Source of the DNA: Oscillospiraceae bacterium
Lineage (GTDB): Bacteria; Bacillota; Clostridia; UBA1381; UBA9506
Reading direction: 5' to 3'
Length of the DNA: 64,000 nt
Assembly (NCBI GenBank): GCA_015068905.1
Contig: SVJQ01000006.1
Location: 1-64,000 of the forward strand
In this document: one piece after another, positions 1 to 64,000 of the stretch
Layout of the letters: the number at the start of each line of letters is the position of its first letter
How positions within the stretch are numbered: position 1 is the stretch's first letter
The notes under the pieces: model-generated
What the model was told of the DNA's origin: nothing
Databases searched by the model: none
What the model saw: only the letters and a program-made list of their open reading frames with translations
Translations under genes and position numbers: made by a program

Positions 1-2111
<2,111 letters not shown>

Positions 2112-2115
2112 ATCC

Positions 2116-3605
<1,490 letters not shown>

Positions 3606-3609
<4 letters not shown>

Positions 3610-4133
3610 TTGCTGATCACTTCCTTTATATCACCGAGACGACGCAGAAGACTTGCGTCTATCTGTTTGCCGTCTGTTTCAATAATCATACCGCCTAACA
3701 CAGCCTTATCAACAGTCAGGCAAATGTTAACAGGATGACCAAATTTTGCTTCCAGTTTCTTTTTCAGTTCAGCTTCTTGCTTGTCAGTTAAGGGGACTGC
3801 ACAAGTTACGTTGGCAGTTAGAACCTGACTCGCTTCTTCCATAAGGCGGCTGAATTCATCAATGGCATCAAGCAAATAGCGAATATATGAGCGCTCACAC
3901 AGAAGCTTTAAAAAAGAAACAGCATAAGGGTGCAGCTCACCAAAGGCCTTATCAATCAGGCTAAGGCGTTCTTCAAGCAGAATCGCCGGTGAGGCAAGCA
4001 GGTCAAGATAACCTTCATTCTCTACAGCAGCATCTTTTATAAACATAAGTGACTCTGACACCAATGAACAGCAATCTTCTTCACTGGCAAGCATAAAAAG
4101 TGCCGCTGCATACTCTTTACTCATATCAGTCAT
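3606..4133 (-). CDS. atpH: F1F0 ATP synthase delta subunit
   Basis: Peripheral-stalk subunit linking the top of F1 to subunit b. It is about 175 residues from the ATG at 4133, which begins [15 protein letters not shown] and ATG codons at 4142 and 4139 are alternative starts, but the AGGTGATG ribosome site inside the end of atpF best fits 4133. The C-terminal OSCP/delta signature ([25 protein letters not shown]) is present. It overlaps atpF by a few bases and atpA by 4. Confidence 0.93.
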
Positions 4134-4632
4134 GGTCATCACCTATCTGCTCAATCACAGAATCAATCAGATTTTTGTGGTCATCCATATTGATTTCTCT
4201 CTCTAACAGTTTTTCGGTTAGTACAGCTGAAACATTTACAATCTCTTGTTTAATGTCATCTGTTGCCTGTTTGCGATACAAATCAGCGGCTGTTTCGGCC
4301 TGGCGGATAATACCGTCTGCCTTCTCCTTTGCCTCTTCAATCATTTTCTCACTGCGCCAGCTGGCGGTATCTGTCGCTTTTTGGATGATTGCTTCTGCCT
4401 CATGATCTGCGCCGTCCAATTTCTCTTTCCATTCCTGCTCACTCAAAAGAGCCTTCTCTTTTGCGTTATCTGCATCAGAATAAAGCTTGTCCAGCGCAGA
4501 CTGTCTCTCTGCTAGCATTTTTTGAACAGGCTTATACAAAAATTTTTTGATAAGTAAAAACAAAATAATGAGATTTGCGATTGAAATTAAAATCTGCCAC
4601 AAGTTGACAGAGATTATAGCTAATGATTGCAT
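4126..4632 (-). CDS. atpF: F1F0 ATP synthase subunit b
   Basis: Peripheral stalk subunit of 168 residues. One N-terminal membrane helix (residues ~8-28) is followed by a long charged amphipathic helix (Lys/Glu/Ala-rich, about 35-150) that dimerises and reaches delta. It carries the short basic segment after the membrane helix (KKFLYKPVQKML) typical of b. The gene lies between the c-subunit gene and delta, the standard position. Confidence 0.95.
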   Translation of the reverse strand: MQSLAIISVNLWQILISIANLIILFLLIKKFLYKPVQKMLAERQSALDKLYSDADNAKEKALLSEQEWKEKLDGADHEAEAIIQKATDTASWRSEKMIEEAKEKADGIIRQAETAADLYRKQATDDIKQEIVNVSAVLTEKLLEREINMDDHKNLIDSVIEQIGDDHD

Positions 4633-4665
4633 GCTTGTTCACTCCAAGAATAGTCTTAAATCGGC

Positions 4666-5840
<1,175 letters not shown>

Positions 5841-5851
<11 letters not shown>

Positions 5852-6245
5852 TCCGATGAGCCGCCTCCTTTGCTTTTAACTGAAAAGCCTTAACAAAAAT
5901 CCCAATTCTGGAGAAAAACAGTGGAAGAATTACAGCTATTGCTGAAAAGCATGGTAACAATACGCCAACCGCAACAAGCACAAACAAGATAAATGTACGC
6001 AGCGTCTGAGACAATTTGATGATTTTTTTTGCCTCTTCTGGCTCTTTTAAAACAGCCTTTTGCACAAAAAGACCCATGCAAAAAAAATTTAAAACCGAGA
6101 TGGCACCACCCCATAAATTTCCCAGCAGCACAGTATAATCCCATTTATGCATAAAAAGAAAAACCGCTTGCATTAAAACGCTCAGAAGCAAGGTCAAGAC
6201 AGCAACATAAGTTGTTTCTTTAGCTACAACTTTCTCGACTTTCAC
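5841..6245 (-). CDS. atpI: AtpI-like ATP synthase assembly protein
   Basis: First gene of the ATP synthase operon. It is a small four-helix membrane protein (134 residues) of the AtpI / ATP synthase subunit I type, a family implicated in c-ring assembly and Mg2+ handling. I chose the GTG at 6243-6245 because an AAGGAG site lies just upstream; the longer frame from a TTG at 6272 would bury that site. Family assignment rests on position, size and helix pattern, as sequence is poorly conserved in this family. Confidence 0.8.
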
Positions 6246-6336
6246 TATAAACAGCTCCTTTACATAATGCAAAACGATTTTGACATTAATTTACGCAAAA
6301 AACATTTTTATATTCTTAGCATTTAATATAATGGAT

Positions 6337-6365
6337 ATTTTACCACAAATTGTAGTTTACGTCAA
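6337..6365 (-). promoter_or_regulatory. Sigma-A promoter of the atp operon
   Basis: On the minus strand, TTGACG (6360-6365), a 17-bp spacer and TAAAAT (6337-6342). The predicted transcript has a leader of about 85 nt before atpI. It is divergent from the plus-strand promoter at 6432. Confidence 0.7.
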
Positions 6366-6431
6366 TAATTTTTAAATAAATTGTGTAGATATAGTATTTT
6401 ATTTAAAAAAATTTCTTTTTTTATACAAATA

Positions 6432-6460
6432 TTGACATATAGTGACATTGATGGTATAAT
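6432..6460 (+). promoter_or_regulatory. Consensus sigma-A promoter of first zinc-ribbon gene
   Basis: TTGACA (6432-6437), 17-bp spacer, TATAAT (6455-6460): a perfect match to both hexamers. A GGAGG ribosome site follows at 6479-6483, before the ATG at 6491. Confidence 0.88.
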
Positions 6461-6490
6461 TAAAAAAATGTAAAAAACGGAGGATTAATT

Positions 6491-6868
6491 ATGATTTGTC
6501 AAAATTGTGGTAATGAACTTCCTGAGGGTTCAAACATTTGCCTGAACTGTGGTTTTGAAACCGTAGCGCCCGCACCCGTTCAGGAAAAAGCAGCAGATGT
6601 CCCTGGTAAAACCTTGGGTCTTGTATCTATGATTTTAGGTATTGTTTCTATTGCATGTTGTAATCTGCTTGGATTAGTTTCTATCGCTGGTTTAATTACC
6701 GGTATTCTTTCAAGCAAGCAAGCAAAAGCAGCTGGTCTGAAGAACAATCAGTCTCTCGCCGGTATCATCTGCTCTATTATTGGACTTGTTTTATTTATTG
6801 TAGGTGTTATTTTCTGCATCATTTATTTCATCGGTATGGGCGTTGCAAGTTCCTCATACTATTATTAA
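6491..6868 (+). CDS. Zinc-ribbon membrane protein with DUF4190-like domain, paralogue 1
   Basis: 125 residues. The N-terminal zinc ribbon has Cys3, Cys6, Cys17 and Cys20 (CxxC-x10-CxxC). A short Ala/Pro linker follows, then two hydrophobic hairpins (about 40-72 and 85-118) resembling DUF4190 proteins, with a basic KQAKAAG segment between them. The protein ends in Ser-Ser-Ser-Tyr-Tyr-Tyr. It shares this plan with the genes at 7373 and 7932. Molecular function is unknown; the ribbon may mediate protein contacts at the membrane. DUF2752 follows 4 bp downstream, probably in one transcript. Confidence 0.85.
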   Translation: MICQNCGNELPEGSNICLNCGFETVAPAPVQEKAADVPGKTLGLVSMILGIVSIACCNLLGLVSIAGLITGILSSKQAKAAGLKNNQSLAGIICSIIGLVLFIVGVIFCIIYFIGMGVASSSYYY

Positions 6869-6872
6869 TATT

Positions 6873-7295
6873 ATGAAGTATATACAAAATAAACGCTTGT
6901 TAGTTATTTTGTTTGATGCATTGATCGTAGCCGTAGGTTTTTGTATAAAGCCTATGGCTATCTTCATGTTTCAAACCGGAATTTCACAATGTTCTTATTA
7001 CAAAAACGGGATTATTTGTCCGGGGTGCGGCGGCACAAGATGCGTTTATAACTTTTTCTCCGGCAATTTGTATCAATCATTTGTATTTCACCCCTTTGTC
7101 TTTTGTATGATATGGTACTGTTTTTTAGTTATTCTGCTTTTAAACTTAGAATTTATTTTTAAAAGCAAAATAGCAAAAAGAATTCGTCGTTTTCTTCTTG
7201 ATTATCGAACTATCATCGTGCTTTTTATCTGCTTTGTTATATTTGGGTTGTCCAGGAATTTTATCCCTTTTATTAATCCATTTCCTAAACTTTAA
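6873..7295 (+). CDS. DUF2752 membrane protein
   Basis: 140 residues from the ATG at 6873, which follows the stop of the preceding gene by 4 bp. The family signature CPGCGGTR (Cys-x-x-Cys-Gly-x-Thr-Arg) lies near residue 50. It is followed by Asn-Phe-Phe and an aliphatic membrane helix starting at FHPF, as in DUF2752. Three membrane helices are predicted. DUF2752 genes commonly accompany zinc-ribbon/DUF4190 genes in Bacillota, but no activity is established. No strong ribosome site is visible, so translation probably relies on coupling to the upstream gene. Confidence 0.82.
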   Translation: MKYIQNKRLLVILFDALIVAVGFCIKPMAIFMFQTGISQCSYYKNGIICPGCGGTRCVYNFFSGNLYQSFVFHPFVFCMIWYCFLVILLLNLEFIFKSKIAKRIRRFLLDYRTIIVLFICFVIFGLSRNFIPFINPFPKL

Positions 7296-7308
7296 AATTC
7301 TAAACTAG

Positions 7309-7337
7309 TTGACAAAATGCAACAAAAATGTTAGAAT
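7309..7337 (+). promoter_or_regulatory. Sigma-A promoter of second zinc-ribbon gene
   Basis: TTGACA (7309-7314), 17-bp spacer, TAGAAT (7332-7337). GGAGG at 7360-7364 precedes the ATG at 7373. Confidence 0.82.
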
Positions 7338-7372
7338 ATATCTAACTTATTTTTATATTGGAGGGTTTTATT

Positions 7373-7786
7373 ATGGTTTGTCAAAATTGTGGTAGCGAAA
7401 TTCCTGAAGGTGCTTGCGCTTGCGTAAACTGCGGTACTTTAGTTCAGGAGACAGTTGTAACACCGGCCAACGAAAAACCTGCAGCTGCTCCCGGTCAAAT
7501 TATGGGAATTGTATCCTTGGTATTAGGTATTCTTTCTATATTGTCCGGATGTTGCTGTTCTTTTATTATCGGTTTCTTTTCACTTATAGCTGTTATTCCA
7601 TTTGCAATTGCAGGGGTGATAACCGGTGTTATTGCATTAAAACAGGCTAAAGAAGCCAACACAAAGAATGTTATGGCTATTGTGGGTATTGTCTGCTCAG
7701 CTCTCGGTATCCTTTCAGGTTTAGTTTATGCTATCCTCTTTGTTGGTATTTTAGGTTTAGGCGCAGCAACTGCTTATACTTATTGA
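7373..7786 (+). CDS. Zinc-ribbon membrane protein with DUF4190-like domain, paralogue 2
   Basis: 137 residues. The zinc ribbon uses Cys3, Cys6, Cys17 and Cys20, then comes a Pro/Ala linker, two hydrophobic blocks (about 42-90 and 100-130) and an aromatic end (Ala-Tyr-Thr-Tyr). The ATG at 7373 has GGAGG upstream; an in-frame TTG at 7358 overlaps that site and is not the start. It is a close paralogue of the genes at 6491 and 7932 but has an unusual Gly-Cys-Cys-Cys run in the first membrane block. Function unknown. Confidence 0.85.
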   Translation: MVCQNCGSEIPEGACACVNCGTLVQETVVTPANEKPAAAPGQIMGIVSLVLGILSILSGCCCSFIIGFFSLIAVIPFAIAGVITGVIALKQAKEANTKNVMAIVGIVCSALGILSGLVYAILFVGILGLGAATAYTY

Positions 7787-7802
7787 TTTAGTTGTATTTT
7801 GC

Positions 7803-7839
7803 AAAAAAGCCACAGGTATAAAAACCTGTGGCTTTTTTT
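7803..7839 (+). terminator. Intrinsic terminator after zinc-ribbon paralogue 2
   Basis: Stem GCCACAGGT / ACCTGTGGC with a short A-rich loop and a T7 run. Confidence 0.9.
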
Positions 7840-7865
7840 GCAAACTCTAGACAGTAACATAGCGC

Positions 7866-7894
7866 TTGACAAAAAATGCCATAAATGCTATAAT
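7866..7894 (+). promoter_or_regulatory. Consensus sigma-A promoter of third zinc-ribbon gene
   Basis: TTGACA (7866-7871), 17-bp spacer, TATAAT (7889-7894), both hexamers perfect. Confidence 0.88.
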
Positions 7895-7931
7895 AAAAAA
7901 ATCAAGATTAGTTTTTCAGGGGGATAATACT

Positions 7932-8324
7932 ATGTTTTGTCCAAACTGTGGTAAGGAAATCTTAGATAATGCATACGTTTGTGTACACTGTGGTGTCAAA
8001 ACGCCCGGGGTTATAACGGTTCGTGCAAAAGAACCTGTTGTTCCCGGTAAAGGTTTAGGCATTTTCTCGATGATTATGGGGATTCTTTCCATCGCGTGTT
8101 GTTCCGGTTTTGGTACTTTTCCGATTGTCGGCTTGATTACCGGTATTGTGGCAAAAAGCAAAGCGAAAGCTGCAGGTATGGAAAACTCTTATGCCACTGC
8201 CGGAATTATTTGTTCTTCCGTGACGATTGCACTTGCGCTTTTAGGCTTAATCTTTTATATTGTATATATAATTTTCGTACTTGTCTTAGGTGTCGGTGCG
8301 GCAAGCACCTCATACTATTACTGA
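7932..8324 (+). CDS. Zinc-ribbon membrane protein with DUF4190-like domain, paralogue 3
   Basis: 130 residues from the ATG at 7932, which has an AGGGGGAT ribosome site; a longer frame from 7866 would start inside the promoter. Cys3, Cys6, Cys17 and Cys20 form the ribbon. A linker, two hydrophobic blocks split by a KSKAKAAG basic segment, and a Ser-Thr-Ser-Tyr-Tyr-Tyr end follow. It is closer to paralogue 1 than to paralogue 2. Function unknown. Confidence 0.85.
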   Translation: MFCPNCGKEILDNAYVCVHCGVKTPGVITVRAKEPVVPGKGLGIFSMIMGILSIACCSGFGTFPIVGLITGIVAKSKAKAAGMENSYATAGIICSSVTIALALLGLIFYIVYIIFVLVLGVGAASTSYYY

Positions 8325-8345
8325 TAATAGTCGCAAAATAGCGTT

Positions 8346-8377
8346 AAAAAAAGGCTGCGTATGCAGCCTTTTTTTAT
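8346..8377. terminator. Bidirectional terminator between convergent genes
   Basis: Stem AAGGCTGC / GCAGCCTT flanked by an A-run and a T-run. It can serve the plus-strand zinc-ribbon gene and the minus-strand lipoprotein gene ending at 8386. Confidence 0.88.
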
Positions 8378-8385
8378 TTCTTATC

Positions 8386-9060
8386 TTAGTCAACCCATGA
8401 AAAATAACTTAAAATATTATTTAAACCTGCCTCAGAGTCAGATGTTACAGATACACTTGCCAGATATCCGTTACATTTGATAGAAAAACTGCACTGATGC
8501 ATTTTGATGTTTTCAAAATCTGCCGTGATATACATCGCATCGAGCGTCCTACCTGCAACAGTCGCTTTTTTAATTTCGTATCCAACGCCTGTAAAGCCCA
8601 TATTTTCAAAGCTGGATTCGATTGTAGAGAAAAGCGTTTCGTAGTTACTTGCGATATCCAGCGCTGCAAGCTGAGCTGCATCAACTTTCTCAAAATTAAT
8701 GTTTACATTGTTCATCGTTGCATCTTCAGCTACAAACATATCATAAATAACCTGAGCCTCTTTCATAAGCTCTTCATAATCTTCTCCTGCCATTTCTGCT
8801 GTAGCCTGATTCATTTCTTTAATTTTAGCTTCGTCTGCATAGGTCCATCCGGCGGGTGCTGTGAAGCGGATACCGGCAAATTCATTGGTATAGATGCTTC
8901 CCTCTACAGTGCCTAAAGAAAAAGTTTTTTCGATGGCAGGCGTCTCACTTCCCCCTGAGGGCGCAACTTCGACGTCATTTGCAACATCAGCAAGCATTCC
9001 ACAAGCGCTAAATGACAAAGTTAATACTGCCACCATAAGTAATGTAATTAGTTTTTTCAT
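8386..9060 (-). CDS. Putative lipoprotein, unknown function
   Basis: 224 residues from the ATG at 9058-9060, preceded by GGAGGAG; an upstream in-frame ATG at 9075 overlaps that site. The signal peptide (residues 1-20) ends in a lipobox Phe-Ser-Ala-Cys at Cys21, so membrane anchoring on the outside is expected. The mature part is soluble with no catalytic motif I recognise. It has a segment SLGTVEGSIYTNEFAGIRFTAP-like in style to secreted DUF-type proteins that begin with a beta-rich entry strand. It is the last gene before a shared terminator. Function not assigned. Confidence 0.78.
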   Translation of the reverse strand: MKKLITLLMVAVLTLSFSACGMLADVANDVEVAPSGGSETPAIEKTFSLGTVEGSIYTNEFAGIRFTAPAGWTYADEAKIKEMNQATAEMAGEDYEELMKEAQVIYDMFVAEDATMNNVNINFEKVDAAQLAALDIASNYETLFSTIESSFENMGFTGVGYEIKKATVAGRTLDAMYITADFENIKMHQCSFSIKCNGYLASVSVTSDSEAGLNNILSYFSWVD

Positions 9061-9079
9061 AAAAATCTCCTCCATTTAC

Positions 9080-9529
9080 TTATAAAATTTCATGACTGTC
9101 CAAAAGAATGGTAAAGGGACCGTCGTTAACTAAAGAAACCTTCATATCGGCCCCGAAAATGCCGCATTCTGTTTTTTTAAACAGTTCCCCGCATCTTTTC
9201 TTGATGTGCTCATATAATTCTTCTGCAAGGGCTGGATTGCCGGCATTTGTAAAACTAGGTCGGTTGCCCTTTCTGCAGTCAGCATACAGGGTGAACTGAG
9301 AAACCACCAACACTTCTCCTTCAACCTGACCGATGCTCAGATTTGTTTTGCCGTTTTCGTCCTCAAATATCCGTAAGCGGCTTACCTTTTCAATCATTTT
9401 ATCAGCAATTTCATAGGTGTCTTCGTTAGAAACGCCGACAAAAATCAGATAGCCCTTACCAATCTGACCGACAACAGCACCCTCTACCTCAACCTTTGCC
9501 TCTAAAACACGTTGTAAAACCAGTTTCAT
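9080..9529 (-). CDS. dtd: D-aminoacyl-tRNA deacylase
   Basis: Hydrolyses D-aminoacyl-tRNA (for example D-Tyr-tRNA), protecting translation from D-amino acids. It is 149 residues, the normal length. The active-site motif [12 protein letters not shown] (about 78-89) and the C-terminal NxGPFT motif (Asn-Asp-Gly-Pro-Phe-Thr) are intact. An AAAGGATATGAG ribosome site precedes the ATG. It lies 27 bp downstream of the family 3 glycosidase gene and probably shares its transcript. Confidence 0.96.
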
Positions 9530-9556
9530 TATCTCATATCCTTTTGTCTATATGGC

Positions 9557-10837
9557 TTAATTTTGTATCATTTGTTTTTTAAGCTTCAGCGCCAGAATTT
9601 TTCTCACACTTTGTTCAATACGCCCACGGGAAATGTCACCTGACTCAACCGCACTGACAATAGCAGCATGAGTTGCTTCGAGATCAGCCGGCATTAAAAT
9701 CATATCCACCCCTGCTTTAATGGCGCGAACAGCTGCATCTTTTGCAGAATAGTTCTGTGTGATTGCCCCCATACTGAATGAGTCAGTAATAATAATGCCT
9801 TGATAGCCCAACTCGTCAATCAGCATATCGGTAATGACTTCTTTTGAAATGGATGCCGGTACTTTTTCTGTAACAGCATTAACCAAGGTCATGTGTGACA
9901 CCATAATAAAATCTGCCCCGGCATCAATACCGTTTTTAAAAGGCAAAAATTCTGACTGACGGAGCTGTTCAAGGGTTCTTGTACTGGCAGAATAGCCGGT
10001 ATGAGAATCCACTTGTGTGCTTCCATGACCGGGAAAATGTTTAAGGGTTGCAGATAAGCCGTTTTCCTGCATACCTTTCACCGTGCTTTCCACCATAGAC
10101 GCAACAAGAGCTGGGTCAGAGCCGAAAGAACGGTCTCCAATTTCGGTGTTACCGGCATTAACTAAAACATCAGCATCCGGCGCAAAGTCAACGTTAAAAC
10201 CAAGGGCTTTCAGCTCTGTTGCCAGCGTCTTGCCCACCTCGTATGCTTTTTTAGCATCGCCACCATCGCCAATCTGCTTCATGGGCGGGTGCTTGGTTGT
10301 TCCCATCGCACCATTACTGCCAAGACGTGATACCCTGCCACCTTCTTCGTCAACACTGATAAAAACAGGAATTTCAGAATAGGACTGGGTGTTGGAAATC
10401 ATTTGAATTGTCTGATCGCGACTTTCAAAATTTTTAGCAAAATAAACAATGCCGCCAACAGGATATTTTTCAATAGCCTGACGGGTTGTTTCACCTGCGG
10501 CAACAGCTGTGCCGATTTTGGTGATAGACTCAGGTGTAACAAACATCATCTGATACACCATATCGCTCAGACTCATATCCTTCATCAGCTCATCAACCGT
10601 GGCTGCCGTTGTATCGGCAGCATTCTGAGCCGTCGGTGTCTGCGATGGCTGAGTCGTATCAGTCGGTGCAACTTCAGGGGCACCTTCAGGTTGTTGCAAT
10701 GATTTTTTTGTTACAAAGCTACCGGTAAAATATCCGGCAGAAAACACAAGAGCCATCACAAGTACCAAAATAACAGAGATAATAACAAGTGGCTTTTTAC
10801 CGGGTCTGCGTCTTTGTGCCACAAATCTTCTAGACAT
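9557..10837 (-). CDS. Glycoside hydrolase family 3, beta-N-acetylhexosaminidase-like
   Basis: 426 residues. The basic N-terminus is followed by one membrane helix (about 18-40) that anchors or exports the protein, a Thr/Gln/Pro-rich linker to about residue 85, and then a single GH3 TIM-barrel. The KHFPGHGST segment carries the His/Asp acid-base loop of NagZ-type enzymes, and Asp in IITDSFSMGAI is the expected nucleophile. The short one-domain architecture resembles Gram-positive secreted NagZ, which removes GlcNAc from peptidoglycan fragments outside the cell. Substrate is inferred from family. Confidence 0.88.
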   Translation of the reverse strand: MSRRFVAQRRRPGKKPLVIISVILVLVMALVFSAGYFTGSFVTKKSLQQPEGAPEVAPTDTTQPSQTPTAQNAADTTAATVDELMKDMSLSDMVYQMMFVTPESITKIGTAVAAGETTRQAIEKYPVGGIVYFAKNFESRDQTIQMISNTQSYSEIPVFISVDEEGGRVSRLGSNGAMGTTKHPPMKQIGDGGDAKKAYEVGKTLATELKALGFNVDFAPDADVLVNAGNTEIGDRSFGSDPALVASMVESTVKGMQENGLSATLKHFPGHGSTQVDSHTGYSASTRTLEQLRQSEFLPFKNGIDAGADFIMVSHMTLVNAVTEKVPASISKEVITDMLIDELGYQGIIITDSFSMGAITQNYSAKDAAVRAIKAGVDMILMPADLEATHAAIVSAVESGDISRGRIEQSVRKILALKLKKQMIQN

Positions 10838-10883
10838 AAAAATCCCTCAATTCCATCAGTAACAAATGATTTTTTCTCTATTC

Positions 10884-10912
10884 AGTATATCATTTAACCG
10901 CTTATCTGTCAA
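10884..10912 (-). promoter_or_regulatory. Sigma-A promoter of GH3-dtd-lipoprotein genes
   Basis: Minus strand TTGACA (10907-10912), 17-bp spacer, TATACT (10884-10889), upstream of the GH3 gene at 10837. Confidence 0.85.
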
Positions 10913-10932
10913 TGATTCGCAAGTCTTCATCC

Positions 10933-12039
10933 TTACAAAACAAATGCCATAACAACAAACAAAATCAGCAAAATACTGAAGTTGCAAACCGAATACAGCC
11001 ATATATAAGACCCTACCCGTTTCGGTTCATGACGGGTATACTCTTTCAGCGTTATCAGGCTGGCAAGTGAGGCAATCAACGTGCCTGCGCCGCCAATGTT
11101 GACCGCCACCAAAAGGCTTGCGTAGTTTTCTGTAAACTTAGAGAGCAAAATAGCGCTGGGAACATTGCTGATAACCTGACAAGACAATACACCAAACAAA
11201 AGCGTATGCTTCTGCACCAATCCGCCAAGAAAGTGGCTAACAGCCGGAATGTTTGCCAAATTTCCAGAAAAAATAAAGAATGCACAAAAGGTTAAAAGCA
11301 AGGGATAGTCTACCATTTTAAGTGCCTTGCGGTCTAACAACAAAAGCGCAGCCGGTATAATGATTAGGCCATAATAGTAAGGAATGGTTCGAAAGACAAT
11401 GGCAATCGAAAAGGCAAACAAAATTAAATAGATAACCATCCGCTTTTTGTTCATTGGTGCAATATCGCTTTTGTGCAACACAAGCGGTTCTTTTTTTACA
11501 AAGAACAGACAGCAAAGAGTTATCAGCACAACGGATATAACAAATGGAAGCGCCATAATTTTTACAAACGTGAGATTGGGAATTGAAAAATATGAATACA
11601 AGTACAAATTCTGCGGATTGCCAAAGGGCGTTAACATTCCACCCAGATTCGCCGCAACCGTTTGCATAACAAAAGTAAAGCTTAGCAGTTTTTTGTTATC
11701 TGTTGAATCTAAAACAAAGTAGCCTAAGGGCAAAAAGGTTAAAAGTGCCATATCGTTAGCAATCAGCATTGACCCGATAAAGGTAATGTAAATCAGCGCT
11801 AAAATCGCCGTACGGGTGCTTTTAAAAACACAGACAATTTTCTTTGCCACGGTCTGAAAGAAAAAGATGTTTTTAAGTGCACAAACAACTGCCAGCGTGC
11901 AAAACAGGCAGGTAAGAGTTTTAAAATCAAAATATGTAATATAGTCTTTGCTGACAGGAACAAAAAAACAGGTAATTGCTGCTGCTAAAAATGCCACCAG
12001 CATCACAATATTGTTCCGTATCCACCTGCGCCAACTCAT
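10933..12039 (-). CDS. Ion transporter superfamily permease (ArsB/NhaD/CitMHS type)
   Basis: 368 residues from the ATG at 12037-12039, which has AAGGAGA upstream. An open frame extends further back but overlaps the GGDEF gene and lacks a ribosome site. Ten to eleven membrane helices are visible. The segments MLIANDMALLTFLPLG and ANLGGMLTPFGNPQNLYLYS are typical of the IT superfamily, the second being the Gly-x-Pro-x-Asn re-entrant loop. A second half-repeat carries NVPSAILLSKF. It is probably a cation/anion antiporter or carboxylate carrier; the substrate cannot be told. Confidence 0.85.
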   Translation of the reverse strand: MSWRRWIRNNIVMLVAFLAAAITCFFVPVSKDYITYFDFKTLTCLFCTLAVVCALKNIFFFQTVAKKIVCVFKSTRTAILALIYITFIGSMLIANDMALLTFLPLGYFVLDSTDNKKLLSFTFVMQTVAANLGGMLTPFGNPQNLYLYSYFSIPNLTFVKIMALPFVISVVLITLCCLFFVKKEPLVLHKSDIAPMNKKRMVIYLILFAFSIAIVFRTIPYYYGLIIIPAALLLLDRKALKMVDYPLLLTFCAFFIFSGNLANIPAVSHFLGGLVQKHTLLFGVLSCQVISNVPSAILLSKFTENYASLLVAVNIGGAGTLIASLASLITLKEYTRHEPKRVGSYIWLYSVCNFSILLILFVVMAFVL

Positions 12040-12079
12040 ACTATGTCTCCTTTTTTGCCAATTACTACAGATTGCTGCA

Positions 12080-13192
12080 TTACTGCTGCAATGCCGGATT
12101 AAACTTCTTATTTTGTTTATGGGCATACATATTTGCATCTGCCGCTTTAAAAGCCGCATCAAAAGGCTCTGCAATGCCAAATTCCACATCAGCATAGCCA
12201 TAGGATAATCTAATCTGTGTCAGTTTAAATACATCTTCATTTAATACTTTAAGCCGCGATTCAACCTCAGGTGCTTGCATATCCTGCAACAGCAAAACAA
12301 ATTCGTCGCCGCCAAACCGAAACACGCCACCGTTACAGTTGCCAAAATGCTGTATAAGAACACGTCCTACAAGCTCTAATATTCTATCGCCCTCGTCGTG
12401 GCCTTTTGTATCGTTAATACCTTTAAAGCCGTCAACATCCAGCACAACGCAGACAAAATGCGTAGTACTGCTCTTGCCATACTCTGTCATCTGTTTTTTT
12501 ATAAAATTTTCATACGCTGTTCGGTTTGGTATATGTGTCAAAGCATCAACATAGGCAACATCTTTAAGCATATTAATTTCATAGGTTTTTTTCTTCATTT
12601 CGGCAGCACCTTTAACAGAATCAAAATACAGTATTAAGGTTAAGTAGAAAATAATACTGAAAACGGCAAAGTCAAATGTGAAATCCGACATGCTGATTCT
12701 ATCAACAAAAACAAAAGCATAACGATTCACATACTGCAAAAAAAAGAAAAACAATGCAATATTCAACTTCCACCAACCGGAAAAGAACATGCGTGATTTT
12801 CTGTAACTCGGAAGCAGAACCTTGTATAAAAACAGGTTCATCAGTATCACACTTGCCGTTGTAGCAACATACAGCCAAATAAAATCTTGAATCATAACAG
12901 ATAATATCAGACTTGTGCCAATGCAAATGCAAAATGAGTTTAAGTAAGTCAAAAGCAGAAAGGTCTTTTCGCTCACGGAGCCTGCCGTTGTTATATAAAA
13001 GATAAAAGCATGCAGAATCAGCACACCGAAAAAGCCGCTGATCGGATCAGCGAATATCATAACACCGGCTGAAACAAATCCAAATACAATCCAAAATAAG
13101 GCCGTAATAAGCTTACCAAATCTTCTTTTCTGCAGACAAACACCTGCTATAATATGCGAAATAATTGTCGTTAAAATACCAATATGACTCAC
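12080..13192 (-). CDS. Membrane-bound GGDEF diguanylate cyclase
   Basis: 370 residues, starting at the GTG at 13190-13192 behind a GGTGG site. About six membrane helices fill residues 1-200, then a single GGDEF domain begins at VDALTHIPNRTAYE. The active-site motif RFGGDEF is complete, so synthesis of cyclic di-GMP from two GTP is expected. The inhibitory I-site (RxxD five residues before GGDEF) is absent. The membrane part matches no sensor domain I can name. It follows the SleB-type gene by 27 bp. Confidence 0.92.
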   Translation of the reverse strand: MSHIGILTTIISHIIAGVCLQKRRFGKLITALFWIVFGFVSAGVMIFADPISGFFGVLILHAFIFYITTAGSVSEKTFLLLTYLNSFCICIGTSLILSVMIQDFIWLYVATTASVILMNLFLYKVLLPSYRKSRMFFSGWWKLNIALFFFFLQYVNRYAFVFVDRISMSDFTFDFAVFSIIFYLTLILYFDSVKGAAEMKKKTYEINMLKDVAYVDALTHIPNRTAYENFIKKQMTEYGKSSTTHFVCVVLDVDGFKGINDTKGHDEGDRILELVGRVLIQHFGNCNGGVFRFGGDEFVLLLQDMQAPEVESRLKVLNEDVFKLTQIRLSYGYADVEFGIAEPFDAAFKAADANMYAHKQNKKFNPALQQ

Positions 13193-13219
13193 GTTGTACC
13201 ACCAATTCTATCTAATCTA

Positions 13220-14056
13220 TCATTCGTAAAAAGACATACTGCCCACAGTCGCACAATGAGGTCTGTTGTTGTGCACCCAAGAAGATGGCGCACTTTTTAC
13301 ATCAATAAAGTAAAGGGCGTTTCCTACAATATCAGCACCGCCAAGCGCGCATTTTGCCGCAATCATACACTCCTTTGAGGGGGTGACATTAATTCTGTCT
13401 GTATGCGCCGGCGGAAACTGCACGCCATATTTTGTATCTAAAACAACACCCTTTATGGTGTTCGGGAACTTAGACGACTTCATGCGGTTTACCACAGTGT
13501 TTCCAACCGCCAGCTTAACCACAAAAGGCTGATAGCCGCTTTCTATTTGAATAATCTTGCCAAGATATAAAACATCTTCAAACTGATAGGAATAATCCTT
13601 GCATGCTTCCAAAACCTCTACACCGGGTGCGCTGATTTTTACCGTCAGATACAAATCATCCCATTCCACGGTATAGCCCAACACCTCAGAGACCGCACGA
13701 AGTGGAATAAATGTCAAATCCTGATAGATAATAGAGGAATAGTCCTTCTCTATCCCGTCAACAAAGCAAACATTTGTGTCAACATAAAACATAAAGCTGT
13801 GACCGTCTTTTTCCATTGTGGCGGCACGTTTTGACCCGTCCCAGAGGATTGTACCACCCACGCTATCAGAAAAAGCGCGCAAGGGGATGTAAGTTGTGTC
13901 GTCAACCATAATCGGTTTTTGAACGCATTTTATAAAGCTGCCGTTCACGGTAACATCAACAGGCATATTATAACCACCATAGGTATCAACAGCGCAAACG
14001 CTCACAGAAAACAGTAACATAATAGAGATACATAGCAGCAATATTCTTTTTAACAT
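13220..14056 (-). CDS. Secreted SleB-type cell-wall hydrolase with copper-amine-oxidase-like N domain
   Basis: 278 residues. The signal peptide (1-22) is followed by a copper amine oxidase N-terminal-like stalk domain (about 30-140; the pair YIPLRAFSDSVGG and FIPLRAVSEVLGY is its repeat signature). A C-terminal SleB/CwlJ Hydrolase_2 domain (about 160-275) follows, with the catalytic Glu in IQIESGY and the motif VVNRMKSSKFPNTIKGVV. SleB/CwlJ enzymes are peptidoglycan lytic transglycosylases used in spore germination or wall turnover. Here the wall-binding part is the stalk domain rather than a PG_binding_1 module. A GAGGTGAC ribosome site is present. Confidence 0.88.
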   Translation of the reverse strand: MLKRILLLCISIMLLFSVSVCAVDTYGGYNMPVDVTVNGSFIKCVQKPIMVDDTTYIPLRAFSDSVGGTILWDGSKRAATMEKDGHSFMFYVDTNVCFVDGIEKDYSSIIYQDLTFIPLRAVSEVLGYTVEWDDLYLTVKISAPGVEVLEACKDYSYQFEDVLYLGKIIQIESGYQPFVVKLAVGNTVVNRMKSSKFPNTIKGVVLDTKYGVQFPPAHTDRINVTPSKECMIAAKCALGGADIVGNALYFIDVKSAPSSWVHNNRPHCATVGSMSFYE

Positions 14057-14077
14057 TTTGTCACCTCGTTGTTGGTG

Positions 14078-15364
14078 TTATTTAATATTTTTTGCTTCAT
14101 CAACAATTTTCTTGATTTGAATCAGGCTATTTTTTATAAAGTCTTCAAAATATGCATCATCAAACAACTTGAAGAATACTTCATTATTAGCCTTGAAGTC
14201 TGGTGTATATGTACCCTGTTTGTCATGTGTGGGAAGGTATTCCCAATAGAACCACCAACCACCTTCATCGTAATGAGCCAATTTAATATGTTCTTTTAAT
14301 TCTTCTTTTGTTGTTGTCTTCTCATCGGTTATTTCTCCACCATAAGTAACTCCAAATCCACAAAACAATTTATAATCCACTTCGATAGCAAACCATATAT
14401 CACGATCTTCATCTATTGTTTTGAATTTATATATCAGACTTGGATGTGTCGATGCTTTCGTTTGAAAATAGCTGTTAATCATTGAATAATTATCAGCTTT
14501 ATAGTCGTATTCATTGTTAAGCTGCTCAAGTTCAGGCAATTCTGATGCAATATTGCTTTCTAATGTTTTAAAGAGTTTCATCAGAAGATCTGTTTTCGCC
14601 TCTGCAACACTTTCAGCAACAGAATGTGCAGCTTTAATTGACTCACTATCTTTGGAAATTAAATGTTTTATATCATCCTTCAGTTCGTTATTCATATTGC
14701 CGTTCAACCCTTCCAACGCCTTTTTAAATTGGATCAGATTTGCATATATAAGAGTTCTGTCTTTGACTTTGTTATCAGCAAGGCATATATCTATCCATCT
14801 GCAAATATCTTTTTCAAATGAAATTGGTATTATCTCTTCATAACCGATTAACGCATCGTCTTCCTTTATGGGTGTGAGACCTTTTGTTCCGCCTTTCTGC
14901 GGCAAATGCCCATCAAGTGTCAAATAATACACCTTGCTTAAATGCTTCTTGTGCATGCTCTTTGCGTATTTGTAATAATCACTACACTGTGCTACCTGAT
15001 CAGTTGCATAAATTTTTACTTCGATTGGAACAAATCTTTCCGGTGTCTGAACTACAATGTCTATTCTGCGGCTCTCGTATGTTGGATACTCAGTATAGAC
15101 CTTTGCCTGCGACAGTTCGTTTTCGCCCAATTCAAGGTGTAAAATAAATTCAGCAAATGTTTTCAAGAACAAATTTCCCAAGCAGTGAGTGCCATTCGGG
15201 TTTAATATTTCAGCAAGTATTTTGCAAATTTTTACTTCATCTGTGCTAATCCCTGCAATTTCTAAAACATTAAACTGTTCACCGTTATTAAATTTACTTT
15301 CTTCATGCTTTCTGATTATCTCTGTTGCATCTGAAAGTATCTTTTCAATTTTTGCTTCATTCAT
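14078..15364 (-). CDS. Solitary PD-(D/E)XK nuclease-family protein
   Basis: 428 residues. The N-terminal third matches the PD-(D/E)XK (PDDEXK_4-like) family: Asp102 in RRIDIVV, then Glu115-Val-Lys117 and Gln123 form the D-ExK-Q nuclease core. The remaining 250 residues are mixed alpha/beta without recognised motifs. Similar genes occur singly or in phage-defence settings, but no methylase, helicase or antitoxin sits beside it, so its role is open. Sampled lines of the gene are visibly AT-richer than the neighbours, hinting at acquisition. An AGGTGAG ribosome site is present. Confidence 0.78.
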   Translation of the reverse strand: MNEAKIEKILSDATEIIRKHEESKFNNGEQFNVLEIAGISTDEVKICKILAEILNPNGTHCLGNLFLKTFAEFILHLELGENELSQAKVYTEYPTYESRRIDIVVQTPERFVPIEVKIYATDQVAQCSDYYKYAKSMHKKHLSKVYYLTLDGHLPQKGGTKGLTPIKEDDALIGYEEIIPISFEKDICRWIDICLADNKVKDRTLIYANLIQFKKALEGLNGNMNNELKDDIKHLISKDSESIKAAHSVAESVAEAKTDLLMKLFKTLESNIASELPELEQLNNEYDYKADNYSMINSYFQTKASTHPSLIYKFKTIDEDRDIWFAIEVDYKLFCGFGVTYGGEITDEKTTTKEELKEHIKLAHYDEGGWWFYWEYLPTHDKQGTYTPDFKANNEVFFKLFDDAYFEDFIKNSLIQIKKIVDEAKNIK

Positions 15365-15433
15365 ACTTTGATCTCACCTACGGTTCATTTTTCCTTCTTT
15401 CGTATGAGTTCTTCATTCAGGACAAAAAGCATA

Positions 15434-16807
15434 TTAGAAATTAAACATAGGTATCTGTGCGTATTCAATATATTTTTCGATAGCTTCTTTTTGCCGTCCG
15501 TACAGACCGCCTTTGGTTTTAATGATATCAGACAGGCGTTTAGCTTCTGCTTTTGCAAAATCATAGAGAAATTCAGTACATTCTTGTGTAACAGAGCGCA
15601 GCAACGCCTTGGCTTCATTTTGTTTTCCGTTTTTTATCAGTTGTTTTGCTTCCTTCTCTGCTACTTCTGCCTTTTGGGAAAATTGTCCCTCAAGTTCTCT
15701 CAGCTTTGCTCTGGTAGTCCCGGCAAAAGTCTCTTCATCAACTGTAACAAGCAAACTCAAGCGCTTTACCTGCCACCACAGAGATTTTTCATCAAATAGC
15801 TTGTCTGCCCTCTCCATTTTTTCGGGGAGGATTGTCATATACACTGGAATATAAGCAGATAAGCACGGTTGTACCGGTGCATAACGGGCAACAATGCCCA
15901 AATCATCATCAAAACGTGTTAAGAGTGATGCCGATGTTTCGCTTTCAGCCCAATCACGCATATGCATACAAATGCTCATAAATGTTCCGTTGGTTTCTCC
16001 AAAGCGAGGTTCAATAATTTCGCCATCAAAATGGTCACGCAGAATCATTTTAAGGGAGTCAAAATCGTGCATATCACTTTGTGCGAGCAGCTTGTTAAGT
16101 CTGCGAAATCTCGGTACGCCAAAAGGCTGTCCCACCAGTCTGCCGGAATATGCTTTTGCAAAGTCAAAGGGTTCATCAGGCGCAAGCCAACGCTTCTCCC
16201 TTGCAAATTTTTCAGCATTAGAGGATAACATATCAGCATCTTGTCTGATAGAATAACAATTTGAAACGCCCTGCATGTTTTTCACCTGTTTAGCCGCCCA
16301 TTCACGACCGGCAGTTTCTAAAACCCAGCATTCATCCTTATCAACAATAATAAATGTATTTTCATAGGTTCTGTATGTCAAGGGGTTTGCATTGGCTTTC
16401 TGTCCATACTGCTCAAGCAAGCCTGTGATAACCGAAATGGCCTCTTTAGCTGTTGCCGCCCGCTCTAAGCCAAGTCGCAATAAATCCATGCCTAAAATGC
16501 CGTCTTCTGACTCAGATTCCATACGCGAGCCCTCAGCCTCGTTACCGATGACCAATCCTTTTTCATTGTAGCCCATTTCAAAGCCCCAAATCCAATATGG
16601 TCTTGAGCCAACTATTGAATAGGTCTTTCTGACCTGCGGAATGGCAATATGCGTGGTTTGCACCATAGCGCCCTCAGCATATTCTCTGCCCTTATAAAAG
16701 CATAAGGGCTGCGGTTCACCTGTCGGTCTGTCGCTGTTTTTCGCCAAAATATTGCTTCCATATCTGGAACAAGAGCTATGAACAGCCATTGTATCACAAG
16801 AAAACAT
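15434..16807 (-). CDS. C69-family dipeptidase (secernin-like)
   Basis: 457 residues. The N-terminal-nucleophile fold of peptidase family C69 is recognised from Cys4 in MFSCDTMAV followed by the NSDRPTGEPQ loop and GFEMGYNEKGLVIGNEA. In this family the residues before Cys are removed and Cys becomes the nucleophile, so this is probably an intracellular dipeptidase. The C-terminal ~100 residues are Lys/Glu-rich and helical. A GGGAGAAAG ribosome site precedes the ATG. There is no signal peptide. Confidence 0.85.
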   Translation of the reverse strand: MFSCDTMAVHSSCSRYGSNILAKNSDRPTGEPQPLCFYKGREYAEGAMVQTTHIAIPQVRKTYSIVGSRPYWIWGFEMGYNEKGLVIGNEAEGSRMESESEDGILGMDLLRLGLERAATAKEAISVITGLLEQYGQKANANPLTYRTYENTFIIVDKDECWVLETAGREWAAKQVKNMQGVSNCYSIRQDADMLSSNAEKFAREKRWLAPDEPFDFAKAYSGRLVGQPFGVPRFRRLNKLLAQSDMHDFDSLKMILRDHFDGEIIEPRFGETNGTFMSICMHMRDWAESETSASLLTRFDDDLGIVARYAPVQPCLSAYIPVYMTILPEKMERADKLFDEKSLWWQVKRLSLLVTVDEETFAGTTRAKLRELEGQFSQKAEVAEKEAKQLIKNGKQNEAKALLRSVTQECTEFLYDFAKAEAKRLSDIIKTKGGLYGRQKEAIEKYIEYAQIPMFNF

Positions 16808-16889
16808 ATAACTTTCTCCCTTCGGTTGGGTACTTTCAGATAGTCAAAAAAACTCATTTATAAAGACTGCAGAGGATGCAATCAGCAAA

Positions 16890-17546
16890 TTACACCTCTT
16901 TATCTATTTGTCTTATAAATTCATTATACTCCAAAAAATAGTAGTTGGCAAGGTTTTTGATTTCATCTTGTTCAGGTTCAAAACGGTCATAGATAGCCGC
17001 CACTCTGTAGCCTGCCTTTTTAGCTGTTTTGATAGCATAGAGTGAATCTTCAAAAATAACTGTTTCTTCCTTTTTTGTGCCCAAATGTGCAAGTGCTGCA
17101 TCAAAAATATCAGGCTCTGTCTTGCCTTTGCCCACCTGTGTGCAGGTAAAGATTTTTGAAAAATATTGTAGCATATCATTCCGCTGTAGAGCCGCTTTTA
17201 CCAAATATTCATCGGTGGATGTTGCGGCACAGATTGCGACGCCTTGTGCCTGCAGATTTGCTAAAAATGCTTTGGCATCCACCTTAGGCAGCACATCTTC
17301 AAAATAACTTCTTTCGATCATTTTATTAACAGCAAGGGCAATTTCTTTTTCAGAATATGCCACATTGTATGCCTCACGAAAATATTGTGCAGCTTCTTGC
17401 ATATTCATAGTTTTTACAATCTCTCTTAAGCCTTCTTGCGGCACAAGACCAATAGAACGTAAATAATCTGCCGCAACAGTATCCCATATGTAAATTGAAT
17501 CCAAAACTGTTCCGTCTATATCAAAAATTGCACCTTTAATGTTCAT
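16890..17546 (-). CDS. HAD-superfamily phosphatase (beta-phosphoglucomutase-like)
   Basis: 218 residues starting at the ATG 17544-17546 (MNIKGAIFDIDGTVLDS), which has AAGGAGAG upstream. Motif I is DIDGT, with nucleophile Asp and general acid Asp. Motif II is ATSTDEY, Lys of motif III is in the GKGKTEPD region, and motif IV is IFEDSLYA. The helical cap between motifs I and II places it with subclass I beta-PGM/phosphatase-like HADs. The substrate is unknown. Confidence 0.88.
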   Translation of the reverse strand: MNIKGAIFDIDGTVLDSIYIWDTVAADYLRSIGLVPQEGLREIVKTMNMQEAAQYFREAYNVAYSEKEIALAVNKMIERSYFEDVLPKVDAKAFLANLQAQGVAICAATSTDEYLVKAALQRNDMLQYFSKIFTCTQVGKGKTEPDIFDAALAHLGTKKEETVIFEDSLYAIKTAKKAGYRVAAIYDRFEPEQDEIKNLANYYFLEYNEFIRQIDKEV

Positions 17547-17560
17547 AGTTTCTCTCCTTG

Positions 17561-17594
17561 TAAAAAAATGAGCTGCCCTAAAAAGGCAGCTCAT
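17561..17594 (-). terminator. Intrinsic terminator of rpsB-tsf operon
   Basis: Minus strand stem ATGAGCTGCC / GGCAGCTCAT with a 7-nt loop, then T7. It lies between tsf and the HAD gene. Confidence 0.92.
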
Positions 17595-17609
17595 CTAAAA
17601 TGCATTTTT

Positions 17610-18506
17610 TTATTTAATCATGTTTGCAACTTCGCTGGCAAAGTCATCTTCACGTTTTTCAAGACCTTCGCCCTTTTCAAATCTTACGAAGTCAACGAGC
17701 TTAACGCCCTTAGAATCAAGATATGCTTCAACCTTGAAATCACCGTTCTTAACGAATTCCTGCTGCAGTAAGCAGTTCTGTTCGAAGAACTTGTTGATTT
17801 TACCGCCAACCATCTTTTCTAAGATGTTGTCGGGCTTGTTAGCATTCTTAGGATCTTCTTTAATCTGTGCAATGATGATGCCCTTTTCTTTTTCAACATC
17901 TTCAGCAGGAACGGTGTCCTTAGACAGATATAAAGGATTGATAGCAGCAATCTGCATTGCAACGTCTCTTGCAGCTTCGTAAGCATCGTCATTAGCAAAA
18001 GCGCTTTCAGCCTTAACTAAAACGCCGATTCTGCCGCCGCCGTGGATGTAAGAGCAAACGTTGCCTTCAAATCTTGCAAATCTTCTGATGTTCATGTTTT
18101 CGCCAATTTTAGCGATTAAAGCGGTCAGTGCGTCGCCAACATTCTGAGCGCCGTCAAAATCCAAAGCCTTTAATGCATCAACGTCAGCAGGGTTCTTTTC
18201 TGCAACGATTGTAGCAACCTTGGTTACAAAATCCTGGAACTCATCGTTCTTAGCAACGAAGTCGGTTTCAGAGTTAACTTCAACCAGAACACCGATTTTC
18301 TTGTCATCAGTCAGGTAAGCTTTAACAATACCTTCAGATGCAATTCTGCCGGACTTCTTAGCAGCAGTAGCTAAGCCCTTTTCTCTTAAAAAGTCAACAG
18401 CCTTATCCATATCGCCGCCAACTTCGGTCAGCGCTTTTTTACAGTCCATCATACCGCAACCGGTACGTTCTCTTAATGTTTTAACATCAGCAGCTGTAAA
18501 TGCCAT
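17610..18506 (-). CDS. tsf: Translation elongation factor Ts
   Basis: GDP/GTP exchange factor for EF-Tu, 298 residues. The UBA-like N-domain (residues 1-50, with [16 protein letters not shown]) and the core signature [16 protein letters not shown] (about 75-90) are intact. It lies 21 bp after rpsB in the conserved S2-EF-Ts operon and is closed by a strong terminator. Confidence 0.98.
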
Positions 18507-18527
18507 GTCAATCTCCTCCTGTTTTAA

Positions 18528-19268
18528 TTATTCGTTGATCTCTTCAGCAGCTTCTTCAGCTTCGCCGGTTTCAGCTTCAGCATCAATACCCTGACGGCCT
18601 TCGATAATAGCGTTTGCAACGGTAGAAGCAATCAGTTTTACGGCACGGATAGCATCGTCGTTACCGGGGATTACATAATCCACTTCTTCAGGGTCACAGT
18701 TGGTGTCTACGATAGCAACAACGGGGATACCCAGCTTCTTAGCTTCAGCGATAGCAATCTTTTCTTTTCTGGGGTCAACGATGAACAGAGCGCTGGGGAG
18801 CTTCTTCATGGTTTTGATACCACCTAAGAACTTCTCCAGTTTTTCTCTTTCAAGTTTTAATTTTAAAACTTCTTTCTTGGGAAGCAGATCGAATGTACCG
18901 TCTTCTTCCATACGAGTCAGCTGCTCTAAACGGTCAATACGCTTTTTAATGGTTTTGAAGTTTGTGAGCATACCGCCCAACCATCTTGCGTTAACCCAGT
19001 ACATACCAACACGTTCAGCTTCTTCTTTAATAGAATCCTGAGCCTGCTTTTTAGTACCTACGAACAGGATTTCACCGCCGTCCTGAGCGATGTCACGAAT
19101 GAAGCTGTATGCTTCTTCGATTTTCTTAACGGTCTTCTGCAAGTCGATAATGTAGATACCGTTACGTTCTGTGAAGATGTACTCAGCCATTTTGGGGTTC
19201 CATCTTCTTGTCTGATGTCCGAAATGGACGCCTGCTTCCAGCAGTTGTTTCATTGAAATTACTGACAT
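18528..19268 (-). CDS. rpsB: 30S ribosomal protein S2
   Basis: 246 residues from the ATG 19266-19268, behind GGAGGTGA; an in-frame ATG at 19295 lacks usable spacing. The signature [20 protein letters not shown] and the motif [21 protein letters not shown] are typical of S2. The C-terminus ends in an acidic Glu/Ala tail. It is co-transcribed with tsf. Confidence 0.98.
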
Positions 19269-19372
19269 TTCTGTCACCTCCGGTTTTATTTGCATAACCT
19301 CCGCGCCGGTCTTTTTTTATGGGAACCGATTGCTCGGCACCGCCCACAAAATCACAACGCGTGTGTATTTGC
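19269..19372 (-). promoter_or_regulatory. rpsB leader with GNRA hairpin, candidate S2 autoregulatory element
   Basis: About 100 nt of untranslated leader between the predicted rpsB transcription start and its ATG. The minus strand folds CCGA-GCAA-TCGG (19326-19337), a stem capped by a GNRA tetraloop, inside an outer TGGG/CCCA stem. rpsB leaders are often bound by S2 for feedback control in other bacteria. That this one is such a site is inference. Confidence 0.4.
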
Positions 19373-19378
19373 CAAAAC

Positions 19379-19407
19379 AGTATACCACAAAAAAAGAGTA
19401 AATGCAA
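19379..19407 (-). promoter_or_regulatory. Sigma-A promoter of rpsB-tsf
   Basis: Minus strand TTGCAT (19402-19407), 17-bp spacer, TATACT (19379-19384). The -35 lies inside the 3' arm of the ftsX terminator. Confidence 0.78.
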
Positions 19408-19428
19408 GCTTTTTCCTGCATTTACTCT
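19391..19428 (-). terminator. Intrinsic terminator after ftsX, overlapping rpsB promoter
   Basis: Minus strand stem AGAGTAAATGCA / TGCATTTACTCT with a 10-nt loop, followed by T7. Confidence 0.92.
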
Positions 19429-19451
19429 AAATACATCCATTTGATTGTCAA

Positions 19452-20345
19452 TCAAACCTTCAAGTGCTTTCTCACAGCAATCAAACTACCGACAGCACCC
19501 ATAACAACACCCATACCAATCAGGGATAGCAGCAACCAGCCGATTATATTGCCAAAGGGCATAAACTGCACAAAGCCGATGTCTAAGGAAGCAAACATGC
19601 TCATCACACCCTGATATCCCAGGGAGACAAATAAAACAGAGAATGCAGCACCGGCAAGACCGATGATAACACCTTCAATAATAAAGGGCCAACGTATAAA
19701 CCAGTCGGTAGCACCGACAAACTTCATAATGTTTATTTCCTTGCGGCGTGAAAAAACAGCAAGCTTTATGGTGTTTGAAATAATAAAAATTGAAACAATC
19801 CCTAATGCCAGCATAATCCAGATGCTGATGTTGCTGATGTACTCTGACACAGAGGTCAGCTTACGAATGGTCTCACCGTTGCTGATAACACGAACAACGC
19901 CGGTTAAACCCTTTATCTGCTCTACTGTCTGATCAGACTTTGTCAGATCCTCACAGGTTACTTTAAACCAATGACGCAAAGGATTTTTTTCATTCTGATA
20001 ACGGTCAAGCAAAGCCGCATTATCACCAAATTGCTGGCGAAGCAGTTCCAGTCGCTCTTCTTTGGATTCAAAAGTGACGCCTGAAATGTTTTCAATGCCC
20101 CGAAGAGAGCCTTCCAGCGCGTCGATTTCTTCCTTTGACAGGCTTGTATCAACGGTCAGGGTAATTTCATAATCACCGGCAACCTGCGTAACCATATAGT
20201 TTAAATTCATGGTCAGGATAAGAAACACACCGAAAACCAGCAAGCTAGCAACCACTGTAAATATAGAAGCAAGGCTCATCCAACCGTTTGAAAAAACATT
20301 TCTTGTTGCCTCTTTAGCAAAATATTTCATACTGTTAATCTTCAT
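19452..20345 (-). CDS. ftsX: Cell division / envelope ABC permease FtsX
   Basis: 297 residues from the ATG 20343-20345 (GAGGGG upstream), overlapping ftsE by 11 bp. It has one N-terminal membrane helix (about 20-45), an extracellular domain (about 50-165) and three C-terminal helices with the FtsX-type RRKEINIMKFVGATDWFIRWPFIIEG cytoplasmic loop. With FtsE it forms a transenvelope complex that activates peptidoglycan hydrolases in Gram-positives. No M23 or NlpC hydrolase partner sits next to it here. Confidence 0.95.
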   Translation of the reverse strand: MKINSMKYFAKEATRNVFSNGWMSLASIFTVVASLLVFGVFLILTMNLNYMVTQVAGDYEITLTVDTSLSKEEIDALEGSLRGIENISGVTFESKEERLELLRQQFGDNAALLDRYQNEKNPLRHWFKVTCEDLTKSDQTVEQIKGLTGVVRVISNGETIRKLTSVSEYISNISIWIMLALGIVSIFIISNTIKLAVFSRRKEINIMKFVGATDWFIRWPFIIEGVIIGLAGAAFSVLFVSLGYQGVMSMFASLDIGFVQFMPFGNIIGWLLLSLIGMGVVMGAVGSLIAVRKHLKV

Positions 20346-21024
20346 ATCCGTATACCCCTCTTGCTTCATCTCGGGCAATCACGCCGTCTTCAATGGCAAT
20401 GACACGCTTTTTCATCTGATCAACAATATCTTTTGCATGGGTCGCCATAATAACCGTTGTACCCCGTTTGTTAACCTCATTTAAAAGCTCTACAATTTCC
20501 ATAGCCGTTTTGGGATTTAAGTTTCCCGTAGGCTCATCCGCAATTAAGAATGCCGGGTTGTTGACTAAAGCACGGGCAACTGCCACACGCTGCTGCTCAC
20601 CGCCGGATAACTGAGACGGATAAGACTTGGCTTTGTGTGAAAGCCCAACCATGCTGAGTACATTCGGCACCTGCCGGCGAATGTCACGGCGACTGGCACC
20701 GATAATTTCCATAGCAAAGGAAACATTTTCATAAACCGTTTTTTTGGGCAAAAGGCGAAAATCCTGAAACACAACGCCCATATTGCGGCGCAGGTAAGGA
20801 ATATCCTTCCGCTTCAGACCGGTTACGTTAACGTTGTTAATAATAACCTCACCTGAGGTTGGTGTTTCTTCGTGCATGAGCAGCTTAATCAAGGTTGATT
20901 TGCCGGCACCGGACGGGCCAACAATAAAGACAAATTCGCCACGTTCAATACAAAAGCTGATATCCTCCAGCGCTTTTGCACCGTTATCGTCATACACCTT
21001 GGAAACATTATTGAAGATAATCAT
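20335..21024 (-). CDS. ftsE: Cell division ATP-binding protein FtsE
   Basis: ABC ATPase partner of FtsX, 229 residues. Walker A is GPSGAGKST, the Q-loop lies in MGVVFQDFRLL, the signature is LSGGEQQRVAVARA, and Walker B is ADEPTGNL. The GNL after Walker B is typical of FtsE/LolD-type ATPases. An AGGAGA ribosome site is present. It starts 11 bp after the PucR/CdaR-like gene, so it is probably co-transcribed with it. Confidence 0.97.
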   Translation of the reverse strand: MIIFNNVSKVYDDNGAKALEDISFCIERGEFVFIVGPSGAGKSTLIKLLMHEETPTSGEVIINNVNVTGLKRKDIPYLRRNMGVVFQDFRLLPKKTVYENVSFAMEIIGASRRDIRRQVPNVLSMVGLSHKAKSYPSQLSGGEQQRVAVARALVNNPAFLIADEPTGNLNPKTAMEIVELLNEVNKRGTTVIMATHAKDIVDQMKKRVIAIEDGVIARDEARGVYGYED

Positions 21025-21035
21025 ATAATATTCTC

Positions 21036-22115
21036 CTAAAATTTTGTTGTAGTAGCATTTAAGTATTTGTTAACTAAAATTGCTACTTTAAAGATAACCG
21101 CATCGTCAAAATTACGCAGGTCAAGACCTGTTAAACGTTCAATTTTATCCAGGCGGTATACCAATGTATTTCTATGAACAAATAACTGACGGGAAGTTTC
21201 GCTGACATTTAAGTTATTTTCAAAGAACTTATAAATAGTCTGCAACGTTTCCTCGTCTAAAACGTTAATGCTTTCTTTCTTGAAAATTTCATCCAAGAAC
21301 AGTTCACAAAGCTTGCTGGGCAGTTGATAAATCAATCTGCCGATACCCAGAGCATCATAGCTTAAAATATATGTTTCACCATCAAAAACGCGACCGATTT
21401 CTAAGGCAAGCTGCGCCTCAGAATAAGAACGTGCAATATCGTTGATAGAATCCGCCGGCGTTCCCATACCTACATACACCTGCATCATCAGCTCAGAATT
21501 AACGGTTTCAACAATGCTTTTGGCAACCTTAGACAACATATCAGAGTTATAATCATCCGGCAATGCCTTAATTAAAACTACATTCAGGTTGTCAAGACTG
21601 ATGACAAAATCCTGCTCGGGAAACATATTCTGCAAAACGTGCTGAATAGAAATATCTGTTGCCTCTTGCAGCTGAACAATATACACCACTCTCGGTGTAT
21701 CAACGTCAATCTGCAGTTCGTCAGCATGTAAAAAGATATCACCGGGCAAAACGTTGCCAAGCAGCACATTTTTAAGGTAGTTAATTTTGTCATACTTATC
21801 GCCGCAATGCACCTGCAGATTAGACAGGCTGACAGACAAAAGCTGACACAGCTTATGAGAGTTCAGATCTGTTCCGTGAACATATACAACATAATCTGTT
21901 GTATTACGCATGCCAAAAGCGATGAAAGTATAATCGGAATATGTAACCGGCTTTCCGTTATGCATAGTGTTCATAACAACGTCATAAGCAAGTTCCTCTA
22001 AAATAGGCTCACCTACATACGCAACAACAGAACCGGAGTTATTCATAACACCCATGTCTTGTGTAGAAATTGTTTTCATTTGATCTAACAACGGTTGAAA
22101 TACCTGGCTCAGCAT
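21036..22115 (-). CDS. PucR/CdaR-like transcriptional regulator
   Basis: 359 residues. The C-terminal ~60 residues hold the HTH_30 domain of the PucR/CdaR family (NNLNVSETSRQLFVHRNTLVYRLDKIERLTG). It is preceded by a GGDEF-like degenerate fold and an N-terminal sensory region similar to sugar-diacid regulators. The inducer is unknown. It lies just upstream of ftsEX with only 11 bp between, unlike classic CdaR contexts (glycerate or allantoin catabolism). A GGAGGAAC ribosome site is present. Confidence 0.88.
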   Translation of the reverse strand: MLSQVFQPLLDQMKTISTQDMGVMNNSGSVVAYVGEPILEELAYDVVMNTMHNGKPVTYSDYTFIAFGMRNTTDYVVYVHGTDLNSHKLCQLLSVSLSNLQVHCGDKYDKINYLKNVLLGNVLPGDIFLHADELQIDVDTPRVVYIVQLQEATDISIQHVLQNMFPEQDFVISLDNLNVVLIKALPDDYNSDMLSKVAKSIVETVNSELMMQVYVGMGTPADSINDIARSYSEAQLALEIGRVFDGETYILSYDALGIGRLIYQLPSKLCELFLDEIFKKESINVLDEETLQTIYKFFENNLNVSETSRQLFVHRNTLVYRLDKIERLTGLDLRNFDDAVIFKVAILVNKYLNATTTKF

Positions 22116-22185
22116 CTATTGTTCCTCCGTTCAACTATGTTTACCATATTTGGATATACTGCAAATTACAATAAACCCTTATATT

Positions 22186-22214
22186 ATCATATACTTTTTT
22201 TGTTAATTTTGCAA
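22186..22214 (-). promoter_or_regulatory. Sigma-A promoter of PucR-like gene and ftsEX
   Basis: Minus strand TTGCAA (22209-22214), 17-bp spacer, TATGAT (22186-22191). Confidence 0.65.
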
Positions 22215-22254
22215 GTTTTTTTTGCATTTTTTAATATTTTTTCACATTTAAATA

Positions 22255-22288
22255 CAAAAAAGGTTGCAACAAACATTTGTTGCAACCC
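22255..22288 (-). terminator. Intrinsic terminator after rpoD
   Basis: Minus strand stem GGTTGCAACAAA / TTTGTTGCAACC with a 2-nt centre, then T6. Confidence 0.92.
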
Positions 22289-22297
22289 ATTTGCTTA

Positions 22298-23419
22298 TTA
22301 TTCAAGGTAATCCTTCAGCTTTTTACTTCTACTGGGGTGACGCAGTTTTCTTAACGCTTTTGCCTCAATCTGGCGGATGCGTTCACGGGTAACCTTAAAC
22401 TCCTTACCCACTTCCTCAAGGGTTCTGGCGCGACCGTCTTCCAAACCGAAGCGCAGCTTTAATACCATTGCTTCTCTGGGGGTCAAGGTGTCTAACACAT
22501 CGCTGAGCTGTTCTTTTAACAGCATAAAGGAAGCGGCTTCAGAAGGTGCCGGTGCATCCTCATCAGGGATAAAGTCACCAAGATGACTGTCTTCCTCCTC
22601 ACCGATAGGGGTTTCCAAGGAAACCGGTTCCTGAGCGATTTTCATAATCTCACGAACCTTGTCAATAGACATATTGAGCTCTTTTGCAATTTCATGGGGA
22701 TGGGGATCTCGACCCAGTTCCTGAACCAGCTGTCTGGAAACACGAATAAGCTTATTGATCGTTTCAACCATATGAACTGGAATACGAATGGTACGGGCCT
22801 GATCGGCAATCGCACGGGTGATCGCCTGACGAATCCACCATGTTGCATAGGTACTGAACTTGTAGCCCTTTGTGTAGTCAAACTTTTCAACAGCTTTGAT
22901 AAGACCCAGATTACCTTCCTGAATCAGGTCCAAAAACAGCATACCGCGACCGACATAGCGCTTAGCAATAGAAACAACCAGACGCAGGTTAGCCTCAGAC
23001 AACCGTTTTCTTGCCTCTGCATCGCCTTCTGCCATTTTCTTTGCAAGCTCCATTTCTTCATCCGGAGCAAGCAGAGGCACCTTACCGATTTCTTTTAGAT
23101 ACATTTTAACGTGGTCATCAACAGAAACGCCGTCAACACCTGAAATCTCAAGTGCTTCTGCGCTTAAATCAACATCGTCAACCGGAGGTAAATCGCCGAT
23201 TTCTTCCTCAATTTTCTCCAGTTCCTTGTCCATGTCTGTAACAATTTCGACGCCTTCTTTTTCAAAGGTCTCATACAAAATCTCAATCTGCTCAGGATCC
23301 ATCTCAAATTCAGAAAGGGCATCCATAATTTCCTGATATGTGAGTATCCCGTTGGCTTTACCCCTTGCCAATAAATCCAAAACAGTTTGCTGCTGTTTTG
23401 CCTCCATTTCCGGTGTCAT
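22298..23419 (-). CDS. rpoD: Primary sigma factor RpoD (SigA)
   Basis: 373 residues from the ATG 23417-23419 (GGAGAGGG upstream). A short region 1.1 is followed by regions 1.2-2 with the -10 recognition helix ([20 protein letters not shown]), region 3 and region 4 with the -35 helix-turn-helix ([30 protein letters not shown]). This is the vegetative sigma, consistent with the TTGACA/TATAAT promoters seen across the window. It starts one base after the dnaG stop, in the classic macromolecular-synthesis pair. Confidence 0.98.
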
Positions 23420-23420
23420 G

Positions 23421-25205
23421 TTACCCTCTCCTCTCTCTAATTCTTCGGTAGATTTCATTTGCTTCTATCACTTTACCTTCCCCCGCGAGTTTTGCGGCAT
23501 AATTTTTTAAATATGTTTCTTCCAGCTTCCATGCGGCTTCTTTAGCTGCCTGCAAACTGTCACCTTCAAAATTCATGTATAGCACTGACACGGCAGCTTT
23601 TTTAAAAGTATCATCTGTTAAGGTCTGCAAAAAGTCTGACTCGTGAACCTCTTCATGACCGGTACGATACTCTAAAATCATTTGAAAAAGCTTTCTGTGA
23701 AGTTCGCTGGTAAACCATTCAGCTTTAACAGACTCTGTCGCCATTTCATAAACGCGACGATGATAAAAAACAAGGTTTAAAAGGGTACGCTCCGTTTTAT
23801 ATGTAGCGGAGTTTTGCTCTTTGGTCAGGTCGGAGTAATCCGTTGACAGTCGCTCCGGCATTCTTTCCTGATACAGCTCCTTTTTTACTGCTTTGTTATT
23901 TTTATAATATATCAGTTTCGAAACCTCCGTGCGAATTGATTCAACTGATATATCCGTTTCGACAGATACTCGTTTTATATACGCTTCTCTTGCTATTTCA
24001 CTTTCAATATCCGCCAATATCTTAGCTGCTTCTTCTAAAAAGCTGATTTTCTGACTTAAATCATAAATATCATATTGCTGTCTGAGGCGCAAAAGCTGAT
24101 ATTCAACTGACTCATTAGCTGATTGAATCAACTTACGAAAGCTTTCAACACCCTTTTTTTGAATATATTCATCCGGGTCTTTGGCACCGGTTAAACTGAT
24201 TACCTTAATAAGGTTATCTGTCTCACTTAAAATTTTAATGGCCTTTTGCGCTGCCTTTTGCCCAGCTTCATCGCTGTCATAGCAAACATAAACCTGACTT
24301 GCATACCGTTTTAAAAGCCGTGCCTGTTCTTCCGTCAACGCGGTGCCTAGACCTGCAACAGCGTTGGTAAAGCCGCTTTGATAAAGAGAGATGACATCCA
24401 TCTGCCCTTCGACCAAAATCACGCCCTGCTTTGCCGCTGTTTGCTTTGCAAAGTTCATAGAAAACAAGTTCCGGCTCTTAAAAAACACAGGCGTTTCAGG
24501 TGAGTTTAAGTATTTTGCCGGGTTATCAGCATCCAGTGCTCTGCCGCTGAAGCCTATCAGGTTCCCGCGGATGTCAATAATAGGAAACATCAGTCGGTTG
24601 CGAAAAACATCATACACCCTGCCCTTATCATTCTTTTTCGCAAGTCCGGCAACAATCATTTCTTCGGCCGTATAGCCCTTTTCTTTCATAAAATCCAGCA
24701 AATCAGACCATTCATCCGGCGCAAAACCAATACCATATTTAATGGCCGTCTGACGAGTGAGACCACGTTTTTTCATATAAGCCTTTGCTGCTTCACCGGC
24801 ATGCGTACTCAGATTATCATAAAAATGCCTTGCGGCGATACGGTTCATTTCTAAAATCCGCTTTCTGCGTTCAGCCTGCTCATCGCTTTGCGCCCGACTT
24901 GTGCCCTGTTCTTCTTCCAAGGTCACGCCGGCACGCTGCGCCAAAAACTGCAGAGCATCCACAAAATCAAGATTTTCTGACCGCATAACAAAATCAAATA
25001 CATTGCCGCCGGCACCACAACCAAAGCAATAAAACAGCTGCTTGTCTTCGTCTACATGAAAGGACGGTGTTTTTTCTTTATGAAAGGGGCAAAGGCCGAC
25101 GTGGCTTGTCCCGTTTCGTTTTAAATGCACATAAGAAGAGACAAGCTCTGCAAGATTTGTACGCCTTGCGACTTCGTTAATTGAGCTTTGCTTATAACGT
25201 GGCAT
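23421..25205 (-). CDS. dnaG: DNA primase
   Basis: 594 residues. The N-terminal CHC2 zinc finger ([11 protein letters not shown] through YCFGCGAGG, about 38-65) is followed by the TOPRIM catalytic core ([13 protein letters not shown] about 260, [10 protein letters not shown] about 308) and a C-terminal helicase-interaction region. It synthesises RNA primers at the replication fork. No clear promoter was recognised in the 125 bp upstream. It is coupled to rpoD. Confidence 0.98.
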
Positions 25206-25330
25206 TCTTGCACCCCTCTCTTCTGAATTTAACCATATCTTTATTCGACGAAAAACAAAAAAATCCTTTTTTCTGTTTTATTTTTTCTGTAACCTAGGCT
25301 AACCATAATTTTACATTTTATGCAAAAGTT

Positions 25331-26329
25331 CTATCTAACCTGCCAAGCACGGGGCAAAAACAGATTTTTAAAGATATAAATTGCAAAATTATCTGTCATA
25401 CCGGCAATATAATCACACACATCACGCTCGCCTGTAAAGACCACATCAGCAAGTCCTTTATCTTTTAAAATAGACGGCTCTTTCATAAAGGTTTCAAACA
25501 AGGTGGCAAGAATGTTCTTCGCCTTGCCGTCTTCAGCCTGAGCAATTGAAAATGTATATACATTTTTAAACATAAAATCCCTGAGTTCCATCATCGCTTC
25601 GTGAATTTCAGCAGTCATGGCTACATCCGGCTTGTTCTGACTGTTTCTAACAATATCAACAATCATATTATCAATTCTTTCGCCGTGGGTGTTGCCGAGA
25701 GCTTTGCGGCATTCAAGGGGTATTGACTCAGCAGAAATCATACCACCGCGAACTGCATCATCAATATCGTGGTTGATGTAAGCAATGCGGTCAGCCAGTT
25801 TAATAATGCGACCCTCTAAGGTTTCTGCCTCATTATCACCTGCGTGATTGACGATACCGTCGCGGACCTCAAAAGTGAGGTTTAAACCGCCAACGCCCTC
25901 TAAAACATCTACTACCCTCAGGCTTTGTTCATAGTGACGGAATCCGCCCGGCATAATGGAATTTAAAAGCTTTTCACCGGAATGGCCAAAGGGTGTATGC
26001 CCCAAGTCGTGACCCAAAGCAATGGCTTCTGTCAAATCTTCATTCAATCTTAAAGCCCTTGCGATAGTTCTTGCAATTTGGGATACCTCTAAGGTGTGGG
26101 TCAAGCGTGTGCGGTAATGGTCACCCTCAGGTGCTAAAAAAACCTGTGTTTTATGCATCAGACGTCTGAATGATTTAGAATGAATAATTCTGTCACGGTC
26201 ACGCTGAAATTCAGTACGCAAATTGCAGGGTTCCATAGGCTTTTGTCTGCCACGGGTCTGGGAGGAACGAACCGCAAATTCAGATAAAGAAGATTCTTCT
26301 AACTGTTCGGTAAATGCTTTAAGATTCAT
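25331..26329 (-). CDS. dGTPase-like HD-domain dNTP triphosphohydrolase
   Basis: 332 residues from the ATG 26327-26329 (AAAGGAG upstream). The HD metal site is clear: His in RLTHTLEVSQIA, then HDLGHTPFGHSGE, and Asp later in INHDIDDAVR. It is similar to the short deoxyguanosinetriphosphate triphosphohydrolase-like proteins that often precede dnaG in Bacillota. It probably hydrolyses dNTPs to deoxynucleosides and triphosphate; exact nucleotide preference is unknown. Confidence 0.92.
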   Translation of the reverse strand: MNLKAFTEQLEESSLSEFAVRSSQTRGRQKPMEPCNLRTEFQRDRDRIIHSKSFRRLMHKTQVFLAPEGDHYRTRLTHTLEVSQIARTIARALRLNEDLTEAIALGHDLGHTPFGHSGEKLLNSIMPGGFRHYEQSLRVVDVLEGVGGLNLTFEVRDGIVNHAGDNEAETLEGRIIKLADRIAYINHDIDDAVRGGMISAESIPLECRKALGNTHGERIDNMIVDIVRNSQNKPDVAMTAEIHEAMMELRDFMFKNVYTFSIAQAEDGKAKNILATLFETFMKEPSILKDKGLADVVFTGERDVCDYIAGMTDNFAIYIFKNLFLPRAWQVR

Positions 26330-26451
26330 TTGCAAAGCTCCTTTACGTCAAATTAACTGTCCTTTTGGGTTCATTCTACTCTTCATACAATGAATATATA
26401 CCCCTTTTTTCGTTTTTCAAACAAAAACTTTAAAAAAACTATTTAAACGAC

Positions 26452-26480
26452 AAAAAAACAGAGACATTGTCTGCCTCTGT
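26452..26480 (-). terminator. Probable terminator after typA
   Basis: Minus strand ACAGAG / CTCTGT stem with a structured 11-nt interior (AGAC/GTCT can pair), followed by T7. Confidence 0.7.
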
Positions 26481-26488
26481 TGATAATA

Positions 26489-28306
26489 TTATTTGTTTTT
26501 ATTTCTGTTTGCCTGCTTATCACGTTCCATCTTGGTGAGTAACTTTTTACGAAGACGAATGGATTGGGGCGTCACCTCAACCAGTTCATCATCCGAGATA
26601 AACTCTAGGCATTGCTCTAGGCTTAAATTATCAGGCGGTGTAAGTCTTAAGGCTTCATCACTGCCTGAAGCACGCATGTTGGTAACATGCTTCTTTTTGC
26701 AGACATTGACCGTAATATCTTCAGTTTTAGCATTTTCGCCAACAATCATACCTTCATATACTTTTACGCCGGCACCAATAAACAGTCTGCCACGTTCCTG
26801 TGCATTAAAGAGACCGTAGGCCACACTATCACCGGTTTCCCAGGCAATCATAGAACCACGGGTACGGCTTTCAATTTCACCGCTGTACGGAATGTAACCG
26901 TCAAAAATGGTGTTCATGATACCGTTGCCGCGGGTGTCGGTTAAAAACTCACTGCGATAGCCGATAAGACCACGGGAAGGAATACGAAACTCAAGTCGCA
27001 TATAGCTGTTGTCTGTGGGCTGCATATTCAGCATTTCTGCATGGCGCTTGCCAAGCTTCTCAATGACTGTGCCGGAATATTCTTCAGGCAGGTCGATAAA
27101 CAAAAGCTCAACCGGCTCTAAGACCTTATCATCCTTTTTCTTTAAAATAACTTCAGGACGTGATACCTGAAATTCATATCCTTGACGGCGCATGGTTTCA
27201 ATCAAAATAGAAAGATGAAGTTCACCACGACCGGAAACCTTAAAACAATCAGCGCTGTCGGTTTCTTCAACCTTCAGGCTGACATTTGTGTCAAGCTCAC
27301 GGAATAGTCTGTCACGCAGATGACGGCTTGTTACATACTCACCCTCGTTACCGGCAAAGGGACTGTTGTTAACCAAAAAGTTCATTGAAATGGTAGGTTC
27401 ATCTACTGAAATAACAGGCAGCGGTTCAATAAAGCTCGTGTCACAAAGGGTTTCACCGATGCCAATGTCACCTAAACCGGAAATTAAAACAACATCACCT
27501 ACACCGGCTTCTGATACTTCAATACGTTTTAAACCGTCATACATATACAGCCTGCCGCACTTTGCGTTCTGCGTACTTTCATCTGCACGGCAAACAGTTA
27601 CAGTCTGCCCGGTTTTCAGGCTACCACGGTCAATTCTGCCCACCGCAATGCGACCTACATATTCATCATAGTCAATGTTTGAAATGAGCATTCTAAATGG
27701 TTTATCCTTATCACCCTGCGGTGCCGGAACATGACCGACAATGGTATCAAACAAGGGTTTTAAGCCCTGGCTCATCTCATTGGGTTCATAGCCGCTGATG
27801 CCTTCTCTTGCCGAGGTATAAATGATGGGGAAATCTGCCTGCTCATCGCTGGCGCCCAAATCAATGAACAAATCAAAAATTTCATTCACAACCTCGTCAG
27901 GGCGTGCTTGCGGGCGGTCAATTTTATTGATAACCACAATGGGTTTTAAACCTAAATTCAAGGCTTTTTTAAGCACAAAACGGGTTTGCGGCATAGGACC
28001 TTCAAAGGCATCAACCAGCAGTAAAACGCCGTCAACCATGCCCAAAACACGTTCAACTTCACCGCCAAAGTCAGCATGACCGGGTGTGTCAATGATGTTG
28101 ATTTTTATATCTTTATAAGTAACAGAGGTGTTTTTAGATAAAATGGTAATACCGCGCTCGCGCTCTAGGTCATTTGAGTCCATAACGCGCTCTGTTACCT
28201 GCTCGTTTTCTCTATAAATACCGCTATCTTTCAGCATAACGTCAACCAATGTGGTTTTGCCGTGGTCAACGTGAGCAATAATTGCAATGTTTCTGATTTC
28301 TTTCAA
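26489..28306 (-). CDS. typA: Ribosome-associated GTPase TypA/BipA
   Basis: 605 residues, beginning at a TTG (28304-28306) with GGAGG 8 nt upstream. This start gives [19 protein letters not shown], the normal TypA N-terminus; an ATG 60 bp upstream would add an unrelated extension. G motifs are [17 protein letters not shown] and NKIDRP. EF-G-like domains II, III and V and the TypA C-terminal domain follow. It aids 50S assembly and stress or cold growth. It follows carB and its hairpin by 71 bp. Confidence 0.96.
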
Positions 28307-28342
28307 TGTATTTGCCTCCGCAATAAGATTCTTTAAAACATC

Positions 28343-28370
28343 TTGGGTGCGGCAAAACCGCCGCACCCAA
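28343..28370 (-). terminator. Strong hairpin between carB and typA, weak U-tract
   Basis: Perfect 11-bp stem TTGGGTGCGGC / GCCGCACCCAA with a 6-nt loop, starting 8 bp after the carB stop. On the minus strand it is followed by GATGTTTT rather than a T-run, so termination may be partial and typA may receive read-through. Confidence 0.6.
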
Positions 28371-28377
28371 AAAGTTT

Positions 28378-31300
28378 TTATACGTCGCGCAGATTAACCA
28401 TGTTAAGATTGTTCTGATCTTCAGTACCCTGCAAGCTTGCAAGGAATGCTTTTGCTGTGTCAAGGCTGGTCAGACAGGGAACAGAAAGTTCCACACTCTT
28501 ACGTCTGATTTTAAACCCGTCACGGTCAGGGCGGCGACCCTTGGTTGCTGTGTTAATAACCATATTAAATCTGCCTTCCTGCAACAGATCTAAAATATCA
28601 GGCTCACCTTCACCAATTTTATGAACAGTTGTTGCCGGCACGCCGTTTTTCATTAAGAACTTTGCAGTACCCTCTGTTGAATAAATGTTGTATCCCAATT
28701 CATTAAAGCCCTGAGCGATTGTAAGCATTTCAGGCTTATCGGTATCACGAACAGTGATTAAGATGTTGCCGGTGGTGCTCATCTTAAAGCCGGCACCCAA
28801 AAGACCCTTGTAAAGGGCTTCGGAAAAGTCCTTACTGATACCTAAAACTTCACCGGTAGACTTCATTTCAGGACCTAAGGATGTATCAACATCGTGCAGC
28901 TTTTCAAAGGAGAACACAGGCACCTTAATGGCGGTATATTCACCTTCGGGATGCAGACCTGTGCCGCAACCCATATCCTTTAATTTCTCACCCAGTACGC
29001 AACGGGTTGCCAGATCTACCATGGGTACGTTTGTAACCTTACTGATGTAAGGCACAGTTCTTGAAGAACGGGGGTTAACCTCGATAACGTAAATTTCACC
29101 CTCGTGCATAACGAACTGAATGTTTACAAGACCTACAACGTGGAGAGCCTGAGCCAATGCCTTTGTGTAGCTAACCAGCTTATCTTTGATTGCCTGTGTC
29201 AGGGTGGGTGCAGGATATACAGAGATAGAGTCACCGGAGTGAACACCGGCACGCTCTAAATGTTCCATAATACCGGGAATTAAAATGTCAGTACCGTCAC
29301 AGATAGCATCAACTTCAATTTCCTTACCCATCATATACTTATCAATGAGAATCGGATGCTCCTGCTTAACCATGGTAATGATGTCCATAAACTCTCTTAC
29401 GTCATTATCATTGTAAGCAATTTCCATACCCTGTCCGCCCAATACGTAAGAAGGACGCACCAGCACCGGGTAACCTAGTTCATTTGCAGCTTCTAATGCT
29501 TCTTCATGAGTGAAGACTGTTCTGCCGGCAGGACGGTCAATGCCGCAAGCTTCCAGAATTTCGTCAAAACGTTCTCTGTCTTCAGCTGCATCAACATCTT
29601 CAGCCTTAGTACCGAGAATTTTAACACCCATTTCTTTTAAAGCGGCTGTCAGCTTAATAGCAGTCTGACCACCGAACTGAACTAAAACGCCGTCCGGCTT
29701 TTCAATTTCTAAAATGTGACCAACATCTTCTGCTGTCAGCGGCTCAAAATAAAGCTTGTCCGCTGTATCAAAGTCAGTTGAAACGGTTTCGGGGTTGTTA
29801 TTGATGATAATGGTTTCATAACCTGCTTCACGGAGCGCCCAGACAGAATGAACGGAACAATAGTCAAATTCAATACCTTGACCGATTCTGATAGGTCCGG
29901 AACCGATAACAACAACCTTCTTTTTCTTAGAAGATACGGTTTCAGTATATTCATCATAGGTTGAATAGTAATACGGTGTAACAGCTTCATACTCAGCTGC
30001 ACAGGTATCAACCATTTTATAAGTCGGGAAAATGTCATACAGCTCACGCATAGCACGAACTGCAATTTCAGACTTGCCGGTAAGAGATGCAATGAGCTTA
30101 TCAGTAAAGCCCATACGTTTTGCATCTTTAAGCAGGTCTTTTTCAAGTTCTTCACTCGCAAGGCGTCTTTCCATATCAACTAAGTTCTTCAGCTTATTTA
30201 AGAAGAACTTGTCAATGGTAGTAATCTCGTGAATTTCTTCAATCGTTACATCACGACGGAAAGCTTCACAGATTACAAAGAAGCGTTCATCATCCACACG
30301 GGATAATCTCTTGATAATTTCCTTCTTAGAAAGAGACTTAAGCTTCTTTAAATCAAAAGACATCACGTTTAATTCAAGACAACGAACAGCTTTCATTAAA
30401 GCGCCTTCAATGTTGTCAGAGATGGCCATAACCTCACCGGTTGCCTTCATCTGTGTACCTAATGTACGTTTTGCCTTTACAAACTTATCAAAGGGCCACT
30501 TGGGGAACTTGATAACGCAATAGTCAACAGTCGGTTCACAGCAAGCGCAGGTTTTGCCGGTTACAGCATTGACGATTTCATCAAGACCGTAGCCAATAGC
30601 AATTTTAGAAGCAACCTTTGCAATGGGGTAACCCGTTGCTTTAGATGCCAGAGCTGAAGAACGAGATACACGGGGGTTAACCTCGATAACCGCATATTCA
30701 AAACTTTCAGGATGCAGCGCAAACTGACAGTTACAACCACCCTCAATACCTAAGGCATGAATGATGTTTAAGGATGCATTGCGGAGCATGCTGTATTCTC
30801 TTTCAGACAAGGTCTGCGCCGGTGCAATAACCACAGAGTCACCGGTATGCACACCGACAGGGTCTAAGTTTTCCATTGAGCAAACGGTGATGGCATTACC
30901 CTTACCGTCACGGATAACTTCAAACTCTATTTCTTTCCAGCCGGAGATACATTTTTCAATCAGAACCTGATGTACACGGGAAAGACGCAGACCGTTAGGT
31001 GCAATTTCAGCTAAATCTTCTTCGGTATATGCAATACCGCCGCCGGTGCCACCCAAGGTATAAGCCGGGCGAACGATAACCGGAAAACCGATTTCATTTG
31101 CAAAATCCAAAGCATCTTCATAGGTGTTTACAACCTTTGATGCAATACAGGGCTCACCGATGGATTCCATGGTGTCTTTAAACTCCTGACGGTCTTCTGC
31201 CATTTTAATAGCAGAGGTTGCTGTACCCAAAAGCTTAACGCCCATTTTATCAAGATAACCCTCTTCAGCAAGCTCCATAGCAAGGTTTAAGCCGGTCTGA

Positions 31301-31575
31301 CCACCCAGAGTGGGCAGAATGCTGTCAGGCTTTTCAATTTCAATAACCTTTTTAACAGATGCTGCAACAAGCGGCTCAATGTAGATTTTATCCGCCATCA
31401 TTTTATCTGTCATAATAGTTGCAGGGTTTGAGTTAATGAGTACAACCTCAATACCCTCTTCAGCCAATGCACGGCAAGCCTGTGTGCCGGCATAGTCAAA
31501 CTCTGCCGCCTGACCGATGACGATGGGACCGGAACCGATAACCAGAACTTTTTTTACATCTTCGCGTTTAGGCAT
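28378..31575 (-). CDS. carB: Carbamoyl-phosphate synthase large subunit
   Basis: 1065 residues, full length. It has two ATP-grasp synthetase halves (each begins with a KKVLVIGSGPI-type segment, near residues 8 and 552) and a C-terminal MGS-like allosteric domain from about residue 930. It makes carbamoyl phosphate from bicarbonate, two ATP and ammonia. The ammonia normally arrives by tunnel from the CarA glutaminase. The two halves retain their metal-binding motifs (EVNPRVSRSSALASKATG and EVNPRSSRTVPYISKVTN). It overlaps carA by 8 bp. Because CarA here lacks its catalytic residues, CarB probably uses free ammonia. Confidence 0.98.
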   Translation of the reverse strand: MPKREDVKKVLVIGSGPIVIGQAAEFDYAGTQACRALAEEGIEVVLINSNPATIMTDKMMADKIYIEPLVAASVKKVIEIEKPDSILPTLGGQTGLNLAMELAEEGYLDKMGVKLLGTATSAIKMAEDRQEFKDTMESIGEPCIASKVVNTYEDALDFANEIGFPVIVRPAYTLGGTGGGIAYTEEDLAEIAPNGLRLSRVHQVLIEKCISGWKEIEFEVIRDGKGNAITVCSMENLDPVGVHTGDSVVIAPAQTLSEREYSMLRNASLNIIHALGIEGGCNCQFALHPESFEYAVIEVNPRVSRSSALASKATGYPIAKVASKIAIGYGLDEIVNAVTGKTCACCEPTVDYCVIKFPKWPFDKFVKAKRTLGTQMKATGEVMAISDNIEGALMKAVRCLELNVMSFDLKKLKSLSKKEIIKRLSRVDDERFFVICEAFRRDVTIEEIHEITTIDKFFLNKLKNLVDMERRLASEELEKDLLKDAKRMGFTDKLIASLTGKSEIAVRAMRELYDIFPTYKMVDTCAAEYEAVTPYYYSTYDEYTETVSSKKKKVVVIGSGPIRIGQGIEFDYCSVHSVWALREAGYETIIINNNPETVSTDFDTADKLYFEPLTAEDVGHILEIEKPDGVLVQFGGQTAIKLTAALKEMGVKILGTKAEDVDAAEDRERFDEILEACGIDRPAGRTVFTHEEALEAANELGYPVLVRPSYVLGGQGMEIAYNDNDVREFMDIITMVKQEHPILIDKYMMGKEIEVDAICDGTDILIPGIMEHLERAGVHSGDSISVYPAPTLTQAIKDKLVSYTKALAQALHVVGLVNIQFVMHEGEIYVIEVNPRSSRTVPYISKVTNVPMVDLATRCVLGEKLKDMGCGTGLHPEGEYTAIKVPVFSFEKLHDVDTSLGPEMKSTGEVLGISKDFSEALYKGLLGAGFKMSTTGNILITVRDTDKPEMLTIAQGFNELGYNIYSTEGTAKFLMKNGVPATTVHKIGEGEPDILDLLQEGRFNMVINTATKGRRPDRDGFKIRRKSVELSVPCLTSLDTAKAFLASLQGTEDQNNLNMVNLRDV

Positions 31576-32650
31576 TCTCTTTTCCTCCCATCATTGTAAC
31601 AAATTCTTCTAATAAATATTCCATGCTCTTCGGTCCGGGTTTTGACTCAGGGTCATACTGAACCGTAATGGCAGGATATGCTTTGTATCTGAGACCTTCA
31701 ACAGTCTCATCGTTTACATTAACGTGGCTAACCTCAGCAACATCAGCAGGTACGCTGTCAGCTACAACAGCATAGCCGTGATTCTGGCTTGTAACAAAGG
31801 TTAAGCCGGAAGATAAGTCCTTAACCGGCTGGTTGGCACCACGGTGACCAAACTTCAGCTTCTCAGTTTTAGCACCCATAGAAAGGGCTGCAAGCTGATG
31901 ACCAAGGCCCAAACCAAAGAAGGGTTTGCCGGAGGTTAACAGTGCTTTTACCGTAGGCAGAAGTTCAGGGTAGCCTGCCGGATCTCCGGGGCCGTTTGAA
32001 ACCACAATACCGTCAGGATTTGCAGCAAGCATTGCTTCAGCAGAAGTTCCTGCCGGATACACTGTAACTTTTGCACCGCGCTTTGTCAAAGAATCAATCG
32101 TAGTTCTTTTAACGCCACAGTCAAGCACTGCCACAGAATACTTGCCTTCACCTTGTGTGTAGCTTTCTTTTGCGGTTACATCATTAACAAGTGCGCCAAC
32201 CTTATACGCCTTAATTTCTGCTTCATAGTCTTCAAAGCAGAAGCTATCTGCTGTGATAATCATACCATTCATAGCACCCTGTGAACGAAGCACTCTTGTA
32301 AGCGCACGGGTATCAATGCCGGTGATGGCAATCACATTTTCGCTGACTAAAAAGCTTTCTAAAGTTTCTTTGCAGCGGAAGTTGTTGGGATACTCTGCTG
32401 CTTCTTTCATAATAACGCCCTTAACCTGTGCTCTTTTTGACTGACAGTCGTCACGGTTAATGCCGTAGTTACCGATAATCGGATAGGTCATTGAAACAAT
32501 CTGACCGGCAAAAGCAGGGTCTGTGATGGCTTCTAAATAGCCAACCATACCGGTTGTGAACACCACTTCGCCAACAACTTTTCCGGTTGCACCAAGACTC
32601 ACGCCCTCAAAAACCGTGCCGTCAGCCAGTGCTAAAAATGCTTTTTTCAT
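31568..32650 (-). CDS. carA: Carbamoyl-phosphate synthase small subunit with degenerate glutaminase site
   Basis: 360 residues. The N-terminal CarA domain is normal (FTTGMVGYLEAITDPAFAGQ). The class I glutamine amidotransferase domain (about 170-355) keeps SNGPGDP, GHRGANQPV and SQNHGYAV. The nucleophile elbow, normally Gly-x-Cys-x-Gly, reads GLGLGHQ: Gly248 (codon 31907-31909) replaces the catalytic Cys (Cys269 of E. coli). The triad His (His353) is Asp333 in QYDPESKPGP, while Glu335 is kept. Glutamine hydrolysis is therefore not expected. The protein may still act as a structural partner of CarB. The frame is intact, so it is not a pseudogene by sequence. Confidence 0.95.
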   Translation of the reverse strand: MKKAFLALADGTVFEGVSLGATGKVVGEVVFTTGMVGYLEAITDPAFAGQIVSMTYPIIGNYGINRDDCQSKRAQVKGVIMKEAAEYPNNFRCKETLESFLVSENVIAITGIDTRALTRVLRSQGAMNGMIITADSFCFEDYEAEIKAYKVGALVNDVTAKESYTQGEGKYSVAVLDCGVKRTTIDSLTKRGAKVTVYPAGTSAEAMLAANPDGIVVSNGPGDPAGYPELLPTVKALLTSGKPFFGLGLGHQLAALSMGAKTEKLKFGHRGANQPVKDLSSGLTFVTSQNHGYAVVADSVPADVAEVSHVNVNDETVEGLRYKAYPAITVQYDPESKPGPKSMEYLLEEFVTMMGGKENA

Positions 32651-32679
32651 GGCTAAACTTCCTTTCTGTCTATTGAAAA

Positions 32680-33597
32680 TCAGATATACTGCATAATATC
32701 GTCACGCATACGGATGGCTTCATCCCGAGCGGCTTTTGCAAACTCTTCCGGCTTATAATCACCTTTCTGATAAGCACACATAATGCCACGGGATGAGTTA
32801 ATGATAGCACCCAAACCGTTTTTATCAAAAGCACCGGCAACATCCTGCGCGCCGCCGCCCTGTGCACCGTAACCGGGTACTAAAATATATGATTTCGGCA
32901 TCAGGTTGCGGAGTTCTGAAAGCTGCTTAGGATAGGTTGCACCCACAACTGCACCAACAGGTGTGTAGCCATACTTACCCTCTAAGCCTTCGCCCCAACG
33001 GTTCACCATTGATGCCATTTTTTCACAAATCATTTCGCCATCTACCACCAAATCCTGCAGTTCGCCGGATGAGGGGTTTGAGGTTTTGACCAAAACAAAG
33101 ATAATTTTTCCAAAATCACGGCAAGCCTCAACGAAAGGCTTAATGCCGTCTGTTCCTAAGTATCCGTTAACAGTTAAGCCTTCACTTTCAAGCTCGTTGC
33201 AAACTTCAATCTCACCGGCCATTGTCTTGGCAAGGTAAGCACCTGCATAAGCTTCTGCGGTTTTGCCAATATCATTACGCTTACCGTCTAAGATAACATA
33301 CATACCCTTTTCTCTTGCATAGCTGATGGTTTCAGCTAAAGCCTGAAGACCTGAAAGACCGTACATTTCGTAATAAGCAGACTGGGGTTTAACAGCCGGA
33401 ACAATATCACAAAGACCATCAATCAAGCCTTTGTTAAACTCTAAAAGTGCTGCACCGATTGCCTTGTTGGTTTTACCAAACTGGCTGATGGCTTTCTCTT
33501 GAATATAACCGGGGACATATTCCCAGCGAGGGTCAAGGCCGGCAACGGTGGGGTTTTTCTTCTCCTGAATTTTTTCAATTAAAATATCAATAGACAT
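32680..33597 (-). CDS. pyrF: Orotidine-5'-phosphate decarboxylase, type 2
   Basis: Last step of UMP synthesis (OMP to UMP + CO2). 305 residues, the longer subfamily 2 form. The active site LDGKRNDIGKTAEAYA (Asp-Lys-Asp tetrad segment) is intact near residue 103, and the substrate loop VPGYGAQGG is near 235. It lies between pyrC and carA, an order different from Bacillus, where pyrF comes late in the operon. Confidence 0.97.
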   Translation of the reverse strand: MSIDILIEKIQEKKNPTVAGLDPRWEYVPGYIQEKAISQFGKTNKAIGAALLEFNKGLIDGLCDIVPAVKPQSAYYEMYGLSGLQALAETISYAREKGMYVILDGKRNDIGKTAEAYAGAYLAKTMAGEIEVCNELESEGLTVNGYLGTDGIKPFVEACRDFGKIIFVLVKTSNPSSGELQDLVVDGEMICEKMASMVNRWGEGLEGKYGYTPVGAVVGATYPKQLSELRNLMPKSYILVPGYGAQGGGAQDVAGAFDKNGLGAIINSSRGIMCAYQKGDYKPEEFAKAARDEAIRMRDDIMQYI

Positions 33598-33611
33598 AAG
33601 GCACTCTCCTT

Positions 33612-34883
33612 TTATCTTTCATAAACAACTTTGCCGCCGCAAATGGTGCAATCTACTCTACCAAACACTTCCCATCCGTGGTAAGGTGTGTTTTTAGATT
33701 TGGAAGCAAACGTTTCTTTATCAACGGTGTAAGCTTCATCAGCAAAAATCACAATGTCAGCATCCTGATTTTCTTCCAGTCTGCCCTTGTTAAGCTTTAA
33801 TATATCTGCCGGATTGCAAGTCATTTTAGCAAGCAGTTCAGCCATAGTTAAATGACCTGCACGAACCAGATAGGTTACGCCTAAGGCGAGGGATGTTTCA
33901 AGACCTACAATGCCGTTTGCCGCTACTGCAAATTCAACTTCCTTTTCATCTCTGTGGTGGGGTGCGTGGTCAGTTGCGATGGCATCTAAGGTGCCGTCAC
34001 AAAGACCTGCGATGATAGCATCCACATCCTTCTGTGCACGAAGGGGCGGATTCATTTTAGCGTTTGTATCAAAGCCTTCAACAGCTTCATCCGTTAAGGT
34101 AAAGTAATGAGGGCAGGTTTCAGCAGTGACGCGAACCCCTTGCTTTTTAGCCTGACGGATGATTTCGACACCGCCGGCTGTGCTGACGTGAGCAATGTGC
34201 AGGCGTTTGCCGGTTTCCTTTGCCAAAATCACATCACGGGCAATCTGCACCTCTTCAGCTGCATTGGGGATGCCCTTAAGACCTAAACGGGTGGAAACCA
34301 AACCTTCATTCATACTGCCGCCTGCAACCAGATTCAAATCTTCACAATGTGAGATTACGAGCATATCAAACATATCGGCGTATTCCATTGCGTGGCGCAT
34401 TAAAACCGGGTTTGAAACCGGACGGCCGTCATCAGAAACAGCAACAGCACCGGCCTCTTTCATATCGCCGATTTCTGCAAGCAGTTCACCCTTCTGACCC
34501 TGGCTCACAGCACCGATGGGATATACATTCACGCTGCCTTCTTTAGCTGCTTTGTTTTTAACAAACTCAATTAAGGGTGCATTGTCAAGCACGGGCAAGG
34601 TGTTGGGCATACAGCAAACAGAGGTAACACCGCCCTGTGCTGCCGCACGGGTACCGCTTTTAATATCTTCTTTATATTCAAGACCGGGCTCACGAAGATG
34701 CACATGCATATCAATCAGACCCGGTGCTACAATTTTGCCGGTTGCATCAATTACCTTATCTGCACTATCCGTTAAATTTTCGCCAATTTTCTGTACTTTA
34801 CCATCAGCAACAAAAACGTCACAAACAGAATCAAATCCGGCCTTCGGGTTTAAAACTCTGCCGCCTTTAATTAAAATCTTCAT
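33612..34883 (-). CDS. pyrC: Dihydroorotase
   Basis: Cyclises carbamoyl aspartate to dihydroorotate. 423 residues, class I. Zinc site [16 protein letters not shown] is at about 58-73; other metal ligands are in AHVSTAGG and ATDHAPHH. The VCCMPNT motif is present. It is adjacent to pyrB (5 bp). Confidence 0.97.
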
Positions 34884-34888
34884 ATCAC

Positions 34889-35809
34889 TCAGCTCCTTTT
34901 TGCAAGAATATTCAATACCGCCATACGAACAGCAACACCGTTTGTTACCTGTTCGTCAATCACGGCGCGGTCTAAGTCCATAACCTCGGTGCAAAGCTCA
35001 ATGCCACGGTTAACCGGACCCGGATGCATGATAAGGGCATCCTCTTTAGCAAGCTTTAAACGTTCAGAGTTCAGACCAAAGAACTTAGAATATTCTCTCA
35101 TGCTGGGAAGCAAGCCGCTCTGCTGACGCTCTTTCTGCAGACGCAGGCACATAACAACATCAGCATCTTTAATAGCGGTTTCCACATTTTCATAGGCTTT
35201 AACGCCCAGTTCTGAAATGTCACGGGGCATTAAGGTTGCCGGTGCACCCAGCACAACCTCAGCGCCTAATTTATTCAAAGCATATATGTTGGACCGTGCC
35301 ACACGGCTGTGAGCCACGTCACCAATGATGGCAACTTTTAAGTCCTCAATCTTGCCTTTCTTTTCTTTCATTGTCAAAAGGTCCAAAAGCGCCTGAGTGG
35401 GATGTTCGTTCATACCGTCACCGGCATTGACAACAGCAGCATTTGTATGCTGGGCAATCAGGTGCGGCGCGCCTGACATCTGATGACGGATAACAATCAC
35501 GTCTGTACCCATAACATCCAGCGTTCTCGCCGTATCAATCAGGCTTTCACCCTTTTGCACACTTGAGCCGGAGGCCGTCATGTTAGCGGCATTTGCGCTC
35601 ATATATTTAGATGCAAGCTCAAAAGACATACGGGTACGGGTGCTGTTTTCATAAAACAGTGTTACCACGGTTTTGCCCTGCAGGTGCGGTGTCTTTTTTG
35701 CATTCTGCATTAAAAGTTGCTTCATGATTTCTGCCTGATACAGAATATAGCGGATTTCTTCTGCAGACAGTTCTTTCATGCCCAGTAAATCTTTACTCGA
35801 AAGCTTCAT
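34889..35809 (-). CDS. pyrB: Aspartate carbamoyltransferase catalytic subunit
   Basis: Condenses carbamoyl phosphate with aspartate. 306 residues. The carbamoyl-phosphate loop STRTRMSFE is at about 56-64, and HPTQALLDL and MHPGPVNRG (Asp-binding loop) are both intact. There is no pyrI regulatory subunit gene in the operon, as in most Bacillota. It lies 15 bp after pyrR. Confidence 0.97.
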
Positions 35810-35824
35810 TTTGTCCTCCCCTTT

Positions 35825-36379
35825 TTATGCCGTTGGTTCCTGGCTTTTTTCTAATGATACTTCATTACAACCATCTAAATCGGTAAAGCAAACGTGAACA
35901 AGCTCGTTTCTGGATGTCGGGATGTTTTTGCCAACATAATCTGCACGTATCGGCAGTTCTCTGTGCCCTCTGTCCACCATAACGGCAAGTTCAATTTTCT
36001 GTGCACGGCCAAGTTCCATAATGGCTTCAATGGCAGCACGCACGGTTCTGCCGGTAAACAAAACATCATCAACCAAAACAATCTTTTTATCAAAAATTGA
36101 AAAGTCAATGCTTGTACCGTTAATCACAGGCATATCAGCACGCAGACTTAAATCGTCACGATAAAAGCCGATATCCAAAATCCCCATAGGAATTTCTTTA
36201 CCCTCAAGCTCTTCTAACTTTTTCTGCAAAAGTTGAGCCATCAAAACACCGCGGCGCTGAATGCCGATAAGTGTTAAATTGTCAACACCCTTGTTCTTTT
36301 CAATAATTTCAAAAGCAATTCGAGTGATTGCACGCTGCATTGCAGCTTCGTCCATAATGATTGAGCGATTTTGTTCCAT
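35825..36379 (-). CDS. pyrR: PyrR bifunctional regulator / uracil phosphoribosyltransferase
   Basis: 184 residues from the ATG 36377-36379 behind GGGAGGTC. The PRPP loop VLVDDVLFTGRTVRAA and the early basic segment IQRRGV fit PyrR. With UMP bound, PyrR holds an anti-antiterminator RNA loop and causes termination upstream of the operon. It is the first gene of pyrR-B-C-F-carA-carB, with the target loop in its own leader. Confidence 0.97.
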   Translation of the reverse strand: MEQNRSIIMDEAAMQRAITRIAFEIIEKNKGVDNLTLIGIQRRGVLMAQLLQKKLEELEGKEIPMGILDIGFYRDDLSLRADMPVINGTSIDFSIFDKKIVLVDDVLFTGRTVRAAIEAIMELGRAQKIELAVMVDRGHRELPIRADYVGKNIPTSRNELVHVCFTDLDGCNEVSLEKSQEPTA

Positions 36380-36410
36380 TGTCTGACCTCCCGTTATTGT
36401 TAAAAAGTAC

Positions 36411-36444
36411 AAAAAAAGCTCCTATTGCAAGACGCAATAAGAGC
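36411..36444 (-). terminator. pyr operon attenuator terminator
   Basis: Minus strand stem GCTCTTATTGC / GCAATAGGAGC (one G-U pair) with a 5-nt loop and T7, between the leader and pyrR. Confidence 0.93.
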
Positions 36445-36480
36445 ATACAGGTAGACCTCACCTAATATCTGTCGTAAGCA

Positions 36481-36512
36481 CCTTATCAGCATCTCTGTAC
36501 CGATTTAAAGGC
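36481..36512 (-). promoter_or_regulatory. PyrR-binding loop (anti-antiterminator)
   Basis: Minus strand leader folds CCTT/AAGG lower stem, an internal bulge, ATC/GAT upper stem and a terminal loop holding CAGAGA. This matches the conserved PyrR-binding element (CAGAGA-GCT-AAGG). Known mechanism: UMP-PyrR stabilises this loop so the downstream terminator forms. Confidence 0.85.
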
Positions 36513-36542
36513 TAAACCATTATTTCACTTTCAACAAAATTT

Positions 36543-36571
36543 ATTATATCACAAAAAATTCCGTATGTCTA
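36543..36571 (-). promoter_or_regulatory. Sigma-A promoter of the pyr operon
   Basis: Minus strand TAGACA (36566-36571), 17-bp spacer, TATAAT (36543-36548). The -35 lies only 22 bp beyond the stop codon of the ABC exporter gene. Confidence 0.85.
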
Positions 36572-36593
36572 CAATTTTTTATTGTTTTTTTAA

Positions 36594-38237
36594 TTATTTT
36601 TCTTCCCCCGGAATCAGCTTGCCATTTTCAACGTGGAAAACCTTATCGCAGACCTCTAACGCCGCTTTTTTATGGGATACCAAAATGCAGGTTTTATCTT
36701 TTCTTGCCTTCAGCGCCGCAAGAATCGCGAGTTCTGTTGCCTCATCCAAAGCCGAAGTTGCTTCATCAAGCAGCAGCACCGGCGCCCCATGCAGAATTGC
36801 CCGGGCAACGGCCAGGCGCTGTATCTGCCCCTCAGAAAGCCCTAAGCCGCCTTCGCCAAGCTCTGTATCAAGTCCTTCCGGCAAGGTTTCAATAAACTCC
36901 CATATCTGTGCATCTTTTAACGCCTCAATAACATCTTCGTCCGAAATGTCCGTTTTAAAAAACAGCACATTGTCACGAATACTGCCTGATACAATCAGGT
37001 TACCCTGAGGAACATAGGAAAACAACTGTTTTTTCTCAGTCTCCAAAGCACGTTCTGTACCATCTTCCATCACAAGATTAGCTGTGCCACTCTGCGGTTT
37101 TAAAATCCCTAACATAATTTTCAATAAGGTGCTCTTGCCCGTGCCGGATGTGCCGGTAATGACAACAAATTCACCTTTTTTAACCGAAAAATCAGACTGT
37201 TCTAACACTTTTTCATCACGATAGGCAAAGCTGATATGCTGCAGGTTAATCGATGCCCAGTCTTCCTCATCCCACTCTGCCTTTGCATCAATGGGGTCTT
37301 CGGGCAGTTTTTCAAGCTCCATCAAGCGTTCTGCCGAGGCAACCATACTGTAATATTGAGGAAAAAGAGCCGAAAGCCCCTGAAAAGGCGCTTGAATCTG
37401 GCTCACAAGCTGCAAAAGTGCCGTCAAAGTACCAAAAGTTATCATGCCGTTGGCAATTTTGTAAGCACCCCAGGCAAGAGCAACATAGTACCCCGCCGTG
37501 AGTCCCACATAAAAGAAAACATTTGCCATAATGCTCAAACGGTTTCTTTTTAAATTCAGCTTAAACAGCTTAGTCAGCAAAAATTCACTGCGCCCTGCCG
37601 CCTGACTGCTGCAACCAAAGGACTTGATAACAAGCATATTCTTCAAAGTTTCCTGCATAAATGACTTGGCAGCGCCATCTGCCGCCTGACAGCTTTTATG
37701 CAGATTTTTCATTTTCTTTCTATAAATATATGCCGTTATAAAAATCAAAGGTCCAAGAGCCAGACATAAAAGCGCAAACGCCGGATCCAGAAAATAAAGC
37801 GCAAAAAAACAGGCAACAATTTTAGTCAGATAAAAAATCAGCTGCGGCAGCATCTGAATCAAGCCGGTTGCCACAATTCCCACATCACTTGAGATGCGGT
37901 TCATCAGCTCACCGGTGTGATATTCGGTAATTTTCAAATAATCCTTTTTCAGAATTGTCTGAAATAACCCGGATTTGAATCTGACATTAAATTTGCCTGT
38001 GATATAAACATTTAAAAATGACTGAAAAATTTCAAGCAAAAGCTGAAAAATTAAAAAAGCAAAAAGAACAACACCTGCTCGGAGCAAGTCACCCTCTGCT
38101 TGTTTTGTAGCAATATCCAGCACACCTTTAGACAAAAGCGCAAAAACAACACCCATCAGGGAAACAAGCATCCCCGTCAAGGTCAGAACCGCAACACCCG
38201 GCAAAATGAATTTTGACTTTTTAATAATCCACTTCAT
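36594..38237 (-). CDS. ABC exporter (membrane and ATPase domains fused)
   Basis: 547 residues. The six-helix ABC transmembrane domain (about 10-300) is followed by an ATPase domain (about 330-545). Walker A is GTSGTGKST, the signature is the variant LSEGQIQRLAVARA (LSGGQ reads LSEGQ), and Walker B is LLLDEATSALD. There is no N-terminal C39 peptidase domain. It ends a three-gene set with an S26-like peptidase (14 bp upstream) and a PqqD protein, suggesting peptide export. Substrate unknown. Confidence 0.9.
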   Translation of the reverse strand: MKWIIKKSKFILPGVAVLTLTGMLVSLMGVVFALLSKGVLDIATKQAEGDLLRAGVVLFAFLIFQLLLEIFQSFLNVYITGKFNVRFKSGLFQTILKKDYLKITEYHTGELMNRISSDVGIVATGLIQMLPQLIFYLTKIVACFFALYFLDPAFALLCLALGPLIFITAYIYRKKMKNLHKSCQAADGAAKSFMQETLKNMLVIKSFGCSSQAAGRSEFLLTKLFKLNLKRNRLSIMANVFFYVGLTAGYYVALAWGAYKIANGMITFGTLTALLQLVSQIQAPFQGLSALFPQYYSMVASAERLMELEKLPEDPIDAKAEWDEEDWASINLQHISFAYRDEKVLEQSDFSVKKGEFVVITGTSGTGKSTLLKIMLGILKPQSGTANLVMEDGTERALETEKKQLFSYVPQGNLIVSGSIRDNVLFFKTDISDEDVIEALKDAQIWEFIETLPEGLDTELGEGGLGLSEGQIQRLAVARAILHGAPVLLLDEATSALDEATELAILAALKARKDKTCILVSHKKAALEVCDKVFHVENGKLIPGEEK

Positions 38238-38250
38238 GCTGATTCCTCTA

Positions 38251-38724
38251 TCATTTCATTCGTTTCACAATCCCTTTTCCCAAACGGGTCAAAGGTAAAA
38301 GAACAGGTCTTATAGCCCGACCGTGCCCCCATACAAAAGCATACAATCTGCACCACCAGAGCCTGCAGGAATAAAGCTTGCCGCTACGCCAAAAGTCCGT
38401 CACAACCGCTTTAATCTGATCTGCTCTGATAGGACCGTCAACATCGATCTGATTATCACCAACGATATAATAACCCTCTTTGCGGCACTTAATAATTCTG
38501 TGCAAAATAGCCTGACCGTTATCCTGAACATACAAAACAACATCAAGATTTTTGATTCGGTCAGGTTTTTTTAAAATTACGCTGTCAACGCGGTCACGCC
38601 AAAGCGGCATCATACTGTTGCCTGTCACCGTCATGTTGACGGCTTTATTTTCAGAAAGAAGCTCTAACAGAAAGGGCAAAAGAGCCTCTGTTGATACTTG
38701 CTCAAAACTTGCTTTAGGCTTCAT
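38251..38724 (-). CDS. S24/S26-family signal-peptidase-like protein (Ser/His type)
   Basis: 157 residues. Box TGNSMMPL puts the likely nucleophile at Ser37. AILHRII puts His75 where ER/SipW-type signal peptidases have His rather than the bacterial Lys. GDNQIDVDGPI (89-99) is the conserved C-box. A basic, Trp-rich C-terminal segment (about 113-157) may sit on the membrane; there is no classical N-terminal anchor. The gene overlaps pqqD by 11 bp. It probably cleaves a peptide handled by the PqqD and ABC partners; the substrate is not visible. Confidence 0.8.
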   Translation of the reverse strand: MKPKASFEQVSTEALLPFLLELLSENKAVNMTVTGNSMMPLWRDRVDSVILKKPDRIKNLDVVLYVQDNGQAILHRIIKCRKEGYYIVGDNQIDVDGPIRADQIKAVVTDFWRSGKLYSCRLWWCRLYAFVWGHGRAIRPVLLPLTRLGKGIVKRMK

Positions 38725-38983
38725 CTAAAATATGATTCTCCTTTAAAACTTTTAAAAACTCACGCACATCAGAGCGAGCGGTATCACTGTCAATAGCATA
38801 TTCTTTGGTCATAGCATCAACCAGTTCATCCTCTGTACAGTTGTTTTCAAGCTGCTTCCATAAAAAGGCACCGCTTTCATTTAAAGTCAGCATCAGCTGC
38901 AGGTTAACAAGATTGTCACCAACCGGCACGGCAACCGTGCTGCCGGCAATCGCTTTTAATACAAAACCTTCTTTTATTTTCAT
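38714..38983 (-). CDS. PqqD-family peptide-recognition protein
   Basis: 89 residues matching the PqqD/RRE winged-helix fold: N-terminal beta segments, then LNESGAFLWKQLEN (typical L-N-x-[ST]-[GA]-x-x-[IL]-[WL]), followed by DELVDAMTKEY and a C-terminal helix ending in LKENHIL. PqqD-like RRE domains bind leader peptides of ribosomal peptides and present them to maturases. No radical-SAM, cyclase or precursor gene adjoins. It is first in the pqqD-peptidase-ABC operon. Confidence 0.85.
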   Translation of the reverse strand: MKIKEGFVLKAIAGSTVAVPVGDNLVNLQLMLTLNESGAFLWKQLENNCTEDELVDAMTKEYAIDSDTARSDVREFLKVLKENHILDEA

Positions 38984-39016
38984 AGTAACACTTCCCTTTT
39001 ACTTACTTACCGTTTT

Positions 39017-39045
39017 ATTTTACTATATTAAACCAAAAATTACAA
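39017..39045 (-). promoter_or_regulatory. Probable promoter of pqqD-peptidase-ABC operon
   Basis: Minus strand TTGTAA (39040-39045), 17-bp spacer, TAAAAT (39017-39022), divergent from the SLH gene promoter. Confidence 0.6.
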
Positions 39046-39076
39046 GCACAAAATCAAAATAATCATTTTTTATAAC

Positions 39077-39105
39077 TTGCACTACAGCAAATAATATGAT
39101 ACAAT
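39077..39105 (+). promoter_or_regulatory. Promoter of SLH protein gene
   Basis: TTGCAC (39077-39082), 17-bp spacer, TACAAT (39100-39105); AGGAGG precedes the ATG at 39146. Confidence 0.72.
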
Positions 39106-39145
39106 GTAATTAATTAATATTTTTAACCTGTCAGGAGGTTTACAA

Positions 39146-40747
39146 ATGAAAAAAGTTTTGGTTTTATTCCTTACGGCACTTATGGTGCTCTCCACCTGTG
39201 CCATCAGCGTTTCTGCTATGACTTTTACAGATATGAACGAAAGTCACTGGGCATACGCAAACGTTCAGACTTTGGTTAACGACGGCACTGTAAAGGGTTA
39301 CGAAGACGGTTCATTTAAGCCCGAAGGCACCGTAACCCGTGCTGAATTTGTGAAAATGCTGGGGGTAAGTTCTGTTGTCCGCAGTTTTCCGTACAGCGAT
39401 GTTTCTGCTGATCACTGGGCTTATACATACATCATGGCAGCAAACTTCCCGGAAGACGGCTCAAATCTGTTTATGCCGAGTATTCCCATCACCCGTGGTC
39501 TGGTTGCAGAGCTGTTATGGAGACGTGCAGGCCAGCCGACTGATGTATTTGCACCCTCTATCATTTCTGAGCAATATAAAGCAAACCCCACCGCTGCAGC
39601 CTGGGTGTATGCAACCGGCTTAATCCGTGGTGACGGTGATGGCATTACCCTGCGTCTGTCTGACACCTTAACCCGTGCTGAGGCTGCAACCCTTATCGTC
39701 CGTGCTCGTTCTGTTGGTGCGGCAAACGGTGTTTTTGCAGAAATCGTTGATCAGAATATTTTAGTAAATGTTTATAATGGCTTGAATCTGTTTGACGATA
39801 TCTCATACGATGCAACAAGAACTATTACAAATGGTGAGATGGCGCGGGCTGCGCTGAGAATTGGTAAAGAACAGCACAACCTCGCTATCAGCGCATCACC
39901 CAATTTTGAGCATCCTTACGCAAAGGAAACCCTGCTCGTGTTTAATGCTTTAGGTAAGAACGATGTTGATGCAGCTTTCGCTGACAAAACAGCAACCTTT
40001 GGTGATACCGTTGCCGCCCTTACCTATCACTTTATTGATAAAGCACACAACGTTCCCGTATACGGCAACAAGACAGAATCCTTATCTTATATGACCAATA
40101 TGATGAATGTTTGTCTGACTTTTGCAAAGGATAATGGGGTCATTTCTTTAAAAGAAGATTTAAACGCACCCGTTACCCTGCGTGACTTTACTGCAATCTG
40201 TTTGCTGTATGACTATGTTATCGGTTCTCAGTCCGCAGTTACCACCGATCCTCATCCGGCAACAGGCTCTGCAAAAAAAGACCAGTCACTTCTGTTAACA
40301 GCAGAAAGCTATGGTGATTATCAGGTAAAAGTTGCCGCTGCTGCTGACTTGTATGCAGCACCGTTTAACGATATGGTTAAAACCCCGAAAGAAACCTATG
40401 ACTTTGCTCGCGAATACAATTCCATTCTCATGACGATTCTGCAACACCTCAGATCTTCAATCAATACAAAAGCAAACGTTCGCTTAACCTACTATCCTTC
40501 TTTGGTTTGCAAAGACAGCACCGGTTATACCATGCGTGTTGCCTGCGAAATTGTAAGCATGAATGGTTCAAAATCAATTTCTGAACTGCTTCCTGTTAAG
40601 CCCGGCACTCAAGGCGCTGATGCTATACTCTCTCAGGGCGATACTGTTTATTTTGACCTTGCATCCGGCAGTAACATCAGCTCTGTTTCTATGACAAGTG
40701 ACACAGCTTTTGTAAGTCAGATTATTAAGGTTGTTCCTGCAAAATAA
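39146..40747 (+). CDS. Secreted S-layer-homology (SLH) domain protein
   Basis: 533 residues. The signal peptide (1-24) is followed by SLH repeat 1 (about 27-72: HWAYANVQTLVNDGTVKGYEDG, then TVTRAEFVKML), SLH repeat 2 (about 80-130) and a divergent repeat 3 (about 145-195, ending TLTRAEAATLIVRA). SLH triplets bind pyruvylated secondary cell-wall polymer. The remaining ~330 residues hold no enzyme motif I recognise, though a further weak SLH-like segment (FDDISYDATRTITNGEMARAAL) follows. It is probably a surface protein. It is monocistronic with a strong terminator. Confidence 0.9.
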   Translation: MKKVLVLFLTALMVLSTCAISVSAMTFTDMNESHWAYANVQTLVNDGTVKGYEDGSFKPEGTVTRAEFVKMLGVSSVVRSFPYSDVSADHWAYTYIMAANFPEDGSNLFMPSIPITRGLVAELLWRRAGQPTDVFAPSIISEQYKANPTAAAWVYATGLIRGDGDGITLRLSDTLTRAEAATLIVRARSVGAANGVFAEIVDQNILVNVYNGLNLFDDISYDATRTITNGEMARAALRIGKEQHNLAISASPNFEHPYAKETLLVFNALGKNDVDAAFADKTATFGDTVAALTYHFIDKAHNVPVYGNKTESLSYMTNMMNVCLTFAKDNGVISLKEDLNAPVTLRDFTAICLLYDYVIGSQSAVTTDPHPATGSAKKDQSLLLTAESYGDYQVKVAAAADLYAAPFNDMVKTPKETYDFAREYNSILMTILQHLRSSINTKANVRLTYYPSLVCKDSTGYTMRVACEIVSMNGSKSISELLPVKPGTQGADAILSQGDTVYFDLASGSNISSVSMTSDTAFVSQIIKVVPAK

Positions 40748-40759
40748 GATTGGGTATTC

Positions 40760-40795
40760 AAAAGCGGTATAGCTTCCATGCTATACCGCTTTTTT
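40760..40795 (+). terminator. Intrinsic terminator after SLH gene
   Basis: Stem AAGCGGTATAGC / GCTATACCGCTT, loop TTCCAT, T-run. Confidence 0.93.
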
Positions 40796-40869
40796 ACTGC
40801 CGATTTTTCTTGCACTTTTTCATCAGATATTGTATAATTATGATAGCAAATCATAAAAAGGTGAATAAG

Positions 40870-41508
40870 ATGACAAAAAAAGAAAAAGTTTTGAAAATAA
40901 AAGAATATTTTGACGTACAATACAGCAACGCGGATTGCTCACTGTGCTACAGTGACCCGTTCCAGCTTCTTGTTGCAACACAACTCGCCGCACAATGTAC
41001 CGATGCCCGTGTAAACCTTGTGACACCGGGGCTGTTTGCAAAGTTCCCGACCGTTAAGGCATTTGCAGAGGCTGACATTTCAGAAATGGAAGAAGCCATC
41101 AAATCCACCGGCTTCTACCATAACAAGGCACGGAACCTGATTGCCTGTGCACAAAAGCTTTTGTCAGATTTTGACGGCATTGTGCCCCAAACCATGGAAG
41201 AACTTTTATCTCTCCCCGGGGTTGGTCGCAAAACTGCAAATCTTTTAATGGGCGATGCTTTCGGCAAGCCTTCTATTGTAGTTGACACCCACGCAAAGCG
41301 TATCACCGGCAGACTGGGGCTCACAAAAAACACAGACCCGACTAAAATTGAAATGGATTTATGGAAAATTGTGCCTGAAGAATATGGCAGTACCTTTTGC
41401 CATCAGCTTGTTTATCACGGCAGAGCCTTGTGTATGGCACAAAGACCAAAATGTGCACTCTGCGGCCTGCAGGAGATTTGTGACCACTATAAAAAGACGG
41501 TAAAATAA
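40870..41508 (+). CDS. nth: Endonuclease III
   Basis: Base-excision repair glycosylase/AP lyase for oxidised pyrimidines. 212 residues from the ATG at 40870 (AAGGTGA upstream); the frame is open further back but passes through the SLH terminator. The helix-hairpin-helix LPGVGRKTANLLM holds the catalytic Lys, the catalytic Asp is in VVDTHAKRI, and the C-terminal 4Fe-4S cluster is C-x6-C-x2-C-x5-C. tlyA follows after 15 bp. Confidence 0.97.
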   Translation: MTKKEKVLKIKEYFDVQYSNADCSLCYSDPFQLLVATQLAAQCTDARVNLVTPGLFAKFPTVKAFAEADISEMEEAIKSTGFYHNKARNLIACAQKLLSDFDGIVPQTMEELLSLPGVGRKTANLLMGDAFGKPSIVVDTHAKRITGRLGLTKNTDPTKIEMDLWKIVPEEYGSTFCHQLVYHGRALCMAQRPKCALCGLQEICDHYKKTVK

Positions 41509-41523
41509 AGCGAGGGACAAAGA

Positions 41524-42324
41524 TTGAAAACCAGACTGGATATTTTGTTAACTGAAAAAAACTTAGCTGAAAGCCGCGAAAAGGCAAAGGCAATTATTAT
41601 GACCGGTATTGTGTATGTAGATAATCAGAAATGTGACAAACCCGGCACTATGATTGACGACAGCCAGACTGTTGAAGTCAGGGGCAAAACCCTGCCCTAT
41701 GTCAGCCGTGGCGGCTTGAAGCTTGAAAAAGCCAAAGAGGTGTTTAACCTTTCCTTTACCGATAAGGTTTGTATGGATACCGGCGCTTCTACAGGCGGTT
41801 TTACTGACCTGATGTTGCAGAATGGCGCAAAAAAAGTCTATGCCGTTGATGTTGGTTACGGTCAGCTTGCGTGGAAGCTCAGGACAGACGAAAGAGTTGT
41901 GAACTTAGAGCGAACCAACATCCGCCACTTAACAGAGGAACAAGTACCCGAACCTCTTGATTTTGCCTCTGCCGATGTTTCCTTCATCTCCCTTTTCCAC
42001 GTCATTCCTGTTGTGTATCACCATTTAAAAGATGACGGCACCGCCGTATTTTTAATTAAACCCCAGTTTGAAGCAGGCAGAGAAAAAGTCGGCAAAAAAG
42101 GGGTTGTCCGTGACCCTGAAGTACATATTGAGGTTATCGAAAAAATCTTTGGTCTTGTTACTGAACAAGGTTTTGGCGTTTTAGGGCTTGACTTCTCCCC
42201 TGTTAAAGGTCCCGAGGGCAACATTGAGTATCTGATTTATCTGCAAAAAGATGCTACTTCCATCATAACAAGTGAATCTGCGACAGAGGTCGTTAAAAAC
42301 GCACACGAGGCGTTAGATAAATAA
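41524..42324 (+). CDS. tlyA: TlyA-family rRNA 2'-O-methyltransferase
   Basis: 266 residues starting at a TTG (41524-41526) behind GAGGGA. The N-terminal S4 RNA-binding domain (1-60) is joined to a FtsJ-like Rossmann methyltransferase domain (MDTGASTGGFTDLMLQNGA is the SAM loop; DVSFISL follows). TlyA methylates 16S/23S rRNA ribose. In Clostridia it often lies near xseB/dxs/recN; here it follows nth. Confidence 0.95.
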   Translation: MKTRLDILLTEKNLAESREKAKAIIMTGIVYVDNQKCDKPGTMIDDSQTVEVRGKTLPYVSRGGLKLEKAKEVFNLSFTDKVCMDTGASTGGFTDLMLQNGAKKVYAVDVGYGQLAWKLRTDERVVNLERTNIRHLTEEQVPEPLDFASADVSFISLFHVIPVVYHHLKDDGTAVFLIKPQFEAGREKVGKKGVVRDPEVHIEVIEKIFGLVTEQGFGVLGLDFSPVKGPEGNIEYLIYLQKDATSIITSESATEVVKNAHEALDK

Positions 42325-42325
42325 T

Positions 42326-42360
42326 AAAAAAAGAGTCGGCTATTTGCCGACTCTTTTTTA
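42326..42360. terminator. Bidirectional terminator between tlyA and amidohydrolase gene
   Basis: Stem AAAGAGTCGGC / GCCGACTCTTT, loop TATTT, A-run before and T-run after. It can stop both convergent transcripts. Confidence 0.93.
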
Positions 42361-43152
42361 TTTAAATGCCAGAAGCTTTTCTGCATTTTTATGGAGTATC
42401 TTCTCTTTTAGTTCATCTGTTAAATCAAGGCTCAAAAGCGCCTTAATGTCCGTCTTAAAATTTCCCCAGGGGCAATCTGTTGCAAAGAGAATTTTATTCT
42501 CAGGATGGCTTTTAAACATGGTCAAAAGCATATTTTCATCTGCATATCCAAAAGCGCAGGATGTATCAATGTATACATCCTTTCCAATGATGTATTCCAG
42601 CGCATCATCCGCCATCTGAAAGCCTGCCATGTGGGCAAACACGACCTTTTCACCCGAAAAAAGCCCTAAGGTGCGTGATAGCGCTTTCGGTGCAGCATGT
42701 ATTGGCTCCGGCAGCCCCAAATCAAGACCGGTGTGAAACTGCAAGATAAATCCGCGCTTTAAAATTGCTTCATAAACGGGCTGCATTTTGGGGTCATCTA
42801 CAAAGAACCCCTGATAATCAGGATGAAGCTTTATGCCTAAAATGCCGGCATCCTTTAGCTTGTCAAGCTCATATTCTAAGGAATCAGCCTCAGGATGCAC
42901 GCTGCCAAAAGCAACAATTTCATCAAGTTGATTGCAGCTGATGGCAAAATCGTTAACCTTTGTCATCTGCCGGGGGTTTGTTGCAATGTTCTGTTGCACC
43001 GCACAGGTGACGCCTGCCTCTTTCATTTTCTCTAAGGTCTGCTTCACCGTTCCGTCAGTATGAGCCATTAAACCCGAGCGTTCTGCCAAAAGAGGAATGG
43101 TTTTCACGGCCAGACTATCCGGAAACATATGTGTATGAAAATCTATAACCAT
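42358..43152 (-). CDS. Amidohydrolase-2 family metal-dependent hydrolase
   Basis: 264 residues. The TIM-barrel metal hydrolase pattern begins at His6-x-His8 (DFHTHMFP). GIKLHPDYQGF, the second-half His in LQFHTG and FAHMAG, and Asp in FATDCPWG complete the site. The fold is that of PF04909 decarboxylases/hydrolases, with TatD-like resemblance. The substrate cannot be inferred. It lies 10 bp after glnN, so it may be co-transcribed with it. Confidence 0.87.
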   Translation of the reverse strand: MVIDFHTHMFPDSLAVKTIPLLAERSGLMAHTDGTVKQTLEKMKEAGVTCAVQQNIATNPRQMTKVNDFAISCNQLDEIVAFGSVHPEADSLEYELDKLKDAGILGIKLHPDYQGFFVDDPKMQPVYEAILKRGFILQFHTGLDLGLPEPIHAAPKALSRTLGLFSGEKVVFAHMAGFQMADDALEYIIGKDVYIDTSCAFGYADENMLLTMFKSHPENKILFATDCPWGNFKTDIKALLSLDLTDELKEKILHKNAEKLLAFK

Positions 43153-43162
43153 TTTTCACCTT

Positions 43163-45268
43163 TTACACGCTATAAATCAAGTCATCATAAGTCGGGATGG
43201 GCCAGAAATCTTTTCCGACAATGGTTTCAAGCTCATCTGCATATTTTCTGATTTCGTTTAATGATGTTACCAAAGAATCACGAGCGAACTTCGCCTGTGC
43301 AACATAGTCACCCGCATATCGGTCAGACTTCTCTACCGCTTTTTCAAGCTTGTCCGTTGCCTTGTGAAGCATAGCAATGCCCTTTGTTACTTTTCTTAAG
43401 GTTTCTTCTGCAGGCATAATATCACAACCTGCCGCTTTGATATTTATAATTGCACGGGCTGTTTCATCTGCAAAACGAAGGCTGGCAGGCATAATCTGCC
43501 GGTTTACCATCTGCAGCATGGTGTTTGCCTCAATGCCCACAATTTTAGTATATTTTTCAAGCTTAATTTCATATCTTGCGCGAAGCTCGGTTTCTGAATA
43601 TACATGGTGCTTTTCAAAAACACGAATGGACTCAGGTGCAACAAAGGCCGCATAGGAATCAACAGAGTTGTTGATGTTCGGAAGACCTCTTTTCTTCGCC
43701 TCTTCAATCCATTCATCACCGTAACCGTTGCCGTTAAAGATAATGCGCTTGTGCTTTTTGATAATCTCAGAAAGCAAGCTGTGTAACTCTTTATTAAAGT
43801 CCTCAGCCTTTTCTAAGCGGTCTGCAATGTTAGAAAAAGCGTCTGCCACAATGGTGTTGAGAACCGTGTTGGGTCCTGCGATAGATGCCGAAGACGGTAC
43901 CATTCTGAACTCAAATTTATTACCGCTAAAGGCAAAGGGAGAGGTTCTGTTTCTGTCGGTTGAATCAAGTGACAAATTCGGCAAGGTTGCCACGCCGGTA
44001 TCCAGCACGCCGCCAAATTTTGTGAAATGGTTTTCTCCCGTTTCAATCTGCTCTAAAATTTCTGTCAGTTCATCACCTAAAAAGATTGAAACAATCGCAG
44101 GTGGTGCTTCCAGTGCGCCCAAACGATAATCGTTGCCGGCGTTGGCAGCTGACGCGCGTACGAGCTCTGCGTGGTCATCAATCGCGCTGATGATGGCGCA
44201 AAGCACCAGCAGGAACTGAGCATTCTCGCTGGGGGTCTTACCGGGATTTAATAAGTTCACACCATCAGGCGTTGAAATAGACCAGTTGTTATGTTTGCCG
44301 GAGCCGTTGAGCCCTGCAAAGGGTTTTTCGTGCAACAAGCAAACCATACCGTGATGATCTGCAATTTTCTTCATCAGCTCCATGGTAATCTGATTGTGGT
44401 CACAGGCAATATTCACCGTTTCAAAAATCGGTGCCAGCTCATGCTGTGCCGGTGCCGCCTCGTTGTGCTTGGTTTTAGAGGGAACGCCAACCTTCCACAA
44501 TGCTGTGTCAAGTTCTTTCATAAAGGCGGAAACACGTTCTTTTAGTGTACCGAAATAGTGGTCGTCCATTTCCTGTGTCTTTGGCGGTTTTGCACCAAGC
44601 AGGGTTCTGCCGGTAAACACAAGGTCAGGGCGCTGTTTCCACATCTTTTTATCAACCAAAAAATATTCCTGCTCTGCACCGCAGCTAACCTGTACACGCT
44701 CAGTTTTAGTATCTCCAAATAAACGCAGAATTCTGACAGCCTGTGCAGATAGTGCCTCAACCGAGCGAAGTAGCGGCGTCTTTTTGTCCAAAGCATCGCC
44801 GTTATAAGAGCAAAAAGCTGTAGGGATGCACAAGGTAAGACCGCTTGAATCTTCCTTTAAAAAGGCAGAAGAGGTACAATCCCACGCAGTATAGCCTCTG
44901 GCTTCAAAGGTAGCACGCAGACCGCCGGAGGGAAAGCTAGACGCATCCGGCTCACCCTTAATAAGCGCTTTGCCGGAAAAGGCTGTAATAACCTGACCGC
45001 CTTCACCTAAATCAATAAAAGAATCGTGTTTTTCAGCAGTAAAACCGTTTAAAGGCTGAAACCAGTGGGTGTAATGGGTTGCACCGTGTTCGATTGCCCA
45101 ATTTTTCATGGCATTGGCAACAACCTCAGCCACCTGTGGGCTTAAGGGTGCACCCTTATCTATGGTTTTTTTCAGTTCACGGAAGATTTCTTTCGGCAAG
45201 CGCTCACGCATAACCGTCTCGTTAAAAACATGACTTCCGTAAATTTCCTGTAATTTGCAGTCAGACAT
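43163..45268 (-). CDS. glnN: Glutamine synthetase type III
   Basis: Makes glutamine from glutamate, ammonia and ATP. 701 residues, the long GSIII form. The start is the ATG 45266-45268 with GGAGGTAC upstream. GSIII landmarks include the N-terminal YTHWFQPLNG, the CGAEQEYFLVD metal loop and KTKHNEAAPAQHELAPIFE. GLNGSGKHNNWS is the ammonium/glutamate site. Regulation is not obvious: no GlnR operator was recognised. It may be the main ammonia-assimilating enzyme. Confidence 0.97.
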   Translation of the reverse strand: MSDCKLQEIYGSHVFNETVMRERLPKEIFRELKKTIDKGAPLSPQVAEVVANAMKNWAIEHGATHYTHWFQPLNGFTAEKHDSFIDLGEGGQVITAFSGKALIKGEPDASSFPSGGLRATFEARGYTAWDCTSSAFLKEDSSGLTLCIPTAFCSYNGDALDKKTPLLRSVEALSAQAVRILRLFGDTKTERVQVSCGAEQEYFLVDKKMWKQRPDLVFTGRTLLGAKPPKTQEMDDHYFGTLKERVSAFMKELDTALWKVGVPSKTKHNEAAPAQHELAPIFETVNIACDHNQITMELMKKIADHHGMVCLLHEKPFAGLNGSGKHNNWSISTPDGVNLLNPGKTPSENAQFLLVLCAIISAIDDHAELVRASAANAGNDYRLGALEAPPAIVSIFLGDELTEILEQIETGENHFTKFGGVLDTGVATLPNLSLDSTDRNRTSPFAFSGNKFEFRMVPSSASIAGPNTVLNTIVADAFSNIADRLEKAEDFNKELHSLLSEIIKKHKRIIFNGNGYGDEWIEEAKKRGLPNINNSVDSYAAFVAPESIRVFEKHHVYSETELRARYEIKLEKYTKIVGIEANTMLQMVNRQIMPASLRFADETARAIINIKAAGCDIMPAEETLRKVTKGIAMLHKATDKLEKAVEKSDRYAGDYVAQAKFARDSLVTSLNEIRKYADELETIVGKDFWPIPTYDDLIYSV

Positions 45269-45312
45269 ATGTACCTCCATGTAAAGCGTTAAAAAACGCA
45301 AAACTCTTATCT

Positions 45313-45341
45313 ATTGTAACGCAAAATAAAGCAGATTGCAA
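45313..45341 (-). promoter_or_regulatory. Promoter of glnN
   Basis: Minus strand TTGCAA (45336-45341), 17-bp spacer, TACAAT (45313-45318). A small GCGTT/AACGC hairpin lies in the leader. Confidence 0.75.
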
Positions 45342-45345
45342 GCCC

Positions 45346-46149
45346 TTACAGACTTTGTTCTGCTGTCTTTTTTTGTTTTAACCTGAAAAATATGATGAGT
45401 GCTACCCCTGCCACCACGCACACCGCTGCCAAAACCTGAGATACGCGCATTGGGCCAAGCATTAAGCTGTCTGTCCGCATACCTTCAACAAAAAAGCGAC
45501 CAAGGCCGTAACCGGTTACATACCACAAAAAGATTTCACCATTAAATTTCTGATATTTTTCAAACAAATTACATAAGATGAAAATCAGCAAATTCCATGC
45601 AGATTCATACAAGAATGTGGGATGAACCGTCATACCCTTGCCGACAAGGGTCATTCTGAACAATGCCGAATCGGTCTCTGTACCAAAGGCTTCGCCGTTC
45701 ACAAAGTTGCCCCAACGGCCAATAATCTGCCCAATCAACAGGCCGTAAGCACCAATGTCAAATACCTTGCCAACAGATATTTTCTTAACACGACAATAAA
45801 CCAAGGTAGACACGCAAGCGCCAATCACGGCGCCGTAAATAGCGATACCACCTTCCCAGATTTTAAATACATCCCCAAAATTTTGACTATAATAGTCCCA
45901 ACTGAAGATGACATAATAGATTCTGGCACAGATAATAGCTGAGGGTAAGCCCCAAATCAGCACATCCATTAAAACATCATTGGAAATGTCTCTTTTCTTT
46001 GCCTTTTTCCTTGCAAAAAGATAGGCTAAAACAACACCCAAGGCAATAATTACGCCGTACCAATGAATGTTCATGCCATAAAAGGTAAAAGCTGTCGGAA
46101 TGGTAAACTGACCAATTCCCAATCCCGGAAAGGCAACGGTATTTGTCAC
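45346..46149 (-). CDS. lgt: Prolipoprotein diacylglyceryl transferase
   Basis: Transfers diacylglycerol to the lipobox Cys of prolipoproteins. 267 residues, seven membrane helices. The Lgt signature GRWGNFVNGEAFG is near residue 145, the essential His is in IHWYGVI, and Arg is in the C-terminal segment GRFFVEGMRTDS. Likely clients in this window are the lipoproteins at 8386 and 61268. It lies 20 bp downstream of the M16 pair. Confidence 0.97.
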   Translation of the reverse strand: MTNTVAFPGLGIGQFTIPTAFTFYGMNIHWYGVIIALGVVLAYLFARKKAKKRDISNDVLMDVLIWGLPSAIICARIYYVIFSWDYYSQNFGDVFKIWEGGIAIYGAVIGACVSTLVYCRVKKISVGKVFDIGAYGLLIGQIIGRWGNFVNGEAFGTETDSALFRMTLVGKGMTVHPTFLYESAWNLLIFILCNLFEKYQKFNGEIFLWYVTGYGLGRFFVEGMRTDSLMLGPMRVSQVLAAVCVVAGVALIIFFRLKQKKTAEQSL

Positions 46150-46169
46150 GTCATACTCCCCCTTTTTAC

Positions 46170-47462
46170 TTACTGCGGCTCAATTACCGACAACACTGCA
46201 CGCTCGGGGTCAAAGTAAGACCGCAAACGTTTATTTAAACTGTCAAGTGTAATCTCTTCCATAACGGACGGAAAATCAAACAGCGATACATCGTTAAACA
46301 CTTGTGCAATATATTGATGTGCTACGGCATTTAAATTATTAAACTGTTTGATATACTGCCCTGTCATAGCACGTTTCACCCGCTCAACATCAGCATCTAA
46401 AAGACCGGTCTCCTGAACCTTTTTAATCCCCTCAAAAACCATATCACGAACCTTTTCGGGCTGACGGCTTTCGCCGGACAGTGAAACATAACCGTATAAA
46501 ACTTCACAAGCAGTTTCAGAGTCCATACCACCTAAAATATAGCCACCCTCATACAGATCTGTATATAAGGGACTTGTTTTTCCAAACAAAAGCTCACAGA
46601 TAACAGAAAGCTCAAGGTCTTTTTTAAGAAGCTCCCTGCCGTCATAACCGCAGTCAGGGTCTTTAAATCCAAGCATGAACATAGGCACGCTGACATCAAG
46701 CTTCTTCCTGACCTCTTTCTGATAGACAGACATTGGTTCATCGCCATAAAAGCGCTTGATTTCACCCACTGCTTTTTCTTTTTGCAGCAAGCGTTCATCA
46801 ATAAAGCTGCCAAGGCTTTCAGGGGCAACATCGCCAATAATAAATAAACACATATTAGAAAGATTATAAAAGGTGTTATAACAATCATACAACGTTTCTT
46901 TTGTAATCTTTGAAATGCTCTCCACAGTACCTGCAATATCAATTCTGACAGGGTGTTCGTGGAACATACCGCCTAAAAATCCCATCATCAGCTGCCAGTC
47001 AGGGTCATCATCGTACATACCTATTTCCTGCCCGATAATGCCTTGCTCTTTAGAAACATTCTCATCAGTAAAATAGGGTTTTTGAACAAAATCCAGCAAA
47101 ATGCCTAAGTTTTCCTGCACATCCTGAGTGCTTTCAAACAGGTATGCCGTTACATGGAAGCTTGTATAAGCATTAGCGTTGGCGCCGTGTTTTGCATAGC
47201 TTTCAAACACGTTTGAACCGTCGGGCTGTTCAAAAAGCTTATGCTCTAAAAAGTGAGCAATACCATCAGGAAGCATTGTTTTTTCTGTTTTACCCGGGGC
47301 AATAAACAAGTTGTCTACCGAGCCAAAATGAGTACCAAAGATTGCATAGCTCTTGCTATAGCCTTTCTTCGGCATAATGGCAATTTTAAGGCCGCTATCG
47401 TGCTGAGCGGTATATAAACATTCTTTTAAAGTCGCATCCTCATGCTTTGTAAACTGAATCAT
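46170..47462 (-). CDS. M16-family peptidase, catalytic member (YmfH-like)
   Basis: 430 residues. The inverted zinc motif HxxEH is intact (His70-Phe-Leu-Glu73-His74), with the downstream Glu in NAYTSFHVTAYLFEST-type context. It forms a pair with the adjacent non-catalytic M16 gene, overlapping it by one base, like ymfF/ymfH of Bacillus. It is probably a cytoplasmic zinc peptidase acting on peptides; the natural substrate is unknown. Confidence 0.92.
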   Translation of the reverse strand: MIQFTKHEDATLKECLYTAQHDSGLKIAIMPKKGYSKSYAIFGTHFGSVDNLFIAPGKTEKTMLPDGIAHFLEHKLFEQPDGSNVFESYAKHGANANAYTSFHVTAYLFESTQDVQENLGILLDFVQKPYFTDENVSKEQGIIGQEIGMYDDDPDWQLMMGFLGGMFHEHPVRIDIAGTVESISKITKETLYDCYNTFYNLSNMCLFIIGDVAPESLGSFIDERLLQKEKAVGEIKRFYGDEPMSVYQKEVRKKLDVSVPMFMLGFKDPDCGYDGRELLKKDLELSVICELLFGKTSPLYTDLYEGGYILGGMDSETACEVLYGYVSLSGESRQPEKVRDMVFEGIKKVQETGLLDADVERVKRAMTGQYIKQFNNLNAVAHQYIAQVFNDVSLFDFPSVMEEITLDSLNKRLRSYFDPERAVLSVIEPQ

Positions 47463-48739
47463 TATTCTGCCTCCTGACCCTTCATTACATATACAAGTTC
47501 AGGCTTTATGCGCTGTGCAACCCGAATCACATCATCTTTTGTCACTTTCTGAATTAACTCGCATTGCTCCTCTAAGCTGATGCTCGTACCGCTGACAGCC
47601 TGACCAAGGTAGTAATCAGCCATATATCCGCCGGTATCACCCAGCGAGCGCAAAGAATTTACAATACTTTTAACAGAAACATCAAACTCATAGTCAGAAA
47701 TATCACCCTGACGCATTGCCTCAGCCTGAGCTAAAATTTCAGTCTCAGCCTTTTCCTTGTTCTGATATTCAATTCCTGAGCTGACAACCATCATGCCCTT
47801 ATAACGTTCTAAACGGGATGATGCATAATAACACAGGCTCAGCTTTTCGCGGACGTGGTTAAACAGTTTAGAATGGGCACCACTACCGAAAATGCTGTTA
47901 TAAACCATCAAGGCGCTGTATTCATCATCGACAGGAGTAATCCCGGTGTAAAAGCCAATAGAAAGCTTTGCCTGAGATACATCATAGGTTTCTACCAACT
48001 CCCGTACCTCGTCAGCCGCACTATGAAGGGTTGATTTCGGATACTCCGTCACTTTGGGAGTAACCTCTGCAAAACGCTTCTTTGTCAGGTCGATGACCCT
48101 GTCAATATCTGCATCACCGGTCACAAAAATATCAATAGGACTCTCGTGGAGCACGGTCAGATATTGTGCGTATAAGCTCTCCGGTGTGATGGCCTCTACA
48201 TCGCTTACCCGACCTAATTCATAAATGCTATACGGCTCGTTTTTGCACATTTCTTCCACCAAACGCCAGACAGCGTATGCGCGCTTGTCATTGATCTGCG
48301 CTTTGATATCGTTAATCAGGTTCACTTTTTCCTGCTCAACATAATCCTGCCGGAAGGCACCGTTTTCTACTAGTGGACATAGAACCATGTCGTAGAGAAA
48401 GGAAACGGCCTGAAAGGTTGTCGCTTCCTTTTCAGGTAGATAAGAATCAGCAACCGTGCTGACCACATAAGATAAAATCTGGTCTTCGCCCTTTCTGCGC
48501 ACATCCGCATGAAAAGCAGCGCCATAAAGCGCCTGCAGATAACGGCTGACTGATGCTGCATCCTGCAACTTTTGGTTACCACGGCGCATTACATCAGTTA
48601 AAAGCGCATTCTTTGATGCTTCTTCATATCTTAGCGGTCTGTGAAAATGAAGACCCACAGAAACCGTTTTAAACTTGTCTGTTTTAATATGGTGCAGTTT
48701 TAAACCTGCTTTAAGCTCATAAATTTTATATTCGTTCAT
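47462..48739 (-). CDS. M16-family peptidase, non-catalytic partner (YmfF-like)
   Basis: 425 residues with the M16 two-domain fold. The HxxEH segment is replaced (LLTDVMRRGNQKLQD), so it cannot bind zinc there. The second-domain motif typical of M16 partners (NSIFGSGAHSKLFNHVREKLSLCYYASS) is retained. It is expected to form a heterodimer with the catalytic gene next to it. Confidence 0.9.
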   Translation of the reverse strand: MNEYKIYELKAGLKLHHIKTDKFKTVSVGLHFHRPLRYEEASKNALLTDVMRRGNQKLQDAASVSRYLQALYGAAFHADVRRKGEDQILSYVVSTVADSYLPEKEATTFQAVSFLYDMVLCPLVENGAFRQDYVEQEKVNLINDIKAQINDKRAYAVWRLVEEMCKNEPYSIYELGRVSDVEAITPESLYAQYLTVLHESPIDIFVTGDADIDRVIDLTKKRFAEVTPKVTEYPKSTLHSAADEVRELVETYDVSQAKLSIGFYTGITPVDDEYSALMVYNSIFGSGAHSKLFNHVREKLSLCYYASSRLERYKGMMVVSSGIEYQNKEKAETEILAQAEAMRQGDISDYEFDVSVKSIVNSLRSLGDTGGYMADYYLGQAVSGTSISLEEQCELIQKVTKDDVIRVAQRIKPELVYVMKGQEAE

Positions 48740-48761
48740 CGTTTTTGTCCTTTCTCCGGTC

Positions 48762-49652
48762 TTACTTTGATTCTTCTTTTACCTTTAAAAGTTCTGCATA
48801 AATGTCCCTCTTGGAAACACCCCGGTCTGCTGCAACGGCTTTTTGGGCTTCCTTCTGGTCCATACCAAGCATCATATAATGATTAATATGTTCTAAAATT
48901 GATAAATTATTTAAATCGTCGTTGGTTTTGGGCGCTTCCTGTGCTCCTTCTAAAACCAACACATATTCACCCTTCGGCTCTTTTTCACGGTACAAAAGTA
49001 CCGCCTCTGATAACGTTGTACGGATAATTTCTTCATATTTTTTTGTAAGCTCACGGGCAAGAACAATTTTTCGGTCGCCCAAAAGCTCATAAAAGTCTTT
49101 TAATGTTCTACGAAGCTTGTGAGGCGCCTCATAAAAAATCATAGTATGAGGCTGATGCTGGATAGACAGCAGATGTTCCCTACGGCTCTTTTTATTCACA
49201 CTTAAAAAGCCCTCAAAGGAAAAACGACCGGTTGGCAGAGCTGATGTAATCAGCGCCGAAATCGCCGCTGTTGCTCCCGGCACCGGCACCACAGGAATAT
49301 CATTTTGGGCACATAGCCGCACCAAATCCTCACCGGGGTCAGAGATTGCCGGTGTGCCGGCATCAGAGACAAGCGCAATAATAGTACCCGTTTTAAGTTT
49401 TTCTAACAAAAATTCCCCTTTGCTTTTCTCATTATGCTGAAAATAGCTGACAAGGGGCTTTTTGATACCTAAATGATTCAAAAGCGTCGCTGTCCGTCTT
49501 GTATCCTCTGCGGCAATCAAATCTGCATCACGCAGGGTTTTTACCCCACGAAAGGTCATATCCTCCAGATTGCCGATAGGTGTTGCCACCAAATACAACG
49601 TCCCCGGCTTGAGGGCGTTTTTTTCTTCCTGCTCAAACATCATTTCTGTCAT
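48762..49652 (-). CDS. rsmI: 16S rRNA (cytidine(1402)-2'-O)-methyltransferase
   Basis: 296 residues of the tetrapyrrole-methylase fold. It has the N-terminal LYLVATPIGNLEDMT, the AEDTRRTATLLNHL loop and SDAGTPAISDPG, with a C-terminal helix-turn-helix-like extension. It modifies the decoding centre of 16S rRNA. It overlaps the preceding methyltransferase gene by 4 bp (ATGA). Confidence 0.96.
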   Translation of the reverse strand: MTEMMFEQEEKNALKPGTLYLVATPIGNLEDMTFRGVKTLRDADLIAAEDTRRTATLLNHLGIKKPLVSYFQHNEKSKGEFLLEKLKTGTIIALVSDAGTPAISDPGEDLVRLCAQNDIPVVPVPGATAAISALITSALPTGRFSFEGFLSVNKKSRREHLLSIQHQPHTMIFYEAPHKLRRTLKDFYELLGDRKIVLARELTKKYEEIIRTTLSEAVLLYREKEPKGEYVLVLEGAQEAPKTNDDLNNLSILEHINHYMMLGMDQKEAQKAVAADRGVSKRDIYAELLKVKEESK

Positions 49653-50350
49653 ATCAAATCTCCTGCATCAATCTGTACAATCAAACCGCTGTTACGGTTC
49701 TTTTGCCCCTCTATCACCAAAAGCCGGGGCGGCTTGTTTTTGCCGAAAGCATAAAGGGTCAGTCGTTTGGGTTCTATATTTTTAGCCCGCATCACCGCCA
49801 TAATGTCGCAAAGGCGTTCCGGTCTGTGAACCATATAAAACCGACCACCACTGGGAAGCAGATAACTTGCTGCTTCCACGCAGTCTGCTAAGTCACACAA
49901 AATCTCGTGTCGGGCAATGGTAACGCTGTCTTTTACATTTTGTTTCCCTGTGTTGTTTTTCATATAAGGCGGATTGCATGTAACCACCTGAAAGCTCTCA
50001 GCCTCAAACAACTCACGAACCTTTTTCACATCACCCTGCACAATTTCAATTTTATCTGTCAAGCTATTTAACTTTACGCTCCTTTGTGCCATTGCCGCCA
50101 TCTGCTCTTGAATTTCCAATCCAACAATCCGGGCACAGGGCTGTTTTGCGTGTAAAAGTATGGGGACAATGCCGGTTCCTGTACATAAATCCATTACCTG
50201 ATCACCGGAATGCACCACTGCAAAGTCAGAAAGCTTTACAGCGTCAGTTCCAAACCGAAACTCATTTTGTCCCTGAATGATGCGAAAGCTGTTTCCTAAA
50301 TCTTCCACACTTTCGTCCTCACAGAGCAAAACCTCATCAGTTAATTTCAT
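49649..50350 (-). CDS. tRNA1(Val) (adenine37-N6)-methyltransferase-like protein
   Basis: 233 residues. The Rossmann methyltransferase has SAM loop [13 protein letters not shown] and catalytic NPPY ([11 protein letters not shown]), which indicates N6-adenine or related methylation. This matches TrmN6/YabB, which lies next to rsmI in many Bacillota. It overlaps recR by 14 bp and rsmI by 4 bp. Confidence 0.9.
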
Positions 50351-50933
50351 GACGACCCTCCAACGCTCTTGTCAACGTCACTTCATCGGCATATTCTAAG
50401 TCCCCACCAACGGGAATGCCGTGAGCAAGTCTTGTTACCTTAACTTCAAAAGGCGCCAAAAGCTTGGCAATATACATAGCTGTTGCCTCACCCTCAAGGT
50501 TCGGGTTGGTTGCCATAATAACCTCTTTCACATTGCCATCTGTAACACGGGACAGCAGCTCTTTAATTCGGATATCTTCAGGTCCCACACCGTCCATGGG
50601 CGAAATAACACCATGAAGAACGTGATAAGTGCCTTTAAATTCTCTTGTTTTTTCGATTTTAACAACATCCTTCGGCTTCTCTACCACACAAATCACACTT
50701 TGATCACGCCGACTGTCTGAACAAATTTCACAAGGAACAGTTTCGGTCAAAGACTGGCAGACAGGACAAAAAATAATTTTTTCCTTAGCGTTTACCAAAG
50801 CTTCTGCAAAGGAAGCTACCTCTTCCTTCGGTAACTTTAACACATAATAAGCAAGCCGTTCTGCCGTGCGTTTTCCTATGCCCGGCATTTTAGCAAACTC
50901 TTCTATTAATCTTGCAATGGGTGTTGCGTACAT
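50337..50933 (-). CDS. recR: Recombination mediator RecR
   Basis: 198 residues, the usual length. Helix-hairpin-helix ([16 protein letters not shown]), four-Cys zinc finger (CPVC...CEIC) and TOPRIM domain are intact. It acts with RecF/RecO to load RecA. It often follows dnaX; here it lies downstream of a MetH-fold gene instead. Confidence 0.97.
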
Positions 50934-50948
50934 AACTGTCCCTCGCTT

Positions 50949-51998
50949 TTAGTTTTTCTTTTCTGTTTCTGATTCAAGCACCATAGCGCCCAGCTCTTTT
51001 GCTGTAATCTCGCCGTATTCATCAGACTTCACAGCCGGGCGACCGTCATAATGCAAAATTGCATATTCAAGCAGATCAATATCTTTAATGTTAAAGCAAA
51101 CAGGTGTTGTACCGGGTTGATTAAACAGCGCCATTGCCTGCTTTAGCTCTTCTTCTTTTTCGGTTTTTATTTCTAACAGCTGTTTGTTTTTCCCCACGAT
51201 TTTGCCGGAAAAATCTAAGAACATAATCTCATCTTTTGAGCAAACTGCATTGATGGTGGGAAAATCCGGTCTAAAGGGTGACAACTGCCACACACTTTTA
51301 CTTGCCGCTGCCACAAAAGCAGGACTGCCGCAAGATAAGCCAAGCATTGCGCTTTTTTGATGCACAAAAGAGGGAATGTAATCACTGTATTCCTCCGGCG
51401 ACAGAAAAGAACCGGAGTTATTCATTGCAAACAGGGGCACCGTTGCAAACGCCTGCAACTCAGATAATACGCTTAAGGCGTCATCAATATACATATCTGT
51501 GCAGCCCACAGCACAAACATCAAGTGCCTGCAGCGTAATTAAAAGTGACACTGCGCGGCGGATGGAAGCATCATCTTCACCGACAGAAATCCCAGCGCAT
51601 ACCGGCAGTGATGTTGCTTCACGAATAGCATACCACGCGCATTTTGCGCTGACTGCGTCACGGACATTTGTCAGAAAAATCATGGAGACTTCCATCTGGT
51701 CAAGATAGGTTGCCTGACGAACAACAGATTCGTAATAAGCATCAAAGTCCTCGTCAGAAGACAAGCCATCTGCCGGCGCCTCAATCTGTCCGGCTACAAA
51801 TGCTACGTCTTCTGCCGCATCAAAAAATGCTTCCAGTATCGCTTCATCTTCGTCATTAAAACGCCTGAAGGCAGGCGCCAACAAAAGGTTAGCCCCTGCC
51901 TGAACATAGTCTTCTAATATCGCCGGATTTGTACCATCCGCCGTTGCCATAATTAAAATGTTTGATTTTAAAATTTCTTTTAACTGAGATGTGGTCAT
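50949..51998 (-). CDS. Homocysteine-methyltransferase-fold protein lacking zinc ligands
   Basis: 349 residues. The order of segments follows the MetH homocysteine S-methyltransferase barrel: ATADGT (for DGAMGT), FVAGQIEA (for FVAGSIGP), a FDAYYESVVRQA helix, AKCAWYAIREATSLPVCAGIS, then a VPLFAMNNSG strand and LGLSCGSPAF (for the CC-G-T loop). The three zinc cysteines of the family are not kept: the first aligns near Asp168, the second is Ser222, and only Cys223 remains. Methyl transfer to homocysteine is not expected. The last ~100 residues match nothing I know. The call is by manual alignment only. Confidence 0.55.
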   Translation of the reverse strand: MTTSQLKEILKSNILIMATADGTNPAILEDYVQAGANLLLAPAFRRFNDEDEAILEAFFDAAEDVAFVAGQIEAPADGLSSDEDFDAYYESVVRQATYLDQMEVSMIFLTNVRDAVSAKCAWYAIREATSLPVCAGISVGEDDASIRRAVSLLITLQALDVCAVGCTDMYIDDALSVLSELQAFATVPLFAMNNSGSFLSPEEYSDYIPSFVHQKSAMLGLSCGSPAFVAAASKSVWQLSPFRPDFPTINAVCSKDEIMFLDFSGKIVGKNKQLLEIKTEKEEELKQAMALFNQPGTTPVCFNIKDIDLLEYAILHYDGRPAVKSDEYGEITAKELGAMVLESETEKKN

Positions 51999-52011
51999 AC
52001 TGCACCGCCCT

Positions 52012-53364
52012 TTATTGCTCTAAAATGCTTTCAATTATATCAATCATACTGTCAATCTGTCTTTTGCGGATGAGGAGGTTTCCCTCGCCGTTTACCTTGA
52101 CAAGATAATTTCTTTCATCAAAGCTGAGGCACTTAACAACCGTTTGGCTGCCGTCACGTTTTTTATAAGTAATGGTAAAGGCCGTCTCGCCGCCGCCGGT
52201 GGCTGTAAAATCGTCCAAAATAAGACCGATAACAGCCTGATATGCTGTTGTAAAATCATCCTTTTCTATCTCTTTATTGTTGATTTTATAAGCGCCATCA
52301 TCTGATGCAGGCACAATCATTGTAAATGTTTTATTTAAGCCGGTAAGATGAACCTCTGCTACATCTTTGATATTTTCAATATGAACAAGCTTATCAATCA
52401 AATCAAAATAGCTCAGTTCAAGAAAATCAAGCTTCTCTGTCGCCACAAGATATACAGATTGATTGCCCTTCAGGCGGATGTAGGTGCCTGACTCCTCTTT
52501 TTTACCCACAGTAACGGTATAGCTTTTTGACTTATCCTGCGAAGCAATGGTATAAACTGCGCGTGGGTTGTTAAAACCATAGTCTTTACCGCTTTCAGGA
52601 ATCGGAATCACACTAACTGCCTTTTGAGACAAAAGATTGGTAAAAAGATCATTCTGAAGTCGGTAGGCGTTTGTTTTTTTGTGGAGCGGCGTTTTCATTG
52701 TCCATTCAAAAGCATCCGCTTCACCCTCCTGAGACAATTTAACTTTCTCTAAGGTAATGGTCTCTCCACCGGTGCGCGCAATTTTAATAAAACCAATCTC
52801 CTCCGCATCCATAGTGTAAATATTATTATCCATTAAGGCGGACAAAGAACCTGTCAGGGTATTACAACCGGAAGTGCTCTTGGTGTATACTTTGGTTTCT
52901 CCTTCAACCATCAGGTAAGAAACGGAGTTTTCAAAGGTAGCAGCACCAATCAAAATCTTAACCGTGGTACCGTCTTTCAGCTTAATCTCAACAGTTCTTT
53001 CAGGCTTATCCAGCCCATAGGGCGAAAGGTCCTGCGCGTTTTCACTCACCATATCCTGACCGACAATGTTTGCACATTCATACAGAAGACTTTCCACGCT
53101 TGGTGCATGCAAAACAACGGAAGGGTCTTTTGTCACAATCCATGTTTCGTTCTGTAATGCTAGGGTATATGTTTCCTCAGGATTCGTAACAGTCACAGAC
53201 TCAATATTATCCTTTTCTGTTTGATAAACAGTAATTGTATCAGGCAAGTCCGGTGTAACCACTTCGTCCTGCTTCGGTTCAATTTTTGATACTGCAAAAA
53301 GACCGCCGCCCAAAAGCAAAATCACCAATATGATAATCCCAATATTTCTATATGTTTTTTTCAA
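52012..53364 (-). CDS. DUF4340 membrane-anchored protein
   Basis: 450 residues starting at a TTG (53362-53364) with AAAGGATG upstream. One N-terminal membrane helix (about 8-27) precedes a large extracytoplasmic beta-rich part made of repeated DUF4340 units (for example GLDKPERTVEIKLKDGTTVKILIG and YGFNNPRAVYTIAS). DUF4340 proteins usually accompany GldG-type ABC-2 exporters, but no ABC gene adjoins. Function unknown. Confidence 0.85.
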   Translation of the reverse strand: MKKTYRNIGIIILVILLLGGGLFAVSKIEPKQDEVVTPDLPDTITVYQTEKDNIESVTVTNPEETYTLALQNETWIVTKDPSVVLHAPSVESLLYECANIVGQDMVSENAQDLSPYGLDKPERTVEIKLKDGTTVKILIGAATFENSVSYLMVEGETKVYTKSTSGCNTLTGSLSALMDNNIYTMDAEEIGFIKIARTGGETITLEKVKLSQEGEADAFEWTMKTPLHKKTNAYRLQNDLFTNLLSQKAVSVIPIPESGKDYGFNNPRAVYTIASQDKSKSYTVTVGKKEESGTYIRLKGNQSVYLVATEKLDFLELSYFDLIDKLVHIENIKDVAEVHLTGLNKTFTMIVPASDDGAYKINNKEIEKDDFTTAYQAVIGLILDDFTATGGGETAFTITYKKRDGSQTVVKCLSFDERNYLVKVNGEGNLLIRKRQIDSMIDIIESILEQ

Positions 53365-53399
53365 TCCGATTCATCCTTTCAAGCACAATACACAGTATC

Positions 53400-53428
53400 A
53401 TTTTACACGATTCAAGCGGGGAATGCAA
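53400..53428 (-). promoter_or_regulatory. Promoter of the DUF4340 gene
   Basis: Minus strand TTGCAT (53423-53428), 17-bp spacer, TAAAAT (53400-53405), in the gap after birA. It may drive DUF4340, the MetH-like gene, recR and the genes beyond. Confidence 0.68.
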
Positions 53429-53455
53429 GCAAACGTTCAGGCTGACATAATTTGT

Positions 53456-54256
53456 TTACAAAACCGGACGCACCATAGTGACTTCCCCTGTTTCAAGAAC
53501 ATCTGTCTCTCCACTGTTTCTCACAATCACAAGTCGTGCACACTCATCAATCGAAACGGCTTTGCCTACAAAGCTCGCGCCGCTCTTTATGTAGCTGATG
53601 GTTTTGCCCAGCACACAAGAACAATCCCGGTATACTTGCAAAAAATCAACACAAGGCAAGGCATCATAAAAGCAGAACCAGTGCTTGAGAATCGCTGCAC
53701 AAAGTTCTAACCTGTCCGGCGCTTTACCGCAAATTTCATCAAGGGATGTAGCAATTTTCTGTATTGCATCGGCATAGCCACCCTCAGGTGGTGCCAGATT
53801 CACACCAATGCCTAAAATAACATACGAAAACGAACCATCCGGTGCAAATTGGCTTTCTGCCAATATGCCGCAAAGCTTACGTTCCTGACACAACAAATCG
53901 TTCACCCATTTAATGTCAGTCTGTACGCCTGTCAGCTCGTAAATTGCCCGATGCACAGCAACCGCACCGCAAGCAGTAAGCAGACCTGCATCCTGCTGGT
54001 GTTTCTTCGGACGCAGAATAAGGCTCATATACAGTCCGGTTCCATCCGGAGAATAAAAACGCCGCCCCACTCGCCCGCGACCATTTGTCTGACCCTCTGC
54101 AAGGACAACCGTTCCCTGAGTGGCACCGTTTTGTGCCAGCTCTTTTGCCACATCATTGGTAGAGGTAACAAAATCATAACAATACGCCACCGAAAAAAAA
54201 GCTTCTTTCCGAAGCAAGGCCGTTAATTTTGACTCTGAAACAGCATCTCGATTCAC
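53456..54256 (-). CDS. birA: Biotin--[acetyl-CoA-carboxylase] ligase, HTH-less
   Basis: 266 residues starting at GTG (54254-54256), AAGGTGAT upstream. The catalytic loop GRGRVGRRF is preceded by TSTNDVAKELA, with biotin-binding KWVNDLL and a C-terminal SH3-like domain. The N-terminal DNA-binding domain of bifunctional BirA is absent, so it ligates biotin but should not repress transcription. Confidence 0.95.
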   Translation of the reverse strand: MNRDAVSESKLTALLRKEAFFSVAYCYDFVTSTNDVAKELAQNGATQGTVVLAEGQTNGRGRVGRRFYSPDGTGLYMSLILRPKKHQQDAGLLTACGAVAVHRAIYELTGVQTDIKWVNDLLCQERKLCGILAESQFAPDGSFSYVILGIGVNLAPPEGGYADAIQKIATSLDEICGKAPDRLELCAAILKHWFCFYDALPCVDFLQVYRDCSCVLGKTISYIKSGASFVGKAVSIDECARLVIVRNSGETDVLETGEVTMVRPVL

Positions 54257-54274
54257 ATAATCACCTTCTATAAT

Positions 54275-54303
54275 ATTGTACTACAAAACACCCTGTCAGT
54301 CAA
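54275..54303 (-). promoter_or_regulatory. Sigma-A promoter of birA
   Basis: Minus strand TTGACT (54298-54303), 17-bp spacer, TACAAT (54275-54280), so the birA leader is very short (about 20 nt). Confidence 0.78.
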
Positions 54304-54339
54304 GGGTTTTAAGAGCACGAGCAACCACAAAACAGCTTG

Positions 54340-54368
54340 TCATAAACATTGTTTTTTATGAATATAAT
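54340..54368 (+). promoter_or_regulatory. Possible SigE-type promoter of spoIIP
   Basis: TCATAAA (54340-54346) and AATATAAT (54361-54368), 14 bp apart, resemble the mother-cell SigE elements (-10 CATACAAT, 6 of 8). A sigma-A reading of the same region has a 20-bp spacer and is poor. This is weak evidence. Confidence 0.35.
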
Positions 54369-54398
54369 GATAAAAACAAAAGAAAGGAAAAAAAGACT

Positions 54399-55484
54399 AT
54401 GCGAAGACACAAACGAGCCTTTCATGGCCACGTTTTTCACCTGAGAAAAATTCTCTTGCCGTTGGCAGGATCTCTGACTGCCGCATTGATCATAGCGCAG
54501 TTATCATCAAAGCTGCCTTTTTCAGCATTGTCATCAGATTTTTTTCTTGACAGTCTTTCTCAAACCGTTCTGGCATTTGGTACAGAGACAAAAACAACCC
54601 TGCAGTTTTCTGCCTATGATGTATTGGAAAACTCAATTTTAAGTATAAAAGCCTCAGATGTTATGCAAAAAAAATATGCCGCCAAATACGGCGGCATTGT
54701 CAAACAGGAAATTAAAAAGAAGGCTGTGCCCCAGCCCGATGTTTTAATGGGAAACGTTTTAGAAACAGATGTTTCAAGCGATAAGATCACTTTCATTAAC
54801 ACGCCCGGAGTCAATGTGGATGTAAATGCGCTTTTGCAAATGCCACTTTCTTTTTCACTGCCCGCCGGTCAGCCTCAGGTGCTCATTGTCCACACTCACA
54901 CCTCAGAAGCCTATGCTGAGAGTCCAAATGCAAGAAACGAAAGTTCTGATATGAATGTTGTCCGAGTCGGCGAGGCAATTAAAGATGCCTTAACAAGTGC
55001 CGGCATCGGGGTCATACACGACACAACGCAAAATGACAACCCTTCCTACAACCAATCCTATAAAAAGGCACTTTCTGTCATCGAAAAAAATCTTAAAGAG
55101 CATCCGACAATTGAAATTGTTTTGGATATCCACAGAGATTACATCAAACGGGACGACGGCACCCTCATAAAGCCTACCACAACCACCAAAACCGGCGAAA
55201 AAGCAGCACAAATCATGTTCGTTATGGGAACAGACTCTATGGACCTGTACCACCCGAATTGGCGGCACAATCTTGCTTTTGCTACGCAGATTCAGAACCG
55301 GCTTTTATCCACAGAACCGGGGCTTTGCCGCTCTATCAACATCCGAACAGAGCGTTTTAACCAACACGCAACCCCCGGCTCAATGATTATTGAGGTCGGC
55401 ACAGGTGCCAACACGTTAGAAGAAGCCGTCAATGCCGGCAAGCTGACCGGAAAAGCCATTGCCACCGTTTTAAAAAAACAGTAA
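54399..55484 (+). CDS. spoIIP: Stage II sporulation protein P (spore amidase/endopeptidase)
   Basis: 361 residues from the ATG at 54399 (AAAGGAAA upstream, spaced about 10). One N-terminal membrane helix (about 22-42) precedes the SpoIIP catalytic domain from about residue 165: QVLIVHTHTSEAY with zinc His, then ETEIVLDIHRD-like and MIIEVGTGANTLEEA. It acts with SpoIID/SpoIIM to remove septal peptidoglycan during engulfment and implies a spore-former. It ends 2 bp from spoVAD (convergent). Confidence 0.93.
   Translation: MRRHKRAFHGHVFHLRKILLPLAGSLTAALIIAQLSSKLPFSALSSDFFLDSLSQTVLAFGTETKTTLQFSAYDVLENSILSIKASDVMQKKYAAKYGGIVKQEIKKKAVPQPDVLMGNVLETDVSSDKITFINTPGVNVDVNALLQMPLSFSLPAGQPQVLIVHTHTSEAYAESPNARNESSDMNVVRVGEAIKDALTSAGIGVIHDTTQNDNPSYNQSYKKALSVIEKNLKEHPTIEIVLDIHRDYIKRDDGTLIKPTTTTKTGEKAAQIMFVMGTDSMDLYHPNWRHNLAFATQIQNRLLSTEPGLCRSINIRTERFNQHATPGSMIIEVGTGANTLEEAVNAGKLTGKAIATVLKKQ
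54666..54697 (-). terminator. Terminator-like hairpin antisense within spoIIP
   Basis: The minus strand reads ATGCCGCC, 6-nt loop, GGCGGCAT, A, then T8. This is a complete intrinsic-terminator form lying opposite the spoIIP coding sequence. Confidence 0.45.
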
Positions 55485-55486
55485 TC

Positions 55487-56506
55487 TTACGACGGAACTA
55501 CAATGCTGACCGCATGAGCAACGCCGGGCATGCTTTCTCCCTGCTGAACAGAAAGAGTGCTTTGCAGGGCACCGGTTGCCATAAACAAAAGTCTGTGAAG
55601 CTGTTTTTCTTTTAAAAGTTTATACAAGTACCCGCAAAAGGTCAGCCCTGCACAAGCACAACCACTACCCCCTGCGTGGGTATCCTGCTTTTCTCGGTCA
55701 AAGATAATCAAGCCGCAGTCGTTGTAATTCTGACTCAGGTCATACCCTGTCTTGCGAAGCATATCCACCACAACCGACTTACCCACAAGACCCAGATCGC
55801 CGCTGACAATCAGGTCATAATAATCCGGTGTTCTTCCTGTGTCTTTAAAATGATGAAGCAACGTATCTACTGCCGCCGGCGCCATAGCGGCTCCCATGTT
55901 GTTGGCGTCTGTAATACCCATATCCACAATCCTGCCGTTGGTTACGCAATCAATCACAGGTCCCTCGCCATCAGAGCCTACAACGGCGCAGGCAGAGCCT
56001 GTTACCGTCCATTGCGCTCCCGGTGGGCGCTGACCGCCATACTCCAAGGGGAAGCGGAACTGCTTTTCTGCTGAACAAAAGTGGCTGGAAGTAATAGCGG
56101 CACAAAAATCAGCATATCCACCATCAATAAAGCTAGCTGCCATAGAAAGCCCCAACGCCATGGTAGAGCAAGCGCCGTAAAGGCCAATAAAGGGGATGCC
56201 AAAATCGCGGATGCCATAGCTTGTACCCGTGCATTGATTTAAAAGGTCGCCGCCAAACAGATAGTGAATCTTGTCAGGTGCAACACCGCTGTTTGAGAAA
56301 GCCTCCGATGCCGCGCGCCTTGCAAAGGCACTCTCTGCCTTTTCCCACGTTTTTTCACCTAAGACATTATCTTCAGCCACCACATCAAAATAAGAGCCGA
56401 TAGGTCCCTCTGACTCCTTTTTCCCTGCAACTGAACCCGTCCCTAAAATAACAGGCGGTTTTTCATAAAAAATCGTTTGTACGCCTCTTCTTTTTTCTGC
56501 ACCCAT
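55487..56506 (-). CDS. spoVAD: Stage V sporulation protein AD
   Basis: 339 residues, matching the SpoVAD length. It has a thiolase-like fold with LYGACSTMALGLSMAASFI (position of the thiolase Cys), ITSSHFCSAEKQFRFPLEYGGQRPP and ACAVVGSDGEG. SpoVAD binds dipicolinic acid in the spore inner membrane channel. spoVAC and spoVAE, usually adjacent, are not here. It is followed on the opposite strand by spoIIP with no obvious terminator between them. Confidence 0.95.
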   Translation of the reverse strand: MGAEKRRGVQTIFYEKPPVILGTGSVAGKKESEGPIGSYFDVVAEDNVLGEKTWEKAESAFARRAASEAFSNSGVAPDKIHYLFGGDLLNQCTGTSYGIRDFGIPFIGLYGACSTMALGLSMAASFIDGGYADFCAAITSSHFCSAEKQFRFPLEYGGQRPPGAQWTVTGSACAVVGSDGEGPVIDCVTNGRIVDMGITDANNMGAAMAPAAVDTLLHHFKDTGRTPDYYDLIVSGDLGLVGKSVVVDMLRKTGYDLSQNYNDCGLIIFDREKQDTHAGGSGCACAGLTFCGYLYKLLKEKQLHRLLFMATGALQSTLSVQQGESMPGVAHAVSIVVPS

Positions 56507-56595
56507 TTCGTTTCCCTTTCAACATTTTTCTTTTAGTTTTTTCTTTTGCCGATATTTTATGCAGAAAAAAATCTAAAAAAATATAGAAAAATGTA

Positions 56596-56624
56596 TAGAC
56601 AAACCGCTTTTTTTGTACTATACT
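56596..56624 (+). promoter_or_regulatory. Sigma-A promoter of the folT riboswitch transcript
   Basis: TAGACA (56596-56601), 17-bp spacer, TATACT (56619-56624), just upstream of the riboswitch. Confidence 0.82.
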
Positions 56625-56647
56625 AAGTGTGTAATAATTAAATATTT

Positions 56648-56752
56648 GGCAGAGTAGGTTTTGATGCGTTAAGTGACAGTCGGACGGGAAGTTGCCGCTG
56701 TACGAAAAACATACACCGTGTGTTTGCGGTATCATAACTGCATTCCGCTGCC
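56648..56752 (+). ncRNA. Tetrahydrofolate (THF-I) riboswitch
   Basis: The region holds the conserved blocks of the THF-I aptamer in order: GGCAGAGTAGG, GCGTTAAGTG, GGACGGGAAGTTGCC, CGAA, GCGGT, then CTGCATTCCGCTGCC closing P1 with the 5' GGCAG. The gene behind it is a folate ECF transporter, as in Streptococcus mutans folT. The expression platform is not clear: a T7 tract (56777-56783) follows without a strong hairpin. Confidence 0.9.
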
Positions 56753-56819
56753 ACGAAAAGAGCCGGAAGCACCTCCTTTTTTTGTGGCGAATATGCCAAC
56801 GAAAGGACGTGTTATTTTT

Positions 56820-57332
56820 ATGCAAAAAAAATATTTCTCAACAAAAAAAATAGCAACTGTTGCGCTGCTCCTTGCACTGCACATTGTTGTGACAAGGTTC
56901 GTGGCTATCGAAACACAAATTTTCAGAATCAGTTTCAGTTTTATACCCACATCACTTTGCGCTATGCTGTTCGGACCGTGGGTTGGTGCTGTTTTTGGTT
57001 TTGTTGCTGATTTTTTAGGGATGCTGATTTTTCCAAAAGGTCCCTACTTCCCCGGTTTTGGTATTAACGAGGCGCTGTATGCCTTTATATACGGTATGTT
57101 TTTGTTTAATAAGAAAAAGAATTTTAAACATATCATCCTCTGTTTGCTGCTGCAGACTTTGACTATCGATTTAGGGCTTTCTACTCTCTGGCTGCACATT
57201 TTATATCAAAACCCTGTTTGGGTTATCTTGTCCGGTCGCATTATAACAGCACTTGTAATGTTCCCTATTAAGGTTCTTGGCATTAAATTCACTTGGGAAC
57301 TGATCGGTGCAAAAATTCCATTCACAAAATGA
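56820..57332 (+). CDS. folT: Folate ECF transporter S component FolT
   Basis: 170 residues from the ATG at 56820. Six membrane helices with the FolT-type segments SFSFIPTSLCAMLFGPWVGAVFGF and FPKGPYFPGFGINEALYAFIYG are present. It binds folates and docks on a shared EcfT/EcfA module encoded elsewhere. The AAAGGA ribosome site is about 13 nt from the ATG, rather long. The upstream THF riboswitch supports the substrate. Confidence 0.94.
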   Translation: MQKKYFSTKKIATVALLLALHIVVTRFVAIETQIFRISFSFIPTSLCAMLFGPWVGAVFGFVADFLGMLIFPKGPYFPGFGINEALYAFIYGMFLFNKKKNFKHIILCLLLQTLTIDLGLSTLWLHILYQNPVWVILSGRIITALVMFPIKVLGIKFTWELIGAKIPFTK

Positions 57333-57350
57333 TTTTTTAAATTGTATAAT
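57321..57350 (+). promoter_or_regulatory. Candidate promoter of Asn/Gln-rich mini-gene
   Basis: TTCACA (57321-57326), 18-bp spacer, TATAAT (57345-57350). It overlaps the end of folT. Confidence 0.5.
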
Positions 57351-57421
57351 TTCTGAATTTTTGTTTACACTACTAAACAGCACATACCCAAAATTCAAAC
57401 AAAAATTCAGGAGGAATAGTC

Positions 57422-57556
57422 ATGAATAACAAAAACAACAATCAGCAGAACAACAACCAGAACAATAATCAGCAGAACAAAAATAATAACAACAACCAGC
57501 AGAATAAAAACAACAATCAGTTCAATAACGAAAAAAACAACAATAACAACTACTAA
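57422..57556 (+). CDS. 44-residue Asn/Gln-rich protein, unknown
   Basis: A short complete frame with a strong AGGAGG site 8 nt upstream, its own likely promoter and a terminator. The product has 28 Asn, 8 Gln and 4 Lys among 44 residues, with single Phe, Glu and a C-terminal Tyr. It has no hydrophobic segment or signal peptide, so it should be soluble and disordered. The DNA is a purine-rich run of AAC/AAT/CAG/AAA codons without exact tandem units. Asn/Gln-rich small proteins occur in spore-formers, and spoVAD/spoIIP lie nearby, but a spore role is speculation. Confidence 0.72.
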   Translation: MNNKNNNQQNNNQNNNQQNKNNNNNQQNKNNNQFNNEKNNNNNY

Positions 57557-57563
57557 TCATCTA

Positions 57564-57598
57564 AAAAGCCGTTCCGATTCCGGAACGGCTTTTCTTTT
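57564..57598. terminator. Bidirectional terminator after the Asn/Gln-rich gene
   Basis: Stem AAAAGCCGTTCCG / CGGAACGGCTTTT followed by CTTTT, with an A-run on the other side serving the convergent gene at 57597. Confidence 0.92.
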
Positions 57599-58733
57599 AT
57601 TCAATACAGCTGTATACAATATTTCTGATTCGTCTGTGAATAATCGGTTCTTTTGAGTTGTGCATATGCTGCGCATAATAAACAGCCAACTCGTTTTCAG
57701 GGTCAATAAGCGCATAATTACCGGTTGCACCACCCCACGCAAATTCGCCAACAGGACCATTCGAACCACCTGCCACCGGGTCATACATAGTGCGAACGCC
57801 TAAACCATAGCCATAGCCCGGCATGTGATTTTTCGCATATTCAAAAAATGCATCAAGCACAGCACCTGTCAAATGATTCTTTCGCATCAAATCAATGGTG
57901 CGCTTGCCTAAAATCTGCTCACCGGAAGGTGTTTTACCGCCACAGGCCATACAATCAGCAAAGCGGATATAATCATCTACGGAAGATACTAAACCTGCAC
58001 CACCGCTTGCATATTCAGAGCCAAAGCGGAAGATATTGACACCGGAGATTTTCTCAGCATAGCCTTTTTCATCTGAGAACATAAACATAGGTGCAAGACG
58101 TTTTTCCTTTTCTTCATCCATAAAATAAGATGTGTCATTCATCTGCAAGGGGTCAAACAGATTCTTGCGACAATAATCTTCTAAACCCATGCCGCTGACA
58201 ACTTCAATCAGCGCACCGAGTACATCGTGACACAGGCTGTATTCCCAACAGGTACCCGGCTCAAAAATCAATGGTTCTTTCGCAAAAGCACGAACGGTAT
58301 CAACGGTTGGACAACGATGATCAGTTTCTTTCTTTGCATTTATAATGGCGTTTCTGCGGATATCATAATCAAAGCCGGCTGTCATCGTAAACAAATCGCG
58401 AATCAGAATCGGATTTTTTGCCTGACGGACAAGTCCGTTTTCCTTTACATACATGGTTTTAAATTCAGGTATGTAATCATACAGCGGATCTGTCAGTAAA
58501 AATGCACCTTTTTCAAAAAGCTGAAGTGCCGCTGTACAGGTCACCGGCTTTGTGGCTGAGTACATATTGTAAAGAAGGTCCGGCGTCACGGGCTGTTTTG
58601 TTTCCGGATCAGCAAATCCCGACTGATGACGAAACACTTCTTTTCTGTGGTGATATACTATACAGTCAGTCCCCGGAACACCAAGGCGCTCAGGAATGGC
58701 ATCTAAAAATGCCCTTAAATTTTTAAATTTCAT
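57597..58733 (-). CDS. Beta-lactamase-fold serine hydrolase
   Basis: 378 residues from the ATG 58731-58733 (GGGGGA upstream). The class C/DD-peptidase fold has Ser-x-x-Lys in SATKPVT (near residue 60), Tyr-Ser-Leu in place of Tyr-x-Asn (WEYSLCHDV), and a third-box-like AWGGATGN. There is no signal peptide, so it is probably cytoplasmic, an esterase or peptidase rather than an antibiotic-resistance enzyme. It lies 56 bp after clpE. Confidence 0.87.
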   Translation of the reverse strand: MKFKNLRAFLDAIPERLGVPGTDCIVYHHRKEVFRHQSGFADPETKQPVTPDLLYNMYSATKPVTCTAALQLFEKGAFLLTDPLYDYIPEFKTMYVKENGLVRQAKNPILIRDLFTMTAGFDYDIRRNAIINAKKETDHRCPTVDTVRAFAKEPLIFEPGTCWEYSLCHDVLGALIEVVSGMGLEDYCRKNLFDPLQMNDTSYFMDEEKEKRLAPMFMFSDEKGYAEKISGVNIFRFGSEYASGGAGLVSSVDDYIRFADCMACGGKTPSGEQILGKRTIDLMRKNHLTGAVLDAFFEYAKNHMPGYGYGLGVRTMYDPVAGGSNGPVGEFAWGGATGNYALIDPENELAVYYAQHMHNSKEPIIHRRIRNIVYSCIE

Positions 58734-58756
58734 AATAGTTCCCCCGGATGTATATA

Positions 58757-58780
58757 CGGGCAGAGGTACTACTCTGCCCG
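58757..58780 (-). other. GC-rich hairpin between clpE and hydrolase gene
   Basis: CGGGCAGAG / CTCTGCCCG, 9-bp stem with a 6-nt loop, without a T-run on the minus strand. It may be an mRNA processing or stabilising stem. Confidence 0.5.
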
Positions 58781-58789
58781 CAAAATACA

Positions 58790-61078
58790 TTATTCACTTA
58801 CTTCAATCTTGATTTTCCCATCGCAAACCGTTGCAAAAAGCTTTGAATGCTGAGGAATGTCACCCTTTAAAAGCATTTCAGCAATGGGGTTTTGAATCAG
58901 CTTCTCAATAGTTCTGCGAAGAGGACGGGCACCATATTTCGGGTCATACCCTTCTTTTAAAACCAAAGCCTTAGCCTCATCAGAAATGGTGAAGATAATA
59001 TCACGGCTAAAGAGCTCTTCTGCCAAGTCGAAAATCATCAAATCAACAATCTTGGTCAGTTCTGCTTCGGTTAACTGATTAAAGAGAACAATCTCGTCAA
59101 TTCTGTTTAAGAACTCCGGACGGAAGATGTCACGCAGGGCACTTTGCACCTTGTTCTTAATGGATTCATTTTCCGTCTTGTTAAAGCCATAGCTTGAATT
59201 TTTCAAATCCGATCCGGCGTTAGAGGTCATAATAATGATGGTGTTTTCAAAATTCACGATTCTGCCGTGACTGTCTGCTACACGGCCGTCATCTAAAATC
59301 TGCAACAGAATGTTAAACACATCCTGATGGGCCTTTTCAATTTCGTCAAGCAGAATGATAGAATAAGGCTTTCTGCGGACTTTTTCCGTCAGCTGACCTG
59401 CTTCGTCATAGCCAACATATCCCGGCGGTGCACCAATGAGCTTTGAAACGGTGTGTTTTTCCATATATTCAGACATATCCACACGAATCATGGCTTCTTC
59501 ATTGTCAAACATGATTTTAGCCAGGGTTTTGGCAAGCTCGGTTTTCCCCACACCGGTAGGACCGACAAACACAAAGGAAACCGGTCTTCTTACCTTTGAA
59601 AGACGGGCGCGGTTTCTGCGAATCGCCTGAGAAATCAGGCTGACAGCCTCTTCTTGACCAATCACACGCTGATGGATGCGATTTTCTAAATCTAAAAGCT
59701 TCGCACTTTCCGCCTCTGTAATGCTCTTAACCGGGATTTTTGTCCAGTCTTCAATAACTGCCGCTACATCCTCAACTGTCAAAGTCTTATCAAGTGCCGG
59801 GGTGTCAATTTTGTTGATTTCTTCAATCAGCATGCACTCTTTAGCCTTCAATTCTGCGGCTTTCTGATAATCTTCTGTAGAATCGCTTGAAACTGCGTCA
59901 TCCTTCTCCATCTGCACCTGACGCAGCTGTTCATTAAGCTGCATCAGCTTAATTAAATCCTGATTGTTAAGATTTGCTTTCGAGCCTGCCTCATCAATCA
60001 CGTCAATGGCCTTATCAGGCAGAAAGCGGTCTGTGATATACCGCTCAGACATAAGCACCGCCTGACGGATAACATCGTCAGAAATTTTTACACGGTGATA
60101 GGATTCATAATAGTCACGAATACCCTTTAAAATACCGATAGAATCCTCTATTGAAGGCTCGTCAACCATAACAGGCTGAAAACGACGTTCTAGCGCCGCA
60201 TCTTTTTCAATATGCTTTCTGTATTCATTTAAGGTGGTTGCGCCAATCACCTGCACATCACCACGGGCTAAAGCCGGTTTTAAAATGTTAGCGGCGCTCA
60301 TGGCACCCTCGGCATCACCGGCACCCACAATGTTGTGAAGCTCATCAATGACCAAAATGACATTGCCAAGCTCTTTTGCCTCTTCCAAAATCTTTTTCAG
60401 GCGTGCCTCAAACTGACCACGGAACTGTGTTCCTGCCACAATGGCAGTAAAGTCAAGCAGATAAATATCCTTATTAAACAGCTTCGCCGGTACCTGTCTT
60501 TCGGCAATTCTCACAGCTAAGCCCTCTGCAATAGCCGTTTTACCAACACCGGGCTCACCCAGCAAAACGGGGTTATTTTTTGAACGACGGTTTAAAATCT
60601 GAATCACGCGGCTGATTTCACTATCTCTACCTATAATGCGGTCAATCAGGTTATTTTTCGCTTTCGCTGTTAAATTGGTACCATAGGTATCAATCAAACG
60701 CTTTTGCTCTTTTTTCTTCTTTTTGGTTGCGGTCTGGGTGCCACCTTTGCCTTCAAAGGGCGGATTTGCATCCAGAGAGTCGCCCCCTTGTCCAAAAGCG
60801 CCGGGCATTTCACCCATCATCATAAGGGGGGACATAAAGTCTTCGCCATCCATACCCTCTTCACCAAACTGGCTCATAAATTCATTCACGCCGGAGCTTA
60901 AGGCGTCTGCCTGTTCAGGGGTGATGCCCATTTCTTTCAGCACATCATCCACCGGTGCAAGTCCCAGTTCTCTGACGCAATTAATGCAATAACCCTCGGT
61001 TGTTTCTGTCCGGTTTACAGGGTCAAGCTTCTTTATAAAAACGACTGCTGCGTTTTTTTTACAATTCACACATAACAT
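58790..61078 (-). CDS. clpE: ClpE-type AAA+ unfoldase
   Basis: 762 residues. The N-terminal zinc finger (Cys3, Cys6, Cys31, Cys34) is the ClpE hallmark, followed by a UVR/linker-like Gly/Met/Lys-rich region (about 50-130). AAA domain 1 (Walker A GEPGVGKT), a middle helical domain and AAA domain 2 (GPTGVGKT) complete it, giving the Hsp100 plan. It probably feeds ClpP. Starts at ATG 61076-61078; a TTG at 61087 is an alternative. No CtsR box (GGTCAAA repeat) was seen upstream. Confidence 0.93.
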
Positions 61079-61112
61079 GGTTCTCAACTCACTTTATAAT
61101 TTTACTGAGGTT

Positions 61113-61141
61113 ATTATAACATAAAAGAGCGTATATATAAA
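61113..61141 (-). promoter_or_regulatory. Promoter of clpE
   Basis: Minus strand TTTATA (61136-61141), 17-bp spacer, TATAAT (61113-61118). The -35 is only 4 of 6. Confidence 0.5.
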
Positions 61142-61190
61142 GAGATTTCTAAAAAAATTTACATTATTGAAATAAATTTCGATTAAAGAC

Positions 61191-61219
61191 TTGAAAAAAC
61201 ATATTTGTTGATGTATAAT
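61191..61219 (+). promoter_or_regulatory. Sigma-A promoter of amino-acid ABC importer
   Basis: TTGAAA (61191-61196), 17-bp spacer, TATAAT (61214-61219). AGGAGG precedes the ATG at 61268. Confidence 0.82.
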
Positions 61220-61267
61220 TATTCATTGGAAAGAAATTTCCGACAAAATTTTAGGAGGCAAATAAAA

Positions 61268-62020
61268 ATGAAACACATTAAAATTTTAAGCTTAATTCTG
61301 GCGGTTGTTATGGTCGCAGCAATGCTTGGTGCTTGCTCCGGCAAAACAACTGAAAAAGAAGTACTCACAATGGGTACCAACGCAGCATTCCCTCCCTACG
61401 AGTTCGTTGACGAAAACAACAAAGTAGCTGGTATCGATGCTGAAATCGCAGCAGCTGTTGCTGAAAAACTCGGTATGGAATTAGAGATTAAAGATATGGC
61501 ATTTGATTCTTTAATCACTGCAGTATCTTCCGGTTCCATCGACGTGGTTTTAGCAGGTATGACTGTAACACCCGAGCGTGAAGAATCTGTTAACTTCTCT
61601 GATTCTTATGCAACAGGTATTCAGGTTGTTATCGTTAAAGAAGATTCTCCCATTGCTACAATCGATGATTTAGCAGACAAGAAAATCGGTGTTCAGACCG
61701 GTACTACCGGTGACATCTATTGTGCAGGCGACTACGGTGAAGATGCTGTTGCTCGTTATGACAACGGTGCTTTAGCAGTAGCTGCTCTGCAGAACGGTCA
61801 GGTTGACTGCGTTGTTATTGACAACGAACCCGCAAAAGCTTTTGTTGCAGCTAACGAAGGTCTGAAAATCTTAGATACCGAATATATCACCGAAAACTAT
61901 GCAGCAGCAATCGCAAAAGACAACACTGAATTACTTGAAAAATTCAACAAGGCTTTGGCCGAACTCAAAGCAGAAGGCAAGCTTGACGAAATTATCGCAA
62001 AATACATTAAAGCTGAGTAA
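61268..62020 (+). CDS. Polar amino-acid ABC transporter substrate-binding lipoprotein
   Basis: 250 residues. The signal peptide ends in lipobox LGAC (Cys24), so it is a membrane-anchored binding protein. The family 3 solute-binding fold runs FPPYEFVDENNKVAGIDAEIAAAVAEKLG, then MTVTPEREESVNFSDSY and VGVQTGTTG. Specificity (Glu/Gln, Arg or Cys) is not settled by the sequence. It is first gene of a binding protein-permease-ATPase operon. Confidence 0.94.
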   Translation: MKHIKILSLILAVVMVAAMLGACSGKTTEKEVLTMGTNAAFPPYEFVDENNKVAGIDAEIAAAVAEKLGMELEIKDMAFDSLITAVSSGSIDVVLAGMTVTPEREESVNFSDSYATGIQVVIVKEDSPIATIDDLADKKIGVQTGTTGDIYCAGDYGEDAVARYDNGALAVAALQNGQVDCVVIDNEPAKAFVAANEGLKILDTEYITENYAAAIAKDNTELLEKFNKALAELKAEGKLDEIIAKYIKAE

Positions 62021-62040
62021 TGATACCCTACATGCACTTT

Positions 62041-62068
62041 AAAGGGGCGATTGAACATCGTCCCTTTT
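62041..62068 (+). terminator. Attenuating hairpin between binding protein and permease genes
   Basis: 11-bp stem AAAGGGGCGAT / ATCGTCCCTTT (one G-U pair), 5-nt loop, and only a short U-tract (TACTATATT). It probably lowers expression of the membrane parts relative to the binding protein. Confidence 0.6.
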
Positions 62069-62093
62069 ACTATATTAAGAAAGGGGCAAGCAA

Positions 62094-62870
62094 ATGACTG
62101 TTTTAACATTTGCTAACTGGATTGCAGAGGCGCCAAGCTGGATACTCACACTACCCAAATGGTTGCAGCAAATCATTTTCCAGTTATATCAGGTTTTTGT
62201 ATACGAAAACCGCTGGCAGTTCTTTACTGACGGTCTTATAACCACTTTTGCAGTAACAATCGGCGCTCTTATTATTGGTATAATAATAGGTATGATTGTT
62301 GCTCTGATTCGAACCACGCATGATAGTGCATCCGGCAAACCGAGTATCATTTTGCGCGTATTAAACACAATTTGCAAGGTATATGTTACTGTACTTCGTG
62401 GTACACCACTGATGGTACAACTTTTGATTATGGGCTTTGTTGTTATGGTACCCAAAAGCTCTGCACAAACAACTTTTTGTGCTATTTTAACCCTTGGTAT
62501 CAACTCTGGCGCATATGTTGCTGAAATTGCTCGCTCCGGTATTATGTCTATCAATGCAGGTCAGTCAGAAGCCGGCAGAAGCCTTGGGCTTAACTATGTA
62601 CAAACAATGTGGTATATCATTCTGCCGCAGGCATTTAAAAACATTTTACCTGCCTTAGGCAACGAGCTTATAGCACTTCTGAAAGAGACCTCTCTTGTAA
62701 CGGTCATTGCTCTGCAAGATGTAACAAAAGCTGCACAGGTTATCGTCAGCAAAACCTATACCGCTGTCATTCCGTACATTAGTCTGGCTGCCATTTATCT
62801 TGTGTTAGTTATGATCCTGACAAAACTACTTGCACTTTTAGAAGGGAGGATGCGTAAAGGTGAACGATAA
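62094..62870 (+). CDS. Polar amino-acid ABC transporter permease
   Basis: 258 residues, about five to six membrane helices. The HisM/GlnP signatures [11 protein letters not shown] and the EAA loop [37 protein letters not shown] are clear. It probably homodimerises, as only one permease gene is present. Ribosome site AAAGGGG. It overlaps the ATPase gene by 11 bp. Confidence 0.95.
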
Positions 62871-63600
62871 TGTCATTATTAAAACAAACAACCTTTGTAA
62901 ATATTATGGTGATACCATTCACGCTTTAGATGGCGTTACGACCGAAATTAAAAAAGGTGAAGTTGTTGTTATCATCGGTCCTTCCGGTTCCGGTAAGTCT
63001 ACCTTTCTCCGTTCTCTTAATTTGCTTGAACGCCCCACATCGGGTGAAATTTACTTTGAGGGTATCGACATCACCAACCCCAAAACAAACATTAACATAC
63101 ACAGACAAAAGATGGGTATGGTGTTTCAGCAGTTTAACCTTTTCCCTCATATGACAGTTCTGAAAAACCTGACGCTGGCACCGCTGAAGCTTTTGAAAAA
63201 AGACAAAGACGAAATTGAAAAAAAGGCTATGGAGCTGTTAGAACGTGTTGGTTTAGGCGACAGAGCAAATGCATACCCCGAACAGTTATCCGGTGGACAA
63301 AAGCAGCGTGTTGCCATTGTTCGCGCTCTTTGTATGGACCCCGAGGTTATGCTCTTTGACGAGCCCACCTCCGCCTTAGACCCAGAGATGGTCGGCGAGG
63401 TTTTAGAGGTTATGAAGAATCTTGCTGAAAGTGGTATGACCATGGCAATCGTCACCCACGAAATGGGCTTTGCCCGTGAGGTTGCCAGCCGTATTATCTT
63501 TATGGACGAAGGTCAGATTGTTGAAGAAGGTTCACCAAGCGACATCTTTGATAATCCCAAAAACCCGAGAACACAGTCTTTCTTAAGTAAAATATTATAA
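62860..63600 (+). CDS. Polar amino-acid ABC transporter ATP-binding protein
   Basis: 246 residues, starting at GTG (62860) with GGGAGG upstream. Walker [10 protein letters not shown], signature [14 protein letters not shown], Walker [22 protein letters not shown] and H-loop VTHEMGFA match GlnQ/ArtP ATPases. It drives uptake of the amino acid bound by the lipoprotein at 61268. Confidence 0.97.
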
Positions 63601-63605
63601 TGTAT

Positions 63606-63638
63606 AAAAAAGCCTGCATCGCAGATGCAGGCTTTTTT
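63606..63638 (+). terminator. Intrinsic terminator of the amino-acid ABC operon
   Basis: Stem AAAGCCTGCATC / GATGCAGGCTTT, 3-nt loop, T6. Confidence 0.93.
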
Positions 63639-63654
63639 ATTAACCAAACGGCAA

Positions 63655-63696
63655 AAAACAGCATATGATATCACGAGGTGAATCATATGCTGTTTT
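63655..63696 (+). repeat. 15-bp perfect inverted repeat enclosing ribosome site and start codon
   Basis: AAAACAGCATATGAT (63655-63669) and ATCATATGCTGTTTT (63682-63696). Between them TCAC/GTGA also pair around a GAG triloop, leaving one bulged A (63670). The GAGGTG ribosome site (63675-63680) sits in the apical part and the ATG (63687-63689) in the 3' arm. Confidence 0.85.
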
Positions 63697-64000
63697 CTAT
63701 TTTAAAAGATTCTTTTATTCTTTTTTTGTTAATCTATGCCCTGCTATCTTTAGCAGAAAAACTCAGCATGGGGTTGGAGCATTTGTTCGAAAAGCCCCAG
63801 ACAAAGCTTTTGGCATATCAAATCATAGATATCCGTAACATTCCGACAGACAGGCTTGAAATGCCGTTAAAAAGCGCCCTAAAAGCCTCCGGAGGAAACG
63901 TTTTGCTTCTCACAGGGACCTTGTCTGCCGAAGCAGAACACATCGTTTATTCGCAGATACAAGGTGCAAATAATATACATATTACAAGCTGCGACCAATT
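63687..64000 (+). CDS. Membrane-anchored protein, N-terminal part, cut by window edge
   Basis: 104 codons open to the right edge. The N-terminus is one membrane helix (residues 4-22), then a soluble segment beginning with charged residues and containing NVLLLTGTLSAEAEHIV. GAGGTG is 6 nt before the ATG. I do not recognise the family from this piece. Its start region lies in the hairpin described separately. Confidence 0.6.
   Translation, partial: MLFSILKDSFILFLLIYALLSLAEKLSMGLEHLFEKPQTKLLAYQIIDIRNIPTDRLEMPLKSALKASGGNVLLLTGTLSAEAEHIVYSQIQGANNIHITSCDQ

Follow-up and report, generated by a model that had tools for sequence, protein, structure and literature searches.

The window analysed here, a 64,000-nucleotide stretch at the start of a contig from an Oscillospiraceae bacterium (SVJQ01000006.1), carries three tandem genes (A, B and C) whose products combine a zinc ribbon with a DUF4190 domain, together with a DUF2752 gene (Table 1). 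The three genes had been described in a sequence-only reading, which open reading frames and Pfam matches bore out in nearly every detail: the cysteine spacing (3, 6, 17, 20) is common to all three, gene B having an additional cysteine at position 15, and all three C-termini are rich in tyrosine. An Rfam scan of positions 5500-9500 returned no matches, and neither DUF4190 nor DUF2752 was named in any paper of the literature searched.

Table 1. Features of the DUF4190-DUF2752 locus, by position in the window
Feature	Position	Strand	Description
Lineage-specific segment	6301..9085		2785 bp; blastn flanks 74% and 72% identical
Promoter of gene A	6432..6460	+	TTGACA-17-TATAAT, TG before -10; 12/12
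Gene A	6491..6868	+	125 aa; zinc ribbon, CD225-like DUF4190 hairpin with CC, long TM, tail SSSYYY
DUF2752	6873..7295	+	140 aa, ~3 TM, C-x8-CPGCGGTR; PF10825 E 8e-10
Promoter of gene B	7309..7337	+	TTGACA-17-TAGAAT, TG before -10; 11/12
Gene B	7373..7786	+	137 aa; zinc ribbon and DUF4190 with CCC, tail AYTY
Terminator-like hairpin 3' of gene B	7800..7842	+	-25.9 kcal/mol, z -7.5
Promoter of gene C	7866..7894	+	TTGACA-17-TATAAT, TG before -10; 12/12
Gene C	7932..8324	+	130 aa; zinc ribbon and DUF4190 with CC, tail STSYYY
Terminator-like hairpin 3' of gene C	8345..8376	+	consensus scan and folding; listed on other strand too
Lipoprotein-like gene	8386..9075	-	229 aa; same lineage-specific segment; candidate module member at most

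Nearly the whole DUF4190 model (PF13828) is matched by A, B and C (Pfam E 3.9e-7, 3e-7 and 1.2e-8, respectively), but only C just reaches the curated cut-off of 35 bits, with 35.0 (36.6 bits in the genome search), the scores of A and B being 30.1 and 30.5. The Zn_Ribbon_1 cut-off is passed by A (E 9e-7) and C and not by B. In the alignment, the hairpin dicysteine stands in the context IACC in A and C and GCCC in B. The literal CCC of B is shared with the CCC motif membrane proteins (NF040945), which A (E 4e-4) and C (E 3e-3) match weakly and B only at E 0.15; with scores of 20.7, 12.5 and 17.8 bits, far under the NCBIfam cut-off of 65, the three are not assigned to that family. Pairwise identities of 41-50% and the clustering of A, B and C together (support 90/86, not starred) argue against recent copies, the possibility that would have counted against the earlier reading; the set is a lineage-specific expansion that is not recent.

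The DUF2752 start codon lies 4 nt past the stop codon of gene A, and the gene belongs to the gene A operon. Its product scores 39 bits against a PF10825 cut-off of 27 (41.6 bits in the search of relatives) and has the CPxCGxTR motif and hydrophobic passes, although the match spans model positions 8-48 of 49 and the score is low among relatives. The gene had been described as an insertion with its own CxxC. Gene and CxxC are both present, but there is no separate insert with signals of its own, and the motif as described is incomplete, three cysteines (40, 49 and 52) being invariant in the family (60/60) and kept in the window protein. That DUF2752 was inserted as a stranger is rejected because the pair turns up again in G017 and L007 with its gene order unchanged; the L007 protein, whose gene adjoins one for a zinc-ribbon DUF4190 protein, is 55% identical to that of the window over 130 aa. 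A PDB sequence search with DUF2752 gave no matches.

Each paralogue was confirmed to have its own TTGACA-17-TATAAT or TAGAAT promoter. The exact TTGACA-17-TATAAT pattern occurs at 66 sites in the 1.73 Mb genome, two of them in this locus, as against 0 for a reversed-pattern control, and such sites are therefore not a matter of chance. The hairpin downstream of gene B was not listed in the consensus scan. Independent high expression of the paralogues, as earlier proposed, is plausible from the promoters, but codon usage (ranks among 57 ORFs: gene A 6, B 27, C 46, DUF2752 52) supports it for gene A only and gives no backing for B, C or DUF2752; strong expression of each paralogue as an established fact is rejected, codon usage contradicting it for B and C.

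Gene linkage was examined in relatives. Of the 62 DUF2752 matches 60 were used, leaving out G057 and the sub-threshold G048, and in 51 of these a CD225, DUF4190, TM2, DUF4234 or CpXC gene lies at most 350 nt away (TM2 16, DUF4234 12, DUF4190 12, CpXC 10, CD225 1; recounted by profiles, by motif for CpXC, which recovers L311, L191 and L193). The nine without a listed partner include two at contig ends (L167 and L321) and one beside another ribbon-hairpin gene (L147). Among 77 neighbour proteins Pfam matched TM2 (15), DUF4234 (12), CpXC (10), DUF4190 (8) and Zn_Ribbon_1 (20); a CD225 neighbour is present in L149. Conversely, of 13 genomes with a bacterial CD225 gene over the cut-off, 10 have DUF2752 next to it, as do 12 of the 15 genes, two of the 12 being second tandem copies; the genome count includes G372, chosen for its known CD225-DUF2752 pair, and is 9 of 12 without it. 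The same anatomy as in the window, three DUF4190 genes around a DUF2752, is found in another family of the class (L251). Within the class, DUF4190 was matched in 54 of 291 genomes at E <=0.001, 22 above the curated cut-off. The multi-part complex earlier suggested thus stands as a conserved gene module, from which a physical complex may be inferred.

The closest companion of DUF2752 is the hairpin dicysteine, a feature that the sequence-only reading did not mention. A literal CC is present in 20 of 34 DUF4190 proteins from DUF2752 loci and is rare in the others (4 of 83; p 5e-10; window proteins excluded, L191, in a DUF2752 locus, on the linked side), from which the window proteins differ in this respect; after 50% redundancy reduction the counts are 10/20 and 3/52 (p 6e-5). 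Earlier counts gave 16/27 vs 3/65 with a hand-made linked list and 22/36 vs 5/84 with the window included. In the best of 279 residue-column tests, which omitted any gene close to the edge of its retrieved sequence if no DUF2752 was in view, cysteine occupies one hairpin column in 20 of 24 linked and 9 of 72 unlinked proteins (p 3e-10). A cysteine link in all hairpin partners is rejected: once redundancy is reduced at 50%, the co-variation dwindles in DUF4234 and TM2, where linked and unlinked proteins are told apart equally well or better by other residues. For CD225 the sample behind the cysteine comparison is small.

The tail and ribbon had been singled out as the clue. Aromatic C-termini are a family tendency, occurring in 35 of 84 DUF4190-family proteins (all three window proteins excluded) compared with 26 of 240 controls, which were mechanical ORFs, so that the tail passes the earlier proviso of conservation in orthologues; it tracks DUF2752 only weakly, and several DUF2752-linked proteins have no ribbon.

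The two membrane hairpins earlier proposed are doubtful: the AlphaFold2 model of the gene C product (thin alignment, pLDDT 77) has a single short-helix hairpin (40-55, 63-80), followed by a 43-residue helix (86-128). Both structure models obtained are of modest quality. A Foldseek search of the PDB with the gene C model gave a best E of 0.47; the ribbon weakly resembles NZF/RanBP zinc fingers. Sequence search of the PDB with the DUF4190 set gave 32 matches, zinc ribbons among them, the best at E 0.0023. Mean net charges of the 43 of 93 DUF4190 proteins scored as three-TM were +0.95 (N-terminus), -0.14 (loop 1), +2.37 (loop 2) and -0.91 (tail), in favour of the topology proposed below.

On profile and pairwise comparison, DUF4190 is probably related, at a distance, to the IFITM/dispanin family CD225 (PF04505), which includes the IFITMs, PRRT2 and the bacterial IFITMs. 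With 17 CD225 rows, including one fragment under the cut-off (L332), hhalign aligned DUF4190 to CD225 at 86% (score 29.3), whereas TM2, DUF4234 and DUF2752 controls gave at most 0.5% and the best of 20 column-shuffled copies scored 9.7. A first run, based on 6 CD225 rows, had reached no more than 4%; the result therefore depends on alignment depth. By BLASTP, the gene C product is 33% identical over 135 columns to a true CD225 protein from a Dysgonomonadaceae genome (Bacteroidota), part of the score coming from the ribbon, and the CC of A, B and C aligns with that of CD225. Common to both families are the hairpin with CC, a charged loop, a further long helix and a short tail, and several bacterial CD225 members have the same zinc ribbon and adjoin DUF2752. 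The window proteins differ in giving no direct PF04505 match (up to E 1 none of the three has one, nor does anything else in their genome, G000) and in lacking an evident GxxxG loop motif, and the DUF4190 hairpin consensus is Gly-rich and of another length. IFITM3 is described as oligomerising through GxxxG and raising membrane order (PMC7665892), and two mycobacterial IFITMs as S-palmitoylated and making human cells moderately resistant to influenza (PMC4488726).

Our preferred explanation, held with middling confidence, is that the locus encodes a bacterial membrane module of dispanin-like type, present in duplicated form, whose DUF2752 component acts on the hairpin cysteine pair or has a site in common with it. 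Each DUF4190 protein would place its zinc ribbon in the cytoplasm, followed by a short helical hairpin with the CC at membrane level and then a single long transmembrane helix, the short aromatic tail lying outside. DUF2752, a three-pass protein, would be the dedicated partner, its three invariant cysteines acting on those of the hairpin or forming a joint site with them (metal, disulfide or acyl-thiol). By analogy with CD225/IFITM, the hairpin proteins may oligomerise and alter local membrane order or shape, their state being set by DUF2752, and the three paralogues, driven by strong promoters, would supply further subunits or ones of a different kind. The cysteine chemistry, topology and membrane effect are inferred; against the topology, 46 of the 93 DUF4190 proteins came out as two-TM, and the net charge of the DUF2752 cysteine loop (+2.5) fits an outside loop poorly. 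Against the module as a whole, DUF2752 also adjoins a soluble CpXC protein, which has no hairpin, and promoters scoring at least 10/12 are no different in frequency between module genes (31/59) and controls (29/68).

It is possible, if rather improbable, that the DUF4190 proteins work alone, as small membrane proteins of an ordinary kind in envelope stress or lipid packing, DUF2752 being a mere operon neighbour. This would agree with the absence of DUF2752 from 61 of the 80 DUF4190 loci fetched in the class sample (some places, L200 and L246, being included twice), with the separate promoters of B and C and the terminator-like hairpin between them, and with the poor codon usage of DUF2752 relative to gene A. 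It would not agree with a pairing that is seen again with several partner families, as well as in Bacteroidota and other families of the class, nor with a dicysteine that follows this pairing among DUF4190 proteins. An unlikely scenario is a metal or redox sensor or store, with ribbon, hairpin CC and the C...CxxC of DUF2752 binding zinc, copper or Fe-S and no shaping of the membrane. The invariant DUF2752 cysteines, the CC co-variation and the Zn_Ribbon_1 and CpXC matches in part of the neighbours are in keeping with it; acylation or packing would, however, be equally compatible with the probable CD225 homology and with a CC in hydrophobic surroundings, and several linked proteins lack a ribbon.

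That the cluster is mobile or defence cargo appears very improbable. The 2785 bp segment, whose limits are blastn alignment ends and not exact junctions, is absent together with its lipoprotein-like gene from the nearest sister genome (G007), where ~170 bp lie between the same flanks. Yet none of its five genes is integrase- or transposase-like, their best PADLOC match has an E of 0.045, and the PHROG matches of four are all of unknown function.

A more specific form of the dispanin-like module can be put forward tentatively: DUF2752 may be an unrecognised bacterial partner of IFITM/dispanin-type proteins, either an enzyme of the membrane or a cofactor protein, its three invariant cysteines modifying the dicysteine (for example by S-acylation or oxidation) or linking to it through a metal. 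If DUF4190 belongs to the same superfamily, the module would therefore represent one ancestral setting of the IFITM fold. The hairpin dicysteine is presumably the position that is S-palmitoylated in animal IFITMs. That the GxxxG of IFITM3 is not evident in the window proteins speaks against an IFITM-like reading.

The three window proteins and their partner appear to be distantly related to the human antiviral IFITM family. IFITM proteins guard animal cells from viruses; what their bacterial relatives do was given as unstudied as of 2015 (PMC4488726). The relationship would extend the IFITM superfamily to DUF4190, and a conserved partner gene with a co-varying cysteine pair would turn the question of a bacterial IFITM-like function into a two-gene, two-residue experiment. 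The link between cysteine pair and partner gene across many bacteria may thus offer a first handle on these widespread, unexplained proteins.

The window is contig C28 of a 1.73 Mb genome (G000) that is 87% complete, and its four plus-strand genes of interest are flanked by what we take to be the ATP synthase operon and a dtd-like gene. The sequence-only reading had described three zinc-ribbon/DUF4190 paralogues with cysteines at positions 3, 6, 17 and 20 and Tyr-rich ends, and these features were all present in A, B and C, whose products are 125-137 aa long. Its near-consensus promoters were also recovered: those of A, B and C match 12, 11 and 12 of 12 positions, and all three are TG-extended; the exact pattern occurs at 66 sites in the genome, as opposed to 0 for the reversed pattern. 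A GGAGG or GGGGG stretch, as read from the sequence, lies upstream of each ATG, and terminator-like hairpins are found 3' of genes B and C. The neighbouring lipoprotein-like gene weakly matched a PHROG of the virion structural class (E 0.0015). The ATP synthase c subunit (4666-4965, minus strand) has Glu in both helices (second: AIAETTG), presumably a sodium-type c-ring pattern; the first-helix Glu motif was present in eight genus loci, where the first helix only was compared.

Genes of the DUF4190-DUF2752 segment
Feature	Position	Strand	Description
Gene A	6491-6868	+	zinc ribbon, hydrophobic DUF4190 domain, Tyr-rich end
DUF2752 gene	6873-7295	+	ATG 4 nt past the stop of gene A
Gene B	7373-7786	+	zinc ribbon, hydrophobic DUF4190 domain, Tyr-rich end
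Gene C	7932-8324	+	zinc ribbon, hydrophobic DUF4190 domain, Tyr-rich end
Lipoprotein-like gene	8386-9075	-	no Pfam family over cut-off; inside the segment with A, B and C

Linkage of DUF2752 to a small set of partner families was observed well beyond the window; the relatives that carry names are mostly Clostridia MAGs. DUF2752 was detected in 56 of 121 genomes, G000 included, and the neighbours of 60 of the 62 DUF2752 genes were read. Among 77 neighbour proteins Pfam assigned 15 to TM2, 12 to DUF4234, 10 to CpXC and 8 to DUF4190, found Zn_Ribbon_1 in 20, and identified CD225 at a locus (L149) whose genome belongs to the same family as G000. When recounted by profiles, and by motif for CpXC, a partner lay within 350 nt of DUF2752 in 51/60 cases (TM2 16, DUF4234 12, DUF4190 12, CpXC 10, CD225 1); two of the nine genes with no listed partner are at contig ends. 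Of 80 DUF4190 loci fetched from a class-wide sample, 19 (18 of them distinct) have DUF2752. The order A-then-DUF2752 was also seen in L007 (Oscillospiraceae SIG451) and in genome G017, and in L251 (genome G168, 2367-4385, minus strand) three ribbon-DUF4190 genes with overlapping starts and stops surround DUF2752, their tails being GGYYGYY, SGSFSQF and GSYYF; the layout of the window is thus repeated in a different family of the class. The three cysteines of DUF2752 are invariant (60/60).

Promoters matching at least 11 of 12 positions were found for 23/59 module lead genes compared to 12/68 controls (p 0.0095), and those matching at least 10 of 12 for 31/59 and 29/68 (p 0.29), a moderate hint that strong expression may be a module trait. 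An exact consensus promoter also lies upstream of the second DUF2752 gene of G000, which is on contig C10, 3' of a DUF4234 gene (L176, 3492-4217). This pair recurs in genome G008 (L181, 4470-5330), and in both genomes it lies near a gene whose product has a start that we take to be SpoIVA-like. In ten genomes, all belonging to a single family within the order (f4), the partner is a CpXC gene whose start is overlapped or almost touched by DUF2752 and whose soluble product has no hairpin (L158, L162, L171, L303, L306, L307, L309, L312, L313, L315).

Within DUF4190, cysteine in the hairpin was observed to co-vary with linkage to DUF2752. The pair reads IACC, GCCC and IACC in A, B and C, respectively. 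Cysteine at one hairpin column was present in 20/24 DUF2752-linked proteins compared to 9/72 unlinked ones (p 3e-10; 18/22 and 8/71 with the window left out); this was the strongest of 279 residue-column tests, the next being 1.8e-4, and reduction to 60, 50 and 40% identity gave p values of 1e-6, 7e-5 and 3e-4. With the window left out, the hairpin half contained a literal CC in 20/34 proteins from DUF2752 loci and in 4/83 from elsewhere (p 5e-10), so that some four in ten linked DUF4190 proteins lack it; in the sets reduced at 60, 50 and 40% the counts were 13/26 versus 4/65, 10/20 versus 3/52 and 8/14 versus 1/32 (p 7e-6 to 9e-5). A similar trend was seen in CD225 (11/11 linked versus 2/5, where both of the two are second tandem copies that lie in DUF2752 loci), DUF4234 (27/31 versus 5/22) and TM2 (22/29 versus 3/16). 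As it was not significant in sets reduced at 50% identity, and as other residues separated the DUF4234 and TM2 groups about as well as cysteine or better, the trend in these three families may be explained by ancestry.

The tail was examined in 84 non-redundant DUF4190 proteins, mostly from the class sample and excluding those of the window, with 240 other mechanical ORFs having at least two hydrophobic segments as controls (97 of them at least 250 aa). The last residue was Tyr in 20/84 compared to 7/240 (Fisher 5e-8; 2/97 in the longer controls) and aromatic in 35/84 compared to 26/240 (Fisher 6e-9; 8/97), leaving 49/84 with a non-aromatic end; Tyr frequencies at -4 to -1 were 0.11, 0.19, 0.18 and 0.24. 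The aromatic end is thus enriched outside the window, and on these counts it is a tendency of the DUF4190 family, not a local oddity. This is limited by the 49 non-aromatic ends and by DUF2752 itself, which is equally aromatic in the last ten residues (1.88 versus 1.99), though with a final Tyr in only 1/41. The tail is only slightly commoner beside DUF2752: at least two aromatics in the last five residues occur in 13/26 there versus 14/58 elsewhere (p 0.024), and an aromatic last residue in 13/26 versus 22/58 (p 0.34). Of 93 proteins, 43 were scored as three-TM, and in these the charges predict a tail on the outside.

The products of A, B and C share 41-50% pairwise identity. In a tree of 23 proteins they cluster together (90/86), A and C forming a pair (91/47). 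Another pair is made up of two G168 array genes out of the three (98/90), which suggests that the expansions were separate. The sister genome G007 (AtpB 85% identical) keeps both flanks, 74% and 72% identical, but between them it has approximately 170 bp where the window has 6301-9085; the lipoprotein-like gene lies in this segment along with A, B, C and DUF2752.

CD225 (PF04505), the IFITM/dispanin family, exceeded the cut-off in 6/196, 3/148 and 4/398 genomes (the last being 6/398 at E up to 0.001), and DUF2752 adjoins it in 10/13 genomes and 12/15 genes, two being second tandem copies. CD225 stands without DUF2752 alongside in L298, L299 and L300; the L298 and L299 genes also have no CC, and each adjoins a small gene whose Cys-rich start we take to be C_GCAxxG-like. 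Several bacterial CD225 proteins carry the ribbon, two in tandem in L295, and tails such as YEYYYYNFQ (L296) and DYNYYYDYY (L297) were found. By Pfam matching, the products of A, B and C are not CD225 members. A DUF4190 profile (123 rows) matched a CD225 profile (17 rows) over 52 columns with 86% probability, a value that depends on depth and was only 4% with 6 CD225 rows; TM2, DUF4234 and DUF2752 controls gave at most 0.5%, and the best score of 20 column-shuffled copies was 9.7 versus 29.3. By BLASTP, the gene C product aligned CC on CC with a CD225 protein from Bacteroidota (L009, Dysgonomonadaceae; PF04505 E 1.2e-21) at 33% over 135 columns, part of the score being due to the ribbon. Taken together, DUF4190 is probably a remote CD225 relative.

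No papers on DUF4190 or DUF2752 were found among 5.39 million open-access papers, a set that did return the DUF1127 control. AlphaFold2 modeled the gene C product as a short-helix hairpin plus a 43-residue helix (pLDDT 77, pTM 0.44; thin alignment of 14 rows), and DUF2752 with long helices at 2-34, 74-96 and 111-134 and CPGCG starting helix 50-62 (pLDDT 67; thin alignment of 6 rows). The IFITM CC is, we assume, the acylated site; its equivalence with the DUF4190 hairpin CC is our own alignment. According to PMC4488726 and PMC7665892, IFITM3 carries S-palmitoyl groups and forms oligomers that stiffen membranes, and for this reason we favour a module in which DUF2752 would modify or bridge the hairpin cysteines. 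The main chemical rival is a metal site. The earlier observation was sound, and its interpretation, a multi-part complex with an inserted DUF2752, was right in part; it is replaced by a more specific and testable reading. In the favoured modification or bridging scheme, the C...CxxC of DUF2752 and the hairpin CC would meet in or at the membrane, and the cysteine state set by DUF2752 would tune an oligomeric membrane-ordering protein.

Follow-up and report, generated by a model that had tools for sequence, protein, structure and literature searches.

A PqqD-peptidase-exporter operon in a clostridial genome as a probable module of a dispersed pathway resembling that of linear polyphosphorylated peptides

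The window is a stretch of 64,000 nucleotides (contig SVJQ01000006.1, positions 1 to 64,000) from the assembly GCA_015068905.1 of an Oscillospiraceae bacterium. Three minus-strand genes in it, overlapping or abutting as a preliminary description had it and lying at exactly the coordinates it gave, encode a PqqD-type recognition protein (RRE), a signal-peptidase-like protein and an ABC exporter (Table 1). The trio forms one tight run between a pyrimidine operon and the divergent gene of an SLH-domain protein. The overlap of the PqqD and peptidase genes likely brings translational coupling, and the ABC gene starts 13 bp after the peptidase stop.

Table 1. Features of the operon and of the dispersed genes assigned to the same pathway. 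Positions without a prefix are those of the window; the others lie on contigs C4 and C6 of the window genome (G000).
Feature	Position	Strand	Basis
ABC exporter (LppD-like, MsbA-like), 547 aa	36594-38237	-	PF00664 + PF00005
Signal-peptidase-I-like protease (LppS-like), 157 aa	38251-38724	-	Ser37/His75/Asp90; PF00717; fold match
PqqD-type discrete RRE (LppB-like), 89 aa	38714-38983	-	PF05402
Overlap of PqqD stop and peptidase ATG, 11 bp	38714-38724	-	gene coordinates
SLH-domain surface protein, divergent from the trio	39146-40747	+	PF00395; synteny
Secreted protein, ~330 aa, Sec-type signal sequence	L208:9559-10563 (G000 C6)	-	directly upstream of precursor; homologues in other f1 genomes
Precursor peptide, 52 aa, MKEYMKPELEVREIRVCENLAAANWSYNKDTGAVTIHTGLVSLTDAGSPNAV	C6:71386-71544	-	leader HMM, E 1.3e-8
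Stand-alone HprK-like kinase	C4:39499-40428	+	kinase profile

All three proteins have counterparts in the pathway of the linear polyphosphorylated peptides (LPP), a class of RiPPs described from the lpp cluster of Paenibacillus alginolyticus DSM5050 (Nat Commun, May 2026; PMC13381572), whose gene set has been shown by experiment to yield polyphosphorylated linear peptides in that organism. There, the RRE protein LppB binds YxxP, the kinase LppK polyphosphorylates core Ser3, the signal-peptidase-like LppS (S29/H68/D93) cleaves the presented leader in an RRE-dependent manner and LppD is the presumed exporter (PMC13381572).

The recognition protein of the window matches PF05402 at 66.6 bits, far above the Pfam cut-off of 23.4, which bears out its earlier identification, and a profile search found it to be the sole PqqD of the genome. 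Its PDB matches are the lasso RRE TbiB1 (5v1u), which is the best, PbaB1 (9x90) and LppB (9x8z). The leader-contact residues N33, Y60, D70 and F74 of LppB are conserved, aligning with its N35, Y62, D72 and F76, and on this basis its expected role is to bind a YxxP leader for presentation to the kinase and the peptidase. The second protein matches PF00717 marginally above threshold (25.0 vs 23.3) and TIGR02228 (signal peptidase I) weakly, and is a distant protein of the S24/S26 type. A first scan with it as query retrieved no relatives; Ser37 and His75, to which attention had already been drawn, are invariant together with Asp90 in 78/78 homologues. Its AlphaFold model (mean pLDDT 94.7) has as best match E. 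coli signal peptidase I (LepB; Z 10.4 over 95 residues, 2.1 Å), with LexA-type domains nearly tied. The third is a full TMD-NBD fusion, both Pfam domains lying in one protein as previously described, with MsbA as its best NCBIfam match, below cut-off; a domain search found no C39 peptidase domain in it. Its LSEGQ signature is kept in 19 of the 20 orthologues in which the signature could be read, and is thus a trait of the lineage rather than decay.

The trio is well conserved. PqqD is present in all ten genomes of the genus (g1), in 18 of 20 of the family (f1) and in 61 of 95 of the order, the genomes compared being assemblies of varying completeness. The trio itself is intact in 10/10 g1 genomes and also in the sister genus g4, which excludes a chance array of open reading frames, while genera g3 and g5 retain PqqD-ABC. 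Some PqqD neighbours in other families (DHFR, methionine synthase/MTHFR-like, DUF1846-like and formate-THF-ligase-length proteins) were set aside as housekeeping, judged by their sequences.

Neither a YxxP peptide nor a modifying enzyme was found in the operon or within the 26-52 kb of the window that were scanned, in agreement with the preliminary description, which had supposed that the substrate might be encoded elsewhere. Profile searches of the genome beyond the window indicate that it is. A profile of the leader alone (A3) recovered a peptide that an earlier precursor profile (A2) had missed, and matches one peptide in each of the ten g1 genomes, and two in G003, with E-values of 8e-12 to 5e-7. 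The degenerate DNA pattern KK[YF]xxP had given fewer matches in the window genome than in the control, missing the true peptide, which reads KEY. That peptide is preceded by a clear AAGGAGG site, strong SD sites being seen among the g1 peptides. The g1 peptides combine a lasso-type YxxP leader with a variable tail and conform to the LPP pattern of a YxxPx[hydrophobic] leader and variable C-terminus. Mean identity between precursors is 65% in the leader and 28% in the remainder, the pattern of a RiPP precursor. Of the 36 leader-positive genomes of the order, 34 have PqqD and 35 the kinase discussed below; G058 has weak leader matches with neither.

The peptides of family f1 depart from LppA around the leader end. 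Their leaders finish in xEN[LIV]A followed by A, R, K or N, and the FETxxS end is missing. LppA and peptides of other families of the order (EDILTAS, SDIITVS and ENILTQS, for example) carry a Ser 18-19 residues after the Tyr; in f1 this position has residues such as A, R and K instead. All the peptides nonetheless retain several Ser or Thr residues in the core. Several otherwise variable f1 cores show Trp/Phe and then a stretch resembling [ST]-x-[aromatic]-[ST/D]-L (STVYSL, TTTFTL, TSVWTL, VSLYSAL), which, going by its sequence, might possibly be a new modification site. Two further arrangements were seen. G012 has on contig C3 (L155:8103-10629) a second set comprising a long HprK-like ORF and a peptide with EDIIQTSG, and so holds two peptide types, this one having the Ser absent from other f1 peptides. 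G076 has on contig C33 (L180:6987-8878) two near-identical leader peptides, MAKY[IT]KPEINIVEISVNDIIQ[AT]SG, which differ in their tails and precede genes for an HprK-like kinase and a peptidase.

A candidate modifying enzyme can likewise be named. Each of the ten g1 genomes encodes one stand-alone HprK-like kinase, and the kinase profile matches 63 of the 95 genomes of the order, the window genome included. Most of the motif known from characterised lasso precursor kinases is retained in the family (His, GxGKS/T and the Asp pair), with H162, GxGKST and ND(D)xP intact as in those enzymes (PMC10368454). Over the 95 genomes PqqD and kinase occur together in 60 and are both absent from 31; one has PqqD alone and three the kinase alone. 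The four discordant genomes are incomplete, PqqD being missing in three at 58-74% completeness and the kinase in one at 54%. The Fisher value of 2e-20 overstates independence, since the genomes are related. Radical SAM maturases were considered as well and rejected: there is one SPASM protein per genome, found also in the PqqD-negative G010 and G019, and that of the window genome lies on C1, away from trio, kinase and peptide.

Genomic linkage is informative in relatives of g1; in g1 itself the kinase is unlinked to the trio. Downstream of the ABC gene, g3 and g5 encode in turn a secreted protein of ~310-345 aa, a small YxxP peptide and the HprK-like kinase, so that peptide and kinase come after PqqD-ABC. 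In g4 the peptide again adjoins the kinase; in G017 the group of secreted protein, peptide and kinase precedes an SLH gene and the trio, and otherwise it sits at another site. A wider scan of named genomes yielded 80 PqqD loci, mostly from Clostridia, and one locus each labelled Planctomycetia, Lentisphaerae and Bacteroidales. The HprK-like gene, whose recurrence the preliminary description had proposed tabulating, is immediately 5' of PqqD in 57 of them, and the peptidase gene directly 3' in 49; within the fetched flanks a peptidase occurs in 52, an ABC gene in 24 and NTP_transf_5 in 16. A complete peptide-HprK-PqqD-peptidase-ABC-NTase operon is seen in a Desulfoscipio geothermicus MAG (L221).

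These results bear on two suggestions made earlier, that the trio might be something new and that it might process an unmodified peptide. Consistent linkage to a RiPP modifying enzyme, which the preliminary description had said would count against its reading, is found in other genera, where HprK lies beside PqqD, and the trio is therefore better seen as a part of an LPP-like pathway (PMC13381572) than as a new kind. The second is disfavoured by the intact HprK-like kinase, which tracks PqqD from genome to genome and adjoins it in most relatives. In its fullest form this second suggestion would hold that the f1 peptide goes unphosphorylated, that the kinase serves some other target and that the trio handles a plain leader peptide. 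The loss of the acceptor Ser in f1, the unlinked kinase of g1 and the greater length of f1 kinases (281-318 aa by ORF, against mostly 229-256 aa in relatives) would all fit. We nevertheless think it unlikely, given the conserved active-site residues, the adjacency of kinase and peptide in g3, g4 and g5, the near-perfect co-occurrence with PqqD and the Ser/Thr residues still present in the cores.

Nine of the ten g1 genomes have the secreted-protein gene upstream of the peptide; its product has no PDB match, and the g4 homologue has no Pfam match. It is possible that it acts as partner, receptor or carrier of the peptide. An SLH gene neighbours the trio in most g1 and g4 genomes, and the SLH protein of the window may, judging by its position, be a functional partner of the trio. 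Within the order, 31 of the 301 genes within 3 kb of PqqD are SLH genes, against 4 of 174 at 6-10 kb, figures uncorrected for shared ancestry. In several further genera of the order, different SLH genes are found beside PqqD or HprK. The secreted partner, the SLH genes near PqqD and the capsule context of the LPP clusters of Bacilli (PMC13381572) suggest a surface role for the pathway. That the trio simply serves the divergent SLH protein or general secretion, as an accessory signal peptidase of SipW type with PqqD incidental, might be read from this conserved neighbour and from the signal-peptidase fold. It is, however, very improbable: most loci outside the order lack the SLH neighbour, yet the peptidase still directly follows PqqD in the majority of named-genome loci, and those SipW-like homologues that go with an RRE are leader peptidases of RiPPs (PMC13381572).

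Least probable of all is a dispersed lasso pathway with PqqD as B1 and with cyclase and B2 elsewhere. In its favour, the YxxP leader is of lasso type, TbiB1 is the top PDB match, and lasso tailoring is a known role of HprK and NTase enzymes (PMC8498205). The lasso protease B2 (PF13471), however, has no match in any PqqD-positive genome of the order, that of the window among them, its five weak matches all falling in PqqD-negative genomes. The signal-peptidase-like enzyme occupies the place of B2, and inspection of the neighbours of peptide, kinase and PqqD in the loci viewed showed no cyclase.

We thus regard the trio, with considerable confidence, as the module contributing RRE, leader peptidase and exporter to an LPP-like RiPP pathway with genes scattered over the genome. 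This upholds the earlier view of it as serving recognition, cleavage and export in a ribosomal peptide pathway, a YxxP peptide being found once per genome, and disfavours its description as an orphan, for a candidate substrate and kinase lie elsewhere in the genome. The five parts lie at three sites (trio on contig C28, kinase on C4, peptide on C6), so that the argument for their acting together is drawn from co-occurrence and from linkage in sister genera. We infer that the PqqD protein would bind the 52-aa precursor through its YxxP leader and that the kinase would phosphorylate the RRE-bound precursor. Removal of the leader by the Ser/His enzyme, near the conserved EN-[LI]-A, and export of the linear core by the ABC protein would follow; the core may then work on the cell surface alongside the secreted protein encoded next to the precursor. 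As f1 peptides lack both the Ser accepted by LppK and the FET cleavage triad, the site of phosphorylation, and even its occurrence, are uncertain. A more tentative reading, which we hold to be possible though doubtful, is that f1 has kept the LPP machinery vertically in dispersed form, usually with one peptide, no canonical phosphoacceptor, almost always a secreted partner and usually an S-layer-type gene nearby; it would then supply a constitutive peptide for the cell surface or for signalling, either unphosphorylated or phosphorylated at a new position, and would not be a mobile antagonism cluster.

Apparently orphan PqqD-peptidase-exporter operons in Clostridia may accordingly be no orphans: a leader profile combined with co-occurrence recovers substrate and kinase so dispersed that cluster-based RiPP mining would overlook them. 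The LPP-type pathway, described in 2026 from Bacilli, would extend to many Clostridia and to a few loci in other phyla. Family f1 offers a natural experiment on the role of an HprK-like peptide kinase once the known acceptor Ser is lost, and its conserved secreted partner offers a first clue to function.

Compared with the LPP pathway, the clostridial system shares a discrete RRE, a Ser/His/Asp signal-peptidase-like peptidase, an MsbA-like exporter, an HprK-like kinase and a YxxP leader; LPP has no cyclase, and none was recognised among the neighbours inspected here. The LPP host belongs to the Bacilli and its genes form one cluster, whereas the clostridial genes are dispersed; the leader ends in FETxxS in LPP but in EN[LI]A in family f1, where the acceptor Ser is lost. 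Since neither the clustering nor the Ser3/FET features are found, it is not a plain LPP member. It differs further in encoding an extra secreted protein with the precursor, in having no lasso cluster alongside and in that the NTase is unlinked: the PF14907 NTP transferase is single-copy in the window genome, among polysaccharide genes on contig C24, and is absent from 3 of the 10 genus genomes. The NTP_transf_5 (PF14907) genes of f1 genomes (L324, L325-L334) lie mostly in loci of nucleotide-sugar or capsule type and are not linked to peptides.

The phosphorylated lasso peptides, paeninodin/pseudomycoidin and Bsf (PMC8498205, PMC10368454), likewise have an HprK-type precursor kinase, an NTase, a PqqD-type B1, a YxxP leader and an ABC exporter, and BsfK needs its RRE for efficient phosphorylation (PMC10368454). 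In contrast to these, the clostridial system has no B2, a serine peptidase standing instead, no macrolactam cyclase was seen and no ring-forming core pattern was recognised in its peptides. The SynChlorMet cassette (ScmC/ScmD; TIGR04249, TIGR04248) has a PqqD-related protein and a kinase that the one here matches distantly (E 2e-7), with scores far beneath the curated cut-offs. Finally, SipW and the archaeal-type signal peptidase I share the fold and the Ser/His catalytic pair of the window peptidase, but the latter is encoded with an RRE and would be expected to cut an RRE-bound leader rather than Sec signal peptides.
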